A DNA stretch of 64,000 nucleotides from Roseovarius amoyensis (GTDB lineage: Bacteria > Pseudomonadota > Alphaproteobacteria > Rhodobacterales > Rhodobacteraceae). Position 1 is the first letter of the stretch, and every line of letters begins with the position of its first letter. Shown piece after piece: positions 1-64,000 of this stretch. A program made the translations under genes and the position numbers. Location of the stretch: contig NZ_QITQ01000014.1 in assembly GCF_003260265.1 (NCBI RefSeq), forward strand, positions 1-64,000, in the 5' to 3' direction. The notes below the pieces were generated by a model that was given only the letters and a program-made list of their open reading frames with translations, did not search any database and was not told where the DNA came from.

Positions 1-126
1 ATACGCCTTGAACTCACCAAACTGCTTGGTGATCGCCGCCGTCAGCGTCGTCTTGCCGTGGTCAACATGCCCGATCGTGCCGATGTTCACGTGCGGTTTC
101 GAGCGGTCAAACTTTTCCTTTGCCAT
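1..126 (-). CDS. tuf: Elongation factor Tu, N-terminal part (cut by window edge)
   Basis: Only the first 42 codons lie in the window; the rest is beyond position 1. The translation starts [16 protein letters not shown] and contains the GTPase P-loop GHVDHGKT at about residues 19-26, followed by TLTAAIT, which is diagnostic of EF-Tu. EF-Tu delivers aminoacyl-tRNA to the ribosome. The ATG is read from the complement of 124-126. The leader upstream (127-250) holds no gene; it contains a 5-bp inverted repeat, GGGCC 154-158 with GGCCC 164-168. Whether this is one of two tuf copies cannot be told from here. Confidence 0.95.
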
Positions 127-254
127 GTCTCAAGGCGCCCTGTGCTGTTGGAGGGGCCATGACGGCCCGCGTGAATACTAAAAGACTGCGCGCGCACATA
201 TTGGGTTGCGGCGGGGAAATCAAGCCTTGGTGGCTGTTACGGGGCGCGTCGCGT

Positions 255-890
255 TCAGCCGTCCGCCGGCGCATCCCCGGCCGGGCCGGCATCATCGGGC
301 GCGACATCACCGGCAGGGGCGGCGGGTGCGGGGGCGCGCGCTGTTGCCTGCGTGCCCTCGAACCAGCCCTGGGTGCGCTTTTGCGTCACCAGCCAGGCCT
401 CGATCTGCCGAACGGCATTGCGCACCAGCGTTTCCATCTGCTCTTCGCGGGTCCGGGTATGGCCCGACCCGACCACGGTGTCACCCGAGAGTTCCTCAAG
501 CACGGTAAATCGCTTGGGCTTGGGGTTCAGCTTGCGCGCCTTCGCATCGTCCCAGACGGTGACCTGCACCAGCAGCACCGATTTCGGCGCCGCCACCACC
601 GGCACGCCGGGCAGGGCCAGGACATAGCCGTCGACGCTGACGCCGAGGTGATAGAGCCGCGTGCCCTCGTATCCCGAAAAACGCCGGTCGATGGCCGTGC
701 TCATCGCCTCTATCCATTCTTCGGCGCCGGCCTCGCGCGAGAATGGGCCCTGCACGAGGTTGGGCGCGACGACGATATTGTGCCCCAGCCGGAAATCGCC
801 CAGGTCGGGGCGCGGCGCATTCTCGCCACCGGTGCTCGCGCAGGCCGCGAGCACCATCAGGACAAGGCAGAGACACAGGCGGCGCAGCAT
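255..890 (-). CDS. Small outer-membrane-type lipoprotein of unknown function
   Basis: The 211-residue product begins MLRRLCLCLVLMVLAAC, a short basic stretch, a hydrophobic helix and a lipobox (LAAC), so it should be exported and lipid-modified at about Cys17. The mature part has no family I recognise. It contains an acidic central region and ends in an Ala/Pro-rich tail (residues about 185-211) that looks disordered. The frame stays open far upstream, but that extension is only antisense to the P450 gene. The ATG at 890 is chosen because it directly precedes the signal peptide. It is divergent from the P450, with 141 bp between starts. Function unknown. Confidence 0.75.
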   Translation of the reverse strand: MLRRLCLCLVLMVLAACASTGGENAPRPDLGDFRLGHNIVVAPNLVQGPFSREAGAEEWIEAMSTAIDRRFSGYEGTRLYHLGVSVDGYVLALPGVPVVAAPKSVLLVQVTVWDDAKARKLNPKPKRFTVLEELSGDTVVGSGHTRTREEQMETLVRNAVRQIEAWLVTQKRTQGWFEGTQATARAPAPAAPAGDVAPDDAGPAGDAPADG

Positions 891-1031
891 TGACAGTCCT
901 CCCCAGGGCGGTCGGTTCAACCCCGATAGCGCAGCCGCGCCCGCATCGCAATCTTGCCACTGCTCGTCCGGCAGGTTTGCCGCCCGCCGCACGCCCGCTA
1001 TATCATGGGCACCGGGAAAGGGAGCCCCGCC

Positions 1032-2402
1032 ATGACCGTGCAGACAGCCCACGACGCAGTGCCGGCAAAGGTGCCGCTGGTGACCGAACCGATGGGCATC
1101 CTCGGCAGCCTCGGCGCGGTGCGGCGCAACGTGCTGTCGATCATCCCCGACATCGCCACCCGCCAGCCGATGGTTTCGGGCCGCACGGCCAAGCGTTGGC
1201 ACATGGTGATGGACCCCGGCGCGATCCGCCGCATCCTGCTGGAAAACCTGGACAACTACCCGAAATCGCTGGTCACCAAGAACCTGCTCAAACCCGCCAT
1301 CGGCGAATCGCTTTTTATTGCCGAAGGGGCGCATTGGCGCTGGCAGCGGCGCACCGCTGCGCCGGCCTTTTCCCATCGCAACGTGATGAACCTGGCCCCG
1401 GTGATGACGGCCGCCGTCGTACGCAGCGCCGAACGCATCGAAGGCACGCAGGGCCGCGCCGTGGACGTGGCCGCCGACATGGTGCGCACCACCTTTGACG
1501 TGATCGCCGAGGTGACGTTTTCGGGTGACGGCAGCTTCGACGCCGATGGCGTGCATCGCGGCATCGACGCCTATATCGCCGAGGCGGGGCGTGTTTCGCT
1601 GCTCGACATCCTTGGCGCGCCCAACTGGGTGCCGCGCCCGGGGCGGCTGTTGTCGTCGCGCGGGGCGGTGCGCGAGATGCACCGCGTGGCGGATGAGGCG
1701 ATCGAGGCAAGGCGCATCCGCGGACCCGGCCCGGTGCCCGACCTGCTGGACCTGCTGCTGGCGGGCGAAGACCCGGAAACGAAACGCCGGATGAACACCG
1801 CCGAGCTGCGCGACAACCTGCTGACCTTCATCGTCGCGGGGCACGAAACCACGGCGCTGACGCTGGGCTGGGCGCTCTATCTCTGCGCCTTCGACCCGCA
1901 GGTGCAGGATGCCGCCCGCGCCGAAGTGATGAACGTGCTGGGCGCTCGCCGTTCGGTGACGGGCGAGGATGTCGAGCATCTGCCGCTCATTCGCCGGATC
2001 ATCAACGAGGCGCTGCGCCTCTACCCGCCGGCGGGCATGATTTCACGCACCGCGATGGCCGCCGACACGCTGTGCGGGCGCGAAATCCGCCCCGGCGACA
2101 CGATCATCATCCCGATCTACGCGCTGCACCGAAACCGGCTGTTGTGGGAGGACGCGGATGCTTTCCGCCCCGACCGTTTCACCGATCGCAAGCGCATCGA
2201 ACGTTATGCCTATCTGCCCTTTGGCGACGGGCCGCGCATCTGCATCGGCGCCTCTTTCGCCCTGCAAGAGGCGGTGATCGTGCTCGGCACGCTGCTGCGG
2301 CGGTTCCGTTTCACGCCGGTCGCGGGCAAGGCACCCGCACCGGTGATGATCCTGACCCTGCGCCCCGAAGGCGGCGTTTGGCTGGAGGCTGAGGCGGTTT
2401 GA
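1032..2402 (+). CDS. Cytochrome P450
   Basis: The 456-residue protein carries the P450 signatures in order: a C-helix WRWQRR near residue 105, the I-helix oxygen-binding motif AGHETT near 268, the K-helix ExxR (Glu326-Arg329), a PERF-like FRPDRF, and the heme loop FGDGPRICIG with the thiolate ligand at about Cys404. It should therefore be a heme monooxygenase that needs a redox partner; no ferredoxin or reductase gene is adjacent, and the substrate cannot be inferred. No membrane anchor is seen, so it is a soluble bacterial type. Start ATG 1032 follows GGGAG; an in-frame ATG at 1005 is a possible alternative. It appears to be a single-gene unit. Confidence 0.93.
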   Translation: MTVQTAHDAVPAKVPLVTEPMGILGSLGAVRRNVLSIIPDIATRQPMVSGRTAKRWHMVMDPGAIRRILLENLDNYPKSLVTKNLLKPAIGESLFIAEGAHWRWQRRTAAPAFSHRNVMNLAPVMTAAVVRSAERIEGTQGRAVDVAADMVRTTFDVIAEVTFSGDGSFDADGVHRGIDAYIAEAGRVSLLDILGAPNWVPRPGRLLSSRGAVREMHRVADEAIEARRIRGPGPVPDLLDLLLAGEDPETKRRMNTAELRDNLLTFIVAGHETTALTLGWALYLCAFDPQVQDAARAEVMNVLGARRSVTGEDVEHLPLIRRIINEALRLYPPAGMISRTAMAADTLCGREIRPGDTIIIPIYALHRNRLLWEDADAFRPDRFTDRKRIERYAYLPFGDGPRICIGASFALQEAVIVLGTLLRRFRFTPVAGKAPAPVMILTLRPEGGVWLEAEAV

Positions 2403-2405
2403 AAG

Positions 2406-2439
2406 GCCGCCCGAACAGCGCCGAATACGGCGGGCTGGC
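2406..2439 (+). terminator. Possible terminator hairpin after the P450 gene
   Basis: Positions 2406-2413 and 2431-2439 can pair over 8 bp with one bulged base, starting 4 bases after the P450 stop codon. A short TTT follows at 2442-2444. The loop is long (17 nt) and the T-run is weak, so this is only a candidate. Confidence 0.35.
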
Positions 2440-2677
2440 GCTTTGCCTACGCGAACAGGTCATCTGCGGCTGCACGTGCCTTGGCACTCTTCGCGCCATC
2501 CCATGAAAGATGACCCGTGACCGTAGTGACTGGTTCTACTATCGTAGACGCCGAGAGTGACGAGCCGACTGATGCCGAGAGTACTGCCAGCTGCGATGTG
2601 CATGGCGGCGACGACGGGATCGCGTTCTGAATCTGTCTTGAAGGGACCGCCTGTTGCGTTTAAACGGGCGGTCGCGT

Positions 2678-2753
2678 GCCCCATTAGCTCAGCTGGTAGA
2701 GCAGGTCCTTCGTAAGGACAAGGTCGGCGGTTCGAGTCCGTCATGGGGCACCA
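2678..2753 (+). tRNA. tRNA-Thr (anticodon CGU)
   Basis: This is a complete 76-nt cloverleaf. The acceptor stem pairs 2678-2684 with 2743-2749, the D arm holds AGCTCAGCTGGTAGAGC, and the anticodon loop is TTCGTAA with CGT at 2711-2713, decoding ACG threonine codons. The T arm GGCGG-TTCGAGT-CCGTC follows. The 3' CCA is encoded (2751-2753). The opposite strand translates to a peptide beginning MTDSNRRPCPYEGP, a common antisense-tRNA artefact. Confidence 0.97.
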
Positions 2754-2831
2754 CTTTCCTCCTTGCCAAATCACCCAGATACCCTGCATCATACACTCGA
2801 ACAAAATAGGATCACGAAGCCGCGAGAATGA

Positions 2832-3082
2832 GGCGATGACCGCATACGCATCCGCGCCGCTGACGAAGACTTCGCAGACGTGCGCCTTGATATTGTTCGG
2901 TTTGCTGATCCCGATGGCGACCGCCGCGCGCCCGTTTGTTCACTGACGAGAATGTTGAACTCTGTTCGCTGGAAGAACTCGAACTGATGATAGCATCTAC
3001 CTACGAGACGTGGCGTGAGGTGCTTGAGGAGCGGGAACGTGCAGAACGTGGTCGGGCGACCGGCACCGGGCCGCTGATCTAA
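2832..3082 (+). pseudogene. Possible frameshifted small gene downstream of tRNA-Thr
   Basis: Two overlapping frames look protein-like but neither has a convincing start. The first (codon phase of 2859) gives DEDFADVRLDIVRFADPDGD and is closed by TGA at 2985. The second (codon phase of 2939) gives LEELELMIASTYETWREVLE, then an acidic and basic helical tail ending GTGPLI at a TAA (3080-3082). A single indel around 2910-2940 would join them into one charged, helical protein of about 80 residues. The rest of 2754-3193 shows no gene and is more AT-rich than its neighbours. This may be a decayed gene or chance; the family is unknown. Confidence 0.25.
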
Positions 3083-3193
3083 GCCGCACCTGCAAATTCT
3101 CGAAACACCTAAAGTTTTGATAATTTTGTAGAAAACGTCAAGCAGAGCACTCATTACGAATGGCGTGCCCTGCCGACCGCCACGGGAAAACAC

Positions 3194-4693
3194 CTATTTT
3201 CTATCTTCGGTGTCCGTTTCCTCAGGCGGATCGCTCACGAGTTCGGCGTCGGTGACTGTTGTCTCGTCGGTCGTGTCTGGCGTGTCCGCGTCGTCGCTCG
3301 CCTCGCCCTGGTCCTCGATTGCGCCGACGATCAGCGGCAGCATCTCGATGCCCGTGGCGCTGCCGGTGGCGGCGGCGGGCGGGGTGCGCCAGCTGAGCGT
3401 GTCGAAGGCGTGGCAGTTCTCGCAGGCGGGCACCCATTCGGCGTGGATGTGGTGGCACTTGTCGCAGACCCACTGCGGCCCGCGGGGGGCGGCCAGGGCG
3501 CGGGCCAGCCAGCCCTTGACCACCGCGTCGGGCGCGCCTTCGCCGCGTTCGATGGCGGCCATCAGCGTCAGCACGCGGGCGTCGGGGTCTTCCTCGGCCA
3601 GGTTGCCCAGCGCACGGCGGGCGGCGGGAAAATCCTCGGCCGCGAGTTGCAGCTCGGCCTCGATCAGCCGGGTTTCACGGTGATCGGGATGCGCCGACAG
3701 CAGCTTGCCGAACCGTTTCAGCCTTTGTTGCGGGCTCTCGTCCGGCTCGATCTCGGCAAATACGGCCGCCAGGTCGGGGTGGGGCTGGGCGGCCCAGGCC
3801 TTGCGGACGATCCGCGTGGCATGGCGCTTGGAGCCGTCGCGCAGATAGGCCCGCGCCGCCATCGCCGCCGCCGGCACCAGGTCGGGCGACAGGCGGTTGG
3901 CCTCGATCGCCTGTTCGCGGGCCTCGATATCCTTGCCCTCGTCCAGGACGTCGCGCGCCTCGGTCAGGGCCAGCACCGCATCGCGGCGCTTGTGCACGTC
4001 GCGGGGCAGAGCGCCGTATTTGAGCTTGGCGCGCAGCGTCTCGCGCGCACCGGACCAGTCGCCGGTTTCGGCCTGAAGTTCCAGCAGCGTATCCTGCACT
4101 TCCTGGTGGCGGGGCTTGAGCGCAAAGGCGGTCTGCGCCAGTTTCAGCGCGGTCTCGGTGTCGCCGTCGGCCAGCTTTTGCCGCAGGATGCCACGCACGC
4201 CGACAAAGCGGGTCTTTTCGTTGGTCAATAGCTGCTTGTAGACCTCTTCGGCCTTCTTGCGGTCGTCGGTCATTTCGGCCGCCTGTGCGATCAGCAGATT
4301 GGTCAGCGCAGGTTTCTTGAGATAGCGTTCGGCGCGGCTGGCCTTGGCCATCGCAACCTGCCCCTCGCCCGAGGCGAGCGCCATCATCCCCTCGGACAGG
4401 GCGCGATAGCCCTTTTCCTGGCGATTGCGGTCAAAATAGCGCGAGATCGCGGTTTCATCCCCGTTGATGAAGCGCAGGACCGCGACCAGCAGCGCGACCA
4501 GCTTCAGCAGCAGCCAGACCGCCAGGATCAGAACGATCAGCGCCACGACCGCGGTGAGCGGGGTCAGGTTGAACTCTTGCCCGGCGATGACGATGCGCAC
4601 GCCGCCCTCGAGTTCGAGCAGATAGATCGCGGCAAAACTTGCCACCGCGACGAGGGCGATGAATACCGCGATCTTGATGATGGACCAAAGCAT
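3194..4693 (-). CDS. hemY: HemY-like membrane-anchored TPR protein
   Basis: The 499-residue protein has two N-terminal membrane helices (about residues 7-26 and 46-72), then a long helical TPR-type region of the HemY N-domain family. A C-terminal zinc-ribbon-like element follows, with Cys410-x2-Cys413 and Cys424-x2-Cys427 around HHIHAEWVPA, then an acidic tail. HemY proteins of this family lie in heme operons; their exact role in protoporphyrin synthesis is unsettled. The C-terminal rubredoxin-like knuckle resembles that of LapB. It is last in the hemD - mic60-like - hemY operon, 23 bp after the preceding stop. Start ATG at 4693. Confidence 0.85.
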   Translation of the reverse strand: MLWSIIKIAVFIALVAVASFAAIYLLELEGGVRIVIAGQEFNLTPLTAVVALIVLILAVWLLLKLVALLVAVLRFINGDETAISRYFDRNRQEKGYRALSEGMMALASGEGQVAMAKASRAERYLKKPALTNLLIAQAAEMTDDRKKAEEVYKQLLTNEKTRFVGVRGILRQKLADGDTETALKLAQTAFALKPRHQEVQDTLLELQAETGDWSGARETLRAKLKYGALPRDVHKRRDAVLALTEARDVLDEGKDIEAREQAIEANRLSPDLVPAAAMAARAYLRDGSKRHATRIVRKAWAAQPHPDLAAVFAEIEPDESPQQRLKRFGKLLSAHPDHRETRLIEAELQLAAEDFPAARRALGNLAEEDPDARVLTLMAAIERGEGAPDAVVKGWLARALAAPRGPQWVCDKCHHIHAEWVPACENCHAFDTLSWRTPPAAATGSATGIEMLPLIVGAIEDQGEASDDADTPDTTDETTVTDAELVSDPPEETDTEDRK

Positions 4694-4716
4694 AGGCGTG
4701 CGCCTTTTCTATGTCG

Positions 4717-5985
4717 TCAGTTCAGCTCTTCGCTCAGTTTCTGAGCCGCAGCCACCACCGCCATCCGGCTTCGGGCGTCTGTGGCCCAGTCGGCCAGCTC
4801 AGTGCGGGCGGCATCCGGCAGGGCGTCGATCTCGGCCAGCGCGTCGGTCAGCCGGCCATCGCGCATTGCCGCCTCGGCGCGTGACAGGATCGCGTCGGGG
4901 TCGCCCCCCTCTCGCGGCTCCAGCGAGCGAACCCCCAGTACGTTGCGCAGAAAGGCAGTGGCGCCACCTGTTTCGCCGGTCTCGACGGCGGCGGCGCGGC
5001 CAGCCGCCAGCGCGGCGCGCGCGGCATCGGGAAACCGTGCCTGCAGATCGGCCAGGGTGGCCACGCCATCGGCAGCGCCGTGCGTCAGGGGGTCGGGTAT
5101 GGTGACACCCGCCGCCTGCAGATCGGCCAATGCGGAGGCATAGCTGCTGCCGGTATCCAGCGCCGTCAGGATGCGCGCCAGCGCCGCCCGGCGCATGGTG
5201 GCCTGAGCGGTTTCCTCGGCGTTCTCTTCCTTTTCCTCTGCCTGCGCGATCATCCCGGCGATTTCTGCACGCTGGGCTGCCATCGCCTGTTGCAGCTTTT
5301 CCAGCTCTGCCTCGTAGGCGGCGACGGCGGCGTCTGATGCACCTTCGGTCAGCGATTGCGATGACAGGCCCTCGACCCGGTCGGCCAGCTCGCCAAGGCG
5401 GTTTTCGGTATCGGTGATGCGGGCCGACAGCGCGCCGAGGGCATCGCGCAGCTCTGCCTGCCCGGCCTCCAGCCCCGATGTGTCAGGGGCCTCGGTGGCG
5501 GCGAGTTGCGCCGACAGCGCGTCGATGCGCTCGGCCTGGGCCTGCAGTCCTTGCGAGGTTTCGGTTTTCAGCGCCTCGATATCGGCCTTGCCGGGCAGGA
5601 TGCCTTCGGAGCTGAGGTAATAGCCCGCACCCAGCCCGATCGCGCCGGCGACCACCCCACCCAGCAGCAACGGAAAGAAACCGCCCTTGCGGATCACGAC
5701 CTGTTCGGGCGCTGCCGGGGGTGGGGGCGCGTCGCTGACGGAATCAGGCGTTTCATCCGTCGTTTCCGTGTCGGTGATGTCGGTCTCGGCTGCGTCCGGT
5801 TCGGCGTTGACGCCATCGTCCGGCTCTGCCGGTGTTGCATCGGGTTCGGCGCCGTCGTCCCCTTCGGTGACGGGGGCGTCGGTTTGCGGCGCGCCGGCCT
5901 CGACCGGGGGGGAATCGCCGCCTTCGGTCTTGGCCGGATCACGACCCTCTGAAGACGGGTTCGACGACGTTGTTTCTTTCGCCAA
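4717..5985 (-). CDS. Mic60/mitofilin-like inner-membrane protein
   Basis: The order of parts is a Pro/Glu/Asp-rich low-complexity N-terminus, a single membrane helix (GGFFPLLLGGVVAGAIGLGA), a long Ala/Glu/Gln coiled coil, and a C-terminal helical domain. This matches alphaproteobacterial homologues of mitochondrial Mic60, which typically sit between hemD and hemY. Family knowledge links them to inner-membrane shaping and contact with the outer membrane. No ATG fits. TTG at 5985 (product starting with the LAKETTSS segment) has an AAAGG upstream and is preferred; TTG at 6030, 2 bp after the hemD stop, would add 15 residues. Confidence 0.75.
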   Translation of the reverse strand: MAKETTSSNPSSEGRDPAKTEGGDSPPVEAGAPQTDAPVTEGDDGAEPDATPAEPDDGVNAEPDAAETDITDTETTDETPDSVSDAPPPPAAPEQVVIRKGGFFPLLLGGVVAGAIGLGAGYYLSSEGILPGKADIEALKTETSQGLQAQAERIDALSAQLAATEAPDTSGLEAGQAELRDALGALSARITDTENRLGELADRVEGLSSQSLTEGASDAAVAAYEAELEKLQQAMAAQRAEIAGMIAQAEEKEENAEETAQATMRRAALARILTALDTGSSYASALADLQAAGVTIPDPLTHGAADGVATLADLQARFPDAARAALAAGRAAAVETGETGGATAFLRNVLGVRSLEPREGGDPDAILSRAEAAMRDGRLTDALAEIDALPDAARTELADWATDARSRMAVVAAAQKLSEELN

Positions 5986-6032
5986 TGTCCTGACCTTTGT
6001 GGAACCGCTCTCGCGTGATATGCCGATCAAGT

Positions 6033-6767
6033 CTACTTGGACCCGGTGCCAGTCTCAACCCGCTTCACCGCGTCGACAAGCGCCAGGGTCGCGGCCAGCA
6101 TCGCCTCGGCAGTGGGGGCGTCGGTCACGATCAGTTGCGCGGCGCGGTCCGGCGGCACGCGGTCGGCGGCGTTGCGGCTGATCGCGGCGATATGGAGCGG
6201 GGCGCCATGCGACGCGGCCTCGAACAACAGCGCCGCGCTGCGGGGCGAAAACAGCGGCAGGATCACGGGCGCATCGCCGGAAAGCAGGGCTTTGGCCTTG
6301 GCATTCAGTGGTTGTTGCCGCTGCCGGTAGACCACGGTTTCGTCCGTCTCGTACCCGGCGGCGGACAGCTCCGCCACCAGGTTGGCGGCGACGTGTTCAC
6401 CGCGCAGGTAATGGATGGGGCCGTGGGGGCGATCGGCAAGAATACGCGCAAGCAGCGCCCGCGCGTCCCCGCCGCCATCCACGGCCGCAAACCCGGCGGC
6501 GCGCGCGGCGGCGGCGGTGGTGGCACCGACGCAATAGCAGACAGGCCGCATCACCTGTGGCAGATCAGCCAGGGCGGAAACCGCGTGAACCGAGGTCAAC
6601 ACCAGCGTGCCGGTGCGTGACAGGTCGGGCAGCGCGCCCGCCACCCGTTCGATCCGCAGGATGGGCGATGTCACGATCTGCACCCCGGCCCCCAGCCGCG
6701 CGCGCAGTTTCGCGGCAAAATCGACGGCCGCCGGTTCGGGCCGGGTAATCAGGATCGAAAACGCCAT
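6033..6767 (-). CDS. hemD: Uroporphyrinogen-III synthase
   Basis: The 244-residue protein starts [14 protein letters not shown], the typical HemD opening (ITRP). It continues with [27 protein letters not shown] and [11 protein letters not shown], as in the two-lobed uroporphyrinogen-III synthase fold. The enzyme cyclises and inverts ring D of hydroxymethylbilane in tetrapyrrole synthesis. hemC is not next to it. The gene heads the minus-strand hemD - mic60-like - hemY unit and is divergent from tsaD, with 73 bp between starts that should hold both promoters. ATG 6767 is preferred over an upstream start at 6779 because it fits the family N-terminus. HemD sequences are divergent, so the call rests partly on context. 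Confidence 0.85.
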
Positions 6768-6840
6768 CAACGCCGCCACAGTTGTTTGTGCCCCCCCGCG
6801 GTGTTACCTGCCAGAGAGAGAGGGCGCAACGGACGGCGCG

Positions 6841-7938
6841 ATGACCACACCGCTGACAATCCTGGGGCTGGAAAGCAGCTGCGACGATACCGCCGCGGCG
6901 GTGCTGCGCATGGCGCGGCCGGGGCAGGCAGAGGTGCTGTCGTCAGTGGTGCACGGTCAGGGCGACCTGCACGCCGCCTTTGGCGGGGTGGTGCCCGAGA
7001 TTGCCGCGCGCGCCCATGCCGAAAAGCTGGATCATGCGGTGCGAGAGGCTCTGACACAGGCGGATATTGGGCTGGATTGCATCGACGCCATCGCGGTGAC
7101 GGCGGGGCCGGGGCTGATCGGCGGGGTGCTGGCCGGGGTGATGTGCGCCAAGGGACTGGCCGCCGGTGCCGGGCTGCCGCTGGTCGGCGTCAACCATTTG
7201 GCCGGTCACGCGCTGACGCCGCGGCTGACCGATGGTGTTCCCTATCCCTATCTCGCGCTGCTGGTTTCCGGCGGGCATTGCCAGCTCTTGCAGGTGCGCG
7301 GCCCGGACAATTTCACCCGCCTCGGCGGCACCATCGACGACGCCCCCGGCGAAGCGTTCGACAAGGTGGCGCGCCTCTTGGGCCTGCCCCAGCCCGGCGG
7401 GCCCGAGGTCGAACGCGCGGCAAAGGCAGGACATGCGGGGCGGTTTGCCTTTCCGCGCCCGCTGCTGGACCGGCCGGGGTGCGACATGTCCTTTTCCGGG
7501 CTCAAGACAGCGGTGCTGCGCGCGCGCGACCGGATCGTGGCCGAAAAGGGCGGGCTGACCCGCACTGACAGGGCCGACATCTGCGCCGGGTTCCAGGCGG
7601 CGGTGGCCGATGTGCTGGCCGAAAAGACCCGCCGCGCGCTGGCAATCCATACCGAGGGGCTGTGCGGGCGTACCGTGCTGGCCGTCGCGGGCGGGGTTGC
7701 GGCGAACACCGCGATTCGGGCCGGGTTAGAGACTGTTTCAGCCGAATTCGGGGCCGATTTCGTTGCGCCGCCCTTGGCGCTCTGCACCGACAACGCGGCG
7801 ATGATCGCCTATGCGGGGGCAGAGCTATACGCTGCCGGGCGGCGCGATGACATGACGCTTGCCGCGCGGCCGCGCTGGCCGCTGGATGCGGGGCAGCCGG
7901 CCTTGCTGGGCGGCGGACGCAAAGGGGCCAAGGCATGA
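6841..7938 (+). CDS. tsaD: tRNA N6-threonylcarbamoyladenosine transferase TsaD
   Basis: The 365-residue protein starts [20 protein letters not shown], the classic TsaD/Gcp opening. It contains the metal-binding His119-x3-His123 in VNHLAGHAL and the ASKHA-fold motif [12 protein letters not shown] near the C-terminus. TsaD transfers the threonylcarbamoyl group to A37 of ANN-decoding tRNAs, together with TsaB and TsaE, which are not in this window. The start ATG at 6841 is placed by homology; longer upstream extensions are antisense to hemD. Its last four bases overlap the gpsA start (ATGA), so the two are probably translationally coupled. Confidence 0.97.
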
Positions 7939-8897
7939 TCAGGGTGATGGGTGCGGGTGCATTCGGCACGGCGCTGGCGGTGTCGCTGGCCGAACGCGGG
8001 CCGGTGACGCTGTGGGCGCGCGATGTGGGCCACGCGCAGGAAATGGCGCGCGCCCGGCGCAACGACCGCCGCCTGCCGGGGATCGACCTGCCCGACGCGG
8101 TGACAGTGGTTTCGGGTCCGATAGAGCCGAGCAAGGCAGAGGCAACCCTGCTGGCGGTTCCGGCGCAAACCCTGCGCAGCTTTTGCACCGAACATGCCGG
8201 CGGCCTGGCCAATGGCGCGCCGCTTGTCACCTGTTGCAAGGGGGTTGAGCTGGCCACCGGCCTGCGCCCAAGCCAGGTGATTGCCGAGGTGCTGCCGGGT
8301 GCGGCCTGCGCGGTGCTGACGGGGCCGTCATTCGCCGGGGATATCGCCCGTGGTCTGCCCACCGCGCTGACGCTGGCCTGCGCCGATGCGGCGGTGGGGC
8401 AGCGGCTGCAGGCGGGGCTTTCAACCTCGGTCTTGCGGCTCTATCGCAGTTCGGATGTGATCGGCGCCGAACTGGGCGGCGCGCTCAAGAACGTGATCGC
8501 CATCGCCAGCGGCGCGGCGATGGGTGCCGGGCTGGGCGACAGTGCCCGCGCCGCGCTGATGACCCGTGGCTTTGCCGAGATAGTGCGCGCGGCAGAGGCG
8601 ATGGGCGCCGCGCGCGACACGCTGTCGGGGCTGTCGGGGTTCGGCGACCTGGTGCTGACATGCACCTCGGAACAGTCCCGAAACTATCGTTTTGGCCTGA
8701 GTTTGGGTCGAAACGAGGCATTCGACCCCGGCGTCACGGTCGAAGGCGCCGCCACCGCGCAGGCAGTCTGCGACCTGGCCGCGCGCGAGGGGCTGGACCT
8801 GCCGATCACGCAGGCCGTGATGATGCTGGTTTCGGGCCGATTGCGGGTCGAGCAGGCGATGGATATGCTGCTGAAAAGACCATTGAAGGAAGAATGA
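7935..8897 (+). CDS. gpsA: Glycerol-3-phosphate dehydrogenase [NAD(P)+]
   Basis: The 320-residue protein begins with a Rossmann nucleotide-binding loop, GAGAFG (residues 7-12). It carries the family motifs [15 protein letters not shown] and [15 protein letters not shown]; the Lys in the last is the catalytic lysine of GpsA. It reduces dihydroxyacetone phosphate to sn-glycerol-3-phosphate for phospholipid synthesis in the cytosol. It overlaps tsaD by 4 bp and ends directly before the YciI gene, so tsaD-gpsA-yciI-EVE looks like one operon. Confidence 0.97.
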
Positions 8898-9167
8898 ATG
8901 CTCGTCGCTCTTATCGCCCGTGACAAGCCGGGCGCGCTGCAGACCCGGCTGGACAATCGCGAGGCGCACCTTGCCTATATCAAGCAGACCGGCGTCGTCG
9001 CCCAGGCCGGCCCGTTCCTGGACGGGGATGGCGCGATGTGCGGCTCGCTGGTGGTGCTGGACGTACCCGACATGGCCGCGGCTGAACGCTGGGCCGAAGA
9101 CGACCCCTATGCCAAGGCCGGGCTGTTCACATCGGTCGAGCTGATCCGCTGGAACAAGGTGATCTGA
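8898..9167 (+). CDS. YciI family protein
   Basis: The 89-residue protein begins MLVALIARDKPGALQTRL, with AHLAYI and AGPFLDGDG in the middle and WAEDDPYAKAGLF near the end. This is the layout of the small ferredoxin-like alpha/beta YciI fold. The His of REAHLAYI and the Asp of AEDDPY correspond to the pocket residues of the family. The biochemical role of most YciI proteins is unknown. It starts on the base after the gpsA stop, and the EVE gene follows after 2 bp. Confidence 0.88.
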   Translation: MLVALIARDKPGALQTRLDNREAHLAYIKQTGVVAQAGPFLDGDGAMCGSLVVLDVPDMAAAERWAEDDPYAKAGLFTSVELIRWNKVI

Positions 9168-9169
9168 CA

Positions 9170-9595
9170 ATGCGCTATTGGCTGTTCAAATCCGAACCGT
9201 CGACCTGGGGCTGGGATGACCAGTTGGCCAAGGGTGATGTGGGCGAGGAATGGGACGGCGTGCGCAACTATCAGGCCCGCAATTTCATGCGTGAGATGAA
9301 AGTGGGCGATCTGGGTTTCTTCTATCACAGCCAAAAGGAAAAGGCCGTGGTCGGCACCGTCGAGGTGATCGCCGAGGCCCACCCCGACAGCACCACCGAC
9401 AATCCGCGCTGGGAATGCGTCGATATCCGGGCGGTGGAAACGGCCCCCAATCCGGTGACGCTGGAGACAATCAAGGCCGATCCGCGCCTGTCGGAAATGG
9501 TCCTGGTCCGCAATTCGCGCCTGTCGGTGCAGCCGGTGACGCCAGAGGAATGGCGCATCGTCTGCGATCTTGCCGGGCTTTCCGCGACCAAATGA
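9170..9595 (+). CDS. EVE domain (PUA-like) protein
   Basis: The 141-residue protein begins MRYWLFKSEPSTWGWDD and contains WDGVRNYQARNFMREM, then GDLGFFYHS, the hallmark of the EVE domain (Thy28 family). The fold is PUA-like and is thought to bind modified bases in DNA or RNA through an aromatic pocket. The domain fills the whole protein. It is the fourth gene in the tsaD operon, a placement that fits RNA-modification biology but does not prove it. Confidence 0.92.
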   Translation: MRYWLFKSEPSTWGWDDQLAKGDVGEEWDGVRNYQARNFMREMKVGDLGFFYHSQKEKAVVGTVEVIAEAHPDSTTDNPRWECVDIRAVETAPNPVTLETIKADPRLSEMVLVRNSRLSVQPVTPEEWRIVCDLAGLSATK

Positions 9596-9669
9596 CGCCT
9601 GCCCGCCTGGGGCCGTGACTGGCACCCTTGCCGAGCCGTCAGGTTCTGACGATGCCGGAGTGCGAAACC

Positions 9670-10062
9670 ATGACTAAGAAACCCGATGAGACCCTGCCGC
9701 TGGTCTATGCCTGCTCGGGTTGTTCCAGCGCGGCGCAGATGGCCAACGACCTGGCGCTGAGGCTCGACCGTTCCGGCCTGGCCGAGATGTCGTGCATCGC
9801 CGGGGTGGGCGGGGACGTCAAACCGCTGGTGCGCACCGCGCAATCCGGCAGGCCGATCCTGGCGCTGGATGGGTGCCGGCTGAATTGCGTCAAATCCACC
9901 CTGGCCCGACATGGGGTGGAACCCGCGCGCCATGTCATGCTGGCTGAACACGGCGTGCGCAAGACACTGCACGCCGATTACGACATGGAAGAGGCCGACC
10001 GCGTCTATCAGGGTCTTGCGCGCGACCTGGCGGTGCAGCCCCTGATGGCGGATGCGGATTGA
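9670..10062 (+). CDS. DGC domain protein, putative metal-binding
   Basis: The 130-residue protein has paired cysteines in YACSGCSSAAQ, a Cys in MSCIAGVGG, and LALDGCRLNC. The last contains the Asp-Gly-Cys motif that names the DGC family, whose conserved cysteines probably bind zinc. No enzymatic activity is established. ATG 9670 is chosen because GGAG lies 10 bases upstream; ATG 9652 would add six residues. It follows the EVE gene by 74 bp and may be the end of the same transcript. A hairpin at 10094-10119 lies downstream. Confidence 0.8.
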   Translation: MTKKPDETLPLVYACSGCSSAAQMANDLALRLDRSGLAEMSCIAGVGGDVKPLVRTAQSGRPILALDGCRLNCVKSTLARHGVEPARHVMLAEHGVRKTLHADYDMEEADRVYQGLARDLAVQPLMADAD

Positions 10063-10093
10063 CGGTCTGAAAACAGTAAACGAAATCAACGGA

Positions 10094-10119
10094 GGATGCC
10101 GGACAGACGACCGGCACCC
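10094..10119 (+). terminator. Hairpin after the DGC gene, probable terminator without T-run
   Basis: A 6-bp perfect stem (10097-10102 with 10111-10116, loop of 8 nt) is extended by two more GC pairs across a mismatch. It lies 32 bases after the DGC stop. No run of T follows, so termination is only likely. Confidence 0.4.
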
Positions 10120-10295
10120 CCCGTTCCCCACGTGCTCCCTACACACCACACGCGAAACTGAATTGAGGTTGCGGCCGTCCTGGCCCTTGCCGGTATTCTA
10201 GCTCATCGGCCTGCGTCGGCCAAACCCTCGATATCTGCAATTCGCCTAAAATCAGTCCGAACCGCGCCGCCGCGCGTTAGCAACAAGTTGAAATG

Positions 10296-10310
10296 TTAAG
10301 CCATTGCTAA
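10296..10310. promoter_or_regulatory. CtrA-like box upstream of motB
   Basis: TTAA (10296-10299), seven bases, then CTAA (10307-10310): seven of eight positions fit the TTAA-N7-TTAA CtrA consensus. It lies about 35 bp before the motB start, in the leader of the motB-flgE-flgK-flgL-flgI direction. Confidence 0.55.
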
Positions 10311-10344
10311 TGCTCGCCATGCTAGCCCGGTTCCGGGTGGTGAA

Positions 10345-11238
10345 ATGGTGGTGAACATGACTGCGCCGGGTGACAACGCTGCGCCGATCATCATCAGACG
10401 GAGAAAGGTCATCAAGGCTGGCGGCCATCATGGCGGCGCCTGGAAGGTGGCATACGCCGACTTTGTGACCGCGATGATGGCATTTTTCCTGCTGATGTGG
10501 CTGTTGAACGCAACGACGGAAAAACAACGCAAGGGGATCGCGGACTATTTCAGTCCGACCATTCCGATCAACCGCATTTCCGGCGGTGGTGACGGGGATT
10601 TCGGCGGTGACAGCCTGTTTTCGGAAAACAGCCTTGCGTATAATGGCGTCGGCGGCAGCCGGCGCGCGGTCAGCGAGGAAGAACGCAACCGCGGCGACCT
10701 GGGCCTGAGCGGCGAGGGTGCCGAGGGTGCGCCCGAACCGAACCGCCCGAGCGCCGAACCAGCCGGAGAATTCGCCGCTGTCAGCGAACACCTGCAGGGC
10801 CGCAGCGGCGAAAGCGAGGTCTCTGCCCAGATGCTGCGCCACATGCGCACCCGCGTCACCGACGAGGGACTGATCATCGAGCTTTTCGATCTGGACGGCG
10901 CGCCACTTTTCGACCCTGACACCGCCGAAACGACACCGCTGCTGCGCGATCTGGCCGCGCTGGTGGCGTCGGCCGCTGGGTTGGTCACAAACGGTGTCGC
11001 GGTCGAGGCGCATACCCGCGCACGCCCGATCGTCGCCGCCGAAAACCCGGCCTGGAATCTGTCAGCCGCACGCGCGAATGCCATGCGTGCGCTGCTGGAA
11101 GAACAGAAGCTGGAGACCGGGCGCCTGCGCCGCGTGACCGGCCACGCCGACCGCGAACCGGCGATCACGAACCCGCTGGCGATCCGCAACAACCGGATAG
11201 AGGTGATCCTGCTGCGGTCGGATACGCCGCGCGAATGA
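10345..11238 (+). CDS. motB: Flagellar stator protein MotB
   Basis: The 297-residue protein has the MotB N-terminus: a short basic cytosolic segment, then one membrane helix in which YADFVTAMMAFFLLMWLL holds the proton-binding Asp39. The C-terminal half is an OmpA-like peptidoglycan-binding domain ending VTGHADREPAI with NNRIEVIL. A 100-residue Gly/Glu-rich linker lies between. With MotA it forms the proton-driven stator. motA is not adjacent; it lies 10 kb away in the same cluster. ATG 10345 is used; ATG 10357 is also possible. A CtrA-like box lies just upstream. Confidence 0.93.
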   Translation: MVVNMTAPGDNAAPIIIRRRKVIKAGGHHGGAWKVAYADFVTAMMAFFLLMWLLNATTEKQRKGIADYFSPTIPINRISGGGDGDFGGDSLFSENSLAYNGVGGSRRAVSEEERNRGDLGLSGEGAEGAPEPNRPSAEPAGEFAAVSEHLQGRSGESEVSAQMLRHMRTRVTDEGLIIELFDLDGAPLFDPDTAETTPLLRDLAALVASAAGLVTNGVAVEAHTRARPIVAAENPAWNLSAARANAMRALLEEQKLETGRLRRVTGHADREPAITNPLAIRNNRIEVILLRSDTPRE

Positions 11239-11253
11239 TGCGGATTTTAGCTG

Positions 11254-11268
11254 TTAGCCTGCTGTTAA
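11254..11268. promoter_or_regulatory. CtrA-like box upstream of flgE
   Basis: TTAG (11254-11257), seven bases, then TTAA (11265-11268) followed by AT. Seven of eight consensus positions match. It is 57 bp before the flgE start, in the short gap after motB, so flgE probably has its own promoter. Confidence 0.6.
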
Positions 11269-11324
11269 ATCATCGCCCCTAGCCTGTGTCGTGAACGTAT
11301 CCGATACAGCAGAAAGGTGTATCC

Positions 11325-12626
11325 ATGACGATTTCCTCTTCGCTGAACGCCGGCGTCTCCGGGCTCAACTCCAACGCGATCCGCCTGGCGGCCATTTCCG
11401 ATAACATCGCCAACTCCGGCACCTACGGCTACAAGCGGGTCGAGGCCGATTTCGGCTCGCTCGTGCCATCGACTTCGGGCGGCGCCTATTCGGCCGGCGG
11501 CGTACGGGCCACGACCCAGCGCCTGATCGACGACTGGGGCTCGCTGATCACAACCGACAACGCCACAGACCTGGCGGTGAACGGGCGCGGGATGCTGCCG
11601 GTGGCCATGCTGAGCGAGGTCAATGTTTCCGGCAGCGACGCACAGATGCTGCTGACGACGACCGGATCGTTCCGCACCGATGCCCAGGGGCGGCTGGTCA
11701 CCGAATCGGGGCTGGTGCTGCTAGGATGGCCGGCCAATCCTGACGGTTCCGTTCCCGAATTTCCGCGCGATACCGACAACGGGCTGGAACCGGTCCGCAT
11801 CAACGCCAGCCAGCTCAGCGGTGAACCCACCACGCGGATCGGCCTTGGCGTCAACCTGCCGGCGACCGCCACTCAGTCGGATTCCACCGGCGCCAGCCAG
11901 ACCCTGTCGGTGGAATATTTCGACAATATCGGCATATCGCAGAGCCTGGATTTCGAATTCACGCCGACAGTGCCAGCCAGCGGGTCGTCGAACGAATGGA
12001 CGATGGTGCTCACCGATTCGGCGCAGGGCGGCGCGGTGGTCGGCGAATATGTCCTGACCTTCGACGATGCGCGCACCTCTGGCGGCACACTGTTGTCGGT
12101 GACCGCCACCACCGGCGGCGCATATGACGCGAACACCGGTTCGGTCATCATCAATGTCGATGGTGGCCCGATGGAACTGTCTCTCGGCATGCTGGGGTCC
12201 GCCGACGGTCTGAGCCAGCTATCCGACAGTTTCGCGCCGCTCTCGATCGACAAGGATGGCACGCCGGTCGGCACGATGGTGTCGGCAGAAGTCGACCAGA
12301 ACGGCTATGTTCATGCCTATTTCGACACTGGCGCGTCCCGGATCATCTATCAGGTTCCGCTGGTGGACGTGCCCAACCCCAACGGGATGGTGGCGATGGG
12401 GCACCAGACCTATCTGCCCTCGCCCGATAGCGGGCCGTTCTTCCTGTGGGATGCAGGCGGTGGTCCGACCGGCGAGGTTGCCGGCTATGCGCGAGAGGAA
12501 TCAGCCACCGACATCGCCGGCGAACTGACTGCGATGATCCAGACCCAGCGCGCCTATTCGTCGAACGCCAAGGTCATCCAGACCGTCGACGAAATGCTGC
12601 AGGAAACCACCAATATCAAACGCTGA
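11325..12626 (+). CDS. flgE: Flagellar hook protein FlgE
   Basis: The 433-residue protein begins MTISSSLNAGVSGLNSN and SDNIANSGTYGYKR, the rod/hook N-terminal motif. It ends with ELTAMIQTQRAYSSNAKVIQ, the matching C-terminal helix used for polymerisation. The middle carries the surface-exposed beta domains. Length and end motifs fit the hook subunit, which forms the universal joint outside the cell after export by the flagellar type III system. It is followed 36 bp later by flgK. A CtrA-like box lies 57 bp upstream. Confidence 0.95.
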   Translation: MTISSSLNAGVSGLNSNAIRLAAISDNIANSGTYGYKRVEADFGSLVPSTSGGAYSAGGVRATTQRLIDDWGSLITTDNATDLAVNGRGMLPVAMLSEVNVSGSDAQMLLTTTGSFRTDAQGRLVTESGLVLLGWPANPDGSVPEFPRDTDNGLEPVRINASQLSGEPTTRIGLGVNLPATATQSDSTGASQTLSVEYFDNIGISQSLDFEFTPTVPASGSSNEWTMVLTDSAQGGAVVGEYVLTFDDARTSGGTLLSVTATTGGAYDANTGSVIINVDGGPMELSLGMLGSADGLSQLSDSFAPLSIDKDGTPVGTMVSAEVDQNGYVHAYFDTGASRIIYQVPLVDVPNPNGMVAMGHQTYLPSPDSGPFFLWDAGGGPTGEVAGYAREESATDIAGELTAMIQTQRAYSSNAKVIQTVDEMLQETTNIKR

Positions 12627-12662
12627 TCGGCGGGTATGGCGGACTAACCAAAAGGATAACCG

Positions 12663-14102
12663 ATGAGTATTTCAAGCGCCCTGACCAACGCGCTGAGCGG
12701 GCTGACCGCCAATTCGGGGCAGGCGCAGGTCGTCTCGGCCAACATCGCCAACGCCCTGACCCCCGGATACGCGGCGCGCTCGATGGAACTGTCGGCGCGG
12801 GCGGTGGGCGGTTCCGGCGGGGTGGCAATGCAGGGGGTCGTGCGCAGGGTGGACCCCGGATTGCTGAGCGCCCGGCGCGGCGCCGATGCCGAGCTGGCGG
12901 ATATCGCGGTCAGGGCCGGGTTTCAGGCCGATCTGGAACAGTTGGCGGGCGGCCCCGACCAGCCCGATTCGCTGACCGGCCGGCTGGCCGCGTTGCAGGC
13001 GGACCTTGTCACCGCTGCCGCCGCACCCGAGGACGAGACCCGCCTGCAGGCAGTGGTGCAACAGGCCGGCACCCTGGCCGACAAGCTCAACGACATGTCG
13101 CAGAGCATCCAGCAATGGCGCAGCGATGCCGAAGCCGGGATCGAACAGGCGGTCTCGAGCGCCAACGTGCACCTGCACGAGGTTCACGCGCTCAACCTGC
13201 GCATTTCCGAAGCGGCCAGCACTGGCCGGCCCACCGCGGGTTTCGAGGATCAGCGCCGCGTCGCGCTTGACCAGCTGGCGGAACTGGTCCCGTTCCGTCT
13301 GGCCACACGCGACCATGGCGCCGTTGCCATCTATACCACCGATGGCGCGGTGCTGCTCGACAGCCGCCCGGCCGAACTGGGCTTTCAGGCCGTCAACGCG
13401 ATTGTGCCCCACATGACCGTCGAAAACGGGCTGTTGAACGGCCTGACGCTGAACGGCCGGGCAATTGCGCCGCCATCCGGTGGCGGCCGGATCGCCGGGC
13501 TGTTCGAGTTGCGTGACGAAATGGCGACCGATGCGCAGGCGCAGCTGGATGCGCTGGCGCGCGACCTCGTCGAACGGATGCAGGACCCCGCGCTCGACCC
13601 CACCCGCGCGCCCGGCGATGCCGGGCTGTTCACCGATGCGGGCGCGACCTTTGATCCGGCCGATGAAACCGGTCTGGCGCAGCGCATATCGCTGAATGCC
13701 CAGGTCGATCCAGATGCGGGCGGGGCCGTGTGGCGTCTGCGCGACAGACTTTACGCCAGCGCACCGGGCGATTCCGGGCAGGCATCGCTGTTGCACGACC
13801 TTTCCGCCGCGCTTGACGGGCGGGGCGCACTGGCGTCAGGCGAACTCGGCGCGACCGAACGCAGCTTTTCTGGCCATGCCGCGACACTGGTGTCGCGTAT
13901 CGGCCAGGACCGTCTCTCGCTTGACCAGAACATGGCATCGACGGCGGCGCAACAGGCTGGCCTGCTTGAGGCCGAGCAGGCGATGGGCGTCGATACCGAT
14001 GCCGAGATGCAGCATCTGCTGCTGATCGAACAGGCCTACACCGCAAACGCACGGGTGATCGAGGTGATCGGAGGGCTGATAGATGAACTGCTGGGGATCT
14101 GA
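12663..14102 (+). CDS. flgK: Flagellar hook-associated protein 1 (FlgK)
   Basis: The 479-residue protein starts MSISSALTNALSGLTAN, with VVSANIANALTPGYAARS, a variant of the rod/hook family N-terminus. It ends LLLIEQAYTANARVIEVIGGL, the family C-terminal helix. The central part is rich in helical Asp/Gln repeats. FlgK is the first hook-filament junction protein. Its place directly before flgL is the standard order and decides between FlgK and FlgE-like paralogues. The spacing to flgL is 3 bp, so the pair is probably co-translated. Confidence 0.92.
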   Translation: MSISSALTNALSGLTANSGQAQVVSANIANALTPGYAARSMELSARAVGGSGGVAMQGVVRRVDPGLLSARRGADAELADIAVRAGFQADLEQLAGGPDQPDSLTGRLAALQADLVTAAAAPEDETRLQAVVQQAGTLADKLNDMSQSIQQWRSDAEAGIEQAVSSANVHLHEVHALNLRISEAASTGRPTAGFEDQRRVALDQLAELVPFRLATRDHGAVAIYTTDGAVLLDSRPAELGFQAVNAIVPHMTVENGLLNGLTLNGRAIAPPSGGGRIAGLFELRDEMATDAQAQLDALARDLVERMQDPALDPTRAPGDAGLFTDAGATFDPADETGLAQRISLNAQVDPDAGGAVWRLRDRLYASAPGDSGQASLLHDLSAALDGRGALASGELGATERSFSGHAATLVSRIGQDRLSLDQNMASTAAQQAGLLEAEQAMGVDTDAEMQHLLLIEQAYTANARVIEVIGGLIDELLGI

Positions 14103-14105
14103 GAC

Positions 14106-15116
14106 ATGACACTGACCTCGATTGGCGATCTGTCGCGCGGCTTTGCCCTGAAACGCCAGAGCGTGGCGCTGAAACAGGCCCTGACACGGCTGGGCACCGA
14201 GGTCTCGACCGGACACGCCGCCGACCCGGTTGCGCAACTGGGCGGCAACACCGCCCGGCTGTCACGGATCGAACATGACCTTGCTCTTGCCTCCAGCTAT
14301 CGCGACACCGTCTCGGCGGCCCGGACTACCGCCGAGACGATGCAGACCGCGCTGCAGCGCATCGGGGACGATACCGATGCGCTGGTCGATACCCTGGTGC
14401 TGGCCGGAGCGGATGCACGCCCATCGGGAATCACTCTAGCCACGGCCGAGGCCGGTGCGACGCTCGAAGGCATGGTTTCGGCGCTTAATACCGGGGTAGC
14501 CGATCGGCAGCTCTTTTCCGGCGCCGCCGTGGACACCGCCCCGCTGATCCCGGCCGGTGATATCCTGGCGCAGCTGCGCATCACGATGGCCGCCGCCAGT
14601 ACCCCTGCCGATGTAGAGGCGGCCGCCGATGCCTTTTTCGACACCTCCGGCGGCGCCTTCGAGACACTTGTCTATCGCGGCGCGGCGAACGATCTGGCCC
14701 CTGTCGACCTGGGCGCCGGCGAAACCGCAACTTTGGACCTGCGCGCCGATGACGCTGCGTTCCGCGACACGCTGAAATATACCGCGCTCGCCGCGCTTGC
14801 CGGTGATAGCGGGCTGACCTTGACCGAGGATGCACGCCGCGGCGTGCTGGACCGGGCCCTTGACGGCCTGCTGGGTGCCAGGGATGCGCTATCGGGCAGG
14901 CAGGCCACGCTGGGGCTGGCCGAAAACCGCATCGCGCAGGCCGACGCGCGGATCGGGGCAGAGACCGCAGCGCTTGAAATAGCGCGCAACACACTGTTGT
15001 CGGTCGACTCCTACCAAGCCGCAACCGAGTTGGAGGCCGTGCGCCTGCAGCTCGAAACCGTCTATTCCGTCACCGCCCGTCTTTCCCGTCTCAGTCTGGT
15101 GAATTTCCTGTCATGA
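14106..15116 (+). CDS. flgL: Flagellar hook-associated protein 3 (FlgL), flagellin-like
   Basis: The 336-residue protein starts MTLTSIGDLSRGFALKRQ and contains a flagellin-type N-terminal coil with STGHAADPVAQLGGN. It closes with NTLLSVDSYQAATELEAVRLQLE and VTARLSRLSLVNFLS, as in flagellin C-termini. FlgL links FlgK to the filament. It overlaps flgI by 4 bp (ATGA at 15113), which indicates translational coupling to the P-ring gene. Confidence 0.9.
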   Translation: MTLTSIGDLSRGFALKRQSVALKQALTRLGTEVSTGHAADPVAQLGGNTARLSRIEHDLALASSYRDTVSAARTTAETMQTALQRIGDDTDALVDTLVLAGADARPSGITLATAEAGATLEGMVSALNTGVADRQLFSGAAVDTAPLIPAGDILAQLRITMAAASTPADVEAAADAFFDTSGGAFETLVYRGAANDLAPVDLGAGETATLDLRADDAAFRDTLKYTALAALAGDSGLTLTEDARRGVLDRALDGLLGARDALSGRQATLGLAENRIAQADARIGAETAALEIARNTLLSVDSYQAATELEAVRLQLETVYSVTARLSRLSLVNFLS

Positions 15117-16225
15117 TCCGCATCCTTCTGTCCGCTGTCATCCTCTGCTTCGTGGCGCTTTCGGGCGGCCCGGCCCCCGCCACCGCGATCAGGATCAAGG
15201 ACCTGGTCGATTTCGACGGCGTGCGCAGCAACGACCTTGTCGGTTACGGGCTGGTGGTGGGGCTGAACGGCACCGGCGATGGCCTGCGCAACGCGCCCTT
15301 CACCGAAGAGATCATGTCGAACATCCTCGAACGGCTTGGCGTCAACGTCACCGGCGAACAGTTCCGGCCCAAAAATGTCGCGGCCGTGCTGGTGACCGCC
15401 AGCATGCCACCCTTTGCGCGCGCGGGCTCGCAGATCGACGTCACCGTTTCGGCCATCGGCGATGCCGACAGCCTGCTGGGCGGCACACTGGTGATGACCC
15501 CGCTCAACGCCGCCGATGGCGATATCTATGCCGTTGCGCAGGGGGCGATCATCGCCGGCGGCGCATCGGCCCGGGGCGAAGGTGGCAGCGTGGTCGAAGG
15601 TGTGCCCACCGCCGGAATGATCCCGTCCGGCGCACGGATCGAGCGCGAGATCGACTTCGAACTATCGAGCCTGGACCAGATCAGGCTGGGCCTGCGCGAG
15701 CCGGATTTCACCACAGCAGCCCGGATCGAGACCGTGATCAACAGGGCGTTTGGACGCCGGGTTGCCTTGATGCTTGATCCGGGAACGGTGCGGCTGGATA
15801 TCGACGCAACAGGCAGCCGCTCGACGGCGCATGCGCTGCGCCAGGTCGAAAACCTGCTGGTCGAGCCCGAGCGCAAGGCGCGCGTTGTCGTCGACCAGCG
15901 GTCAGGCACCATCGTCATGGGCGAGGATGTGCGCATCTCTCGGGTCGCGGTCGCCCAGGGAAACCTGACACTCAGGGTCGAAGAGGCGCCGCTGGTGTCG
16001 CAGCCGAACCCGTTTTCCGAGGGCGAAACCGTCATCGTGCCGCGCACCCGGGCCGAACTGGAGGAAGATCCGGGGATCGGTCTGGCCGAGGTCGCCGAAG
16101 GCACCAGCCTGTCGCAGGTGATCGCCGGGCTGAACGCGCTGGGCACCTCGCCACGCGACATGATCGACATCCTCAAGAGCATCAACGCCGCCGGGGCGCT
16201 GCACGCGGAATTCGTGGTTCGCTGA
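15113..16225 (+). CDS. flgI: Flagellar P-ring protein FlgI
   Basis: The 370-residue precursor has a Sec signal peptide (residues about 1-25, ending GGPAPATA). It continues with RIKDLVDFDGVRSNDLVGYG and VVGLNGTGDG, which are near-invariant in FlgI. It ends with LSQVIAGLNALGTSPRDMID and HAEFVVR. FlgI polymerises in the periplasm around the rod to form the P ring. It is the last plus-strand gene of this operon. The gap 16226-16474 before the convergent fliP shows no gene; a 7-bp inverted repeat (16228-16234 with 16262-16268) might help terminate. Confidence 0.97.
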   Translation: MIRILLSAVILCFVALSGGPAPATAIRIKDLVDFDGVRSNDLVGYGLVVGLNGTGDGLRNAPFTEEIMSNILERLGVNVTGEQFRPKNVAAVLVTASMPPFARAGSQIDVTVSAIGDADSLLGGTLVMTPLNAADGDIYAVAQGAIIAGGASARGEGGSVVEGVPTAGMIPSGARIEREIDFELSSLDQIRLGLREPDFTTAARIETVINRAFGRRVALMLDPGTVRLDIDATGSRSTAHALRQVENLLVEPERKARVVVDQRSGTIVMGEDVRISRVAVAQGNLTLRVEEAPLVSQPNPFSEGETVIVPRTRAELEEDPGIGLAEVAEGTSLSQVIAGLNALGTSPRDMIDILKSINAAGALHAEFVVR

Positions 16226-16474
16226 GCGCGGCACCGGGCTGCCGCAGGGCCGGGCACCAGCGTGCCGCACGCGCGTTGCGGTTCAGGCTTGTTATCGTGC
16301 CTAGCGTCGGGTCTTGGCTGCCCGCTGATGTGCGTGTCTTGCTGGCCTGTCGCCGGGGTTCACCATCACAAAGCCGAGGCATGGAGGGATATTTCAGGAG
16401 AGGCCCGGACTGGCGACGCGCGGTTTCGAACGCGTCAGGTCAGCGGTTGCGTAGGTATCCCTTGGGCAACGGCC

Positions 16475-17209
16475 TCAGAAATAGCCCCGTACCAGCGCGT
16501 CGGCGATCAGCGTCCAGCCATCGGCGACGACGAAAAACGCCAGCTTGAAGGGCAAAGAGACCACCACCGGCGGCACCATCATCATCCCCATCGACATCAG
16601 GATTGCAGCCACCACCAGGTCGATGATCAGGAATGGCAGGAACACCAGGAAACCGATCTGAAAGGCGCGCGCGATCTCGGACAGGAGGAAGCTGGGCACC
16701 AGCACTGACAGCGGCGCGTCGGCGGCGGGCACGGGCGTGCCGCCCTGCGGCCTGAGCGCGCTGAGGGTGGCAAGGGTGTCAGGGTCGACGCGGCCGGCCA
16801 TGAAGGTGCGGAACGGTTCCAGCACCAGCGGGATCGCGGTTTCGGTGTCCGTCCGGCCATCCAACAGCGGGTCGATGCCCGCCGTCCAGGCCTGCGTGAA
16901 CACCGGTTCCATCACGAAATAGGTCAGGAACAGCGCCAGGCTGACTATCAGCATGTTGGGCGGCGATTGCTGCAGGCCAATACCCTGCCGCAGGATCGCC
17001 AGCACCGTGACGATGAAGGGAAAGCAGGTGATCATGATCGCCAGCCCCGGCGCCAGGCTGAGCACGGTGATCAGCACGATCAGCTGGATCGTGCGCAGCG
17101 AAAGCGATTCGCCATCGCCCAGCGACAAGGTGATGTCCTGCGCCATCGCCGGCGACGACACCAACAGCACCAGGCCCGCCGCCAGCATGAGGGGGATGAT
17201 CCGCCTCAT
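16475..17209 (-). CDS. fliP: Flagellar export gate protein FliP
   Basis: The 244-residue protein has an N-terminal signal-like helix ending SPAMAQ, then FliP membrane segments with the conserved FPFIVTVLAILRQGIG and QSPPNMLIVSLALFLT. Its C-terminal part holds AFQIGFLVFLPFLIIDLVV and MGMMMVPPVVVSLPFKL. FliP forms the core pore of the export gate with FliQ and FliR, which are encoded elsewhere in this cluster. It is the last gene of the minus-strand fliF-fliH-fliN-fliP unit and overlaps fliN by 4 bp. Confidence 0.97.
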   Translation of the reverse strand: MRRIIPLMLAAGLVLLVSSPAMAQDITLSLGDGESLSLRTIQLIVLITVLSLAPGLAIMITCFPFIVTVLAILRQGIGLQQSPPNMLIVSLALFLTYFVMEPVFTQAWTAGIDPLLDGRTDTETAIPLVLEPFRTFMAGRVDPDTLATLSALRPQGGTPVPAADAPLSVLVPSFLLSEIARAFQIGFLVFLPFLIIDLVVAAILMSMGMMMVPPVVVSLPFKLAFFVVADGWTLIADALVRGYF

Positions 17210-17505
17210 TCGATGCCGTCATGCAGGTCGGCGACCTCGGTCAGCCGCACCGCCAGTTGCCCCGCGGCGTCGCCATCCATCTCTTCCAGCTCGCCTCGGG
17301 CAATCAGGCGATTGCCGACATAGAGCTCGACCGGGTCATTCACGCGCCGGTCAAGCGGCAGCACCGCGTTCCGTTCCATCCGCAGCAGTTCGCGGATCAG
17401 CGGCCGTGTCTTGCCCACCGAGATGGTGATCTCGATCGGAACCGTCGAAAAGGGGCTGCGCAGATCGGGTCCAGGGGCCGGTTTGGGGGTGTCTGCATCG
17501 TCCAT
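17206..17505 (-). CDS. fliN: Flagellar motor switch protein FliN
   Basis: The 99-residue protein is a single SpoA/FliN C-ring domain: VPIEITISVGKTRPLIRELL, then NDPVELYVGNRLIARGELEE and LAVRLTEV. These correspond to the conserved FliN core. FliN forms the base of the C ring and binds FliH during export. It starts where fliH ends (overlap at 17505) and overlaps fliP by 4 bp. No fliM or fliG gene accompanies it in this window, which is unusual for a C-ring gene. Confidence 0.93.
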   Translation of the reverse strand: MDDADTPKPAPGPDLRSPFSTVPIEITISVGKTRPLIRELLRMERNAVLPLDRRVNDPVELYVGNRLIARGELEEMDGDAAGQLAVRLTEVADLHDGIE

Positions 17506-18104
17506 CAGGCGGTCTCCTTTGCGGTGGGGGCGGTTTCCTGAAAAAAGCTGTCGGTGGCATCGCGAATCCCGTCCAGGACTCCTTGCAGGTCAATCTCGCG
17601 TTCGGTGGCGTCGCCGATGCGCAGTTGCACCTGCCCTTCGGCCAGCGTGTCATCCTGCCGGATCGCGATCGGAAATCCGGCATCCTGTGGCAGCACGGCC
17701 TGCAGGGCCGCGGCGCTGGCCGGGGCGGTCGTCAGGATCACCGGCTGCGGGCCACAGGCGGCGATCTCTTTCTCGATCAGGGCGGCCACGCGCATGCCAA
17801 GCGTAGCGTGGGCCAGTTCAGGCAGGACGACGTTCACCGTCTGGCCGATCAACGGCCGCATGGCGGCGACTAAGCCGGCATAGGCCTCGTCATAGGTAAA
17901 GGACAGGTCGCGGATGTTGCGGGCGAAATCCTCTGACAGGTGGGTGCTGCTGTCCTGCTGGGCCTTGGCGGAATCGTCCCACCCGGCCTGATAGCCCCGT
18001 TCGAAGGCCTCGAGCTTCAGCTCCTCGACCTTCACATCCGACAACACCGCGCCGGTGTTGCCGCCGCTCTCGGTAAAGTCCTCCAACAGGTCAGAGAGGG
18101 GCAT
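17505..18104 (-). CDS. fliH: FliH-like flagellar assembly protein
   Basis: The 199-residue protein has an acidic N-terminus, then EELKLEAFERGYQAGWDD, the typical GYxAGW-type FliH/YscL segment. A helical region and a C-terminal domain ending before FQETAP follow. FliH binds the ATPase FliI and FliN and brings export substrates to the gate. The position between fliF and fliN, with 1-bp stop/start overlaps on both sides, supports the call. FliH proteins diverge strongly, so the assignment is by motif and neighbourhood. Confidence 0.75.
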   Translation of the reverse strand: MPLSDLLEDFTESGGNTGAVLSDVKVEELKLEAFERGYQAGWDDSAKAQQDSSTHLSEDFARNIRDLSFTYDEAYAGLVAAMRPLIGQTVNVVLPELAHATLGMRVAALIEKEIAACGPQPVILTTAPASAAALQAVLPQDAGFPIAIRQDDTLAEGQVQLRIGDATEREIDLQGVLDGIRDATDSFFQETAPTAKETA

Positions 18105-19738
18105 CAGGCGTGTTCCTCCTCTCCTTCGAGCCAGGTGCGCAGGATCTCAACGGTTTCTTCGCGCCGCTCACCGATCAGCCCCCGCAGCCGTTCGGCCGGG
18201 TCCGTGCCGGATCTGTCCGCACCCGGCAGGCGAATGTCGGTCCCATGGGGCGCCGCTGCGCCTTGCGTGCAGGAAATGAGCGCCATTCCCGCCAGATCGC
18301 CCTCGCTCGTGTCAATCTCGCCGGTCAGCGCCATGGGGGCCTCATCCGACCCCGGCGGCGTGTCGGTGGCCGGGTCGGGCGCCGCCAGCCGCTGAACGGC
18401 CCCGCCCGCTGGACGCGCCAGCAGAGGCCGGACGACAAAAAGCCCGAGAACCAGCACGACGACCGCCAGCACCACCAGTTGCACCAGCGTCATCGCATCC
18501 ATACCAGACCCCGAAAAAATACTGTCGTCAGCAAGGGTTCCGGCGGACTGCGCCTGTTCGAACTGCATCGACTTGATGGTGATCGCATCCCCGCGGGCCG
18601 GATCGAACCCCACGGCAGAGGCGACGAGTTGTTCCAGGGCGGCAAGCTCTTCCTCGGGGCGGGGGGTGACGACCGGCTCGCCGTTCTGATCCGGCGTGGC
18701 CATGCCGTTGACCAGAACCGCGACGGTCAGCCGCTTGATTGCGCCCGGCACCTCGACGATCTGTCTTTCGGTCTCGGACACCTCGTAATTGACCCGCTCG
18801 CGGGTTTCGCTTGCCTGGCTGGTGGTGCTTTCGGCACCGGCGTCGCCCTCGGGCAGGTTGGAGGCGACGGTAACCCCGCCGCCATCGCCCGAAGATGCAT
18901 CCTCCCGCTCTTCGGTGTCGGTGCTGATGGCGACGCGGCTCTCGGGGTCGATCACCCGCTCGCGCAGCGATTCCTGCCGCGTCACCGTCTCGACGCTGAC
19001 CTCAACCACCGCGTTGCCGGGCCCGACCCGGGCGGCCAGCAGCCTTTCGACCCTGTTCCTGAGCGTTTCGGCAAGCCCGTCAGTGGCGCCGGCGGGCGAC
19101 CGGTCGGTATCGCCGACCAGTTCGCCATTGCCGTCGATGACAGAAACATCGTCTGGCGACATGCCGGCCACGGCCGAGGCGACGAGGTATTTCAGCGCCC
19201 GCGCATGCGCCGCCGTGATCTGGCCCGAGCTGGCCGACACCGCGACCGAGGCCGTGGGCCGCAGGTCGCGCCGGAACGGGCTGGTGCCGGTCTGGGCGAT
19301 ATGCACCCGCGCCGAGGCCACCGCCGGATGCGACACGATGGTGCGGGCAAGCTCCCCCTCCTTGGCGCGCCAGTAGGCGGCGTTGAACATCTGCGAGGTG
19401 GTGCCAAAGCCCGACAGCCCGTCCAGCAGCTCGTACCCCTGGGCAGAGTTGCGCGGCAGCCCCTCGCTGGCCAGGGTCATGCGCAGTTCGTCCCGGCGCC
19501 CGGCATCGACGAATATCGCCCCGCCGCGCACCTCGTAGGTGACGCCGCGCTGTTCCAGCGCGCTGACAACCTCGCCCGCGGGCCCGGCCTCCAACCCGGC
19601 GTAGAGCAGGGCCATTCCGGGCGTCGAAGCCATCCGGGCCATCGCCAGAACGGCGGCGAACATGGCAAGGGTGGCAATGCCCACGATGACCCGGCGGCGG
19701 GGATCGAGCGCATTCCACAGGGTCACGATCTGCTGCAA
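18104..19738 (-). CDS. fliF: Flagellar MS-ring protein FliF
   Basis: The 544-residue protein has two membrane helices (about residues 16-36 and 430-452) flanking a large periplasmic part with the ring-building motif LLYAGLEAGPAGEVVSALEQ. Further FliF motifs are YWRAKEGELARTI, SHPAVASARVHIA and FRRDLRPTASVAV. The C-terminal cytosolic tail, which would bind FliG, ends EILRTWLEGEEEHA. The start is TTG at 19738, not ATG: a strong AAGGAGG lies nine bases upstream and no ATG fits. It heads the minus-strand fliF-fliH-fliN-fliP operon, divergent from fliL across a CtrA-like box. Confidence 0.96.
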   Translation of the reverse strand: MQQIVTLWNALDPRRRVIVGIATLAMFAAVLAMARMASTPGMALLYAGLEAGPAGEVVSALEQRGVTYEVRGGAIFVDAGRRDELRMTLASEGLPRNSAQGYELLDGLSGFGTTSQMFNAAYWRAKEGELARTIVSHPAVASARVHIAQTGTSPFRRDLRPTASVAVSASSGQITAAHARALKYLVASAVAGMSPDDVSVIDGNGELVGDTDRSPAGATDGLAETLRNRVERLLAARVGPGNAVVEVSVETVTRQESLRERVIDPESRVAISTDTEEREDASSGDGGGVTVASNLPEGDAGAESTTSQASETRERVNYEVSETERQIVEVPGAIKRLTVAVLVNGMATPDQNGEPVVTPRPEEELAALEQLVASAVGFDPARGDAITIKSMQFEQAQSAGTLADDSIFSGSGMDAMTLVQLVVLAVVVLVLGLFVVRPLLARPAGGAVQRLAAPDPATDTPPGSDEAPMALTGEIDTSEGDLAGMALISCTQGAAAPHGTDIRLPGADRSGTDPAERLRGLIGERREETVEILRTWLEGEEEHA

Positions 19739-19800
19739 GATCAGGTTCCTCCTTCACGGCGTTCTGCACGTGCGTTGCGGTCATTCTTTGCCGATCAGGC

Positions 19801-19815
19801 TTAACAATCGGTTAG
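19801..19815. promoter_or_regulatory. CtrA-like box between divergent fliF and fliL
   Basis: TTAA (19801-19804), seven bases, then TTAG (19812-19815): seven of eight consensus positions match. It lies 63 bp upstream of the fliF start and 48 bp upstream of fliL, so one site could serve both directions. Confidence 0.6.
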
Positions 19816-19862
19816 TTCCTGCCGGCCTATAGTCCGCCTGCAACCAGCAACGGGATGTGGCG

Positions 19863-20363
19863 ATGGCCGATACGGACGAAACCGATGGCGAGAACGTCAA
19901 GAAAAGGTCGAAAGGGCCGGTAATTCTGGCTCTTGTGCTGGCGCTGGCCGGGGCCGGCGGGGGGTTCCTGGCGGCCTATTCAGGGTATCTGCCCTGGGGC
20001 GAATCGGCGGGGGCGGAGGGCGCGCACGCCTCCGCCCTCTCCGACGCTACGCCCGTCGTGCCGGACGATGTTGATTTCGTGGCGATCGAGCCGCTGGTCG
20101 TCTCGCTGGATGCCGGCAGCGGGTTACACTTGCGGTTTCGCGCCCAGCTGGAAGTTCGCAGAGCATACAAGTCCGAGGTCGAGCACCTTCTGCCGCGGGT
20201 GGTGGATGTGCTGAACGGCTATCTGCGCGCGGTCGATATCGCCGATCTGCGCAACAATTCCGCATTGGTTCGGTTGCGCGCGCAGATGCTGCGCCGGGTG
20301 CAGATGGTCACCGGCGCCAATCGGGTCAGCGACCTGCTGATCATGGAATTCGTCGTGAATTGA
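19863..20363 (+). CDS. fliL: Flagellar basal-body protein FliL (first copy)
   Basis: The 166-residue protein has a charged cytosolic N-terminus, one membrane helix (about residues 19-41, GPVILALVLALAGAGGGFLA), and a periplasmic stomatin-like domain. That domain contains VAIEPLVVSLD, then LHLRFRAQLEVRRA and ending LLIMEFVVN. FliL surrounds the stator and supports torque. ATG 19863 with GGGA upstream is chosen over GTG 19857. It leads the plus-strand operon that runs through motA to flhB. A second FliL-type gene is at 29804-30280. Confidence 0.85.
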   Translation: MADTDETDGENVKKRSKGPVILALVLALAGAGGGFLAAYSGYLPWGESAGAEGAHASALSDATPVVPDDVDFVAIEPLVVSLDAGSGLHLRFRAQLEVRRAYKSEVEHLLPRVVDVLNGYLRAVDIADLRNNSALVRLRAQMLRRVQMVTGANRVSDLLIMEFVVN

Positions 20364-20375
20364 GGGGGTGCAAGG

Positions 20376-20867
20376 ATGGAACTCATTGCCGATATTCTGC
20401 TGATCGCCGGCGCGCTGGGCGCCGGGGCCTATTGTTATGTCCTGTCGCAGCGGCTGCGCCGGTTCAACGATCTGGAAAAGGGGGTTGGCGGCGCGGTCGC
20501 GGTGCTGTCGGCGCAGGTCGACGACCTGACCCGCACTCTGGGCGCAGCCCGCAGCGTTGCCGGCGATTCGACCAGGTCGCTCGAAGGGCTGACCGACCGG
20601 GCCGAAACGGTGGCTCGGCGGCTGGAACTGCTGGTTGCCTCGATGCACGATATTCCCCAGCCTGCGCAGGAGGAGGGGGCGCGCGAACCGGCGCGCCCGA
20701 TCCTGCGCCGGCATGAACAGCAGGCGACCCCGGCAGAGGGGCAGGACGATGGCCCGACAGTGGCAAACGACCACCCCGATTCGGATCCGCCCGATGATGA
20801 GGCGCCCGCCCCTGCCCCGGTTTTCCTGCGCCACACCTATGCCCCCACCGACGAGGCCGCGGAATGA
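20376..20867 (+). CDS. Flagellar-cluster membrane protein of unknown function
   Basis: The 163-residue protein has an N-terminal membrane helix (residues about 3-22) followed by a coiled-coil segment (FNDLEKGVGGAVAVLSAQVD through RRLELLVASM). Its tail is long, Pro/Asp/Glu-rich and probably disordered. It may belong to the small alphaproteobacterial family found next to fliL (possibly DUF6468), but I recognise this by position more than sequence. It overlaps motE by 4 bp. An assembly or stator-accessory role is a guess from context. Confidence 0.65.
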   Translation: MELIADILLIAGALGAGAYCYVLSQRLRRFNDLEKGVGGAVAVLSAQVDDLTRTLGAARSVAGDSTRSLEGLTDRAETVARRLELLVASMHDIPQPAQEEGAREPARPILRRHEQQATPAEGQDDGPTVANDHPDSDPPDDEAPAPAPVFLRHTYAPTDEAAE

Positions 20868-21451
20868 GCCGGCGACGCCGAAGGGTCGGGCGCGGCACGC
20901 TGTTCGTCATCGCCGGTCTGCTGGTCGGATCGGCGCTGATTCGCATCGGTGACGGGGCGGGGCAGGCGCTGGCCCTCGTGCCGGCCGAAACAGGTGTTGC
21001 GGCCGATCATTTGGCGGCGGCGGGCCCGGCCTGCAAGACGCCCGAGGATCTGCGCGCGATGCTGGCCGCCTTTGCCGAGCGCGACGCCCGCCTGGCCGCG
21101 CAGGAGGCGGCGCTGGAAAACCGGATGCAGGCGCTGCGCGTGGCCGACACCGAAACTGCAGAGCGGCTGGCAAAGCTGGAGGCGGCAGAGGCATCGCTGC
21201 GCGAGATGATCGCCCTGGCCGACAGCGCGGCGGAGACCGATCTGGACCGTCTGACAAGGGTTTACGAGGCGATGAAACCCAAACAGGCCGCCGCCCTGTT
21301 CGAGCAGATGGACCCGGTCTTTGCCGCCGGTTTCCTTGGCCGGATGCGCCCCGAAGCCGCGGCCCAGGTCATGGCCGGACTCAGCCCCGAGGCGGCGCAT
21401 CTCTTCAGCGTGGTGCTGGCCGGCCGCAACGCGGAGGCGCCGCGCGAATGA
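20864..21451 (+). CDS. motE: MotE-like flagellar protein (MgtE N-domain fold)
   Basis: The 195-residue protein has a basic N-terminus, one membrane or signal helix (about residues 10-27), a coiled coil (about 75-125), and a C-terminal MgtE/FliG-like helical domain with YEAMKPKQAAALFEQMD and FLGRMRPEAAAQVMAGL. This is the MotE architecture. In rhizobia MotE is a chaperone for the periplasmic motility protein MotC. Its place two genes before a large periplasmic protein coupled to motA fits such a pair. The MgtE-N domain explains why such proteins are often mislabelled as magnesium transporters. Confidence 0.8.
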   Translation: MSRRRRRVGRGTLFVIAGLLVGSALIRIGDGAGQALALVPAETGVAADHLAAAGPACKTPEDLRAMLAAFAERDARLAAQEAALENRMQALRVADTETAERLAKLEAAEASLREMIALADSAAETDLDRLTRVYEAMKPKQAAALFEQMDPVFAAGFLGRMRPEAAAQVMAGLSPEAAHLFSVVLAGRNAEAPRE

Positions 21452-21494
21452 TGGTCTCGGGAATGGATTGCCGGGTCAAGGGATGGAGGGAACG

Positions 21495-22364
21495 ATGATC
21501 GTGATCATCGGTATCGTGGTGATCTTCGTGATGGTTTTTGGCGGTTACATGGCCGCCGGAGGCAAGCTGGGAATCATCCTGCATTCGCTGCCTTTCGAGA
21601 TGATGATAATCGTCGGCGCGGCCACCGGCGCCTTTCTGATCGGAAACGAGATGAGCGCGATCATGCACACCGTGCGGGACATGGCGAGGGTCATCAAGGG
21701 CCCGAGGTGGAAGCCCGACGATTATCGCGACCTGCTGTGCCTGCTCTTTGAACTGATCCGCCTCGCGCGGCAAAACCCGGTTGCGGTCGAGGAACATATC
21801 GAGGCCCCCGCACAATCGGCCATATTCGGCCGCTACCCCCGGATATTGGCGGATGGCGAGGCTGTTGCACTGATCAGCGACACCATGCGCGCGGCGTCGA
21901 TGAATTACGATGACCCCCACCAGGTCGAAGAGGTGCTGGACAAGCGGATGGAGGCGTACATGCAGCGTGCCCTGCATTCCAGCCACGCGCTTCAGATAAT
22001 GGCCGATGGGTTGCCGGCGCTGGGCATCGTCGCCGCCGTGCTGGGCGTGATCAAGACCATGGCCGCCATCGATCAACCGCCCGAGATCCTGGGAAAGATG
22101 ATTGGCGGCGCGTTGGTTGGCACCTTTCTGGGCGTGTTCCTGTCCTACGGGCTGGTCGGACCCTTCGCCGGCAAGGTGCGCGCCTCGGTCGAGGAGGACG
22201 CGCATTTCTATCACCTGATACGCGAGGTGCTGGTTGCCAACCTGCACAACCACGCTACCAATATCTGCATCGAGGTCGGCCGCCAGAATACGCCGGCGCC
22301 AAATCGCCCCAGCTTTGACGACCTTGAACAGGCGATCAAGGCCGTCAAGCAGGATGCCGCCTGA
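21495..22364 (+). CDS. motA: Flagellar stator protein MotA
   Basis: The 289-residue protein begins MIVIIGIVVIFVMVFGGYMA and has four membrane segments. Conserved stretches are FEMMIIVGAATGAFLIGN, the cytosolic RWKPDDYRDLL, MADGLPALGIVAAVLGVIKT and IGGALVGTFLGVFLSYGLVG, the MotA pore helices with the family Pro. It pairs with MotB as the proton channel. ATG 21495 follows a strong GGAGGG; the frame is open upstream but only as antisense or shadow. Its stop overlaps the next start by one base (TGATG at 22362-22366). Confidence 0.96.
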   Translation: MIVIIGIVVIFVMVFGGYMAAGGKLGIILHSLPFEMMIIVGAATGAFLIGNEMSAIMHTVRDMARVIKGPRWKPDDYRDLLCLLFELIRLARQNPVAVEEHIEAPAQSAIFGRYPRILADGEAVALISDTMRAASMNYDDPHQVEEVLDKRMEAYMQRALHSSHALQIMADGLPALGIVAAVLGVIKTMAAIDQPPEILGKMIGGALVGTFLGVFLSYGLVGPFAGKVRASVEEDAHFYHLIREVLVANLHNHATNICIEVGRQNTPAPNRPSFDDLEQAIKAVKQDAA

Positions 22365-24556
22365 TGCGGGGGTGGTTGCTTGCCGTCATTCTGGCCTGCT
22401 GGTCCGGGGCCGCGTCTGGGCAGACGGTTTCGGTGCGTTCGGGGGAGCACGCGGATTTTACCCGCCTGGTGATCAAGCTGCCCGAACGGGCGCCCTATAC
22501 CCTGACCGGGTCCGGGGTGCAGACCGACCTGGTGATCGACGGGCAGGATTATGAGATCGACACCTCCGCCGTCTTTGACCGCGTGCCGAAAACCCGCCTG
22601 ACCGGGATCACGGCATTGCCCGGGCACACCGGGCTGCGCCTGTCCCTCGCCCCCCGTTACGAGGTCAAAAGCTTCTGGTTCGGCGATGCCTCGCTGGTCC
22701 TCGATATCAGGGAGGGGGAGCAACCGGCAAAGCCCGTCCGACTGCGGCCTTTGCCGGTGCCGCCGCCGCGGCCAGGACATGCCTTGCGGCTCTTGCAGCG
22801 TGATCTTGACAGACGGTTGCCGATGAAAGGGCCGCCCGCGTCCCCCAATGGCCCGGATCTGGGGATCAGCCGCGATCTGCTGCTCCGCCAGGTCGGTCGG
22901 GCGGCCTCGCAGGGTCTGCTGACACCAATGGCCAGGCGCATCCCGCCCCCCGCGGCGCCGCAGGCCACACCAGAGCCTGTGCCGCAGAAAACCGCCGCCC
23001 GGGCCAGGCCATTACCGCCCGGCATGCATCTGCACGCGCAAACAGCTATCGACCGGGACATGGGCGCGGTGCTGGCAAGACTGGGGGCCGCAGGCGCGCA
23101 AACCTGTCTCGATCCCGAGCGGGTCGACGTTGCGGTCTGGGGGGGTAATGCTTCGTTTCGACAGCAGATCGGCCCGCTGCGAGCGCGGCTGTTGGGCGAA
23201 TTCGACAAACCCGACAAGGCGGCGGTGCTGCGGCTGACGCGGCTCTATGTTCATTTCGGCTTTGGCGCCGAGGCCCGGCAACTGCTGGCCGAGGTCGGCG
23301 GGTCTGCCGCCGCCGATCCCGTTCTGGAGGCAATGGCGGCGATACTTGAGGATGGACATGCCGGGGCGGATTCGGCCCTGTCGGGACAGACGGACTGCGG
23401 GCCGATGGTGGCGCTGTGGTCGGTGCTGTCCTACCGGGAAATGCCGGCTGGTATTTCGCTGAACGGCGACGCGGTGCTACAGGGGCTGACCGCCCTGCCG
23501 GTGCATCTGCGGGCCTATCTCGGCCCGGTGCTGGCCAGACGACTGCACGAAGCCGGCTATAAGAGAGAAAGCGCGCGCGTGCGCCGCATCCTCAACCGTG
23601 TCGAGGCAACGACCACTGCCGAGGTCCGGCTGATGGATGCCGAAATTGCCCTTTCCCAAGGCCTTGACGCCCCCGCAGAGGCCACGCTTGGCACAGTTGT
23701 GGCCGGCAATGATGCCCCGTCTGCGCAGGCGCTCTTGCGTCTGATCGACGCGCGGCTGCGACGCGGGGCGGAAATCTCTTACGAGACCGCCCAACTGGCC
23801 GGGGCCTATGCGGTGGAATACAGGGGGCAGCCGCTGGGCACCGATCTGGCAGAGGCACACCTTGCGGCGCTGGCGTCCTCCGGCGCCTTTGACGAGGCGT
23901 TCGCGGTGCTGGATCAGGTTCCTGACGCAGATGCTGCCGGGCGGGCAGCAAGTCGTGCGCGTCTCAGCGGTATCCTGGCCAGCAAGGCATCGGACTATGA
24001 TTTCCTGCATCACACCCTGTCCGGGTCGGCAGCACCGCCCGATGGGCTGGACGCTGAAATTGCCAATGTCATGGCTGACAGGTTGATATCACTGGGCTTC
24101 CCGACCGAGGCGGCCCGGTACGTTGCCCCCCCCGCGACCGGCCCGGAGGAAGATCTGCGCAAGCGTCTGCGGGCGCGTGTCGCATTGGCCCAGGGCCGCC
24201 CCCGGCAGGCCGAGGCAAAGCTGTTGGGCCTGTCTGACAAGGCAGCGACCCGCCTGCGCGCCGAGGCCCGCGCCAGGGCTGGCGATCACCAGGCTGCGCA
24301 GGAACTGTTCGACGCCGTGGGTGAACCGGACGCGGCGCAAGCCCAGGCCTGGCTGGCCCGTGACTGGGTAGCCCTGCTTGATTCGAAAGACACCACGCAC
24401 GCCGCCATCGCGCGGCTGAAACTAACCCATGCCGAGGCGGAGCAGGACGGCAACAGCCAGGGTGTTCTGGCCCGAAACGCGGCCATGATCGAGGGCAGCC
24501 AGGCCGCGCGCGCCGCATTAGCGGCCCTACTGTCGGCCCATCCGCCGCCGCAGTGA
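22364..24556 (+). CDS. Large periplasmic repeat protein coupled to motA (MotC-like candidate)
   Basis: The 730-residue precursor has a signal peptide (residues 1-19, ending AASGQ). Next comes a beta-rich segment of about 110 residues (TVSVRSGEHADFTRLVIKL and GLRLSLAPRYEVKSFWFGDA) that resembles an AMIN-type domain, a Pro-rich linker, and about 480 residues of alpha-helical TPR-like repeats. The start codon overlaps the motA stop, so expression is probably tied to the stator. With motE upstream, a MotC-like role in stator anchoring or gating is a reasonable inference, not a sequence identification. It is longer than rhizobial MotC as I recall it. Confidence 0.6.
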   Translation: MRGWLLAVILACWSGAASGQTVSVRSGEHADFTRLVIKLPERAPYTLTGSGVQTDLVIDGQDYEIDTSAVFDRVPKTRLTGITALPGHTGLRLSLAPRYEVKSFWFGDASLVLDIREGEQPAKPVRLRPLPVPPPRPGHALRLLQRDLDRRLPMKGPPASPNGPDLGISRDLLLRQVGRAASQGLLTPMARRIPPPAAPQATPEPVPQKTAARARPLPPGMHLHAQTAIDRDMGAVLARLGAAGAQTCLDPERVDVAVWGGNASFRQQIGPLRARLLGEFDKPDKAAVLRLTRLYVHFGFGAEARQLLAEVGGSAAADPVLEAMAAILEDGHAGADSALSGQTDCGPMVALWSVLSYREMPAGISLNGDAVLQGLTALPVHLRAYLGPVLARRLHEAGYKRESARVRRILNRVEATTTAEVRLMDAEIALSQGLDAPAEATLGTVVAGNDAPSAQALLRLIDARLRRGAEISYETAQLAGAYAVEYRGQPLGTDLAEAHLAALASSGAFDEAFAVLDQVPDADAAGRAASRARLSGILASKASDYDFLHHTLSGSAAPPDGLDAEIANVMADRLISLGFPTEAARYVAPPATGPEEDLRKRLRARVALAQGRPRQAEAKLLGLSDKAATRLRAEARARAGDHQAAQELFDAVGEPDAAQAQAWLARDWVALLDSKDTTHAAIARLKLTHAEAEQDGNSQGVLARNAAMIEGSQAARAALAALLSAHPPPQ

Positions 24557-24675
24557 AGCGGCAAAAGGCCGGCCGCAAAACCTGCATCGCGGTTACCGGA
24601 TGGTAACCCAGGCGCGCGTAACCTTTCGCCACGGGGCAGAACGCCCGCGACACCACCGATGCCGGAGAACCCGCC

Positions 24676-25407
24676 TTGACCCGATTGCATGCCCAGCATT
24701 CGTTCCGTTTCAGGCCGGCCGCGTGGGTGGCCGCATGTCTGTGCGCGCTGTGCCTCACCGGCCCGGCGGCGGCCTCGGTTTCCGGCCTCTGCGATGCCGC
24801 CGCCCGGCGTGCTGCGCGCGAAACAGGCGTGCCGGCAACGGTGATGCTGGCGATTACCCGTACCGAGACCGGGCGCGCCCGCGCCGGCCGACTGGAACCG
24901 TGGCCATGGACGGTGAACATCGCAGGTATCGGGCACTGGTTCGACACGCGTAAGGCGGCGCAGGATTTCATCGACCGCAAGCTGGCGGAAGGGGCGCAGA
25001 GCTTTGATATCGGCTGCTTTCAGATCAATCATAAATGGCACGGCGCCGCGTTTGATTCGGCCGCGCAGATGTTCGACCCGATCACCGGCGCCCGCTACGC
25101 GGCAACATTTCTGAGCCGCCTGCATGGCGAGCTGGGCGACTGGTCCCTGGCTGCGGGGGCTTATCATTCCCGCACCGAAACCCATGCCCGCCGCTATCGC
25201 GTCCAGTTCGACCGAATTCTCTCCGCGGTGTCAAAGGACGCACCCGAAAGCACGCCCGCCACCCCGGCGCAGCGTCGTGTCGCCCTGCTGGCACAGCGCA
25301 CCACGCTGCCGCTGGTATCGAAACCTGGCGGGCGCGGGCGCAATGGCTCCCTAGTGCCCATCGGGGGCGGGCGCGCGGCCTTCATTCCGCTGGCCGGCAG
25401 GTTCTGA
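24676..25407 (+). CDS. Lytic transglycosylase, flagellar type (SltF-like candidate)
   Basis: The 243-residue precursor has a signal peptide (about residues 14-35, ending GPAAAS). The SLT domain contains VMLAITRTETGRAR with the catalytic Glu, WPWTVNIAGIGHWF, FDIGCFQINHKWH and LSRLHGELGDWSLAAGAYHS. These fit a family-1 lytic transglycosylase that cuts peptidoglycan to let the rod through. Rhodobacter sphaeroides uses a separate enzyme, SltF, because its FlgJ lacks muramidase; the FlgJ-like protein here (97 residues) also lacks it. The start is TTG 24676 with GGAG eight bases upstream. The C-terminal 50 residues are low-complexity. Confidence 0.82.
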   Translation: MTRLHAQHSFRFRPAAWVAACLCALCLTGPAAASVSGLCDAAARRAARETGVPATVMLAITRTETGRARAGRLEPWPWTVNIAGIGHWFDTRKAAQDFIDRKLAEGAQSFDIGCFQINHKWHGAAFDSAAQMFDPITGARYAATFLSRLHGELGDWSLAAGAYHSRTETHARRYRVQFDRILSAVSKDAPESTPATPAQRRVALLAQRTTLPLVSKPGGRGRNGSLVPIGGGRAAFIPLAGRF

Positions 25408-25410
25408 GCG

Positions 25411-27492
25411 ATGCCGGCGGTGACCATACGCAACATCTTTCAACCAACCGTGCTGCTGGCGCTGGCGCTGATGGCGGTGATCGTGATGATGATCCTGCCG
25501 ATGCCCGCCTGGGTGCTGGATGTGGGGCTCGCCGGGTCCTTCGCGCTGGCGATCCTGATTTTCACCCTCACGCTGTTCATCGAGCGCCCGCTTGATTTCT
25601 CGGCCTTTCCGACGGTCTTGCTGGCATCGCTCATGCTGCGGCTGTCGCTCAACGTGTCCTCGACCAAGCTGATCATCGGGCAAGGGCACACCGGCACCGA
25701 TGCCGTCGGCGAGGTGATCGAAGGGTTCGCCGATTTCATCATGGGTGGCAGCGTGTTCCTGGGGCTGGTGGTCTTTGGTGTGCTGCTGATCGTCAATTTC
25801 ATGGTCATCACCAAGGGGGCGGCGCGCATGGCGGAGGTCGGCGCGCGCTTTGCCCTCGACGGCATGCCGGGCAAGCAACTCGCCATCGACAGCGACATGT
25901 CCGCCGGCGCCATCGACCATGCCGAGGCCAAGGAACGCCGCGAACGCGAGCAGCAGGAGACCACCTTCTTTGGCTCGCTCGACGGCGCGTCGAAATTCGT
26001 CAAGGGCGATGCCGTCGCGGGCTTGCTGATCACGCTGCTCAACCTGGTGATGGGGCTGATCATGGGGACGGTGGTACACGGCATGCCGCTTTCCACCGCG
26101 TTCGAGACCTATGCCATCCTCACCGTTGGCGACGGGTTGGTGACGCAGATCCCGGCGGTTGTGATCTCGATCGCATCGGCGCTGTTGTTGGCGCGCGGCG
26201 GCACCCATGGCGCGACAGACCTGGCGCTTGCCACGCAGCTGGGCCGTCATCCGGCGGCGCTGGCAACGGTGGCGGTGCTGATGGCGCTGTTCGCTCTGGT
26301 GCCGGGGTTGCCCTTTGTGCCCTTCATCCTGGGCGGGGCCGGGCTGGGGGCGGTGGCGGCGTGGATGTACCGCCGCGACCGTGCCGCACAAGCCGCCCCG
26401 GCAGAGATGCCGCCGTCCGCCCCGGCAGAGCGGTCGATGGGCGAGATACTGGATCTCGACGATGTGCATGTCGAATTCGCACCGGACCTGGTGCATATGG
26501 TGCTCGATCCCGGTACCGGGCTGGATGCGCGCATCTTGAACATGCGCCGCTTCGTCGCCACGAAATACGGCCTGATCCTGCCAGAAATCCGCCTGACCGA
26601 CGACCCCTCGCTGGGCAACGGGGTCTATGTGATCCGCATCCAGGGGGTCGAACAGGCCCGCGCCCGGCTGATGCCCGCCCGGGTGCTGGCGCTCGATCCC
26701 GATGCCAACCCCGACCTGCCGCCGGGCGAGGCGGTGGCAGAACCTGTCTATGGCGCCCCCGCCCGCTGGATCGACGCCGGGGCCGAGGACGACGCCGCCC
26801 TTGCCGGCACCACTTTGGTGCGCCCGGCCGAGGTGCTGGCGACCCACCTTCTTGAGGTGATAAAGCGCAACCTCAGCCGCCTTCTGACGATGAAATCCAT
26901 GCGCCGGCTGCTGGACGAGATGGTCAACCTGCCCGACCCCGCGCGTGCAGAGGCCAACCGCAAGCTGCTGGAGGAACTGATCCCCGACCGGGTGCCCAGT
27001 GACCTGTTGCATTCGATCCTGCGGCTGCTGCTGGCCGAACAGGTGTCGATCCGCAACCTGCCCCTGATACTGGAGGCCACGGCCGAGGGCCGCCAGCGCC
27101 ACACCCAGCCAGAGGCCATCTGCGAGCAGGTGCGCCAGCGGCTGGGTTTCCAGATCGTCGGCGGGTTGCGGCGCGAGGATGGCACGCTGCCGCTGATCCA
27201 GCTGGCACCGGATTGGGAAGCGCGGTTTTCGACCTACCAGATGGAGGGCGAGGGCGGACGCCCCGATGTCGCCCTGCCGCCCGAATTGTTCAATGCGCTC
27301 GCCCAGGGCGTACGCGAACAGGTGACGAAGGCGGGCGAAGAGGGCGCCTTTCCCGCCATCGTCTCATCCGCGCTGAGGCGGCGGTTCCTGCGTACCGTGC
27401 TGGCCGCCAAGGGCATCACCAACCCCGTCCTGTCGTTCGAGGAAATCGGCATTGATGCGCAGCCGGCGCTTATGGGTGTGGTGCCGGGATGA
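25411..27492 (+). CDS. flhA: Flagellar export gate protein FlhA
   Basis: The 693-residue protein has eight N-terminal membrane helices with the FHIPEP-family core PLDFSAFPTVLLASLMLRLS, then LNVSSTKLIIGQGHTG and DGMPGKQLAIDSDMSAGAI. The C-terminal cytosolic half forms the export-substrate platform (DLVHMVLDPGTGLDARILNM, LLLAEQVSIRNLPLILEA). FlhA forms the nonameric ring of the type III export apparatus and uses proton flow. It starts 3 bp after the transglycosylase stop and overlaps fliR by 4 bp. Confidence 0.98.
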   Translation: MPAVTIRNIFQPTVLLALALMAVIVMMILPMPAWVLDVGLAGSFALAILIFTLTLFIERPLDFSAFPTVLLASLMLRLSLNVSSTKLIIGQGHTGTDAVGEVIEGFADFIMGGSVFLGLVVFGVLLIVNFMVITKGAARMAEVGARFALDGMPGKQLAIDSDMSAGAIDHAEAKERREREQQETTFFGSLDGASKFVKGDAVAGLLITLLNLVMGLIMGTVVHGMPLSTAFETYAILTVGDGLVTQIPAVVISIASALLLARGGTHGATDLALATQLGRHPAALATVAVLMALFALVPGLPFVPFILGGAGLGAVAAWMYRRDRAAQAAPAEMPPSAPAERSMGEILDLDDVHVEFAPDLVHMVLDPGTGLDARILNMRRFVATKYGLILPEIRLTDDPSLGNGVYVIRIQGVEQARARLMPARVLALDPDANPDLPPGEAVAEPVYGAPARWIDAGAEDDAALAGTTLVRPAEVLATHLLEVIKRNLSRLLTMKSMRRLLDEMVNLPDPARAEANRKLLEELIPDRVPSDLLHSILRLLLAEQVSIRNLPLILEATAEGRQRHTQPEAICEQVRQRLGFQIVGGLRREDGTLPLIQLAPDWEARFSTYQMEGEGGRPDVALPPELFNALAQGVREQVTKAGEEGAFPAIVSSALRRRFLRTVLAAKGITNPVLSFEEIGIDAQPALMGVVPG

Positions 27493-28259
27493 CGGCGCTG
27501 GCCGAGTTGGGGGGCATCGCCGGGCAGGTGCTGTGGCTGCATGCCATCGTTTTCCTGCGGGTCGGGCCGGTGATGTCGCTCTTTCCTGGTTTCGGCGACC
27601 AAAGCGTGCCGGTGCGTATCCGCCTGATGCTGGCGCTGATGCTGACCGCCGTTACCGCGCCTGCGGTCGCACCGGGGCTGGGGGCCCTGGCCGAGGCGCC
27701 ACCGCCAGTACGGCTCATGCTGACGGAAACGGGTATCGGTCTGCTGCTCGGGATCGGGCTGCGGCTGTTCATCATCGCGCTGCAGACGGCAGGTGCGATG
27801 GCGGCGCAGGCGATGTCGCTGTCGCAGATCGTCGGCAGCGCCGGGGCCGAGCCAATGCCGGCGATGGGGCATCTGCTGGTCATGGGCGGGCTGGCGCTGG
27901 CCTTTACGCTGGGGCTGCATGTGCGCGCGGCGCAGATGATGATCCTGAGTTATGACCTCCTGCCGCCCAGCCTGGCGCCCGCCGCGTCGGCGGTCGTGGA
28001 ATGGGGCGTGGCGCAGGTGGCCCATGCCTTTGGCCTCGCCTTCACCCTGGCGGCGCCCTTCGTCATCGTTTCGGTGCTCTACAACCTGACGCTCGGCATC
28101 ATAAACCGGGCGATGCCGCAGCTGATGGTGGTTTTTGTCGGCGCGCCCTTCATCACCGGGGCCGGGTTGGTGATGCTGATGCTGCTGGCGCCATTGATGC
28201 TGACCCTGTGGATGGAGGCGCTGTCAGCCTTTGTCGCCAATCCTCTGGGAGGCGGCTGA
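27489..28259 (+). CDS. fliR: Flagellar export gate protein FliR
   Basis: The 256-residue membrane protein has about six hydrophobic helices. FliR-type stretches are FLRVGPVMSLFPGFGDQSVP with VRIRLMLALMLTAVTAP, TGIGLLLGIGLRLFIIAL, GAMAAQAMSLSQIVG and LGIINRAMPQLMVVFVGAP. FliR joins FliP and FliQ in the export pore. It overlaps flhA by 4 bp, and its last base pairs overlap the flhB start (ATG at 28259), giving a tightly coupled flhA-fliR-flhB block. Confidence 0.96.
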   Translation: MTALAELGGIAGQVLWLHAIVFLRVGPVMSLFPGFGDQSVPVRIRLMLALMLTAVTAPAVAPGLGALAEAPPPVRLMLTETGIGLLLGIGLRLFIIALQTAGAMAAQAMSLSQIVGSAGAEPMPAMGHLLVMGGLALAFTLGLHVRAAQMMILSYDLLPPSLAPAASAVVEWGVAQVAHAFGLAFTLAAPFVIVSVLYNLTLGIINRAMPQLMVVFVGAPFITGAGLVMLMLLAPLMLTLWMEALSAFVANPLGGG

Positions 28260-29344
28260 TGTCCGGGGCCGACGACGATACCGAAAAGTCGCACGAACCC
28301 ACCGAGCACAAGCTGCTTGAGGCGCGCAAGAAGGGCGATATCGCGCGTTCGGCTGACCTGACCACCGCCGCCGCCTATGGCGGGCTGCTGTTGGCGCTGC
28401 TGTCGGCCGGGCCTGCGTCGGTAACGCGGCTGGGCGATGTCCTGGCCGGGCTGATCGGGCGCGCCGACCCGCTGGCGCGGCTTGTCTTCGACGGGCCCGC
28501 CGCGGCGCCGGTCGGTGGGCTGTTGATCGCCGTGGCGGGGGCGCTTACGACAGTGCTGCTGATGCCGCCCGCCTTTGCGCTGTTGTCGGTGATCGGCCAG
28601 CGCGGCCTTGTGATGGCGCCCGACAAGCTGCGTCCGCGCCTGTCGCGCATCGACCCGATCCAGAACGCGCGCAAGAAATACGGGCCATCCGGCCTGTTCG
28701 AATTCGCCAAGAGCCTGGCCAAGCTGCTGCTTTACTCGGTGGTGCTCGGTGTCTTCCTGGCCGCACGGATGTCGGACACGGCCGGTGCCCTGCATGCCGA
28801 GCCGCACCTGATCGGCGCGCTGATGACGCGGATGGTAGTGGAATTTCTGGGCATAGTGCTGCCCGTCGCGCTGGCCATAGGCGCGGTTGATCTGATCTGG
28901 CAGAACTTCGACCATCGCCGCCGTCTGCGCATGTCGCACAAGGAATTGCGCGACGAGCACAAGAACCACGAGGGCGATCCCCATTTCAAGCAGGAACGCC
29001 GCCAGCGCGGCCAGCGCATTGCTGCCGGCCAGATGATGCGCGATGTGCCGCAGGCAGATGTGGTGATCGTGAACCCGACGCATTTCGCCGTGGCGCTGAA
29101 ATGGTCGCGCCTGCCCGGTTCGGCGCCGGTCTGCGTCGCCAAGGGCGTGGACCACGTGGCGCACGCCATCCGCGACCTGGCGCAGGAATCGGGCGTGCCC
29201 ATTCGCAACGACCCGCCGACGGCGCGGGCCCTCTATGCCACCACCGCGATCGGGGAAGAGATCGAGTCGGAGCATTACCGTGCCGTCGCCGCCGCGATCC
29301 GCTTTGCCGAACGCATGCGCGCACGCGCAAGGACCTTTGGGTGA
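28259..29344 (+). CDS. flhB: Flagellar export switch protein FlhB
   Basis: The 361-residue protein starts MSGADDDTEKSHEPTEHKLL and EARKKGDIARS, as in FlhB. It has four membrane helices, a cytosolic linker SHKELRDEHKNHEGDPHFKQ, and the self-cleavage motif Asn272-Pro-Thr-His275 (VNPTHFAVAL). Cleavage between Asn and Pro switches export from hook to filament substrates, in concert with FliK (encoded at 39774). The ATG at 28259 overlaps fliR; longer upstream readings are shadows. Its stop overlaps the GTG of the next small gene. Confidence 0.97.
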   Translation: MSGADDDTEKSHEPTEHKLLEARKKGDIARSADLTTAAAYGGLLLALLSAGPASVTRLGDVLAGLIGRADPLARLVFDGPAAAPVGGLLIAVAGALTTVLLMPPAFALLSVIGQRGLVMAPDKLRPRLSRIDPIQNARKKYGPSGLFEFAKSLAKLLLYSVVLGVFLAARMSDTAGALHAEPHLIGALMTRMVVEFLGIVLPVALAIGAVDLIWQNFDHRRRLRMSHKELRDEHKNHEGDPHFKQERRQRGQRIAAGQMMRDVPQADVVIVNPTHFAVALKWSRLPGSAPVCVAKGVDHVAHAIRDLAQESGVPIRNDPPTARALYATTAIGEEIESEHYRAVAAAIRFAERMRARARTFG

Positions 29345-29793
29345 CGCGCGATCCGACAGCGGAACTGGCCCGTCTGACGGCCCTGGTCCGAGATGCCGAA
29401 GCGGCGCGGATGCGTCGGCTGACGGAGGAAGAGACACGCATCAGGGCGGATCTGGCCGCGCTGGATGCCGTCCGCCGCGAGGCGCAGGCGCTGCCTGCAG
29501 ACGCGCTCGCCGCGCCGCGCAGTGTCGGTGCGGACATGCTTTGGCAGGCCTGGATCGGCCGCAGGCGCGAAGATCTGCAGATACGCCTGGCCCGTATTCT
29601 GGCGCGCAAAGGGGCGGCCATGCGGGGGCTGCAGGTAGCGCATGGCCGCTGCGAAGCGGCCGAAAGCCTGCACGAGCGGGCGCGGAGCGCGCGCACCGAA
29701 GGGCAGGAAAAAGCACAAATTGCACAGCAACAGAGCCTGTTTTCCCTATTGCGGGGCAGTGCCGCCGCGCGTCTGCCAGACGACGGGTGCTGA
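29341..29793 (+). CDS. Small charged coiled-coil protein, FliJ-like candidate
   Basis: The 150-residue product is almost entirely helical and rich in Arg, Glu and Ala (ELARLTALVRDAEAARMRRL, then RREDLQIRLARILARKGAAM), with no membrane segment. The start is GTG 29341, overlapping the flhB stop by 4 bp. Size and coiled-coil character match FliJ, the stalk of the FliI ATPase, but FliJ sequences are too divergent to confirm by eye and fliI lies 5 kb away. It ends 11 bp before the convergent second FliL gene. Confidence 0.6.
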   Translation: MTRDPTAELARLTALVRDAEAARMRRLTEEETRIRADLAALDAVRREAQALPADALAAPRSVGADMLWQAWIGRRREDLQIRLARILARKGAAMRGLQVAHGRCEAAESLHERARSARTEGQEKAQIAQQQSLFSLLRGSAAARLPDDGC

Positions 29794-29803
29794 GCCCGTT
29801 CTG

Positions 29804-30280
29804 CTAGAAATCCTGCCGCGCGATGTCGACGATCAGCACGTTGCGCACCACGTCGCCCAGAACATCGTGCGCGGTTTCGGTCAGCGCCATCCGCAGCACG
29901 TCAAGCGTGTTGCCATCGGTGAACATGCCCGCGAACCCACCCATGTTGGCGTGATCGAACAGCACCTGCAGCAGGGCATCGCGCAGCTTGGGTTCGCGCG
30001 CATAGACAGTGTCGCGCTCGCCCTGCTCAATCTCGATGCTGAACGACATCACCACCAGTGAATTGACCTGCGCATCCTTGACCACCGGCACGACGAACTG
30101 GTTGTTGAGCTTGACATACTCCGCCCCGCCGATGGTTTCGGGGCTGTCGTGTTCCGGCTCTGGCGGGGCGGTGTGCCCGGCCTCCAACTGTTCTGCCTGA
30201 GGTCGCAGGGCCAGGCCGCCGCCGATGCCGCCGGCCGCGCCAAGCAGGCAAAGGACCAGGGGAAGGATCAGGTTTCGCAT
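29804..30280 (-). CDS. FliL-family flagellar protein (second copy)
   Basis: The 158-residue protein has an N-terminal membrane or signal helix (about residues 3-26, rich in Gly). A periplasmic domain follows with EYVKLNNQFVVPVVKDAQV, NSLVVMSFSIEIEQGERDTV, and ending RNVLIVDIARQDF, a FliL-type fold. It differs clearly from the FliL at 19863. It is the last gene of the minus-strand flgB to flgH operon, 10 bp after flgH. Two FliL-type proteins in one cluster suggest distinct roles at the stator or basal body; which is the main FliL is not known. Confidence 0.75.
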   Translation of the reverse strand: MRNLILPLVLCLLGAAGGIGGGLALRPQAEQLEAGHTAPPEPEHDSPETIGGAEYVKLNNQFVVPVVKDAQVNSLVVMSFSIEIEQGERDTVYAREPKLRDALLQVLFDHANMGGFAGMFTDGNTLDVLRMALTETAHDVLGDVVRNVLIVDIARQDF

Positions 30281-30290
30281 TTCGTCCCCC

Positions 30291-31022
30291 TCAGAACGGC
30301 AGGATCATGTCCAGAACCTGCTGGCCATAGCGCGGCTGCTGAACATCGGTGATCTGGCCGCGCCCGCCGTACGAGATTCGTGCCGAGGCGATCTTGTCAT
30401 AGGTGATTTCGTTACGGCGCGAGATGTCGGCGGGGCGCACATAGCCCTGCACCATCAGTTCGCGCAGCTCGAAATTGACCCGCACCTCTTGCGTTCCGGC
30501 GATTTCAAGCACCCCGTTGGGCAGCACGTTCGTCACCGTCGCGGCGATGCGCAGGGTCAGTTCCTCTTGCCGGCGCACGGTTCCGTCACCGCCCGAAGAT
30601 CCGGACGAGTCGAGCGAGACCGCCTCGCCCATGCTGGCGCCATCGGGCAGATCTTCGTCGATGCGCTGCGGCAACCCGAAAAGATGGGGAATTTTCAGCG
30701 TTTCCGCTCCGTTGCGCGACCGCGACGTGCGGTTTGAAATCGACGCCTCGTCGTCAATCTCGATCACCACGGTCAGGATGTCGCCACGGCGCATTGCGCG
30801 ACGATCGCCCAGCAGCGAATGCTGGCCGCCGCTCCAGGTCGAGGCGCGGTCGACCCGGGCATCGGGCTCGGCGCTGAGCGGCAGACCGGGATAGAGCATG
30901 GCGGCGTGTTCGTCGCCCTCGCGCGCCTCGGAAAGGCTGGGCGGCCGGCCGAGGTGATCCATCCGCCCGCAGGCGGCGGGCAGAAATAGCAGCATGACCA
31001 GGAAACGGATGAGAAATGGCAA
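30291..31022 (-). CDS. flgH: Flagellar L-ring lipoprotein FlgH
   Basis: The 243-residue precursor has a signal peptide with lipobox LPAAC, so it is an outer-membrane lipoprotein. Family motifs are LLGDRRAMRRGDILTVVIE, DDEASISNRTSRSR, VTNVLPNGVLEIAGTQEVRV and GYVRPADISRRNEI, all typical of FlgH. It forms the L ring around the rod. The start is judged to be TTG 31022, six bases after a strong AGGAGG; an ATG at 31046 would overlap the flgA end and put the signal helix further in. It lies between flgA and the second fliL. Confidence 0.95.
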   Translation of the reverse strand: MPFLIRFLVMLLFLPAACGRMDHLGRPPSLSEAREGDEHAAMLYPGLPLSAEPDARVDRASTWSGGQHSLLGDRRAMRRGDILTVVIEIDDEASISNRTSRSRNGAETLKIPHLFGLPQRIDEDLPDGASMGEAVSLDSSGSSGGDGTVRRQEELTLRIAATVTNVLPNGVLEIAGTQEVRVNFELRELMVQGYVRPADISRRNEITYDKIASARISYGGRGQITDVQQPRYGQQVLDMILPF

Positions 31023-31032
31023 GCCAGACCTC

Positions 31033-31458
31033 CTATGGTGAGACATGAATGCGGCCGTCCGCGCCGACGCGGCCCGACACGGTGTTGCGCGACGCGAGGT
31101 TCATCGCCCGCACCGGTTCGCCCACACCGGCGCGCGACAGCGAACGCCCCTCGGCCAGGATCAGCAGCCCGCCGTGGTTGAAAACCAGGGTGACGATCTG
31201 GTTGCGCTCGACCAGCGCCGGCGCCCCGACATCCGCCAGCCGGATCGGTCGCCCGGCGTAAAGCGCAACGCGCGCCTCCTTGCCGACCAGATCGGCCGGG
31301 TGCGCCGCGACGCCGGGCATTTCGCCCGCCTTCAGGGTGATGTCCTGTTTGCCGATCACCTCTTGCGCCCGGATCGTGCGGACCGAGACGATCATGTCGG
31401 CGGCGGCGCCCCCGGGCGGGAGGGCGAGCAGGGCTATGGCGCAGGCGACCCGCAGCAT
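31033..31458 (-). CDS. flgA: Flagellar P-ring assembly chaperone FlgA
   Basis: The 141-residue precursor has a signal peptide (residues 1-20, ending GGAAA). A SAF-type domain follows with VRTIRAQEVIGKQDI, GKEARVALYAGRPIRLADVG, and VSGRVGADGRIHVSP at the end, matching the FlgA C-terminal core. FlgA assists polymerisation of FlgI in the periplasm. The version here is short, mainly the C-terminal domain. Its start overlaps the flgG stop at 31458. Confidence 0.9.
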   Translation of the reverse strand: MLRVACAIALLALPPGGAAADMIVSVRTIRAQEVIGKQDITLKAGEMPGVAAHPADLVGKEARVALYAGRPIRLADVGAPALVERNQIVTLVFNHGGLLILAEGRSLSRAGVGEPVRAMNLASRNTVSGRVGADGRIHVSP

Positions 31459-32243
31459 CAGCGCACCTGCGTCGTCGCGCCGAGCATCTGGTCGGCGGCC
31501 GAGATCACCTTGGCGTTTAGCTCATAGCCGCGCTGGGCCTCGATCAGTTCCGTCACCTCGCGCACGGCATCGACGGAGCTGTCCTCGAGATAACCCTGGC
31601 GGAGCGTGCCCAGCCCGTCACGCCCCGGCGTGCCGGCAAGCGGCTGTCCTGACGCCTCCGTTTCCAGGAAAAGGTTGCCGCCCATCGCCTCCAGCCCCTT
31701 GGGGTTGGTGAAACCGACCAAGTCGAACTGGCCCAGCAGCTCTGCCTCGGGCGTGTCGGTGAAATAGGCGTAAACCTCGCCATCGGCGTTGATCGACAGG
31801 CTGCGGGCATCCGTGGGAATGGTGATTTCAGGCGCGACAGCGAAACCGTCGGAGGTGACGATCAGCCCGTCGCCCGAACGTTTCAGCGCCCCGTCGCGGG
31901 TAAAGGCCCCCTGGCCCGAGGGCAGCGTTACCTCGAAAAAACCGTTGCCGTCTATGGCGATGTCCAGGTCGCCGCCTGTCTGTGACAGCGCCCCTTGGGC
32001 CAGCTGTACCGTCACCGCCGCCGGGCGCACGCCAAGGCCAAGCTGAACACCAGTGGGCAGAACCGTGCCGCCAAGCGCGTTGATGGTGCCGGCGCGGCTT
32101 TGCTGTTGATAGTGCAGATCGGCAAATTCCGCGCGGCGGGTGTTGTAGCCGGTGGTCGACATGTTGGCGAGGTTGTTGGAAATGGTCTCCACCCGCATCT
32201 GCTGGGCGGCCATGCCGGTGGCGGCGATTTTCAGGGCGCGCAT
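31458..32243 (-). CDS. flgG: Flagellar distal rod protein FlgG
   Basis: The 261-residue protein starts MRALKIAATGMAAQQMRVET with ISNNLANMSTTGYNTRRAEF, the FlgG N-terminus. It contains DLDIAIDGNGFFEVTLPSG and ends VTELIEAQRGYELNAKVISA. Length and motifs fit the distal rod subunit. It follows flgF by 24 bp and abuts flgA, so it lies within the flgB-to-fliL minus-strand operon. Confidence 0.97.
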   Translation of the reverse strand: MRALKIAATGMAAQQMRVETISNNLANMSTTGYNTRRAEFADLHYQQQSRAGTINALGGTVLPTGVQLGLGVRPAAVTVQLAQGALSQTGGDLDIAIDGNGFFEVTLPSGQGAFTRDGALKRSGDGLIVTSDGFAVAPEITIPTDARSLSINADGEVYAYFTDTPEAELLGQFDLVGFTNPKGLEAMGGNLFLETEASGQPLAGTPGRDGLGTLRQGYLEDSSVDAVREVTELIEAQRGYELNAKVISAADQMLGATTQVR

Positions 32244-32267
32244 GGGCGGTCTCCTTTATCCGGTGGT

Positions 32268-32984
32268 TTAGCGGCGGGTCAGGGCCTGCATGGCCTCGCG
32301 CAGGCGTTCATTGTCGGCGTCGAGAAAGCTCTGCCCCAGCTCATAGGCGCGCTGGACCTCGATCATGCGGGCGACCTGCAGGATCGGGTCGACATTGGAG
32401 CTTTCGAGCGAGCCTTGCAGGATGCGGCCACCCTCGACCGGCTCGACCCCGCTTTCGGTGCGAAACAGCGCGCCGCCCTCGCGTACCAGGTCGGTCGGGT
32501 CGGTGGGACGCACCAGCCCGATCTGGCCCAGCGGCCGGCCCGCCGCACTGATGATGCCGTCGGTGGCGATGCTGAAATCCGTCGTGTCTGGCGGCACGAA
32601 AATCGGCGCACCGCCATTGTCCAACACCCGGTGGCCGGCTGGTGTGACCAGATCGCCCTCGGCCGAGGCGGCAAAGCTGCCCGCCCGGGTCAACCGCTCG
32701 CCGGCGTCGGTTTCGACCAGGAAAAACCCGGGCCCCTCGATCGCCATGTCGAATTGGCCGCCGGTTTGGGTCAGCGCGCCCTGCTGAAGCGATATGTTGC
32801 GTGCCGAGGCGTGCGCCATCGACAATGACGGCCCACCACGGGCGTTGTGGACGTATTCCGCGAAAATGACCCCTTCCTGCCGGTATCCGGTGGTCGAGGC
32901 ATTGGCGATGTTGTTCGCCACGACCTGCATTTCCGACAACAGGCCGGTCTGGCGGGTCAGCGTGGTATAGGACAAGGTGCTCAT
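32268..32984 (-). CDS. flgF: Flagellar proximal rod protein FlgF
   Basis: The 238-residue protein begins MSTLSYTTLTRQTGLLSEMQ and VVANNIANASTTGYRQEG. It has FDMAIEGPGFFLVETDAG in the middle and MIEVQRAYELGQSFLDAD at the end. This rod-family pattern, its shorter length and its place before flgG mark it as FlgF. It lies 1 bp after the fliQ stop on the minus strand. Confidence 0.95.
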   Translation of the reverse strand: MSTLSYTTLTRQTGLLSEMQVVANNIANASTTGYRQEGVIFAEYVHNARGGPSLSMAHASARNISLQQGALTQTGGQFDMAIEGPGFFLVETDAGERLTRAGSFAASAEGDLVTPAGHRVLDNGGAPIFVPPDTTDFSIATDGIISAAGRPLGQIGLVRPTDPTDLVREGGALFRTESGVEPVEGGRILQGSLESSNVDPILQVARMIEVQRAYELGQSFLDADNERLREAMQALTRR

Positions 32985-32985
32985 G

Positions 32986-33255
32986 TCAGCCCCCGATGAT
33001 CAGCGGGACAAGCCGCGTCTGGAAAAAGCCGACCAGGGTTTCGGTCATGAACCCCATGGTCAGCCAGAACACCGCGACGATGGCGGCGAGCTTTGGCACG
33101 AAGGTCAGCGACATTTCCTGGATCGACGTCAGCGCCTGGAAGAGCCCGACCACGAGGCCGACCAGCAGTGCAACGCCGAGAATCGGCAGCGAGATGGCGG
33201 TGGCCACCCACAGCCCCTGACGCATCGAATCGAAAAGGATCGCCTCTTCCTGCAT
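32986..33255 (-). CDS. fliQ: Flagellar export gate protein FliQ
   Basis: The 89-residue protein has two membrane helices in the FliQ layout: LWVATAISLPILGVALLVGL with VGLFQALTSIQEMSLTFVPK, then IVAVFWLTMGFMTETLVGFF. FliQ forms four peripheral subunits of the FliPQR gate. It sits between fliE and flgF, and its stop is one base from the flgF start. Confidence 0.96.
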   Translation of the reverse strand: MQEEAILFDSMRQGLWVATAISLPILGVALLVGLVVGLFQALTSIQEMSLTFVPKLAAIVAVFWLTMGFMTETLVGFFQTRLVPLIIGG

Positions 33256-33258
33256 GGC

Positions 33259-33549
33259 TCAGACCGGCATCCGCAGGATTTCCTGGTAGGCCTCGACGAC
33301 CTTGTCGCGCACCGTAACCACGGTTTCGACCGCCAGTTCCGACTGCGCCAGCGCTTGGACCAGGGCGTGCGGATCGGCCTCGCCGGTCATCGCCGCCCTG
33401 GCCAACGCCTCGCCCCGTTCGAGGGTTGCGGCGAAATCGAGGGCGGCGTCTTTTGCCGCCTCGTCCGGGCCGGGCGTCGTGTTTTCAGGCTCTGTTGCCG
33501 GGCGGGCCGCGGTGTATCTCTGTGCGGCTCCGATTGTGCCGATATCCAT
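33259..33549 (-). CDS. fliE: Flagellar hook-basal body protein FliE
   Basis: The 96-residue protein has a disordered start and a C-terminal helical half containing DFAATLERGEALARAAMTG, then ALVQALAQSELAVETVVTVR and KVVEAYQEILRMPV, the FliE core. FliE links the MS ring and export gate to the rod. It follows flgC by 26 bp and precedes fliQ by 3 bp. Confidence 0.94.
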   Translation of the reverse strand: MDIGTIGAAQRYTAARPATEPENTTPGPDEAAKDAALDFAATLERGEALARAAMTGEADPHALVQALAQSELAVETVVTVRDKVVEAYQEILRMPV

Positions 33550-33575
33550 TCTGGATCTCCTTGATGTCTGATTTT

Positions 33576-33968
33576 CTATCTGCGCAGCAGATCGAACAGG
33601 TTTTTCGACATGGTTCGCGCCTGTTCGAACATCTTGAGATTGGCCTCGTAACTGCGCTGTGCCTCACGTGCGTCGGCCAGCTCGATCACCAGATTGACGT
33701 TTGAGCCGGTGTAATAGCCATCGTCATTGGCCAGCGGGTGGGACGGGTCGTAGATGCGCTGTGGTTCCGTCGGGTCGAGGCGCACGCGCCCGGCCTCGAC
33801 CCGCCCGACTGCCCCGCCGGCGTCGTGAACCGATTGAAACGGCACCGTCTTACGCCGATAGCCGGGCGTGTCGGCATTGGCGATGTTCTCCGACAGGTGC
33901 CGCAGGCGTTGCGACTGGGCCCTGAGGCCGCTGGCGGTAATCGAAAGCGCATCTGAAAATTCGGCCAT
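33576..33968 (-). CDS. flgC: Flagellar proximal rod protein FlgC
   Basis: The 130-residue protein has the rod N-terminal motif LSITASGLRAQSQRLRHL with SENIANADTPGYRRKTVPF. It ends NVNLVIELADAREAQRSYEA with NLKMFEQARTMSKN, as in FlgC. Together with FlgB and FlgF it builds the proximal rod. It lies 12 bp after flgB. Confidence 0.95.
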   Translation of the reverse strand: MAEFSDALSITASGLRAQSQRLRHLSENIANADTPGYRRKTVPFQSVHDAGGAVGRVEAGRVRLDPTEPQRIYDPSHPLANDDGYYTGSNVNLVIELADAREAQRSYEANLKMFEQARTMSKNLFDLLRR

Positions 33969-33980
33969 GTCGCGCGCCCC

Positions 33981-34367
33981 CTACCGGCGGCCCAGGGCGC
34001 TGCGCAGGATGCCCAGCGACGAGCGATAGATGGCCAGGGCACGGTCATGCTGGCGCATGGTGTCGGCGGCATGGACCATCTCGGTTTCGAGCGAGACGGA
34101 ATTTCCGTTCGGGTCGGGCATGGCATCGCGCCGCTCGTCCACGGTGAACGGCTGTGCATCGGCGGCACCGAGATGGGTGGAGCGGGTGGCACGCAGGCCG
34201 AAACCGGCGCTGTCCGCCTCTATCACCGCCTGAAAGGACGGAATGTCCCGGGCGGCATAGCCCGGCGTGTCGGCATTGGCGATGTTGCGCGCGAGCACGG
34301 TCTGCCGGGTGCCGGCATGTTCCGCCATCGCATGGGCCATGCGAAAGACCGCAAGATTTTCAAACAT
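33981..34367 (-). CDS. flgB: Flagellar proximal rod protein FlgB
   Basis: The 128-residue protein begins MFENLAVFRMAHAMAEHAGT and continues TVLARNIANADTPGYAARD. It ends HDRALAIYRSSLGILRSALG, the FlgB pattern. ATG 34367 is used because GGGAG lies upstream; an upstream in-frame start at 34394 lacks a ribosome site. It is the first gene of the long minus-strand rod and ring operon and is divergent from fliI, with 85 bp between starts and a CtrA-like box in that gap. Confidence 0.94.
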   Translation of the reverse strand: MFENLAVFRMAHAMAEHAGTRQTVLARNIANADTPGYAARDIPSFQAVIEADSAGFGLRATRSTHLGAADAQPFTVDERRDAMPDPNGNSVSLETEMVHAADTMRQHDRALAIYRSSLGILRSALGRR

Positions 34368-34390
34368 CAGGGCTTCTCCCTCGATTGGCT

Positions 34391-34405
34391 TCAATCAAGG
34401 CTTAA
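34391..34405. promoter_or_regulatory. Weak CtrA-like box between divergent flgB and fliI
   Basis: TCAA (34391-34394), seven bases, then TTAA (34402-34405) followed by CC. Seven of eight positions match TTAA-N7-TTAA, but the change is in the inner T of one half. Its position midway between the divergent starts supports it. Confidence 0.45.
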
Positions 34406-34452
34406 CCGCGATTCGTTTAGAAACGGTTGTCGGAACATGACCGGAGCGAACG

Positions 34453-35871
34453 ATGCCCAAACCTGCCCTGGCGGCCCTTCAGGCCGAAATTGCCGCACTT
34501 TGCCCCCAGCATGCTGTCGGGCGGGTGGCGGCCATCGACGGCAACCTGCTGCGGCTGACCGGCCTGTCGGACAAGGCCCGGCTGGGCGACCTGCTGCGCC
34601 TGCCGCGCAAGGGCGCGCCGCCGCTTTGGGGCGAGGTGCTGACGCTGACAGCCGAGTATGTGACCATGCTGCCGGAAGAGCCGCCAACAGGCATCTCGCT
34701 GGCTCAGCGGGTGCTGCTGGAACGGGCGGGCGAGATCGCGCCGGACGATGGTTGGATCGGGCGAATCATCGACCCGTCCGGCCAGGCGCTGGATGGACGG
34801 CCAATCATGCGCGGGCTGGTGCCGCGGTCCTACCTGGCGCCACCGCCCGCCCCGGCGGGGCGCCGTGCGCTGGGCAAGCGGATCGAAACCGGAATGGCGG
34901 TATTCAACACGCTCCTGCCCATCGTGCGCGGGCAGCGCGTGGGGCTGTTCGCGGGGTCGGGCGTGGGAAAAAGCAGTCTGCTGGGGCATCTGGGCCGGCA
35001 CATGCAGGCCGACGTGGTGGTGTTCGCGCTGATCGGCGAGCGCGGGCGCGAGCTGCGCGAATTCACCGAGACCGTGCTGGGGCCCGAGGGGATGCGCCGC
35101 TCTGTCGTCGTCGCCGCCACCTCTGATCGCTCACCCCTGGTGCGACGGCGCTGTGCCTGGACCGCGATGACGGTGGCCGAGCATTTTCGCGATCAGGGGG
35201 CGCATGTGCTGCTGCTGGCCGATTCGGTGACTCGTTTCGCCGAGGCCCACCGCGAGATCGCGATCGCGGCAGGTGAATTGCCGGCGCTGCGCGGCTATCC
35301 CGCCTCGACCGCGCACCAGATCATGTCACTGGCCGAACGGGCCGGGCCGGGGGCCGGGGGCACGGGCGACATCACCGCGTTGTTCAGCGTGCTGGTCGCC
35401 GGGTCTGACATGGATGAACCGGTGGCCGACATCCTGCGCGGGGTGCTGGATGGGCATGTGGTGCTTGACCGCAGCATCGCCGAGCGCGGGCGTTATCCGG
35501 CCATCGACCTGTTGCGTTCGGTCTCGCGCAGCCTGCCGCGCGCGGCAACCGAAGAGGAAAACACGCTGATCCGGCGCGCCCGTTCCCTGTTGGGCGCCTA
35601 CGCGCGCTCGGAAACCATGATCCGGGCCGGGCTCTATGCTGAGGGCAGCGACCCCGAACTGGACATGGCGATGCGGGTTCAGGCCGAGTTGGACGCGTTC
35701 TTGGCTGAAACAGAAACTGTTTCGGCCAAGAACAGCTTTGATCGGCTGGCGCTGATCCTGCGGCGGGCGGGGGCGCCGGCCCGGTCGGGCGATGCCCGGC
35801 CAATGGCCGAGAGCCTGGGGCCGAAGGCCGCCGCCGGCAGGGGGGTCGCAGCGATCGCGCCGGCGGGATAG
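34453..35871 (+). CDS. fliI: Flagellar export ATPase FliI
   Basis: The 472-residue F1-like ATPase has a Walker A GSGVGKSS with Lys173. ALIGERGRELREFTE, HVLLLADSVTRFAEAHREIA and DGHVVLDRSIAERGRYPAID are typical of FliI/YscN. It energises unfolding and delivery of export substrates with FliH and FliJ. It is a single-gene plus-strand unit, divergent from flgB and convergent with the DUF1217 gene. The C-terminal 35 residues are Ala/Gly-rich and extend past the usual end. Confidence 0.97.
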   Translation: MPKPALAALQAEIAALCPQHAVGRVAAIDGNLLRLTGLSDKARLGDLLRLPRKGAPPLWGEVLTLTAEYVTMLPEEPPTGISLAQRVLLERAGEIAPDDGWIGRIIDPSGQALDGRPIMRGLVPRSYLAPPPAPAGRRALGKRIETGMAVFNTLLPIVRGQRVGLFAGSGVGKSSLLGHLGRHMQADVVVFALIGERGRELREFTETVLGPEGMRRSVVVAATSDRSPLVRRRCAWTAMTVAEHFRDQGAHVLLLADSVTRFAEAHREIAIAAGELPALRGYPASTAHQIMSLAERAGPGAGGTGDITALFSVLVAGSDMDEPVADILRGVLDGHVVLDRSIAERGRYPAIDLLRSVSRSLPRAATEEENTLIRRARSLLGAYARSETMIRAGLYAEGSDPELDMAMRVQAELDAFLAETETVSAKNSFDRLALILRRAGAPARSGDARPMAESLGPKAAAGRGVAAIAPAG

Positions 35872-35939
35872 GCCTAGTGGCGGTGCGAAATGCCGCTATC
35901 GCGCATCATGCCGGGTATTTCCGATTGATACGGGGTGCC

Positions 35940-36734
35940 TTAACCGCGTCCGGCCTGCAGCAGCGTCAGGGCAATGCTGTGCGATGACATCGAGGCGCCG
36001 GCCTTGATCTGGTCGCGCTGCAGGTAGGTTTCGACCAGCTTTTCGCGGGTTTCGGCCTCGGCAAAGGCGTCGAGGCTGTCGATACCCAGCTTGTCCCGCG
36101 CGGCCTGTTTGAAGATATCGAGCTGACGATCGAGATCCATCTGCACGATCCCGTCCGGCAGGCCGAGCGCGGTTTCGAACACGCTGCGCAGCGGCGGCGT
36201 GCCCAGGATGCGAAACCAGCGCGTGTCATTGGTGGCGTCGTCGGTGCCGATATCGGCCATTTCGCGGGCCGCGTTCATCGCCAGGCGCAGGCTTTCATCC
36301 TGTTCGCCCACGGCCACCTCGAACGCGCGCTCCCGAAACAGGGCGGTGATTTCGGCGCCAAAGCCTGCCTCGTTCCTGCGTGGGCCAGCCGTGTCGCCAA
36401 AGCCGAAAGCCGCGCTGAACTGGCGATAGCGATCATCCGACAGCTGGTTGGCCAGCGCGTCGGGGTTTTCTGCCCCGCCTTCCAGCACCTTGCGGATCAG
36501 ATAGCGGCCGTCGATTTCGTCCTGCAGGCCGAAGGCACCCAGCGCCACGCGCAAGAGGCGGCGGTCAGCGACCAGCTCTTCAGCGGTCTGCACGGTGGCG
36601 ATCCGGGCCTCGAAGTAATCGGTGTCGCGCATGGTTTGTGGGGCGGTATCAAAGGCCACGCGCTGGGTATCCATGGTGCGGTTCAGCATGTTCCAGCCGG
36701 GTAGACCGGCAAGCGGCAGGACCGGGCGGAACAT
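35940..36734 (-). CDS. DUF1217 flagellar-cluster protein
   Basis: The 264-residue protein has DYFEARIATVQTAEELVADR, LLRVALGAFGLQDEIDGRYL with IRKVLEGG, and FKQAARDKLGIDSLDAFAEA. These are the repeated helical motifs of DUF1217, an alphaproteobacterial family encoded next to flagellin regulators. No signal peptide or membrane helix is seen. Some members are long exported proteins; this is a short single-unit form. Its start overlaps the flbT stop, so it is the third gene of flaF-flbT-DUF1217. The molecular role is unknown. Confidence 0.8.
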   Translation of the reverse strand: MFRPVLPLAGLPGWNMLNRTMDTQRVAFDTAPQTMRDTDYFEARIATVQTAEELVADRRLLRVALGAFGLQDEIDGRYLIRKVLEGGAENPDALANQLSDDRYRQFSAAFGFGDTAGPRRNEAGFGAEITALFRERAFEVAVGEQDESLRLAMNAAREMADIGTDDATNDTRWFRILGTPPLRSVFETALGLPDGIVQMDLDRQLDIFKQAARDKLGIDSLDAFAEAETREKLVETYLQRDQIKAGASMSSHSIALTLLQAGRG

Positions 36735-37138
36735 CAGCCGACCCGATGCGCCAGCAGGCGGTCCTCGCGCGGCAGGAGCGCGCGCAGCGATTTCAGCGAC
36801 TGGTAATGATTTCCCTGCAAAAGCGCGCCGCTGGCGCGGGCCAGGGTCGCACGGCTGTCGGGATCGGTGAAAACCTGACTCAGTTCCTCGATCCGGCGCA
36901 GCAGTTGCAGGTGGGCGTCTTCGGGCTTGAGATCGCCCGAGAGTACCAGCTGGGTGGCATAGCAGGCGCGCCGAACGGGGGTATTGGCCTGTTCCGGGTG
37001 AATGGCGTCCCGCAGGCGCAGGACATTGGCATTGGACGTCACGATCGACACCCGCGACCGGCGCCCGCCGTTCTCAAGCACCGCGCCGTTGATCAGGACC
37101 CTTTCTCGCGGTCCCAGTTTCAGGACCAGCCCGCTCAT
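36734..37138 (-). CDS. flbT: Flagellin synthesis regulator FlbT
   Basis: The 134-residue protein begins MSGLVLKLGPRERVLINGAV, then RSRVSIVTSNANVLRLRDAI, ACYATQLVLSGD and LSQVFTDPDSRATLARASGA, all characteristic of FlbT. In Caulobacter FlbT binds the 5' leader of flagellin mRNA and promotes its decay until hooks are complete. It overlaps flaF by 4 bp and the DUF1217 gene by one base, and lies next to the flagellin gene it should control. Confidence 0.94.
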   Translation of the reverse strand: MSGLVLKLGPRERVLINGAVLENGGRRSRVSIVTSNANVLRLRDAIHPEQANTPVRRACYATQLVLSGDLKPEDAHLQLLRRIEELSQVFTDPDSRATLARASGALLQGNHYQSLKSLRALLPREDRLLAHRVG

Positions 37139-37509
37139 GTCGTGCCATCCCTGCCGGCAAGGCCGCGCATCACCGCAGTATTGATCTCGATCAGCGGCTC
37201 GACCGCCGCGCCGGCGCGCAGCACCCGCCCGCTGTGAACCCGGGTGAATTCGGCCAGATAGAGGATACGGGCCCGCAGTTCAGGCGGCAGCAAGTTGCCA
37301 TCGCCGACCGCATCGGTAGCGAGAATTGTCCAGAGCCTGCGGTTGTCGTGGATGGCCGCGGCAATGTCGCGGAACCCGGCGGGTGACCGAGACACGGCGC
37401 GCAGCCGGCCGGTGATACGGGCGAAGGCGTCGTATTCGGCCCCGCGCGGCGTTCTGATCGGATTTGCGGCCGTGCGATAGGCCGCCTGTGCTTGCTGCAT
37501 CGCGTTCAC
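37135..37509 (-). CDS. flaF: Flagellin regulator FlaF
   Basis: The 124-residue protein contains AQAAYRTAANPIRTPRGAEY, EYDAFARITGRL, NRRLWTILATDAVGDGNLLP and ILYLAEFTRVHSGRVL. This is the FlaF family that works opposite FlbT to allow flagellin production and secretion. The start is GTG 37509, six bases after AGGAG; an in-frame ATG at 37500 is the alternative. It leads the flaF-flbT-DUF1217 unit, 89 bp after the flagellin stop. Confidence 0.93.
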   Translation of the reverse strand: MNAMQQAQAAYRTAANPIRTPRGAEYDAFARITGRLRAVSRSPAGFRDIAAAIHDNRRLWTILATDAVGDGNLLPPELRARILYLAEFTRVHSGRVLRAGAAVEPLIEINTAVMRGLAGRDGTT

Positions 37510-37557
37510 CTGGGGCTCCTTTCAGATATGGCTCGGAATTGAGCGTTGGACGGGGAC

Positions 37558-37580
37558 GGGGACGCCAGATTGACGTCCCC
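37558..37580 (-). terminator. Hairpin after the flagellin gene
   Basis: A 7-bp perfect GC-rich stem (37558-37564 with 37574-37580, loop 9 nt) lies 18 bases after the flagellin stop on the minus strand. No T-run follows. It may terminate or stabilise flagellin mRNA, or attenuate read-through into flaF. Confidence 0.4.
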
Positions 37581-37598
37581 GCACATGAATGGTTCCGA

Positions 37599-38813
37599 TC
37601 AGCCGCGGAACAGCGACAAGAGCGACTGTGGCGCCTGGTTGGCGATCGACAGCGATTGCGTCGCCAGCTGCTGCTGCACCTGAAGGGCCTGCAGGCGCGC
37701 GGATGCCTCTTCCATGTTGGCGTCGACCAGCGCACCGATCCCCGTGGTCAGCGAGTCGGTGAGGCTCGAGATGAAGTTGTTCTGGGTCTCGATACGTCCT
37801 TCGGCCGAACCGAACGCCGCCGCCGCATCGATGGCGGTGCCGATCAGTGTCTCGATGGTGCCCAATGCTGCGGTCGCACCCACGCCGGTCGACACGTCGA
37901 TCCCGGCAAGCGCGCCCAGCCCGCCAGAACCGGCATTGGTGAACTGGCCGGAAACGAAAAGCGAATCGCTGCCGTTGTTGGTGATGGTCAGCGTGCCTGC
38001 GCTGGCGATGTTGTAGTCCACCGTCACATCCGCGCCCGATTGCTCGATCTGGGTCTTGAGATTGACGGCAACAATATCCTCGACCGAGGTGCTGGCGATA
38101 TCCTCCGCGGAGATGGTATAGGACACCTCCGTTTCGCCCAGGCGCATGGTGATCCGGTCGCCCGCGTCATAGGTCGGATTGACGATCACCACAGTGCCGG
38201 CATCGTCTGTGCCACCATTGCCGTCGAGTGCGAAACCAAAGCTGTCGGCACTGTCGGCGGCAAGCCCGTCGGAGCCGGTAAAGGCGGCCTTGGCGGTATA
38301 TCCGCCGGTGGCGAGGTCCTGCCCGCTGACGGAGATCGACGAGGCGGTGACGTTGCCGGAACCGTCGCGGTCGAGCGAGGCCAGGATGCTGGCGCTGGCG
38401 GTGTTGCCGTCGATCAGGTTCAGGCCGTTGAATTGCGCCGCCGAGACAACCGAACTGATCTGGTTCTTCAGCTCGGTCACGTCGTCGTTGATCTTGGAGC
38501 GGTCGACGTTGTCTTCCTGCGCGGCGACGATCTTGGTTTTCATCTCGGTCAGCAGGTCGGTCACGGTTTCGGCGGCGTTGCGGGCCACGGAAACGGTGGC
38601 TTCACCCAAGGCCAGGCTTTCGGAGACGGCCTTGAACCCGGCGACGTCGGATTCCATGACCTTGGACACCGCAAAGATGGCGGCGTTGTCCTTGGCACTG
38701 GCCACCTTCTTGCCGGTCGAGATCATGTCCTGGGTGCTGGCCAGGTTGGAGTTGATCGACTTGAGGGTTTGCAGCGCCACCATGGCGCCGTTGTTCGTCA
38801 GAATGCTGGACAT
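37599..38813 (-). CDS. fliC: Flagellin
   Basis: The 404-residue protein begins MSSILTNNGAMVALQTLKSI with MISTGKKVASAKDNAAIFAV, the alphaproteobacterial flagellin D0/D1 start. It ends LQALQVQQQLATQSLSIANQ with APQSLLSLFRG, the matching C-terminal coil. The central third is variable. Only one flagellin gene is visible. ATG 38813 is used, eight bases after AGGA; the upstream start at 38840 has no ribosome site. It is flanked by flaF/flbT downstream and a flgN-like chaperone upstream. Its 208-bp leader contains a CtrA-like box and a hairpin near the ribosome site. Confidence 0.97.
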   Translation of the reverse strand: MSSILTNNGAMVALQTLKSINSNLASTQDMISTGKKVASAKDNAAIFAVSKVMESDVAGFKAVSESLALGEATVSVARNAAETVTDLLTEMKTKIVAAQEDNVDRSKINDDVTELKNQISSVVSAAQFNGLNLIDGNTASASILASLDRDGSGNVTASSISVSGQDLATGGYTAKAAFTGSDGLAADSADSFGFALDGNGGTDDAGTVVIVNPTYDAGDRITMRLGETEVSYTISAEDIASTSVEDIVAVNLKTQIEQSGADVTVDYNIASAGTLTITNNGSDSLFVSGQFTNAGSGGLGALAGIDVSTGVGATAALGTIETLIGTAIDAAAAFGSAEGRIETQNNFISSLTDSLTTGIGALVDANMEEASARLQALQVQQQLATQSLSIANQAPQSLLSLFRG

Positions 38814-38835
38814 TGCATTTTCCTTTATCGGTATC

Positions 38836-38848
38836 GGCACTTTGTGCC
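38836..38848 (-). promoter_or_regulatory. Small hairpin in the flagellin mRNA leader
   Basis: GGCAC (38836-38840) and GTGCC (38844-38848) form a 5-bp stem with a 3-nt loop about 22 bases before the flagellin start, directly upstream of the AAGGA ribosome site. FlbT is known to act on flagellin leaders in Caulobacter, so this is a plausible target, but the link is inferred. Confidence 0.35.
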
Positions 38849-38966
38849 ACTTGAATATCCGCCGCCATAAAAGACGGCCTCGAACAGTCGTTCTGATCTT
38901 TGCGGTCGGCCGCTGGGCCGCCGCGCCACCCGTTGCGAATGCCGTGTCAGGATGGCGGCCCAGATG

Positions 38967-38981
38967 CTAACGGAGTGCTAA
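38967..38981. promoter_or_regulatory. CtrA-like box upstream of flagellin
   Basis: On the minus strand this reads TTAG, seven bases, TTAG; on the plus strand CTAA 38967-38970 and CTAA 38978-38981. Six of eight positions match TTAA-N7-TTAA. It is about 155 bp upstream of the flagellin start and 40 bp beyond the flgN-like stop. Confidence 0.5.
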
Positions 38982-39021
38982 GTGCAGCCGACCATATCCA
39001 GCGAATTTGAGACAAATCGTG

Positions 39022-39375
39022 TCAGACGCGTTTCTCCATCCTTCCGGACGTTTCGCCACCGATCAGGCGGCGCCGGCCCGTCTCGTCATAGGTTTCGAAC
39101 GCATGATGCAGCTGGCGAAGGCCGGTGATGCGGTCGCTCGCGCGGCGGACACCCTGTAACGCGCCATCGAACAGGGCCTGATTGCGGATGGCCTTGTGCC
39201 TAAGCCCGTCAAGCGTGGCGCGCTCGTCCACACCGGACGCATTCAGCCGGTCGATGAGACGGGCCTTTTCATCGAGCAGCGGTGCAAGATGGTCGAACCG
39301 GCCTGACAACAGTGCCGCGCGCTCGCGCTCCAGCAGGTCGTCAAGGGCGGGCAGGACGGCGGAATCAATGCTCAT
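39022..39375 (-). CDS. FlgN-like export chaperone
   Basis: The 117-residue all-helical protein contains LDDLLERERAALLSGRFDHL with APLLDEKARLIDRLNASGVD and IRNQALFDGALQGVRRASDR, resembling FlgN. FlgN holds the hook-associated proteins FlgK and FlgL for export. Position between the flgJ-like gene (overlap 11 bp) and flagellin supports a flagellar chaperone. Sequence identity in this family is low, so no firm gene symbol is given. Confidence 0.7.
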   Translation of the reverse strand: MSIDSAVLPALDDLLERERAALLSGRFDHLAPLLDEKARLIDRLNASGVDERATLDGLRHKAIRNQALFDGALQGVRRASDRITGLRQLHHAFETYDETGRRRLIGGETSGRMEKRV

Positions 39376-39658
39376 GCGAGGCCTCCATCATGGCGTTGAA
39401 GAAATGCTCGGCCAACCCCAGCCCGCCGGCCCGGACCATCTGCATCGCGATCGCATCGCGCTGGAATGAGGCGAACTGCGCCTCTCCGGTGCCGCCGGAA
39501 AAATCGCCCTGGCGTTCACCTAGGCCGGCGGCCTTGAGCATTTCCGACAGAAAGCTCGCCTCGAGCTTCAGCGCCGCCTCTCGTGCGGCGCGGGCATTGG
39601 GCGGGCTGGCCGCATCCGGTGCGGAGTGCAGCAGGGAGGGAGGTGAAATTCCGATCAC
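39365..39658 (-). CDS. flgJ: FlgJ-type rod-binding protein (no muramidase domain)
   Basis: The 97-residue protein contains KLEASFLSEMLKAAGLGE, then FASFQRDAIAMQMVRAGG and LAEHFFNAMME, matching the N-terminal rod-cap domain of FlgJ. The peptidoglycan hydrolase domain present in enterobacterial FlgJ is absent. The lytic transglycosylase at 24676 may supply that activity. The start is GTG 39658 with GGAG upstream. Divergent from fliK with 115 bp between starts; a degenerate CtrA-like site (39709-39723) lies in that gap. Confidence 0.82.
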   Translation of the reverse strand: MIGISPPSLLHSAPDAASPPNARAAREAALKLEASFLSEMLKAAGLGERQGDFSGGTGEAQFASFQRDAIAMQMVRAGGLGLAEHFFNAMMEASHEH

Positions 39659-39773
39659 GGCGATATCTCCAATTCAAGACATTTCGGCGCCATGGGACCG
39701 CAAAGCAGTAAAGAAACCGGTAACCGGCTTTTGCGATGCTCACCCCATCGCGGAAGAATCCCGGAGAAGGCGC

Positions 39774-41195
39774 ATGATCATTCATTCCAACGGCCCGGAT
39801 GCGGCCCCGGCAAACGGTGCCGGTACAGCCCCCGTCGATGACGTGGGGCCGGAAACGGGCGCGCGCATCGGTGATGCGCTGCCGGCGCATGGCTTTGCCG
39901 ATGTTTTCGCGGGGCTGATGCGAGGGGCGCTTTCGCCGGAATCGAAAGAGGCCGACACCGATGCCACGGCTGAAACTCCTGGCGTTGAAACGCCTGAAGA
40001 CACGGAGGACGCCACAGAGATCGCCGGGAACGTGGCTGTGCCGCCGCCGGAACTGGCTGGGTCGGTCCAACGGTCGATGCCGGCGGCGTTGGACAGCGCT
40101 TCGGAAACGCCAGCCCCGACGGTGTGGGGGCATAATCAACACCCCGCTGCCGGGGTGGAAATGGGCGCGCCCGGCAAGAAAGACAGGCAGGGCGCGCGCG
40201 CGACTGCCCAGACCAATCCGGGCCTTGTTGTCGATGGGCGCGCGCGTGGCGATTCAAATGGGCTGAACAGAACCGACAGTGCGCCGCAATCGGCGATGGC
40301 AGAGGGCAGGCCGATGGCGCTGCAGGGCGGCCCGACATCCGCAGGGCCTGTACCGCCAATTCAGGCGGCAGCAATACACACTGGCCAGAATGCGGGCAAC
40401 ATCCCGGATACGACAAGCGGGGCAAGCGTGCTGGCCGAAGCGACGCGGCATACGCAGGCCTCGCCCACGCCTGCCGACCCCGCGACCGCTGTCACCAGGG
40501 CGGGGCCGCAGGAGCGGCCCGTGATGCAGCCAACCGAATCGGCGTGGGTGACGGAGGGCGCGCAGGATATGTCCGAACCTGCGCCTGCGCCCCCCGCACC
40601 TGCCGTTGGAAATCCCGCCGCGAATCGCGCGGTCCTTGCCTCCAGTCCGGCAGTGACGCCGGAAAACCCTGCGCAAGCCGCATTTGATCCGGTCGGGGCG
40701 GATGCTCTGCAAGCGGCGGATGTTGCGCGCGCTGACCGCCCCGGCGCCGCACCCGTCACTGGCCAGACGGCTCATGGCGCGCCCAACCCGCCCGCGCGGG
40801 CCATTACCCCCCAGATCGCCGCCGCGGTTCAGGCCAGCGGCGACCGCTCGGTCGAGATCGTGCTCAGCCCCGTCGAACTGGGCAAGGTGCGGATCACGCT
40901 CAGCCCGGGCGAGGCCGGGATGGCGGTCAACATCCTGGCCGACCGGCCCGAAACGCTGGACCTGCTGCGCCGTCATGCCGACCTGCTGGCGCAGGATTTC
41001 CGCGAGCTGGGGTATGGGGGAACCGAGTTTTCGTTCGGCTCCGACAGCCGGTCGACGGGGCAGGAGCGCGGTGCGGTGCCCGGTGCCGCCGCCGCCCAGG
41101 GCGATTCGGGGCTGCCTGTAACCGCGCAGGATGACACCCCCCGACAGCTGGCGGGTCGGTTGGCCCCGGACGGCCGCATGGACATCCGGCTTTAG
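39774..41195 (+). CDS. fliK: Flagellar hook-length control protein FliK
   Basis: The 473-residue protein has a long Pro/Ala/Gly-rich, probably disordered N-terminal region that acts as the molecular ruler. A C-terminal FliK domain of about 90 residues contains VEIVLSPVELGKVRITLSPG, then MAVNILADRPETLDLLRRHA and FRELGYG. FliK measures hook length and triggers the FlhB switch. ATG 39774 follows GGAG-AAGG; the frame is open far upstream but only as antisense to flgJ and flgN. It is followed by flgD after 27 bp. Confidence 0.9.
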   Translation: MIIHSNGPDAAPANGAGTAPVDDVGPETGARIGDALPAHGFADVFAGLMRGALSPESKEADTDATAETPGVETPEDTEDATEIAGNVAVPPPELAGSVQRSMPAALDSASETPAPTVWGHNQHPAAGVEMGAPGKKDRQGARATAQTNPGLVVDGRARGDSNGLNRTDSAPQSAMAEGRPMALQGGPTSAGPVPPIQAAAIHTGQNAGNIPDTTSGASVLAEATRHTQASPTPADPATAVTRAGPQERPVMQPTESAWVTEGAQDMSEPAPAPPAPAVGNPAANRAVLASSPAVTPENPAQAAFDPVGADALQAADVARADRPGAAPVTGQTAHGAPNPPARAITPQIAAAVQASGDRSVEIVLSPVELGKVRITLSPGEAGMAVNILADRPETLDLLRRHADLLAQDFRELGYGGTEFSFGSDSRSTGQERGAVPGAAAAQGDSGLPVTAQDDTPRQLAGRLAPDGRMDIRL

Positions 41196-41222
41196 ACACC
41201 CAATTCGCTGAAAGGAGAGATC

Positions 41223-41897
41223 ATGGATATCGCCCAGACCAACGCTGCCCAGTCGGCAGGTGCCACCCTAAATCGGGCCAGCACCCCGGCATCCGACAAG
41301 GCGGTGCTGAGTTCCGATTTCGAGACGTTCCTGACCATGCTGACCGCACAGATCCAGAACCAGGACCCGCTTAACCCGATCGATTCGACCGATTTCGCCA
41401 CCCAGCTTGCCACTTTTTCCAGCGTCGAACAGCAGGTGCGCAGCAATGACCTGCTGGCGGTGCTGGGCGAACAGATGCAAGCGATCGGCGTTTCGCAACT
41501 GTCGAACTGGGTGGGCATGACCGCCCGCGCCACGATGCCGGTCATCTTTGACGGCAGCCCTGTCACAATCACCACTGCGGGCCAGGCGCAGGCCGATACG
41601 GCAGAGCTGGTGGTGCGCGACAGCTCCGGCACGGTGGTTCAGCGCCTGCCTGTCAGCCCCGCAAGGCAAGAGATGGAATGGGCCGGCGTCACCGATGTGG
41701 GCAGCCCGCTGTCCGCCGGCACCTACGATCTGAGCGTGGAATCATTCGTTCAGGGCGATCTTGTCGCAACCGCGCCGGCCTATGTTCACGGCCGCATCAT
41801 CGAGGCGCGAAACGAGGATGGCTTGCCATTGCTGGTGATGGCGGGCGGGCAGGTGGTGACCCCGAACGACGTGGTCGGTCTGCGCGAGGGAGATTGA
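41223..41897 (+). CDS. flgD: Flagellar hook cap/assembly protein FlgD
   Basis: The 224-residue protein contains DFETFLTMLTAQIQNQDPLN with PIDSTDFATQLATFSSVEQQ, the diagnostic FlgD N-terminal motif. A beta-rich C-terminal domain follows (VVRDSSGTVVQRLPV, AGTYDLSVESF). FlgD caps the growing hook. It has a GGAG ribosome site, lies directly after fliK and is convergent with ubiB. Confidence 0.96.
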   Translation: MDIAQTNAAQSAGATLNRASTPASDKAVLSSDFETFLTMLTAQIQNQDPLNPIDSTDFATQLATFSSVEQQVRSNDLLAVLGEQMQAIGVSQLSNWVGMTARATMPVIFDGSPVTITTAGQAQADTAELVVRDSSGTVVQRLPVSPARQEMEWAGVTDVGSPLSAGTYDLSVESFVQGDLVATAPAYVHGRIIEARNEDGLPLLVMAGGQVVTPNDVVGLREGD

Positions 41898-41907
41898 GAG
41901 TACTCTC
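41896..41907. repeat. Perfect 12-bp palindrome at the flgD/ubiB convergence
   Basis: GAGAGTACTCTC is a perfect palindrome overlapping the flgD stop codon and lying 12 bp from the ubiB stop. It may be a weak bidirectional terminator or a DNA-binding site; no T-run is present on either strand. Confidence 0.35.
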
Positions 41908-41919
41908 GGACCCGGGTGA

Positions 41920-43452
41920 TCAGCCCAGCATCACCGCCGCCAGCACCGCCGCACAGCCGGCCACAAAGCCAGCCGCGGCCCATGTGGGGCCGGTCAGGCG
42001 AGAGGGTTTCGGCGCCTCGGGCGCGGGTTGGGATTGGCGGATCAGCGCCGCCTCGACCAGTTGCGGCAGGCGGGGCCCATATCGGCCCAGTACCGCCAGC
42101 GTGCGGCCGATGTCGCGCAGTGCCGCGCGCGGGCCGATGTTCTTGCGGATGTAATCCTCGACCACGGGATGCGCGACTTGCCAGATGTTGATCTGCGGAT
42201 TGAGCGAACGCGCCACCCCCTCCACCACGACCATCGTGCGCTGCAGCAGGATCAGCTCGGTCCGGGTTTCCATGCCAAAGCGTTCGGTCACCTCGAACAG
42301 GTAGCTCAGCAGGTTGCCCATCGAGATACGGGTCGCGTCCATGCCGAAAATGGGCTCGCCCACCGCGCGCAGAGCGCGGGCGAATTCGGTCACGTCGCGG
42401 TCGGCGGGTACGTATCCGGCCTCAAAATGCACCTCGGCCACGCGGGTGTAATCGCGGCGGATAAAGCCATACAGGATCTCGGCATAGACCTTGCGGGTGT
42501 ATTCGTCGATATGGCCCATGATGCCGAAATCATAGGCGATGATGTCGCCGTTCGCGCTGACCTTGAGGTTGCCCTGGTGCATGTCGGCGTGAAAAAACCC
42601 GTCGCGCAGCGCGTGACTGAGGAACAGCTGCAACACCCGTTCACCCAGCTGCACCCGGTCATGCCCGGCGGCATCCAGCGCGTCGTTGTCGCCCAGCGGA
42701 ACGCCCTCGGCCCAGCCCATCGTCATCACGCGCCGACCGGAATATTCCCATTTCATCTCGGGCAGGACGAAACCGTCATCGCCGGCGGTATTGGCGGCGA
42801 ATTCCGAGGCGGAAGAGCTTTCGAGCCGCAGGTCAAGCTCGCCCATCACCACGCCCTCGAAATGCGCGATCACGTCCGACGGCCGCAACCGGCGCGAGGC
42901 GGGCGAGAGGAACTCGATCATTGAGGCGGCGAAATAGAAGGCGTCGATATCCTTGCGAAAGGCGCGTTCGATCCGCGGGCGCAGCACCTTGACGGCGACC
43001 GCTTCGCCGGTGCTGCGCAGCCGCGCCTTGTGAACCTGCGCGATCGAGGCGGCGGCGACGGGTTCGCTCAAATCCTCGAACATCTCGTCGACGGGGCGGC
43101 CCAGCTCGTGCTCGATGCTGCGGCGCGCGGTTTCCAGCGGAAAGGGCGGCAGCTTGTCCTGAAGGATACGCAACTCGTTCGCCAGGTCCTCGCCGACGAT
43201 GTCGGGCCGGGTCGAAAATACCTGCCCGAACTTGATATAGGCCGGGCCCAGCGCCGTCAGCGCGCGCAGCGCCGGCGGCGTGGCCGGGTCGCCGCGATAG
43301 CCCAGCCACTGAAACGGCCAGGCCAACAGCCGTAGCGCGACCCGCACCTGCGGCGGCGCGTCCATCGCATCAAGAAACACCCGCATCGCGCCGGTGCGTT
43401 CCAGCGTCGCGCCGGTGCGGATGAGGCGCATGATATTGTGCGGTCCGCGCAT
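41920..43452 (-). CDS. ubiB: UbiB, ABC1/ADCK-type atypical kinase for ubiquinone synthesis
   Basis: The 510-residue protein has the UbiB features: an N-terminal KxGQ-type motif in LGPAYIKFGQVFSTRPD, the ATP-site lysine region AVKVLRP, the catalytic loop HADMHQGNLKV and the metal motif YDFG. Two C-terminal membrane helices end VAGCAAVLAAVMLG. UbiB is an ATPase needed for aerobic ubiquinone synthesis, probably by helping extract lipid precursors from the membrane. ATG 43452 lies 4 bp after the ubiE stop. Confidence 0.95.
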   Translation of the reverse strand: MRGPHNIMRLIRTGATLERTGAMRVFLDAMDAPPQVRVALRLLAWPFQWLGYRGDPATPPALRALTALGPAYIKFGQVFSTRPDIVGEDLANELRILQDKLPPFPLETARRSIEHELGRPVDEMFEDLSEPVAAASIAQVHKARLRSTGEAVAVKVLRPRIERAFRKDIDAFYFAASMIEFLSPASRRLRPSDVIAHFEGVVMGELDLRLESSSASEFAANTAGDDGFVLPEMKWEYSGRRVMTMGWAEGVPLGDNDALDAAGHDRVQLGERVLQLFLSHALRDGFFHADMHQGNLKVSANGDIIAYDFGIMGHIDEYTRKVYAEILYGFIRRDYTRVAEVHFEAGYVPADRDVTEFARALRAVGEPIFGMDATRISMGNLLSYLFEVTERFGMETRTELILLQRTMVVVEGVARSLNPQINIWQVAHPVVEDYIRKNIGPRAALRDIGRTLAVLGRYGPRLPQLVEAALIRQSQPAPEAPKPSRLTGPTWAAAGFVAGCAAVLAAVMLG

Positions 43453-43456
43453 GGGT

Positions 43457-44200
43457 CTATATCTTCCAGCCGGAATGCAGGCAGGCAACGCCGAAGGTCA
43501 GGTTGCGATAGGCGGTGTTTTCGAAACCGGCCTTGCGCACCATGCCTAGGAACGTTTCCTGGTCAGGAAAGCGGCGGATCGATTCCACCAGGTATTGATA
43601 ACTGTCGCGGTCCTGCGCGATGACCTGCCCCAGCCGCGGAATGATGTGAAAGGAATAGAGATCATAGACCTTGCGCAGCAATTCGTTGGGCACCTGGCTG
43701 AATTCCAGCACCATCAGCCGCCCGCCCGGCCGCAGCACGCGAAACGCCTCGTGCAGCACCTGTTGCGGGTCGGTCATGTTGCGGATGCCGAAACTGACGG
43801 TGTAGACGTCAAAGCTGTTGTCGGCAAAGGGCAGCGCCATCGCGTCGCCCACCACCCAGTCCAGCTGACCCGCCATCTGTTCGGCCTCGGCCCGCTGGCG
43901 CCCGGCGATCAGCATTTCCTCGGTCAGGTCCAGCACTGTGGCATTGCCTTCGCCGGCACGTTTTAGAAACCTGAACGAGATGTCGCCGGTGCCGCCGGCC
44001 ACGTCCAGCAGGCGCTGGCCCGGGCGCGGTGCCAGCCAGTCCATCATCGCGTCCTTCCAGACGCGATGGATGCCCATCGACATGGCGTCGTTCATGACGT
44101 CGTACCTGGAGGCGACCGAGCCAAAGACACCGCGCACGCGGCCGGCCTTTTCCTCTTCGGGGATTTCCTGGAATCCGAAATGGGTGGTCTTGCGGGTCAT
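43457..44200 (-). CDS. ubiE: Ubiquinone/menaquinone C-methyltransferase UbiE
   Basis: The 247-residue protein contains [38 protein letters not shown], the SAM-binding [16 protein letters not shown] and [20 protein letters not shown], near-invariant in UbiE. It methylates the benzoquinone ring carbon. It is first of the ubiE-ubiB pair and divergent from mutM (96 bp between starts). Upstream readings of the frame are antisense to mutM, so ATG 44200 is the start. Confidence 0.97.
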
Positions 44201-44296
44201 CCGGGTTATCGGGCCTTGCCGTTTGCGATCGTCGCCCTTCTTATAGGCTGGCCGGAGCGGGTTACAATCCGCGCCGTCACGGGCGGAAAGGGAAAC

Positions 44297-45148
44297 ATGC
44301 CTGAATTGCCGGAGGTTGAGACGGTTCGTCGCGGGCTGGACCCGGTCCTGACCGGTCACCGGATCGTGCGCGCGCAGGTCAACCGCCCTGATCTGCGCTG
44401 GCCGTTCCCGCCGAACATGGCCGGGCGGCTGACCGGGCGGCGGGTGCAGGCGCTGCGGCGGCGGTCGAAATACATCTTGGCCGATCTCGACGGCGGCGAG
44501 TCGCTGCTGGTGCATCTGGGCATGTCGGGCCGCATCCTGGTGTCGGGCGATCCGCTGGGCGCATTCGTGCACGACCACCCCGCGCCAGAGCGCCACGACC
44601 ACGTGGTGTTGGACATCGACAGCGGCGCGCGCATCACCTTCAACGACCCGCGGCGTTTCGGCGCGATGGACCTGCTTGCCACCGCGACGGCCGACTCGCA
44701 CCCGCTGCTGGCCCGGCTGGGGCCCGAGCCGCTGGGAAACACGTTTCACGAGGCGCACCTAGTGGCTGCGATGAAGGGTCGCAGGACGCCGGTCAAATCG
44801 GCGCTGCTGGATCAGCGCATCGTGGCCGGGCTGGGCAATATCTATGTGTGCGAGGCGCTTTACCGCTCCCGCATCTCGCCGCTGCGGGGCGCCGGCGCGA
44901 TATCAGAGGCGCGGCTTGGCACGCTGACCGGGGCGATACGCGAGGTCCTGCAAGATGCTATCGTGGCGGGCGGATCGTCGTTGCGCGATTTTCGCCGCGC
45001 CGATGGCGAGCTGGGCTATTTTCAGCACAGTTTCGACGTCTATGGCCGCGAGGGAAAACCCTGCCGCACCCCCGGCTGTGCCGGCACCATCCGGCGCGTG
45101 GTGCAGGCGGGTCGGTCGACCTTTTACTGCACGGCCTGTCAAAGATAA
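44297..45148 (+). CDS. mutM: Formamidopyrimidine-DNA glycosylase
   Basis: The 283-residue protein starts [14 protein letters not shown]. After Met removal, Pro1 and Glu2 are the catalytic residues of the Fpg/Nei family. It contains [20 protein letters not shown] and a C-terminal zinc finger with Cys pairs in CRTPGC and FYCTACQR. It removes oxidised purines such as 8-oxoguanine. Divergent from ubiE. Confidence 0.97.
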
Positions 45149-45213
45149 GGTTGAACCAGTTCGCCAAATGACTATGGAATCGCCCCTGACTGAAACAAGC
45201 GAAAGCGGAATTC

Positions 45214-45990
45214 ATGGCCTATGAGACGATCATCGTCGAGATAGAGGATCACGTCGCCCTTATTACGCTGAACCGTACCGATGCGCTCAATGCGCTGAAC
45301 GATCAGCTGATGAGCGAATTGGTCACCGCGCTGCAGGACGCGCAGGCAAACGACAAGGTGCGCTGCATCGTGATCACCGGCTCGGAAAAGGCATTCGCCG
45401 CCGGCGCCGACATCAAGATGATGGGCGAAAAGGGGTTCGTCGATGTCTTTATCGGCGATCTGTTCACCCCCGAATCGGATGCCATCATGCGCATCCGCAA
45501 GCCGATCATCGCTGCCGTTTCGGGCTATGCGCTGGGCGGAGGGTGCGAGCTGGCAATGATGTGCGATTTCATCATCGCCGCCGACACAGCCAAGTTCGGC
45601 CAGCCCGAGATCAACCTGGGTGTCATCGCCGGGCTGGGGGGCACGCAGCGGCTGACCCGCGCCATCGGCAAGTCGAAGGCGATGGACATGAACCTGACCG
45701 GCCGCTTCATGGACGCCGAAGAGGCCGAACGCGCCGGGCTGGTCAGCCGCGTCGTGCCAGCCAAGAAGCTGAAGGAAGAGGCGTTGACCGCCGCCGGCAA
45801 GATCGCTGAAAAGTCTATGATCGCGGTCATGACGGCAAAGGAATCAGTGAACCGCTCTTTCGAGGTGCCGCTGCGCGAGGGGCTGTTGTTCGAACGCCGC
45901 GTGTTCCATTCGCTCTTTGCCACCGAGGACCAGAAAGAAGGCATGGCCGCCTTTTCTGAAAAGCGCGAGCCGCAGTTCCGCGACAAGTGA
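45214..45990 (+). CDS. Enoyl-CoA hydratase
   Basis: The 258-residue crotonase-fold protein contains the oxyanion-hole segment [12 protein letters not shown] and [16 protein letters not shown]. The two catalytic glutamates lie in GGGCELAMM and [10 protein letters not shown]. The C-terminal part ([20 protein letters not shown]) is also typical. It hydrates trans-2-enoyl-CoA in fatty-acid or related degradation. The specific substrate and gene symbol cannot be fixed from sequence. It lies between mutM and rpsT, followed by a strong hairpin terminator at 46018. Confidence 0.94.
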
Positions 45991-46017
45991 CGCGAAAGAC
46001 TTACCCAGGGATGCCGG

Positions 46018-46039
46018 CCCCCGCCAATGGCGGGGGTTT
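46018..46039 (+). terminator. Intrinsic terminator after enoyl-CoA hydratase
   Basis: An 8-bp all-GC stem (46018-46025 with 46029-46036, loop AAT) is followed by TTT. It lies 28 bases after the stop codon. Confidence 0.65.
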
Positions 46040-46071
46040 GCCGTTCTGGGGATGGCATGTCGCCGGGCGGG

Positions 46072-46097
46072 CCGTGCCGCCCCGGAGCGCGGCACGG
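46072..46097. other. Second GC-rich hairpin in the enoyl-CoA hydratase - rpsT gap
   Basis: The 379-bp gap 45991-46369 has no gene. After the terminator it holds a 9-bp perfect stem (46072-46080 with 46089-46097, loop 8 nt) of unknown role, then the rpsT promoter region. It could be a backup terminator; no T-run follows. Confidence 0.4.
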
Positions 46098-46218
46098 GTG
46101 AGTCGCAGGCCTTGTGTCGATTGCGTCACATCCGGATGAAAATGAGGCTTTGCCGACCGGGCCGAGACAGGCAGCGCAAACATTCAAGAATCACCTGCTG
46201 CCCAGCGGATTTGGCCCT

Positions 46219-46246
46219 TTGCATTCGCGGCAATCTCGGCTATATG
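46219..46246 (+). promoter_or_regulatory. Predicted rpsT promoter
   Basis: TTGCAT (46219-46224), 16 bases, then TATATG (46241-46246) resembles a sigma-70 promoter. It would give a leader of about 115 nt before rpsT, long enough for S20 autoregulation, though that is only inferred. Confidence 0.4.
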
Positions 46247-46369
46247 CGGCGGTCATATATGCGCGTGGGGCCCGCTCTGGCCAGATTCAGCCCGGTTAAA
46301 GACCTGCCGGTTCGGGAATGCCTGCGTGCGACACGAAACGCAAAGACCCGAACAAAGGTTTGAAAATAA

Positions 46370-46633
46370 ATGGCTAACTCGCCCCAGTCCAAGAAACGCG
46401 CCCGCCAGAACACTCGCCGTCTGGCCGTCAACAAGACCCGGCGTTCGCGAATCCGTACCTATCTGCGCAAGGTCGAAGAGGCGATCGCCTCGGGTGACAA
46501 GGATGCCGCAAAGACCGCGCTGCAGGCCGCTCAGCCCGAGCTGATGCGCGGTGTGACCAAAGGCGTCTTTCACAAGAACACCGCATCGCGCAAAATGTCG
46601 CGCCTCTCGGCCCGCGTAAAGGCGCTTGGCTGA
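46370..46633 (+). CDS. rpsT: 30S ribosomal protein S20
   Basis: The 87-residue basic protein begins [20 protein letters not shown] and continues [16 protein letters not shown]. It ends with [20 protein letters not shown], diagnostic of S20. It binds 16S rRNA in the small subunit. It is a single-gene unit with its own predicted promoter and a strong terminator immediately downstream. Confidence 0.98.
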
Positions 46634-46662
46634 AAATCTCGTGCTAAACGTTTGATCCTGAA

Positions 46663-46688
46663 AGGCGCCCCGTGACGGGCGCCTTTTT
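46663..46688 (+). terminator. Strong intrinsic terminator after rpsT
   Basis: An 8-bp stem (46663-46670 with 46677-46684, loop CGTGAC) ends in a run of five T (46684-46688). This is the clearest Rho-independent terminator in the window. Confidence 0.88.
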
Positions 46689-47170
46689 GGTTTATGTTGG
46701 ACCCATCAATTTCATGTAGATTCTTTTCCGGCAACCGCCCTGTCAAGGACGAAGATAAGTTGCCGCCGCCGCCGGGCTGTTGCTACGGTCACAGGGCGAT
46801 TCCGCCAGGGGGGACAGGCTGCCACTGTCGCTGGGACGGACGTGAGCGGCCTTGAACGTACCGCCACGTGACGTTGCCCAAGCGTTCAGGTTTTTACGTC
46901 GGTTCTCTTTTCAGAGACGACAGGCCAGGTCCGATCACAGGCGCGCGCACCTGATAGTTCAGGCCCACTCCGCACATTTGGGGCTGCGGAAATGTTGGGT
47001 CGAAAAAATGTCGGGGCGCGGCGTCTGGCAGGTCCGAAAGGAACTCGGATACTCGCTGCATCCGGCAGCGGGTATCTGGCCTGTGACTGATCCCTCATGC
47101 GTGGAACGCACCGGTGCGAGTAAGGGGCGTCGCACTGGTGAATGGATGCACAGTCGCGGAATGGGGACAG
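46689..47170 (+). other. Noncoding dnaA upstream region with a bulged hairpin
   Basis: These 482 bases have no convincing gene. A possible promoter, TTGCCG (46760-46765) with TACGGT (46784-46789) at 18-base spacing, would leave a leader of about 375 nt. A 9-bp stem with one bulged A (46840-46849 with 46861-46869, loop 11 nt) lies in that leader. I searched by eye for DnaA boxes (TTATCCACA and near variants) and found none, so this is probably not the replication origin. Confidence 0.5.
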
Positions 47171-48541
47171 ATGACACAAGAACAATGGGGCCAGCTGAAG
47201 CAGGAACTGCTGAGCACAGTCGGAACGCATAATTTCAACAACTGGATCGAACCTCTGGAGCTGGTAGAGGTCCGGGACGGGGTCGCCACCTTCACAGTGC
47301 CGACCAGCTTTCAGGGGAATTACGTTTCGCGCAATTTCGGTGATCTGATCCTGTTTCAGTTGAACACCGTCGCGCCGGATGTCCGCCGCGTGCATTTCCG
47401 GGCGTCCGCAAATGCCGGTGCCAACGGCGGTGCGCAACAGCCCGCCGCCGCCAGGCCAGAGCGGGCCCCGGCACAGGCGTCAGCCCATGCCGACGCGCAG
47501 GTGCCCGCCGCGCCGCTGGACGAGCGGTTTACCTTTGATACCTTCGTCGTCGGCAAGCCCAACGAACTGGCCCACGCCGCCGCCCGCCGCGTGTCCGAGG
47601 GCGGGCCGGTCACCTTCAACCCGCTGTTCCTTTACGGCGGGGTCGGGCTGGGCAAGACCCACCTGATGCACGCCATCGCGTGGGAATTGCAGGCCCGCCG
47701 GCCCGAGCTGAACGTCGTCTACCTGTCGGCTGAACAGTTCATGTACCGCTTTGTGCAGGCGCTGCGCGACCGCCGGATGATGGATTTCAAGCAGATGTTC
47801 CGCTCGGTCGACGTGCTGATGGTCGATGATGTGCAGTTCATCGCCGGCAAGGACAGCACGCAGGAAGAGTTCTTTCACACCTTCAACGCGCTGGTTGACC
47901 AGAATCGGCAGATCATCATCTCGGCTGACCGCGCGCCGGGCGAGATTGCGCAGCTTGAGGACCGCATCAAGTCGCGCCTGCAATGCGGGCTGGTGGTCGA
48001 CTTGCACCCGACCGATTACGAACTGCGGCTCGGCATCCTGCAGTCCAAGGCCGAACGCTATCGCAACGACTATCCCGGCCTGCAGATGGCGAATGGCGTG
48101 CTGGAATTCCTGGCCCACCGCATCAGCACCAATGTTCGGGTGCTCGAAGGCGCGCTGACGCGGCTGTTCGCCTTTGCCTCGCTGGTGGGGCACGAGATCA
48201 CGCTGGAACTGGCGCAGGACTGTCTGGCCGACATCCTGCGCGCGTCCGAGCGCAAGATCTCGATCGAGGAGATTCAGCGCCGAGTGGCGGAACACTACAA
48301 CATTCGCATTTCCGACATGATCGGCCCCAAGCGGGTGCGCAACTTTGCCCGCCCGCGGCAGGTGGCGATGTATCTGTGCAAGCAGATGACCAGCCGGTCG
48401 CTGCCGGAAATCGGCCGCCGCTTTGGCGGGCGTGACCATACCACGGTGATGCATGGCGTGCGCCGGATCGACGATCTGCGTCAGCAGGACGCCCAGATCG
48501 CCGAAGACCTGGAGCTGTTGCGCCGCACGCTGGAGGGGTAG
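47171..48541 (+). CDS. dnaA: Chromosomal replication initiator protein DnaA
   Basis: The 456-residue protein has an N-terminal domain ([18 protein letters not shown]), a Gln/Ala/Pro-rich linker, and an AAA+ domain with Walker [10 protein letters not shown] (Lys162), Walker [11 protein letters not shown] and [10 protein letters not shown]. The C-terminal DNA-binding domain carries the signature [15 protein letters not shown]. It binds oriC and opens DNA for replication. ATG 47171 with GGGGACAG upstream is preferred over the earlier start at 47114. Confidence 0.98.
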
Positions 48542-48643
48542 GAACAGCCGCGCCGACGCCGCGGACCCGGCCACCCCCGGGAACCGCGACGCGGCGCGCC
48601 CTTGACCCCGTTCCCGAATGCACTGAAAACCGCATGAAAAGGC

Positions 48644-48671
48644 TTGAGCGCGCAGGGGAGTTTGCTACGGT
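48644..48671 (+). promoter_or_regulatory. Possible dnaN promoter
   Basis: TTGAGC (48644-48649), 16 bases, then TACGGT (48666-48671), about 37 bp before dnaN. The same GCTACGGT core occurs at the candidate dnaA promoter (46782-46789). Weak -10 match, so low confidence. Confidence 0.3.
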
Positions 48672-48707
48672 GCGCTTCCCCACCGTCTGGACACAGGGAG
48701 CGAGGGC

Positions 48708-49826
48708 ATGAAACTCAGCATCGAACGCGGGGCACTGCTGAAAGCGGTGTCACAGGCCCAGTCGGTGGTCGAACGGCGCAATACGATCCCGATACTTGCC
48801 AACGTCCTGATCGAGGCCGAGGGCGACCAGGCCCAGTTCCGAGCCACCGACCTGGATATCGAGGTGGTCGACAAGGCCCCGGCCAAGGTGGAACGCGCCG
48901 GCGCGACCACGGTATCGGCGGTAACCCTGCACGAGATCGTGCGCAAGCTGCCCGAGGGGGCGCTGGTGACGCTGGTCGACGATGGCACCTCGGGGCGGCT
49001 GACGGTGGCGGCGGGGCGGTCGAACTTTGCCCTTGCGACCCTGCCGAAAGAGGATTTCCCGGTGATGGCGACGGCGGAATACGCCTGCAACTTCGCCGCC
49101 CGCGCGCCCGAGCTGCGGCGCCTGTTCGACAAGTCAAAATTCGCCATCTCGACCGAGGAAACGCGCTATTACCTCAATGGCGTCTACATGCACGTCTCCG
49201 AAAGCGATGGCGGCAAGGTGCTGCGCTGCGTGGCCACCGATGGCCACCGCCTGGCCCGTGTCGATGCCGACCTGCCCGAGGGCGCGGCCGACATGCCCGG
49301 TGTGATCGTCCCGCGCAAGACCGTGGGCGAGCTGCGCAAGCTGCTGGATGACGACGAGGCGCAGATCGCGGTTTCGGTTTCGGAAACCAAGGTGCGCTTC
49401 GCCACCCCCGAGATCGTACTGACGTCAAAGGTGATCGACGGCACGTTCCCCGACTACACCCGCGTCATTCCCACCGGCAACACCCGCAAGCTGGAGGTGG
49501 ACGCGAGTGATTTCGCCCGCGCCGTCGACCGGGTGGCGACAGTCAGCTCGGAACGATCGCGCGCGGTCAAGCTGACGCTGGACGAGGACCGCCTTGTGCT
49601 GTCCGTGAACGCCCCCGACAGCGGCAACGCCGAAGAGGAACTGGCCGTGGCCTATGGCGACGAGCGGCTGGAGATCGGGTTCAACGCCAAGTACCTGCTG
49701 GAAATCGCCAACCAGATCGACCGCGAGAACGCGACATTCCTGTTCAACTCGGCTGGCGACCCGACGCTGGTGCGCGAAGGCAACGACACCAGCGCCATTT
49801 ATGTCGTGATGCCGATGCGCGTCTGA
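48708..49826 (+). CDS. dnaN: DNA polymerase III beta subunit (sliding clamp)
   Basis: The 372-residue protein begins MKLSIERGALLKAVSQAQSV and VERRNTIPILANVLIEA. It has three repeated clamp domains and ends NDTSAIYVVMPMRV, as DnaN does. The dimer encircles DNA and tethers polymerases. It follows dnaA by 166 bp and precedes recF by 56 bp. Confidence 0.98.
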   Translation: MKLSIERGALLKAVSQAQSVVERRNTIPILANVLIEAEGDQAQFRATDLDIEVVDKAPAKVERAGATTVSAVTLHEIVRKLPEGALVTLVDDGTSGRLTVAAGRSNFALATLPKEDFPVMATAEYACNFAARAPELRRLFDKSKFAISTEETRYYLNGVYMHVSESDGGKVLRCVATDGHRLARVDADLPEGAADMPGVIVPRKTVGELRKLLDDDEAQIAVSVSETKVRFATPEIVLTSKVIDGTFPDYTRVIPTGNTRKLEVDASDFARAVDRVATVSSERSRAVKLTLDEDRLVLSVNAPDSGNAEEELAVAYGDERLEIGFNAKYLLEIANQIDRENATFLFNSAGDPTLVREGNDTSAIYVVMPMRV

Positions 49827-49882
49827 ATCGGCGGCGCCGATGCCTGTGGCGCACGTGTCTTCGGTAAGATGAAAGGGCGGCA

Positions 49883-50998
49883 ATGCCCGATCTGTATCTG
49901 TCGCGCCTGACCCTGTCGCATTTCCGGTCCCATCAGGCTGCGGCGCTGGCGTTCGATGCGCGACCTGTGGCGCTTTATGGGCCCAACGGCGCGGGCAAGA
50001 CCAACATCCTCGAGGCGGTATCGCTGTTTTCGCCGGGTCGCGGCCTGCGGCGGGCGGCGGCGCAGGACATGGTGCGCCAACCTGACGGTCCGGGCTGGAA
50101 AGTGACCGGCGTGCTGCATTCGCTCGAGCAGGTGCACGAGATCGAAATCTGGTCCGAGGGCGGCCAGCCCCGACAGTTGCGCATCGACGGCAAGACGGCG
50201 GCGCAGGCGGCGCTGGGGCGCATCGCGCGGGTGCTGTGGCTGGTGCCCAGCATGGATCGGCTGTGGATCGAAGGGGCCGAGGGGCGGCGGCGCTTTCTCG
50301 ACCGCATGACGATGAGCTTTGTTCCCGACCACGCCGAGGCCACGCTGGCCTATGAAAAGGCCATGCGCGAACGCAACCGCCTGCTCAAGGACCAGGTGCG
50401 CGACGGCCATTGGTATGTGGCGCTGGAACGACAGATGGCCGAGGCGGGCCTTGCCATCCACCGCAACCGGCAGGTGGCGCTGGAACGCCTGAAGGCGGCG
50501 CAGGATGCGGCCGAAACCGCCTTTCCCGCCGCCGGGCTGGAACTGCTGCCGGGAGAGGGCGGAATGCCGGAGACGGAACCCGACCTGCGCGATGCCCTGC
50601 ATACTGGCCGCGCGCGCGACATCGCCGCCGGGCGCACGCTGATCGGGCCGCACCGCGCCGACCTGGGGGCTGTCTATACCGCCAAGGGGGTGCCGGCGGC
50701 GGCCTGTTCGACGGGCGAGCAAAAGGCGCTGCTGATCTCGCTGATCCTTGCCAACGCCCGCGCTTTGGCGCAGGAATTCGGCGCGCCGCCCCTGCTGCTG
50801 CTGGACGAGGTCGCGGCCCATCTCGACGCCGCCCGCCGCGCCGCGCTTTATGACGAGGTCTGCACCCTGGGTGTGCAAGCTTGGATGACGGGCACCGGGC
50901 CGGAACTGTTTACGGACCTGGGCGCACGCGCGCAGTATGTCGAAGTGACAGAGACCGGCTGTGAAAGCCGCGCCGAACAGGAGGTATCGACACCATGA
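49883..50998 (+). CDS. recF: DNA replication and repair protein RecF
   Basis: The 371-residue SMC-like ATPase starts LYLSRLTLSHFRSHQAAALA and has Walker A GPNGAGKTNILEAV. It contains RRRFLDRMT, the ABC-type signature STGEQKALLISLILANARAL and Walker B LLLLDEVAAHLDAARR. RecF loads RecA at gaps with RecO and RecR. Its stop overlaps the start of the GFA gene (ATGA at 50995), an unusual coupling. Confidence 0.97.
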   Translation: MPDLYLSRLTLSHFRSHQAAALAFDARPVALYGPNGAGKTNILEAVSLFSPGRGLRRAAAQDMVRQPDGPGWKVTGVLHSLEQVHEIEIWSEGGQPRQLRIDGKTAAQAALGRIARVLWLVPSMDRLWIEGAEGRRRFLDRMTMSFVPDHAEATLAYEKAMRERNRLLKDQVRDGHWYVALERQMAEAGLAIHRNRQVALERLKAAQDAAETAFPAAGLELLPGEGGMPETEPDLRDALHTGRARDIAAGRTLIGPHRADLGAVYTAKGVPAAACSTGEQKALLISLILANARALAQEFGAPPLLLLDEVAAHLDAARRAALYDEVCTLGVQAWMTGTGPELFTDLGARAQYVEVTETGCESRAEQEVSTP

Positions 50999-51426
50999 CC
51001 CACAATGCCGACATCAGGACCGGCGGTTGCCTTTGCGGGGCGGTGCGGTTCACGACCAAGGGCCCCGTGCGAGAGGTCGTCGCCTGCCATTGCGGCCAGT
51101 GCCGGCGTCAGACCGGGCTGTATCATGCCGCCACCAGCATCCCCAATGACCGCCTTTCGGTCGAGGGGGGCGAGGCGATCAGATGGTATCGCACCTCGGA
51201 TCACGCCCGGCGCGGGTTCTGTTCGCCCTGCGGCTCGGCCCTGTTCTGGTCGCCCGATGAGGGGGATTTCACCTCGGTCCTCGCCGGGGCATTTGACGAG
51301 CCCTCGGGCCTGAAACTGACAGCGCATATCTTTTGCGCCGACAAAGGCGATTTCTACGAGATCACCGACAGCCTGCCGCTATATCCGGGCTCGCGTGGCG
51401 GTCCGCCAGCGGCCAGCAAGCCATGA
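50995..51426 (+). CDS. GFA/CENP-V domain zinc-binding protein
   Basis: The 143-residue protein carries the conserved cysteine pattern of the GFA family: GGCLCGAVRF, then ACHCGQCRRQTG and GFCSPCGSALFWS, which bind zinc in a Mss4-like fold. Family members include glutathione-dependent formaldehyde-activating enzymes, but most, including this one, lack an assigned reaction. It overlaps recF and the VOC gene by 4 bp each. Confidence 0.9.
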   Translation: MTHNADIRTGGCLCGAVRFTTKGPVREVVACHCGQCRRQTGLYHAATSIPNDRLSVEGGEAIRWYRTSDHARRGFCSPCGSALFWSPDEGDFTSVLAGAFDEPSGLKLTAHIFCADKGDFYEITDSLPLYPGSRGGPPAASKP

Positions 51427-51875
51427 GCGCGGCAAAGACCCCCCTGCCCGCCCAGCGCGTAACCCTGATCACCCTTGGCGTGGCCGACCTGGACCGCGCC
51501 AAGACGTTTTACGCGTCGCTCGGCTGGTCCCCGGCCGAGGAACAGGATGGCGTGGCGTTCTACCAGTTGCAGGGCCTTGTTCTGGGCCTGTTCGGGAAAG
51601 CAGCCTTGGCCGCCGATCAGGGCCGGGCGGGCGCGGCACTGGGCACCGGGGCGATGACACTGGCGCAGAACTTTGGCACCGAGGCAGAGGTCGACAACGC
51701 GTATCAGGCGGCGCTCGATGCCGGCGCAACACCGCTCAAGCGCCCCGAAAAGGTGTTCTGGGGTGGTTACTCGGGCTATTTCGCCGACCCTGACGGACAT
51801 GTCTGGGAACTGGCAATGAACCCGTTCTGGCCGCTATCGGATGATGGCACGTTGACCCTGCCGGACGCCGAATGA
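51423..51875 (+). CDS. VOC family protein (glyoxalase fold)
   Basis: The 150-residue protein contains LITLGVADLDRAKTFYASLG at the start and GGYSGYFADPDGHVWELAMN at the end, the paired beta-alpha-beta modules of the vicinal oxygen chelate fold. The late metal Glu is present (WELAMN), but the early ligand position reads Thr in VTLITLG. Enzymatic activity is therefore uncertain. ATG 51423 overlaps the GFA stop; its own stop overlaps the LysE-type gene. Confidence 0.88.
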   Translation: MSAAKTPLPAQRVTLITLGVADLDRAKTFYASLGWSPAEEQDGVAFYQLQGLVLGLFGKAALAADQGRAGAALGTGAMTLAQNFGTEAEVDNAYQAALDAGATPLKRPEKVFWGGYSGYFADPDGHVWELAMNPFWPLSDDGTLTLPDAE

Positions 51876-52492
51876 CCCTCTCGCCTGTCGATCTGGCGCT
51901 TTATGCCGGGACGCTTTTCATCCTGTTCATCACGCCGGGGCCGGTCTGGCTGGCGGTGATGGCGCGCACGCTTTCGGGGGGTGCGCGGGCGACGGTGCCG
52001 CTGGCGCTGGGCGTGGTGGCGGGCGATGTGATGTGGTCGTTTCTGGCGGTCCTGGGCGTCAGCTGGGTAGTGTCGGCATTCGGCGGAGTCATGGCCGCGC
52101 TTAAGCTGGTGGCGGTGGTGCTGTTTGCCGGGATGGGCGTGATGCTGATCCGCCACGCCGACCGGACCATCGCCGCCGACAGCCGCCTGACACGGCCGGG
52201 CGCCTGGGCCGGGTTCATGGCCGGGCTGGCGGCGATCCTGGGCAACCCCAAGGCGATATTGTTCTACATGGGAGTGCTGCCGGGGTTTTTCGACCTGACG
52301 CGCGTCACCCCGGCCGATATTGCCGCGATCGTGGTGCTGTCGGCGCTGGTGCCGTTCTTGGGCAATGTCGGACTGGCGATGTCTCTTTCGCGGCTGCGCC
52401 GGCTGATGACGTCACCCAAGGCATTGAGACGCACCAACATCGCGGCGGGGTGCCTGCTGATTGCGGTGGGCGTCGCGATCGCCATGACATGA
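51872..52492 (+). CDS. LysE/RhtB family exporter
   Basis: The 206-residue membrane protein has about six hydrophobic helices. It contains the LysE-family start FILFITPGPVWLAVMARTLS with GGARATVPLALGVVAGDVMW and GFMAGLAAILGNPKAILFYM. It should export amino acids or similar small metabolites; the substrate is unknown. It ends the recF-GFA-VOC-LysE overlapping string, 98 bp before gyrB. Confidence 0.9.
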   Translation: MTLSPVDLALYAGTLFILFITPGPVWLAVMARTLSGGARATVPLALGVVAGDVMWSFLAVLGVSWVVSAFGGVMAALKLVAVVLFAGMGVMLIRHADRTIAADSRLTRPGAWAGFMAGLAAILGNPKAILFYMGVLPGFFDLTRVTPADIAAIVVLSALVPFLGNVGLAMSLSRLRRLMTSPKALRRTNIAAGCLLIAVGVAIAMT

Positions 52493-52534
52493 ATGCATGA
52501 CCGGCCCGCGACACAAAATATTGTGGTCCCGGAC

Positions 52535-52563
52535 GTGACATTGCCTGTGGGAAATCGTATAAA
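52535..52563 (+). promoter_or_regulatory. Predicted sigma-70 promoter of gyrB
   Basis: GTGACA (52535-52540), 17 bases, TATAAA (52558-52563): five of six matches at both boxes and ideal spacing, 28 bp before the gyrB start. A 5-bp inverted repeat (CACAA 52512-52516 with TTGTG 52521-52525) lies just upstream and could be an operator. Confidence 0.65.
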
Positions 52564-52590
52564 ATCACAGCTTACACAAGGGTGGCTTGA

Positions 52591-55008
<2,418 letters not shown>

Positions 55009-55108
55009 GGCTGTTGTTCAGAATACGCCTAATATTCGGGCATCTGCGCTAAAATCGCCCTGATAATCCGGCATTTTGAATAACCTGCCAAGTCTGTTGG
55101 TGACTCTC

Positions 55109-55129
55109 CATTGCACTTACGCTGCAATG
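55109..55129. repeat. 7-bp inverted repeat upstream of the anti-SD hairpin RNA
   Basis: CATTGCA (55109-55115) and TGCAATG (55123-55129) are perfectly inverted around a 7-base loop. The element overlaps the candidate -35 box (TTGCAC 55111-55116) of the RNA locus, so it may be a regulator site or the end of the gyrB transcript. Confidence 0.45.
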
Positions 55130-55145
55130 CAGCATTCTGGTGTTA

Positions 55146-55240
55146 GACAGATCGCATGCACCTCCTCCTCCCTGTGCATGTGATCATGGTCAGAAGACGA
55201 CGGGCCGTATGCAACTCCTCCTCCCTTTGCATGCGGTCGC
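55146..55240 (+). ncRNA. CcsR/cuckoo-type small RNA: two hairpins with anti-Shine-Dalgarno loops
   Basis: Hairpin 1 pairs 55150-55161 with 55174-55185 (12 bp, one G-U); hairpin 2 pairs 55203-55214 with 55227-55238 (12 bp, two G-U). Both have exactly the same 12-nt loop, CTCCTCCTCCCT (55162-55173 and 55215-55226), while the stems differ by compensating changes. This is strong evidence of a selected RNA structure. The loop contains CCUCCUCCC, complementary to ribosome-binding sites, as in the CcsR RNAs of Rhodobacter and the cuckoo/alpha-r14 family. A weak promoter, TTGCAC (55111-55116) - 17 - ATTCTG (55134-55139), would start the RNA near 55146. The 3' end is uncertain. The locus may be one RNA or two processed RNAs. 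Confidence 0.8.
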
Positions 55241-55254
55241 GGTCGAGCCAACGG

Positions 55255-55277
55255 ACGCAGGTTCCATTCGCCTGCGT
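55255..55277 (+). other. Third hairpin downstream of the anti-SD pair
   Basis: A 7-bp perfect stem (55255-55261 with 55271-55277, loop TTCCATTCG) lies 16 bases after the second anti-SD hairpin. It may be the 3' hairpin of the small RNA. No T-run follows on the plus strand; on the minus strand it is preceded by TTTTTCTTC. Confidence 0.5.
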
Positions 55278-55300
55278 GCGAAGAAAAAGTCCAACAGGGC

Positions 55301-55328
55301 GTGGCTGGGCACAACGTTGCCCAGCCAC
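55301..55328. terminator. Strong 11-bp hairpin between gyrB/small RNA and ubiV
   Basis: A perfect 11-bp stem (55301-55311 with 55318-55328, loop 6 nt) lies 20 bp from the ubiV stop, where the transcripts converge. On the minus strand a TTTTTC run follows 12 bases later; on the plus strand ATTTCCTT follows. A bidirectional terminator is likely. Confidence 0.6.
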
Positions 55329-55348
55329 ATTTCCTTGGGGGCTCGCCC

Positions 55349-56257
55349 TCAGCCCGCCGCGCGACGCTGGATGTGGCGATAGCCGGCCTCGCCGTAGAAG
55401 AACCCGTTGCTGAAGCTCACGTCGGGGCAGCCCTGGCCAAGCTGCGCGCGCGCCTCTGCCGGTGCGATGCGCCCCGACAACACGGCGTCAAAGGCGTTGG
55501 CGACGGCGACCATGTCGACATCTTGCGGCAGCAGGCGGGCGTGGGTCACGCCCATGCCGCGCAACTCGTCCAGTTCGGCCAGCAGCTCGATATAGCTTTC
55601 GGACTGGGTCTGGATGCCGTTCACCCGCAGGATCGCAGTGCCGTCGCGGGTGGCCAGCGGCATGCCGTCGGGGTCGTCCTCGCAGACGAACTGGCAGTTG
55701 TCCTTGGTGCGGTTGTGGGCGCGGGCGTGATAGCAGCGCGCCGACACCGCCAGCGGCGCGCGGCCGAACACCTGCACCTCGACCCCCAGCCCCAATCCCT
55801 GCGCGGCCTTTGCCGCCAGTGCCACGGCGGTCGCCGGCATCTCGGTCGGCAGGCAGACATGCGTTGCGCCCTGGCCGGCCATCCAGGCGATGGTGGTCTC
55901 GTTATAGGCGTTCAGAAAGGGGCCAACCCGGTGCGGGCGCTTGCCCCGGGCATAAAGCCCGGCGGCATTGTTGATCTCGACCTCGAAATCATTGCTGTCG
56001 GCCAGGTCGGCGGTGGCCTGGCGTTCGCGGTTCAGCATCACCTCGGCCAGCGATGACACCACAACGCGCTTGCCGCCGCGCTGCAGGCGCTCGATCGCCT
56101 GCGGCATCTCGCGTTCAAAGAACGGCGCGCGCTTGGAACAGATCACCTCGCCCAGGTAGACGGTCGAAACCGGCGCCTCGTCTGCGATACGGGCGTAGAA
56201 ATCGAGCTTTTTCATCGCGCTCCAGTGATAGGCCACCGGGCCAAGGGTCAGCTCCAT
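55349..56257 (-). CDS. ubiV: UbiV, U32-family protein for O2-independent ubiquinone synthesis
   Basis: The 302-residue U32-family protein has the UbiV iron-sulphur cysteine pattern: Cys40 (GEVICSKR), then Cys175-x12-Cys188-x3-Cys192 (CYHARAHNRTKDNC, VCEDD). This spacing matches the [4Fe-4S] ligands known in E. coli UbiV. UbiU and UbiV together hydroxylate the quinone ring without oxygen, using prephenate as the hydroxyl donor. It follows ubiU by 4 bp and ends the ubiT-ubiU-ubiV operon. Older annotation as a protease is misleading. Confidence 0.93.
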   Translation of the reverse strand: MELTLGPVAYHWSAMKKLDFYARIADEAPVSTVYLGEVICSKRAPFFEREMPQAIERLQRGGKRVVVSSLAEVMLNRERQATADLADSNDFEVEINNAAGLYARGKRPHRVGPFLNAYNETTIAWMAGQGATHVCLPTEMPATAVALAAKAAQGLGLGVEVQVFGRAPLAVSARCYHARAHNRTKDNCQFVCEDDPDGMPLATRDGTAILRVNGIQTQSESYIELLAELDELRGMGVTHARLLPQDVDMVAVANAFDAVLSGRIAPAEARAQLGQGCPDVSFSNGFFYGEAGYRHIQRRAAG

Positions 56258-56261
56258 TGCC

Positions 56262-57278
56262 TTACCTCCATTTCTTGGTCTTGAAGGCGCCCTGGGTTTC
56301 CTTTTGCCCTTCGGTCAGCGCCACGAGGTCACCGATATCGGGCGCCTGGCCCTCGCGGATGTCGTCGACGGCGCGGCGAAAGGCCGACACCACCTGCCGG
56401 ACATAGCTTTTCGAGCGCTGCCGCCCCTCGATCTTGAAGGCGTGCACGCCGGCGGCCATCAGATCGGGCAAGAGCCGCCCGAGGTTGAGGCTGATCGGCT
56501 CTTCAAAGGCGTAATAACCATCGGGGCGATGCGGGGCATTGTAGCGACCCTTGCAGATGGTGGGATAGCCGGCGGTTTCCTCGGGCGCAAAGCGGTCGAT
56601 GGTAAACCCGGCCAGGCGGCTGCTCATGCTGCCGTCGGCCTCGCGGTCATAGGTGACGTCGGCAGCGGGCGAACAGACCCCGTCCATGTTGGTCGACAGC
56701 CCGGTCATCCAGTTGGTCAGGCTGCACCGCCCCTCGACCATCAGGCCGTGATTGCCGAAAATGAAGGTCTCGATCTCGCAGGGGATGTCGCGCTTGATCT
56801 GCTTGATTTCGGGGATGGTCAGGATCCGCGGCAGCACCACCCGGCGCACGCCGAAATTTTCGCAGTAATAGCGGATCGCCTCGGGGCTGGAGGCCGCCGC
56901 CTGCACCGACAGGTGCAACCGCGCGCCGGGATGGGTGGTGGCGATGTGCTGCGCCACGCCCATGTCGGCAACGATGAAGGCATCGACGCCCGCGCGCATC
57001 CCGTGTTCGGCCGCCTCGCGCCACAGATCGACCTTGCCGGCGGGCGGATAGGTGTTGAGCGCCAGCAGCACCTTTGATCCGCGTTCATGCGCATAGGCGA
57101 CCGAGGCCTGCAATTCCTCGGGGGTAAAGTTCAGCCCCGGAAAGTTGCGCGCGTTGGTGGCGTTGCGAAAGCCGCAATAGATCGAATCGGCGCCCGCATC
57201 GACAGCGGTGCGCAGCGCGGCGGGGGTGCCGGCGGGGCAGACCAGTTCGCCCGCCTTGGAGAAATCCTCTGCCGTCAT
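56262..57278 (-). CDS. ubiU: UbiU, U32-family protein for O2-independent ubiquinone synthesis
   Basis: The 338-residue protein has the UbiU sequence NARNFPGLNFTPEEL, VVLPRILTIPEIKQIKRD and SYVRQVVSAFRRAVDDIRE. Three of four expected cluster ligands are visible: Cys185 (EGRC), Cys202 (16 residues later, as in E. coli) and Cys242 (TICKGRY). The first ligand position, seven residues before Cys185, is Gly178 (FGNHGLMVEGRC), where E. coli has Cys. The cluster may use another ligand, or this position may vary in the clade. It overlaps ubiT by 4 bp. Confidence 0.92.
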   Translation of the reverse strand: MTAEDFSKAGELVCPAGTPAALRTAVDAGADSIYCGFRNATNARNFPGLNFTPEELQASVAYAHERGSKVLLALNTYPPAGKVDLWREAAEHGMRAGVDAFIVADMGVAQHIATTHPGARLHLSVQAAASSPEAIRYYCENFGVRRVVLPRILTIPEIKQIKRDIPCEIETFIFGNHGLMVEGRCSLTNWMTGLSTNMDGVCSPAADVTYDREADGSMSSRLAGFTIDRFAPEETAGYPTICKGRYNAPHRPDGYYAFEEPISLNLGRLLPDLMAAGVHAFKIEGRQRSKSYVRQVVSAFRRAVDDIREGQAPDIGDLVALTEGQKETQGAFKTKKWR

Positions 57279-57778
57279 GCCGCGGCCCCCCGCCGGCGCA
57301 GCAGGCCCAGCACGGCGCGGCCCGGCGGGCCGAACAGATCGGCGGTTTCCTGCGCAATGGAGCTGTCGACATCGTCCAGCGCGTTGCGCAGGCTGACGAC
57401 GGCCTCGGTATTGCCCGAAATCGTCAGGTCGCGCGAAAAGAACGCGGCGTCGCCGTCGCTCTCGCCATCGACGAGGTTCAAGAGCAGCATGAACGGCCCC
57501 TCGATGTGGGCATCGCAGGGCGGCAGCGGCGATTTGGGCACCGCCCGCATCACCGGCGCATCCGGGTCGGGGCGCAAATGCAGGGCAAAGGGCAATTCCT
57601 TGGCAACAATCAGGAAATCGGCCTTTTGATAGGGCGCGATCCGCGCGAACATTTCGGGGTGGCGGGCGGCGATCCGGCGGACCACGCGCCGCAGAACCGG
57701 TTGCAGCGCCATGCGCAGGGCGGTACTAGGAAGCCCCGCACCGCGAGGCACGGGGCGAAGGGTTTGCATGGTCGTCAT
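57275..57778 (-). CDS. ubiT: UbiT-like SCP2-domain lipid-binding protein
   Basis: The 167-residue protein is a small SCP2-type domain with PFALHLRPDPDAPVMRA, DAHIEGPFMLLLNLVDGESD, DAAFFSRDLTISGNTEAV and LRNALDDVD. This pattern is typical of UbiT, which binds prenyl intermediates during anaerobic ubiquinone synthesis. It is the first gene of ubiT-ubiU-ubiV and divergent from an Rrf2 regulator. Start at 57778; a second in-frame ATG lies at 57769. Confidence 0.88.
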   Translation of the reverse strand: MTTMQTLRPVPRGAGLPSTALRMALQPVLRRVVRRIAARHPEMFARIAPYQKADFLIVAKELPFALHLRPDPDAPVMRAVPKSPLPPCDAHIEGPFMLLLNLVDGESDGDAAFFSRDLTISGNTEAVVSLRNALDDVDSSIAQETADLFGPPGRAVLGLLRRRGAAA

Positions 57779-57930
57779 CGCAGCACTGATCCTTCTGCGG
57801 AATTGGGTTTGGGGGGGCCGGTACTGTACGGATGGTGCGCTGCTTCTATTGCTGCGCAGGCCCTTGATGCTTGTGCAATCGTATGCCTGCGAATAAATAT
57901 TGTAAATGCTGATTAAAAGCCGGAGCGACT

Positions 57931-58347
57931 ATGCGTCTCACCCATTTCACCGATTATGGCATGCGAATGCTGATGCGCATGGCCAGCGCACCCGATCAGC
58001 CCTTTTCAACGGCCGATCTGGCCGCGGAATTGCAGCTTTCACGCAACCACCTGGCCAAGATCATGCAGCGCCTGGCGCAGGCGGGCATCGTCAAGACCCG
58101 CCGCGGCGGTGGCGGCGGCGCGATGCTGGCGCGTCCGCCTTCGGAGATCAGGCTCGGTACGCTGGTGGAGCTGCTGGAGGATCGTCAGCCGATCGTCGAA
58201 TGCTTCAGCGACAAGAACAACTGCACCCTGGTTGGCTGCTGCTCGCTACGTAATCGTCTGCAGCGGGCCGAGGCGGCGTTTCTGAAGGAACTCGATGATT
58301 CGACCCTGGCCGATATCGCCCTGCCGTCACCGCCGCAGTTCAATTGA
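57931..58347 (+). CDS. NsrR-like Rrf2-family transcription regulator
   Basis: The 138-residue protein begins MRLTHFTDYGMRMLMRMA and has a winged helix-turn-helix (STADLAAELQLSRNHLAKIM) with the Rrf2 wing KTRRGGGGGAML. The cluster-binding cysteines are Cys91, Cys98, Cys103 and Cys104 (CFSDKNNC, VGCC), the NsrR arrangement for an NO-sensitive iron-sulphur cluster. It is divergent from ubiT across 152 bp. The AT-rich stretch 57890-57917 just before its start is the obvious operator region, but I could not align a clean NsrR palindrome. Confidence 0.87.
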   Translation: MRLTHFTDYGMRMLMRMASAPDQPFSTADLAAELQLSRNHLAKIMQRLAQAGIVKTRRGGGGGAMLARPPSEIRLGTLVELLEDRQPIVECFSDKNNCTLVGCCSLRNRLQRAEAAFLKELDDSTLADIALPSPPQFN

Positions 58348-59671
58348 GGGTCGAACTCAGCCCCTCGGGGCGGCCCACCACGACAAAGGTCAGCTTGTCG
58401 GGGTCGAGCAGCTCACGCGCCACCCGGTTCACATCTTCCAGCGTCACCGCGTTCATCCGGTCGTTGCGCGTGGCGATATAATCCTTGGGAAACCCGTCAA
58501 TCTGCATCCCCACCGCGATGTTTGCGATGGGGCCATTGCCGTCGAAACGCAGCGGGTAGGCGCCGGTGATATAGGTCTTGGCGTCGGCCAGTTCCCTGGC
58601 GCTGACGCCCTCATTGCGGATGCGCGCCCATTGTTCGCGGATCACCTCGATCGTCTCGGCCACCCGGTCATTGGCGGACGAGACCGAGCCGACCCAAATC
58701 TCGCCGTTATCCTTGTCCGACAGGTAGGTGTAGACACCATAGGTCAACCCGCGCTTTTCGCGCACCTCGGTCATCAGCCGGCTTTCGAACCCGCCGCCGC
58801 CGATGATGTGGTTGAGGATGTAGGCGGCAAAGAAGTCCGGGTCTTCGCGGTCGATCCCCGGCTGGCCGAAGATCACGGATGATTGCGGCGTGTCGAAATC
58901 GATCACCTCGATCCCGCCGGGCAGGTTCTGGTCCGCCCGGCCAGGCAGCGGCGCGCCGGTTTCGGGCAGGTCGCCCAGCAAACGGTCAAGCAGTGCTGAC
59001 AGCTCGTCCGCGGTGATGTCGCCCACCGCGCTGATATAGACCCTGTCACGCGCGAAAACCGCCTTGTGCGCCGCCAGCAGATCGTCGCGCGTCAATGCCG
59101 AGACGCTTTCGATGGTGCCGTCGGAGGGGCTACCATAGGGGTGATCGCCAAAGACCAGGCTGGCAAAGGTGTTGCGGGCGATGGTTCCGGGGTCCTTGAG
59201 GCTGGAATTCAGCCCCGCGATCACCTGTGCGCGCACCCTTTCGATGGCCTCGGGCGTCAGGCTGGGCGCTGTGATGCTGGCGCGCAGCAACTCGATCGCC
59301 TCATCGCGGGTTTCGGTGAGGAATCGCGCAGAGACGCTGACTGCGTCGTCGCTGGCGCCATAGCTGAATTCGGCTGCGATTTCCTCGGTCGCGCGGGCAA
59401 AGTCGCGCGCATCCATGTCGCCGGTGCCTTCTTCCAGCAGCCCGGTCATCAGGTTGACCGCGCCGCGCCTGTCCGGCGCATCCAGCGACGTGCCGCCGCG
59501 AAAGCGCAGTTCCAGCGCCACGAAGGGGATCGAATGTTCCTCGACCAGCCAGGCGTCGATGCCGCCCGGCGTGGTGATTTCCTGGATATCCACACCGGCC
59601 CGTGCGGGCAGGGCCGCAAGCATGGCCACTAGGGCAAGGGCGGGGATCAGGACAGAACGAAAGAGCCTCAT
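58340..59671 (-). CDS. M16 peptidase-family protein lacking the HxxEH motif
   Basis: The 443-residue precursor has a signal peptide (about residues 1-25, ending PARA). Its two M16 lobes contain VALELRFRGGTSLDAPDRRG and EVREKRGLTYGVYTYL. Where active M16 enzymes have HxxEH this one reads AVNLMTGLLEEG, so it cannot bind zinc. The LREKRGL-type R/Y pair (VREKRGLTYGVY) for substrate binding is kept. This is the usual non-catalytic partner of a heterodimeric periplasmic M16 peptidase; the active partner is encoded directly upstream with 4 bp overlap. Confidence 0.92.
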   Translation of the reverse strand: MRLFRSVLIPALALVAMLAALPARAGVDIQEITTPGGIDAWLVEEHSIPFVALELRFRGGTSLDAPDRRGAVNLMTGLLEEGTGDMDARDFARATEEIAAEFSYGASDDAVSVSARFLTETRDEAIELLRASITAPSLTPEAIERVRAQVIAGLNSSLKDPGTIARNTFASLVFGDHPYGSPSDGTIESVSALTRDDLLAAHKAVFARDRVYISAVGDITADELSALLDRLLGDLPETGAPLPGRADQNLPGGIEVIDFDTPQSSVIFGQPGIDREDPDFFAAYILNHIIGGGGFESRLMTEVREKRGLTYGVYTYLSDKDNGEIWVGSVSSANDRVAETIEVIREQWARIRNEGVSARELADAKTYITGAYPLRFDGNGPIANIAVGMQIDGFPKDYIATRNDRMNAVTLEDVNRVARELLDPDKLTFVVVGRPEGLSSTLN

Positions 59672-61005
59672 TGCGTCACCTCCGGGGCCAAAAGCCAGCC
59701 TGTCACGGATCGGTCGCGGTCAAGCAGGATGCGCGCGGCCTCGCGCACCTCTTCGGCGGTGACCGATTGCAGGACCTCGGGCCAGGCCTGCACGTCGGCG
59801 ACGGTTAGCCCCTGCGTCAGCGCCCGGCCATAGCGATTGGCAAGCCGCCCGACATCGTCGCGGGCATAGATTTCATGCGCCTGCACCTGCATCTTGATAC
59901 GGCTCAGCTGATCGGGGTCGATGCCGGTTTCGGCAGCCTCGGTCAGCACCGCGTCCATCGCCGCCTCGGCCTGTTCCAAGGTCACGCCGGGCGCGGGGGC
60001 CACGGTGATGCCGAAAGTGGTATCGTCCAGCGAGGTGCCGCCGTAATAGGCCCCGGTATAGACCGCCAGCCGTTCGTCGAATTGCAGCTTTTCGGTCAGG
60101 ATCGAGGTATTGCCGCCGCCCAGGGCCTCGGCCAGCACGGTCAGGGCCGCAGGCTGCCGCTGTTGGCCGCTGTCGCGCTCGGGTACCAGGTAGCTGCGGC
60201 TGACATAGGGCTGGCCGACGCGCGCATCCTTCAGCACCAGCCGGCGTTCGGCGATCTGCGGCGGCTCTTCGGGGCGCAGGCGTTGGGGCAGGTCCGGGTT
60301 GGCCGGGATCGCGCCATAGTATGTTTCCGCCAGGCCGCGCACCTCGTCCGGCTCGACATCGCCGGCGACCACAAGCACGGCGTTGTTGGGGGCGTAATAG
60401 GTGCGGTAAAAGCTTAGCGCGTCATCCAGCCCCAGCGCCCGCATCTCGTGCATCCAGCCGATGATTGGCTGGCCGTAGCGGTGGTTGAGATACTGCGCCG
60501 CGTTCATCTGTTCGCGAAACAGGCTGCCGGGGCTGGTTTCGACCCGCTGGTTGCGTTCCTCGATGATGACGTCGCGTTCGGTGGCGACAGCGGCCTCGTC
60601 CAGTTGCAGGTTGACCATGCGGTCGCTTTCCATCCGCATCATCAGTTCCAGCCGGTCGGCGGCGATGCGCTGGTAATAGGCGGTGTAATCATAGCTGGTA
60701 AAGGCGTTGTCACGCCCGCCATTGAGCGCCACCGTGGCCGAGAATTCACCCGGCTCCAGCGTGTCGGTGCCCTTGAACATAAGGTGTTCCAGGAAATGCG
60801 CCACACCCGAGACGCCGGGCGTTTCATCGGCCGAACCGGTCTTGTACCAGACCATGTGCACCACCACCGGCGCGCGGTGATCCTCGATCACCACCACCTG
60901 CATGCCATTGTCGAGATCGAAGGTGGTGACGGCATCCTCTGCCAGGGCCGGCGGCGCCACTGCCGCGAACAGTATCGCGCAGAGCGCCGCGAGATAATTG
61001 CGCAT
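59668..61005 (-). CDS. M16 zinc peptidase, catalytic subunit
   Basis: The 445-residue precursor has a signal peptide ending PPALA. It carries the inverted zinc motif His70-Phe-Leu-Glu73-His74 (AHFLEHLMFKGT) with the downstream Glu region AAVATERDVIIEERNQRVE. Its C-lobe is complete. It should be a periplasmic processing peptidase acting with the inactive subunit encoded next. ATG 61005 follows a strong AGGAGGC; the longer open frame upstream is ignored. Substrates are unknown. Confidence 0.94.
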   Translation of the reverse strand: MRNYLAALCAILFAAVAPPALAEDAVTTFDLDNGMQVVVIEDHRAPVVVHMVWYKTGSADETPGVSGVAHFLEHLMFKGTDTLEPGEFSATVALNGGRDNAFTSYDYTAYYQRIAADRLELMMRMESDRMVNLQLDEAAVATERDVIIEERNQRVETSPGSLFREQMNAAQYLNHRYGQPIIGWMHEMRALGLDDALSFYRTYYAPNNAVLVVAGDVEPDEVRGLAETYYGAIPANPDLPQRLRPEEPPQIAERRLVLKDARVGQPYVSRSYLVPERDSGQQRQPAALTVLAEALGGGNTSILTEKLQFDERLAVYTGAYYGGTSLDDTTFGITVAPAPGVTLEQAEAAMDAVLTEAAETGIDPDQLSRIKMQVQAHEIYARDDVGRLANRYGRALTQGLTVADVQAWPEVLQSVTAEEVREAARILLDRDRSVTGWLLAPEVTQ

Positions 61006-61103
61006 GAACTGCCTCCTTGCCGCCCCTCTGGCGGGGTGTCGGGTCATCATCGGGGGACAAGATACGTCGCGTGCGCCCCAGTTCAAGGCGGCGGCTGCGC
61101 GCG

Positions 61104-61631
61104 TCAGCGTGAGGCCGGCGGCGGTGCGGACGGCGTCACGATGCCGGCGCGGCGCAGGCGTTCGCGTTCGGCCTGCTCGTTCAGCCACTGGCGCTTGTAG
61201 GCGTCGGTGTAGTCATCCCTCGGCCCGATGCGCAGCAGGTTCCTGCGGCCGTACCTGCGTCGGATCTCGTCGTCCTCGGCCCGCAAGGTCTGACGAATCG
61301 CCGGATCGGTGCCGTGGCGCCCGGCGTGACGCACAAGCCCGGCGTCGCTGGGCGAGATGGCGGTGCTGGTAATCACGCTGGGGTTACCGCCCAGCGCGGC
61401 GATGCCATCCTCGATAGGGGTCTGGTCGGTGCGGTTGCCCGCGCCGGGTTGGGGCGGGGGCAGTTCGGCATAGCTTTCGGGTTCCTGCAGCGGCTTGCCG
61501 GGAACGATTGCGAACTCGTCCGGTCCGTCACCCTCGGTCTGGAACCGTGTCAGCGTGATGTCGCGGTCGCGTGAACACGCGGCCAGAACCAGCACCAGCC
61601 CAATCATGATGATCTTGCGCGGCAACGTCAT
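61104..61631 (-). CDS. DUF3035-type lipoprotein (possibly BamF)
   Basis: The 175-residue precursor begins MTLPRKIIMIGLVLVLAAC, with a lipobox at Cys19. A Pro/Gln-rich stretch and a charged helical end (DAYKRQWLNEQAERERL) follow. This looks like DUF3035, an alphaproteobacterial lipoprotein family sometimes named BamF, a candidate accessory of the outer-membrane assembly machine; I am not certain of that link. ATG 61631 with GGGAGA upstream is preferred over ATG 61652. It lies between lspA and the peptidases on the same strand. Confidence 0.72.
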   Translation of the reverse strand: MTLPRKIIMIGLVLVLAACSRDRDITLTRFQTEGDGPDEFAIVPGKPLQEPESYAELPPPQPGAGNRTDQTPIEDGIAALGGNPSVITSTAISPSDAGLVRHAGRHGTDPAIRQTLRAEDDEIRRRYGRRNLLRIGPRDDYTDAYKRQWLNEQAERERLRRAGIVTPSAPPPASR

Positions 61632-61684
61632 CCGCCAGTCTCCCGTCGTCATTCGCGCAGCCTTAGCGCATCATGTGCCAAAGG

Positions 61685-62155
61685 TCACGCGGCCTTTTTC
61701 CCCGACCCGAATACTACCATGCCGATGGCCCCGGCGAAAACCGCGATATCGGCGACGTTGAAGGCATAAGGGTTGTCGATGCCGCAGCACGACATGTTGA
61801 GAAAATCCGCCACCGCACCATAAAGCACCCGGTCGATGACATTTCCCAGCGCCCCGCCGACCAGCACGCCGGCGGCGATTTCCTGCCATGGGCCGCCCTG
61901 TTCGCGCCTCAGCCACCACAGCACCGCCGCCGATATCACCAGCGCCAGCGCGATCAGCACCCAGCGCGTGGCCGGTGCATCGCCCGCGAACAGGCCGAAA
62001 TTGATGCCGTAGTTCCACGCCATGCGCAGGTTCAGATAGGGCGGCCACAGCTCGATCCGGCCAAGGCGGTCGAGATCGAGCATGTGGACGACCCAGTATT
62101 TCGTCACCTGATCGAGCAGCAGAATGGCCAATCCGGCCCATAACACACGGCGCAT
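61685..62155 (-). CDS. lspA: Lipoprotein signal peptidase
   Basis: The 156-residue membrane protein has four helices and the family motifs LLLDQVTKYWV, NYGINFGLF, GGALGNVIDRVLYGAVADFL with catalytic Asp117, and FNVADIAVFAG with catalytic Asp136. It cleaves lipoprotein signal peptides in the inner membrane. Two lipoprotein genes in this window (61104 and 255) would be substrates. It follows purH by 25 bp on the minus strand. Confidence 0.97.
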   Translation of the reverse strand: MRRVLWAGLAILLLDQVTKYWVVHMLDLDRLGRIELWPPYLNLRMAWNYGINFGLFAGDAPATRWVLIALALVISAAVLWWLRREQGGPWQEIAAGVLVGGALGNVIDRVLYGAVADFLNMSCCGIDNPYAFNVADIAVFAGAIGMVVFGSGKKAA

Positions 62156-62180
62156 GGCGGGTTTTCCCTTTCTGCCGGGG

Positions 62181-63770
62181 CTAGTGCCGGAAATGGCGCA
62201 TCGAGGTAAAGACCATCGCCAGCCCGGCCTCGTCAGCCGCCTTGATCACCTCTTCGTCGCGCATTGAGCCGCCGGGCTGGATCACCGCTGTCGCGCCAGC
62301 CTCTGCCGCGGTCAACAGCCCGTCGGCAAAGGGAAAGAACGCGTCAGAGGCCACCACGCTGCCCTGTGTGAGCGGCGCATCCAGGCCCAGCTCGCCCGCC
62401 ATGTCCTGCGATTTGCGGGCGGCGATGCGGCAGCTGTCGACACGGCTCATCTGGCCGGCGCCAATGCCGACGGTGGCGCCGTCACGGACATAGACGATGG
62501 CATTCGATTTCACATGCTTGGCGACTGACCAGGCAAACAGCATGTCGGCAAGTTCCCGCTGATCCGGGGCGCGTTTGGTGACGACCTTCAGCGCATCGGC
62601 CGCGATCCGGCCATTGTCGCGGTCCTGCACCAGGAAACCGCCCGCAACCTGCCGGAACACCCGCCCGGGCGACGCCGGGTCGGCCAGCCCGCCGGTGGTC
62701 AGCAGGCGCAGGTTCTTCTTGCGGGCAAATACCTCGCGCGCGCCCTCGTCAGCCTCGGGCGCGATCACCACCTCGGTAAAGATGTTGGTTATTTCCTCGG
62801 CCGTTTCAGCGTCGAGCGGGCTGTTGAGCGCGACAATCCCGCCAAAGGCGCTGGTGCGGTCACAGTCGAACGCCCGGCGATAGGCGTCTTTCAGGCTGTC
62901 GCCCCTTGCCACGCCGCTGGGGTTGGCGTGCTTGATAATGGCGCAGGCCGGGCCATTGGCCGGGTCGAATTCACTGACCAGTTCAAAGGCTGCGTCGGTG
63001 TCGTTGATGTTGTTGTAGCTCAGCTCCTTGCCCTGGTGCTGAACGGCCGTCGAAACGCCCGGCCGGGCACTGCCATCGGTGTAGAAGGCAGCGTTCTGGT
63101 GGGGGTTTTCGCCATAGCGCAGGCTTTGTGCCAGGGTGCCGGCAAAGGCGCGGCGGCGCGGTTCCGCCACGCCGATGGCGTCGGCCATCCAGGTGCTGAC
63201 CGCGGCATCATAGGCGGCGGTGCGAGCATAGGCCTTTTGCGCCAGCTTGCGGCGGAATTTCGGGCATGTGGCGCCCTGGTGCTGGTCCATGTCGCCCAGC
63301 AGCTTGTCGTAGTCCTCGACATCCACAACCACGGTGACAAAGGCGTGGTTCTTGGCGGCAGCGCGAATCATCGCCGGGCCGCCGATGTCGATGTTCTCGA
63401 CACAGGTGTCATAATCGGCGCCGCGGGCCACGGTTTCCTCGAACGGGTAGAGGTTGACCACCAGCAGGTCGATGGGGCCGATCCCGTGTTCGTCCATCGC
63501 GCCGGTGTGGGCGGGGTTGTCGCGCAGCGCCAGCAGCCCGCCATGCACCACCGGGTGCAGGGTCTTGACGCGGCCATCCATCATCTCGGGAAAGCCGGTC
63601 AGCTCGGCGACGTCGCGCACCTTCAGTCCGGCCTCGCGCAGCGCTGCGGCCGTGCCGCCGGTCGAAACCAGTTCGACCCCACGTTCGGCCAGCGCCTGCC
63701 CCAGGGGGATCAGGCCGGTCTTGTCGGAAACGGAAATCAGGGCGCGGCGCAGCGGCGCATTGTCGGTCAT
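62181..63770 (-). CDS. purH: Bifunctional AICAR formyltransferase / IMP cyclohydrolase
   Basis: The 529-residue protein has an N-terminal methylglyoxal-synthase-like IMP cyclohydrolase domain ([55 protein letters not shown]). The C-terminal transformylase domain contains [15 protein letters not shown] and [13 protein letters not shown] with the catalytic Lys-His. It carries out the last two steps of purine synthesis. ATG 63770 is used; upstream extension is not needed. Confidence 0.98.
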
Positions 63771-63796
63771 CTGTGGAAATTCCTTGCTCGTTCCAG

Positions 63797-64000
63797 TCAG
63801 GGTTCGGTCACCGGGTCCAGCCCGTCGCGGGCCAGGTCGCGGATGCCGACAGGCGACTCCTGCGGTTTGGCCAGTGACCAACGTGTGCGGGTCGCATACT
63901 CCATCGCGCGGCCGGATAGAACGATTTGTTTGGTCGCACGCGGTTTCAGCCGGGTCTTTTCCAGATAAACGCTGGGTTCCAGCGCCATGGTGGTACTGCC
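63797..64000 (-). CDS. C-terminal end of a heparinase II/III-like protein (cut by window edge)
   Basis: The visible 67 codons read through the window edge and end [20 protein letters not shown] before a short Asp/Gly tail. The segment [18 protein letters not shown] resembles the C-terminal beta domain of the heparinase II/III-like proteins that usually precede purH in Rhodobacteraceae. The catalytic domain lies outside the window, so function cannot be checked. It ends 26 bp before purH and probably shares its transcript. Confidence 0.65.

Follow-up and report, generated by a model that had tools for sequence, protein, structure and literature searches.

In Roseovarius amoyensis, two tandem hairpins with identical anti-Shine-Dalgarno (anti-SD) loops lie downstream of gyrB, just behind a sequence that matches the operator of the PHB sensor PhaR. 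The genome contains two further loci with this combination of a PhaR-type site and anti-SD hairpins, and other genera have it too. On these grounds we lean, by a modest measure, towards the interpretation that the locus encodes an anti-SD small RNA (sRNA) that would be repressed by PhaR and released when PHB titrates PhaR. The window referred to below is the whole stretch of DNA that was analysed, 64 kb in length.

A duplicated pair of hairpins between gyrB and ubiV

The sequence-only reading described two hairpins of 12 bp each, separated by 17 nt, with identical loops and with stems that differ by compensating changes, G-U pairs among them; both the hairpins and the pattern of changes are present as described (Table 1). 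The 12-nt loop, CUCCUCCUCCCU (also written CTCCTCCTCCCT), is the same in both copies. A pair-by-pair comparison of the two stems gave seven unchanged pairs, three one-sided changes (to G-U or U-G), two two-sided changes (U-A to C-G and C-G to A-U), and no broken pair. In a simulation, seven random stem substitutions kept all 12 pairs with P = 0.00045; the unchanged loop, taken alone, is only mildly unusual (0.04). Each hairpin lies within a repeat unit of 46 nt, present twice at 78% identity and a spacing of 53, and the pair is a diverged tandem duplication. The plus strand of positions 55140-55250 folds at -43.7 kcal/mol (z -3.6 relative to shuffles), and that of 55137-55335 reaches a z of -6.0, with further stems that lack the CCUCCUCCC motif predicted downstream of hairpin 2. 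The stretch originally singled out, 55109-55328, also takes in a terminator-like hairpin, which is the probable 3' end of the RNA; judged by spacing only, the 5' end would lie near 55146.

Table 1. Features of the hairpin locus, in coordinates of the window
Feature	Position	Strand	Basis and remarks
Hairpin 1	55150-55185	+	12 pairs; anti-SD loop at 55162-55173
Hairpin 2	55203-55238	+	12 pairs; anti-SD loop at 55215-55226
Tandem unit, copy 1	55146-55191	+	Repeat search; comparison with free-standing loci
Tandem unit, copy 2	55199-55244	+	Repeat search; 78% identical to copy 1
Terminator-like hairpin	55301-55328	+	Terminator scan; 11 pairs, tail ATTTCC
Predicted PhaR operator	55118-55136	unspecified	Core CTGCAATGCAG at 55122-55132; 26.1 bits with the phaP-trained model
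gyrB	52591-55008	+	Upstream neighbour; NCBIfam TIGR01059, 980.5 bits
ubiV	55349-56257	-	Convergent neighbour; NCBIfam NF047965, 360.4 bits

Nothing was found that favours the minus strand, on which the loops would be of the GGA type. The choice of strand bears on the idea that the locus is a sponge, its loops binding a GA-rich sRNA or the GGA loops of the opposite strand binding a CsrA-like protein. An interaction of the first kind is described in Caulobacter, where the sRNA CrfA pairs through a G/A-rich loop with the anti-SD motif of SisA-D, but in that case the anti-SD RNA is sponged and does not itself act as the sponge (PMC12559287). At our locus (551 nt scanned), the minus strand has a single promoter-like site, located past the hairpins and directed away from them, and a terminator-like site of the same strand separates the hairpins from ubiV. 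We consider a sponge very improbable, and the earlier suggestion that the locus sponges a regulator found no evidence in its favour.

The neighbours of the pair are gyrB, ubiV, and ubiU. The position directly after gyrB had been thought meaningful, and this did not survive comparison with relatives: CCTCCTCC is missing on the sense strand from all 29 gyrB 3' flanks of 500 nt in the genus (those returned as loci, from the 77 other genomes that matched; one of the 29 has it on the other strand) and from all eight ubiV 3' flanks on both strands, and we rejected a link to gyrB on this basis. The gyrB-to-ubiV query matched 78 of the 84 genus genomes, nearly always by its gyrB end. When the gap between the two genes was compared across the genus, as had been proposed, no convincing homologue of the intergenic DNA emerged from the 83 other genomes (best E 0.002, with at most eight candidates scored per genome), so long-term retention of this copy is without support. 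The adjacency of gyrB and ubiV (55008-55349) may itself be peculiar to this genome, ubiV being located away from gyrB in the eight genus genomes with a match to its 3' end.

No sigma-70-like promoter was found on the plus strand between 54900 and 55450, the TATCTT element of the relatives described below is not recognisable by eye, and there is no T-run behind hairpin 2, unlike in the free-standing relatives; together these suggest that the copy in the window may be weak, decaying, or weakly expressed. A sigma-54 site noted by eye near 55098-55115 was dropped, its GG-GC spacing being 12 instead of 10. An alternative is that the pair is a cuckoo element, duplicated or moved not long ago, that has fallen silent and into decay and was left behind when a rearrangement brought gyrB next to ubiV in the species. 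The missing intergenic homologues, the separate location of ubiV in eight relatives, and the want of a good -10 element by eye are all consistent with such a relic, which is nevertheless quite unlikely in our judgement, given that, through seven stem changes, none of the 12 pairs has been broken and neither loop altered, and that the PhaR-type site is intact as well.

A predicted PhaR operator and the three loop loci of the genome

The predicted operator came out of exploration and ends 13 nt before hairpin 1. It was scored with a 19-nt model trained on phaP promoter sites only (consensus TGCTGCnnTGCAGCA; training sites range from 17.8 to 31.2 bits), and it is the best site in the window, the next place reaching 12.4 bits. 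Among 5000 Markov-generated stretches, each 142 nt long, the top score was 17.7 bits; when 100 Markov sequences as long as the window (64 kb) were scored, one reached the 26.1 bits of the site. Its core agrees with CTGCNNNGCAG, reported as the PhaR sequence of R. sphaeroides (PMC12542648), and with the phaP promoters of the genus, which likens the locus by sequence to the PhaR (AniA) regulon of PHB metabolism, although the promoter that such an operator should accompany was not located. Matches to the bare CTGCNNNGCAG consensus are no rarity in the window (two found versus 2.68 expected), and the operator was clearly found only by the phaP-trained model. Whole models of ccaF1 box A and box B (36-40 nt) were tried and set aside: box A had its top match, 7.2 bits, elsewhere and the site second at 6.0 (training median 49.9), and box B reached at best 2.6 bits in the window (training median 46.4).

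PhaR is encoded in the genome (TIGR01848, 153.5 bits; PhaR, PhaC, and DUF1127 proteins were all identified by family models). By hand count, 14 places in the genome are palindromic with at most one mismatch, and sites that deviate from the consensus by no more than one mismatch lie at phaC (17.0 bits), an acetate-CoA ligase-like gene (27.9 bits), a phenylacetate-CoA ligase-like gene (29.7 bits), and a lysine-tRNA ligase gene (24.4 bits). Because equally strong sites occur beside ordinary genes, a strong PhaR-type site alone is no marker of a hairpin RNA. One of the ubiV flanks without a hairpin (L251) likewise has a PhaR-type site, of 16.7 bits.

The loop 12-mer occurs in five exact copies in the 3.8-Mb genome, all within three loci: two copies at this pair, two in a ccaF1-CcsR array, and one on the minus strand of contig C11, in the phaP 3'UTR. 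Each of the three has a PhaR-type site upstream, scoring 26.1, 19.6 (L266), and 30.8 bits, respectively. In the array (L004), four CCTCCTCCC hairpins come after a DUF1127 gene (Pfam PF06568). A cobalamin riboswitch lies near the array (L004:2086-2281, minus strand, C11, 118.8 bits).

The score and the recurrence of the site bear on an account in which it is coincidental and a CcsR-like anti-SD RNA is processed from gyrB read-through. Read-through is possible, since the scan detected no intrinsic-terminator-like site between the gyrB stop and the hairpins; the want of a clear promoter agrees with it, and there is a precedent in CcsR1-4, which derive from the 3'UTR of ccaF1 (PMC8625941). A chance site, by contrast, would have to outscore the best of 5000 null stretches and to stand in front of anti-SD hairpins at two other loci of the same genome and in other genera. 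We therefore hold an RNA derived from the gyrB 3'UTR to be unlikely, and continue with the PhaR-repressed sRNA as the preferred interpretation.

The phaP hairpin (L164:1403-1497, C11) sits between the phaP stop and the terminator, just before phaR. The phasin scores below the Pfam cut-off (Phasin_2, 20.5 versus 24.9 bits) and is so named also because of its place between phaC and phaR. Orthologues of phaP are present in all 84 genus genomes, and 50 of the 84 loci were covered. CCTCCC is found in a hairpin loop of the phaP 3'UTR in all 30 best-matching genomes (L164-L193), on stems that differ freely, and a script detected a CCUCCC-loop hairpin in 18 of 20 more distant ones, hand-picked from the list's lower half; two of the 18 are weak (the L226 loop is atypical and has CCTCC only, and the loop chosen in L224 is inside the terminator), and L231 and L235 gave none. 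A shuffle control gave 11 of 600. The phaP promoters of 29 out of the 30 loci contain CTGCNNNGCAG without a mismatch; 21 of these have two copies, whose starts are 26-29 nt apart. Elsewhere, in genome G455, the 5' leader of a phasin gene (L211) contains a CCTCCTCCC hairpin, preceded by two PhaR-type sites.

The phaR ribosome-binding region contains GGGAGG, which is complementary to CCUCCC, in 25 of the 28 loci where phaR was found, and pairing of the loop with the genome's own phaR ribosome-binding site (RBS) was calculated at -12.2 kcal/mol. Among 52 genes of the window, taking the best of several starts per gene, 10 have an RBS whose pairing with the loop is no weaker than -12 kcal/mol, and GGGAGG is absent from all RBSs selected in this way. 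Given that these genes pair as well, phaR is a good but not unique target candidate.

Relatives among CcsR, cuckoo and ar14 RNAs

Kinship to the CcsR, cuckoo, and alpha-r14 RNAs had been proposed from the motif in the loops, and it stands in a qualified form. The best match spanning both hairpins is Rfam ar14 (RF02344), at 32.5 bits against a gathering cut-off of 58.8, with an E of 2e-4 in a 471-nt search and of 4e-4 in the whole genome; a scan at gathering thresholds returned nothing, and RF02791 (CcsR/cuckoo) had no match up to E 10 in the 471-nt stretch. The genome's own CcsR array (L004) matches ar14 at 48.3 and 43 bits.

Like alpha-r14/NfeR1 of Sinorhizobium (RF02344), the locus displays the same anti-SD motif in identical loops on stems of different sequence. 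NfeR1 is described as having three hairpins, each with CCUCCUCCC in an unpaired region, as being controlled by LsrB and NtrC, and as silencing ntrB translation via these loops (PMC10746234), whereas our locus has two hairpins and a PhaR-type site. With the CcsR1-4/ccaF1 operon of Rhodobacter (RF02791; CIN1 locus, cuckoo RNA) it shares tandem hairpins, CCUCCUCCC in the loops, and unrelated stems; it differs in having only two hairpins and in not being placed for co-transcription behind a DUF1127 gene, the absence of which had been correctly noted (1.5 kb upstream in L076, the record of this locus). The promoter of CcsR is attributed to RpoHI/RpoHII (PMC10253847), and no such promoter was recognised here by a scan that used the sigma-70 consensus only. 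The MmgR/alpha-r8 family, which includes SisA-D in Caulobacter, also consists of anti-SD sRNAs, SisA acting via an anti-SD 10-mer, but its architecture is another one: the UUUCCUCCCU core is single-stranded beside a weak hairpin (PMC12559287), whereas the loop CUCCUCCUCCCU is closed by a stem. The MmgR promoter does hold an AniA/PhaR dyad; in S. meliloti, AniA/PhaR represses MmgR via this dyad, which lies between -35 and -10, and MmgR RNA lowers PHB (PMC8401924, PMC12542648). By sequence, our locus resembles a free-standing relative of the CcsR/cuckoo/ar14 RNAs, outside their membership thresholds.

Close pairs of the motif are common, occurring in 218 of the 295 genomes of the family sample. 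In a set of 61 loci (L004, L036-L065, L074-L103), a DUF1127-like ORF lies upstream in 52, as detected with a profile trained on members of the same set; the nine without it are L043, L052, L054, L056, L074, L075, L076 (this locus), L093, and L094. By eye, the promoter elements of L075, L093, and L094, which come from relatives in the genus, are intact, and this gives these loci the look of CcsR arrays from which the DUF1127 gene has been lost. When the phaP-trained model was run over the 520 nt upstream of each of 56 CcsR arrays (27 arrays of the family sample and 29 of the genus, our genome included), 53 had a PhaR-type site of at least 12 bits, versus one of 54 downstream controls. With the dropped rows restored (L038, L043, L054, L074, L076), the site is present in 56 of 61. 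The arrays without it are L045, L052, and L055 among the 56, joined by L054, which is probably coding by eye, and L074, which is low-complexity repeat DNA, among the 61. A further element of the array promoters is TTGTGCNNNNGCAGCA, which in most cases directly precedes TATCTT (47 matches upstream of 55 arrays).

Pairs without a DUF1127 gene also occur in other genera, the distance from the start of the PhaR-type site to that of the first CCTCCTCC being 39-80 nt; it is 39 nt in the window. In L194-L205, a T-run comes after the second hairpin by eye, so that this hairpin doubles as a terminator. One genome, G322, has four free-standing pairs (L197-L200) with PhaR-type sites and no DUF1127 gene between site and hairpins. 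A strict pattern of TTGTGCNNNNGCAGCA followed by CCTCCTCC matched nine loci in seven of 394 genomes, with no match in the reversed control, and it did not match the window. A generic pattern of CTGCNNNGCAG and CCTCCTCC matched 114 of the 394; by eye, most of these matches looked like chance, and many genomes matched the reversed control as well. From these generic matches 20 regions were picked by eye, of which 15 are pairs or arrays with the site just upstream. L209 and L212 have a single hairpin; in L206 and L207 the box is a chance match inside the phasin gene, while the hairpin is that of the phaP 3'UTR; and L211 is the locus with the hairpin in a phasin 5' leader. A scan of contigs for the window's own stem-loop gave one irrelevant match, in a Lachnospiraceae record (L073). 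Free-standing pairs in other genera, like the PhaR-type operator, the DUF1127-CcsR array of the same genome, and the third hairpin in the phaP 3'UTR, had no place in the sequence-only reading.

Proposed regulation by stored PHB

CcsR/cuckoo RNAs are known mainly as stress RNAs. The loop of the pair is similar to the anti-SD tail of 16S rRNA. In the model that we infer for the locus, a plus-strand sRNA of about 55146-55330, made of the two duplicated hairpins, would be transcribed from behind the operator. Its loops would mimic the 3' end of 16S rRNA, cover the SD sequences of target mRNAs, and lower their translation. PhaR bound at the operator would block transcription, and sequestration of PhaR by PHB granules would derepress the RNA together with phaP and the ccaF1-CcsR array. 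The phaR mRNA would be a likely target by virtue of the GGGAGG in its RBS, and its repression would reinforce derepression while PHB is stored.

Extended to the Rhodobacteraceae, the proposal is that the PHB sensor PhaR governs a set of anti-SD hairpins, comprising DUF1127-CcsR arrays, free-standing pairs, and the phasin 3'UTR, and so tunes translation, including that of phaR; we regard the chances of this broader claim as evenly balanced. Word searches of the open-licence literature found, among the matches listed, no paper that joins CcsR/cuckoo RNAs or the phaP 3'UTR hairpin with the PhaR regulon. Texts with both words, CcsR and PhaR, belong to other fields by title, and the excerpts of PMC10371769 have CcsR only beside 'Pharm' in the references.

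The input named for CcsR is the RpoH sigma factors (PMC10253847, PMC8625941). If the proposal is true, PhaR operators would supply CcsR/cuckoo RNAs with a new and testable input, the amount of stored polymer. An operator of their own would also explain the siting of such RNAs at odd places, for example behind gyrB. Should phaR mRNA be among the targets, the arrangement would form a compact feedback in a pathway that is used for bioplastic production.
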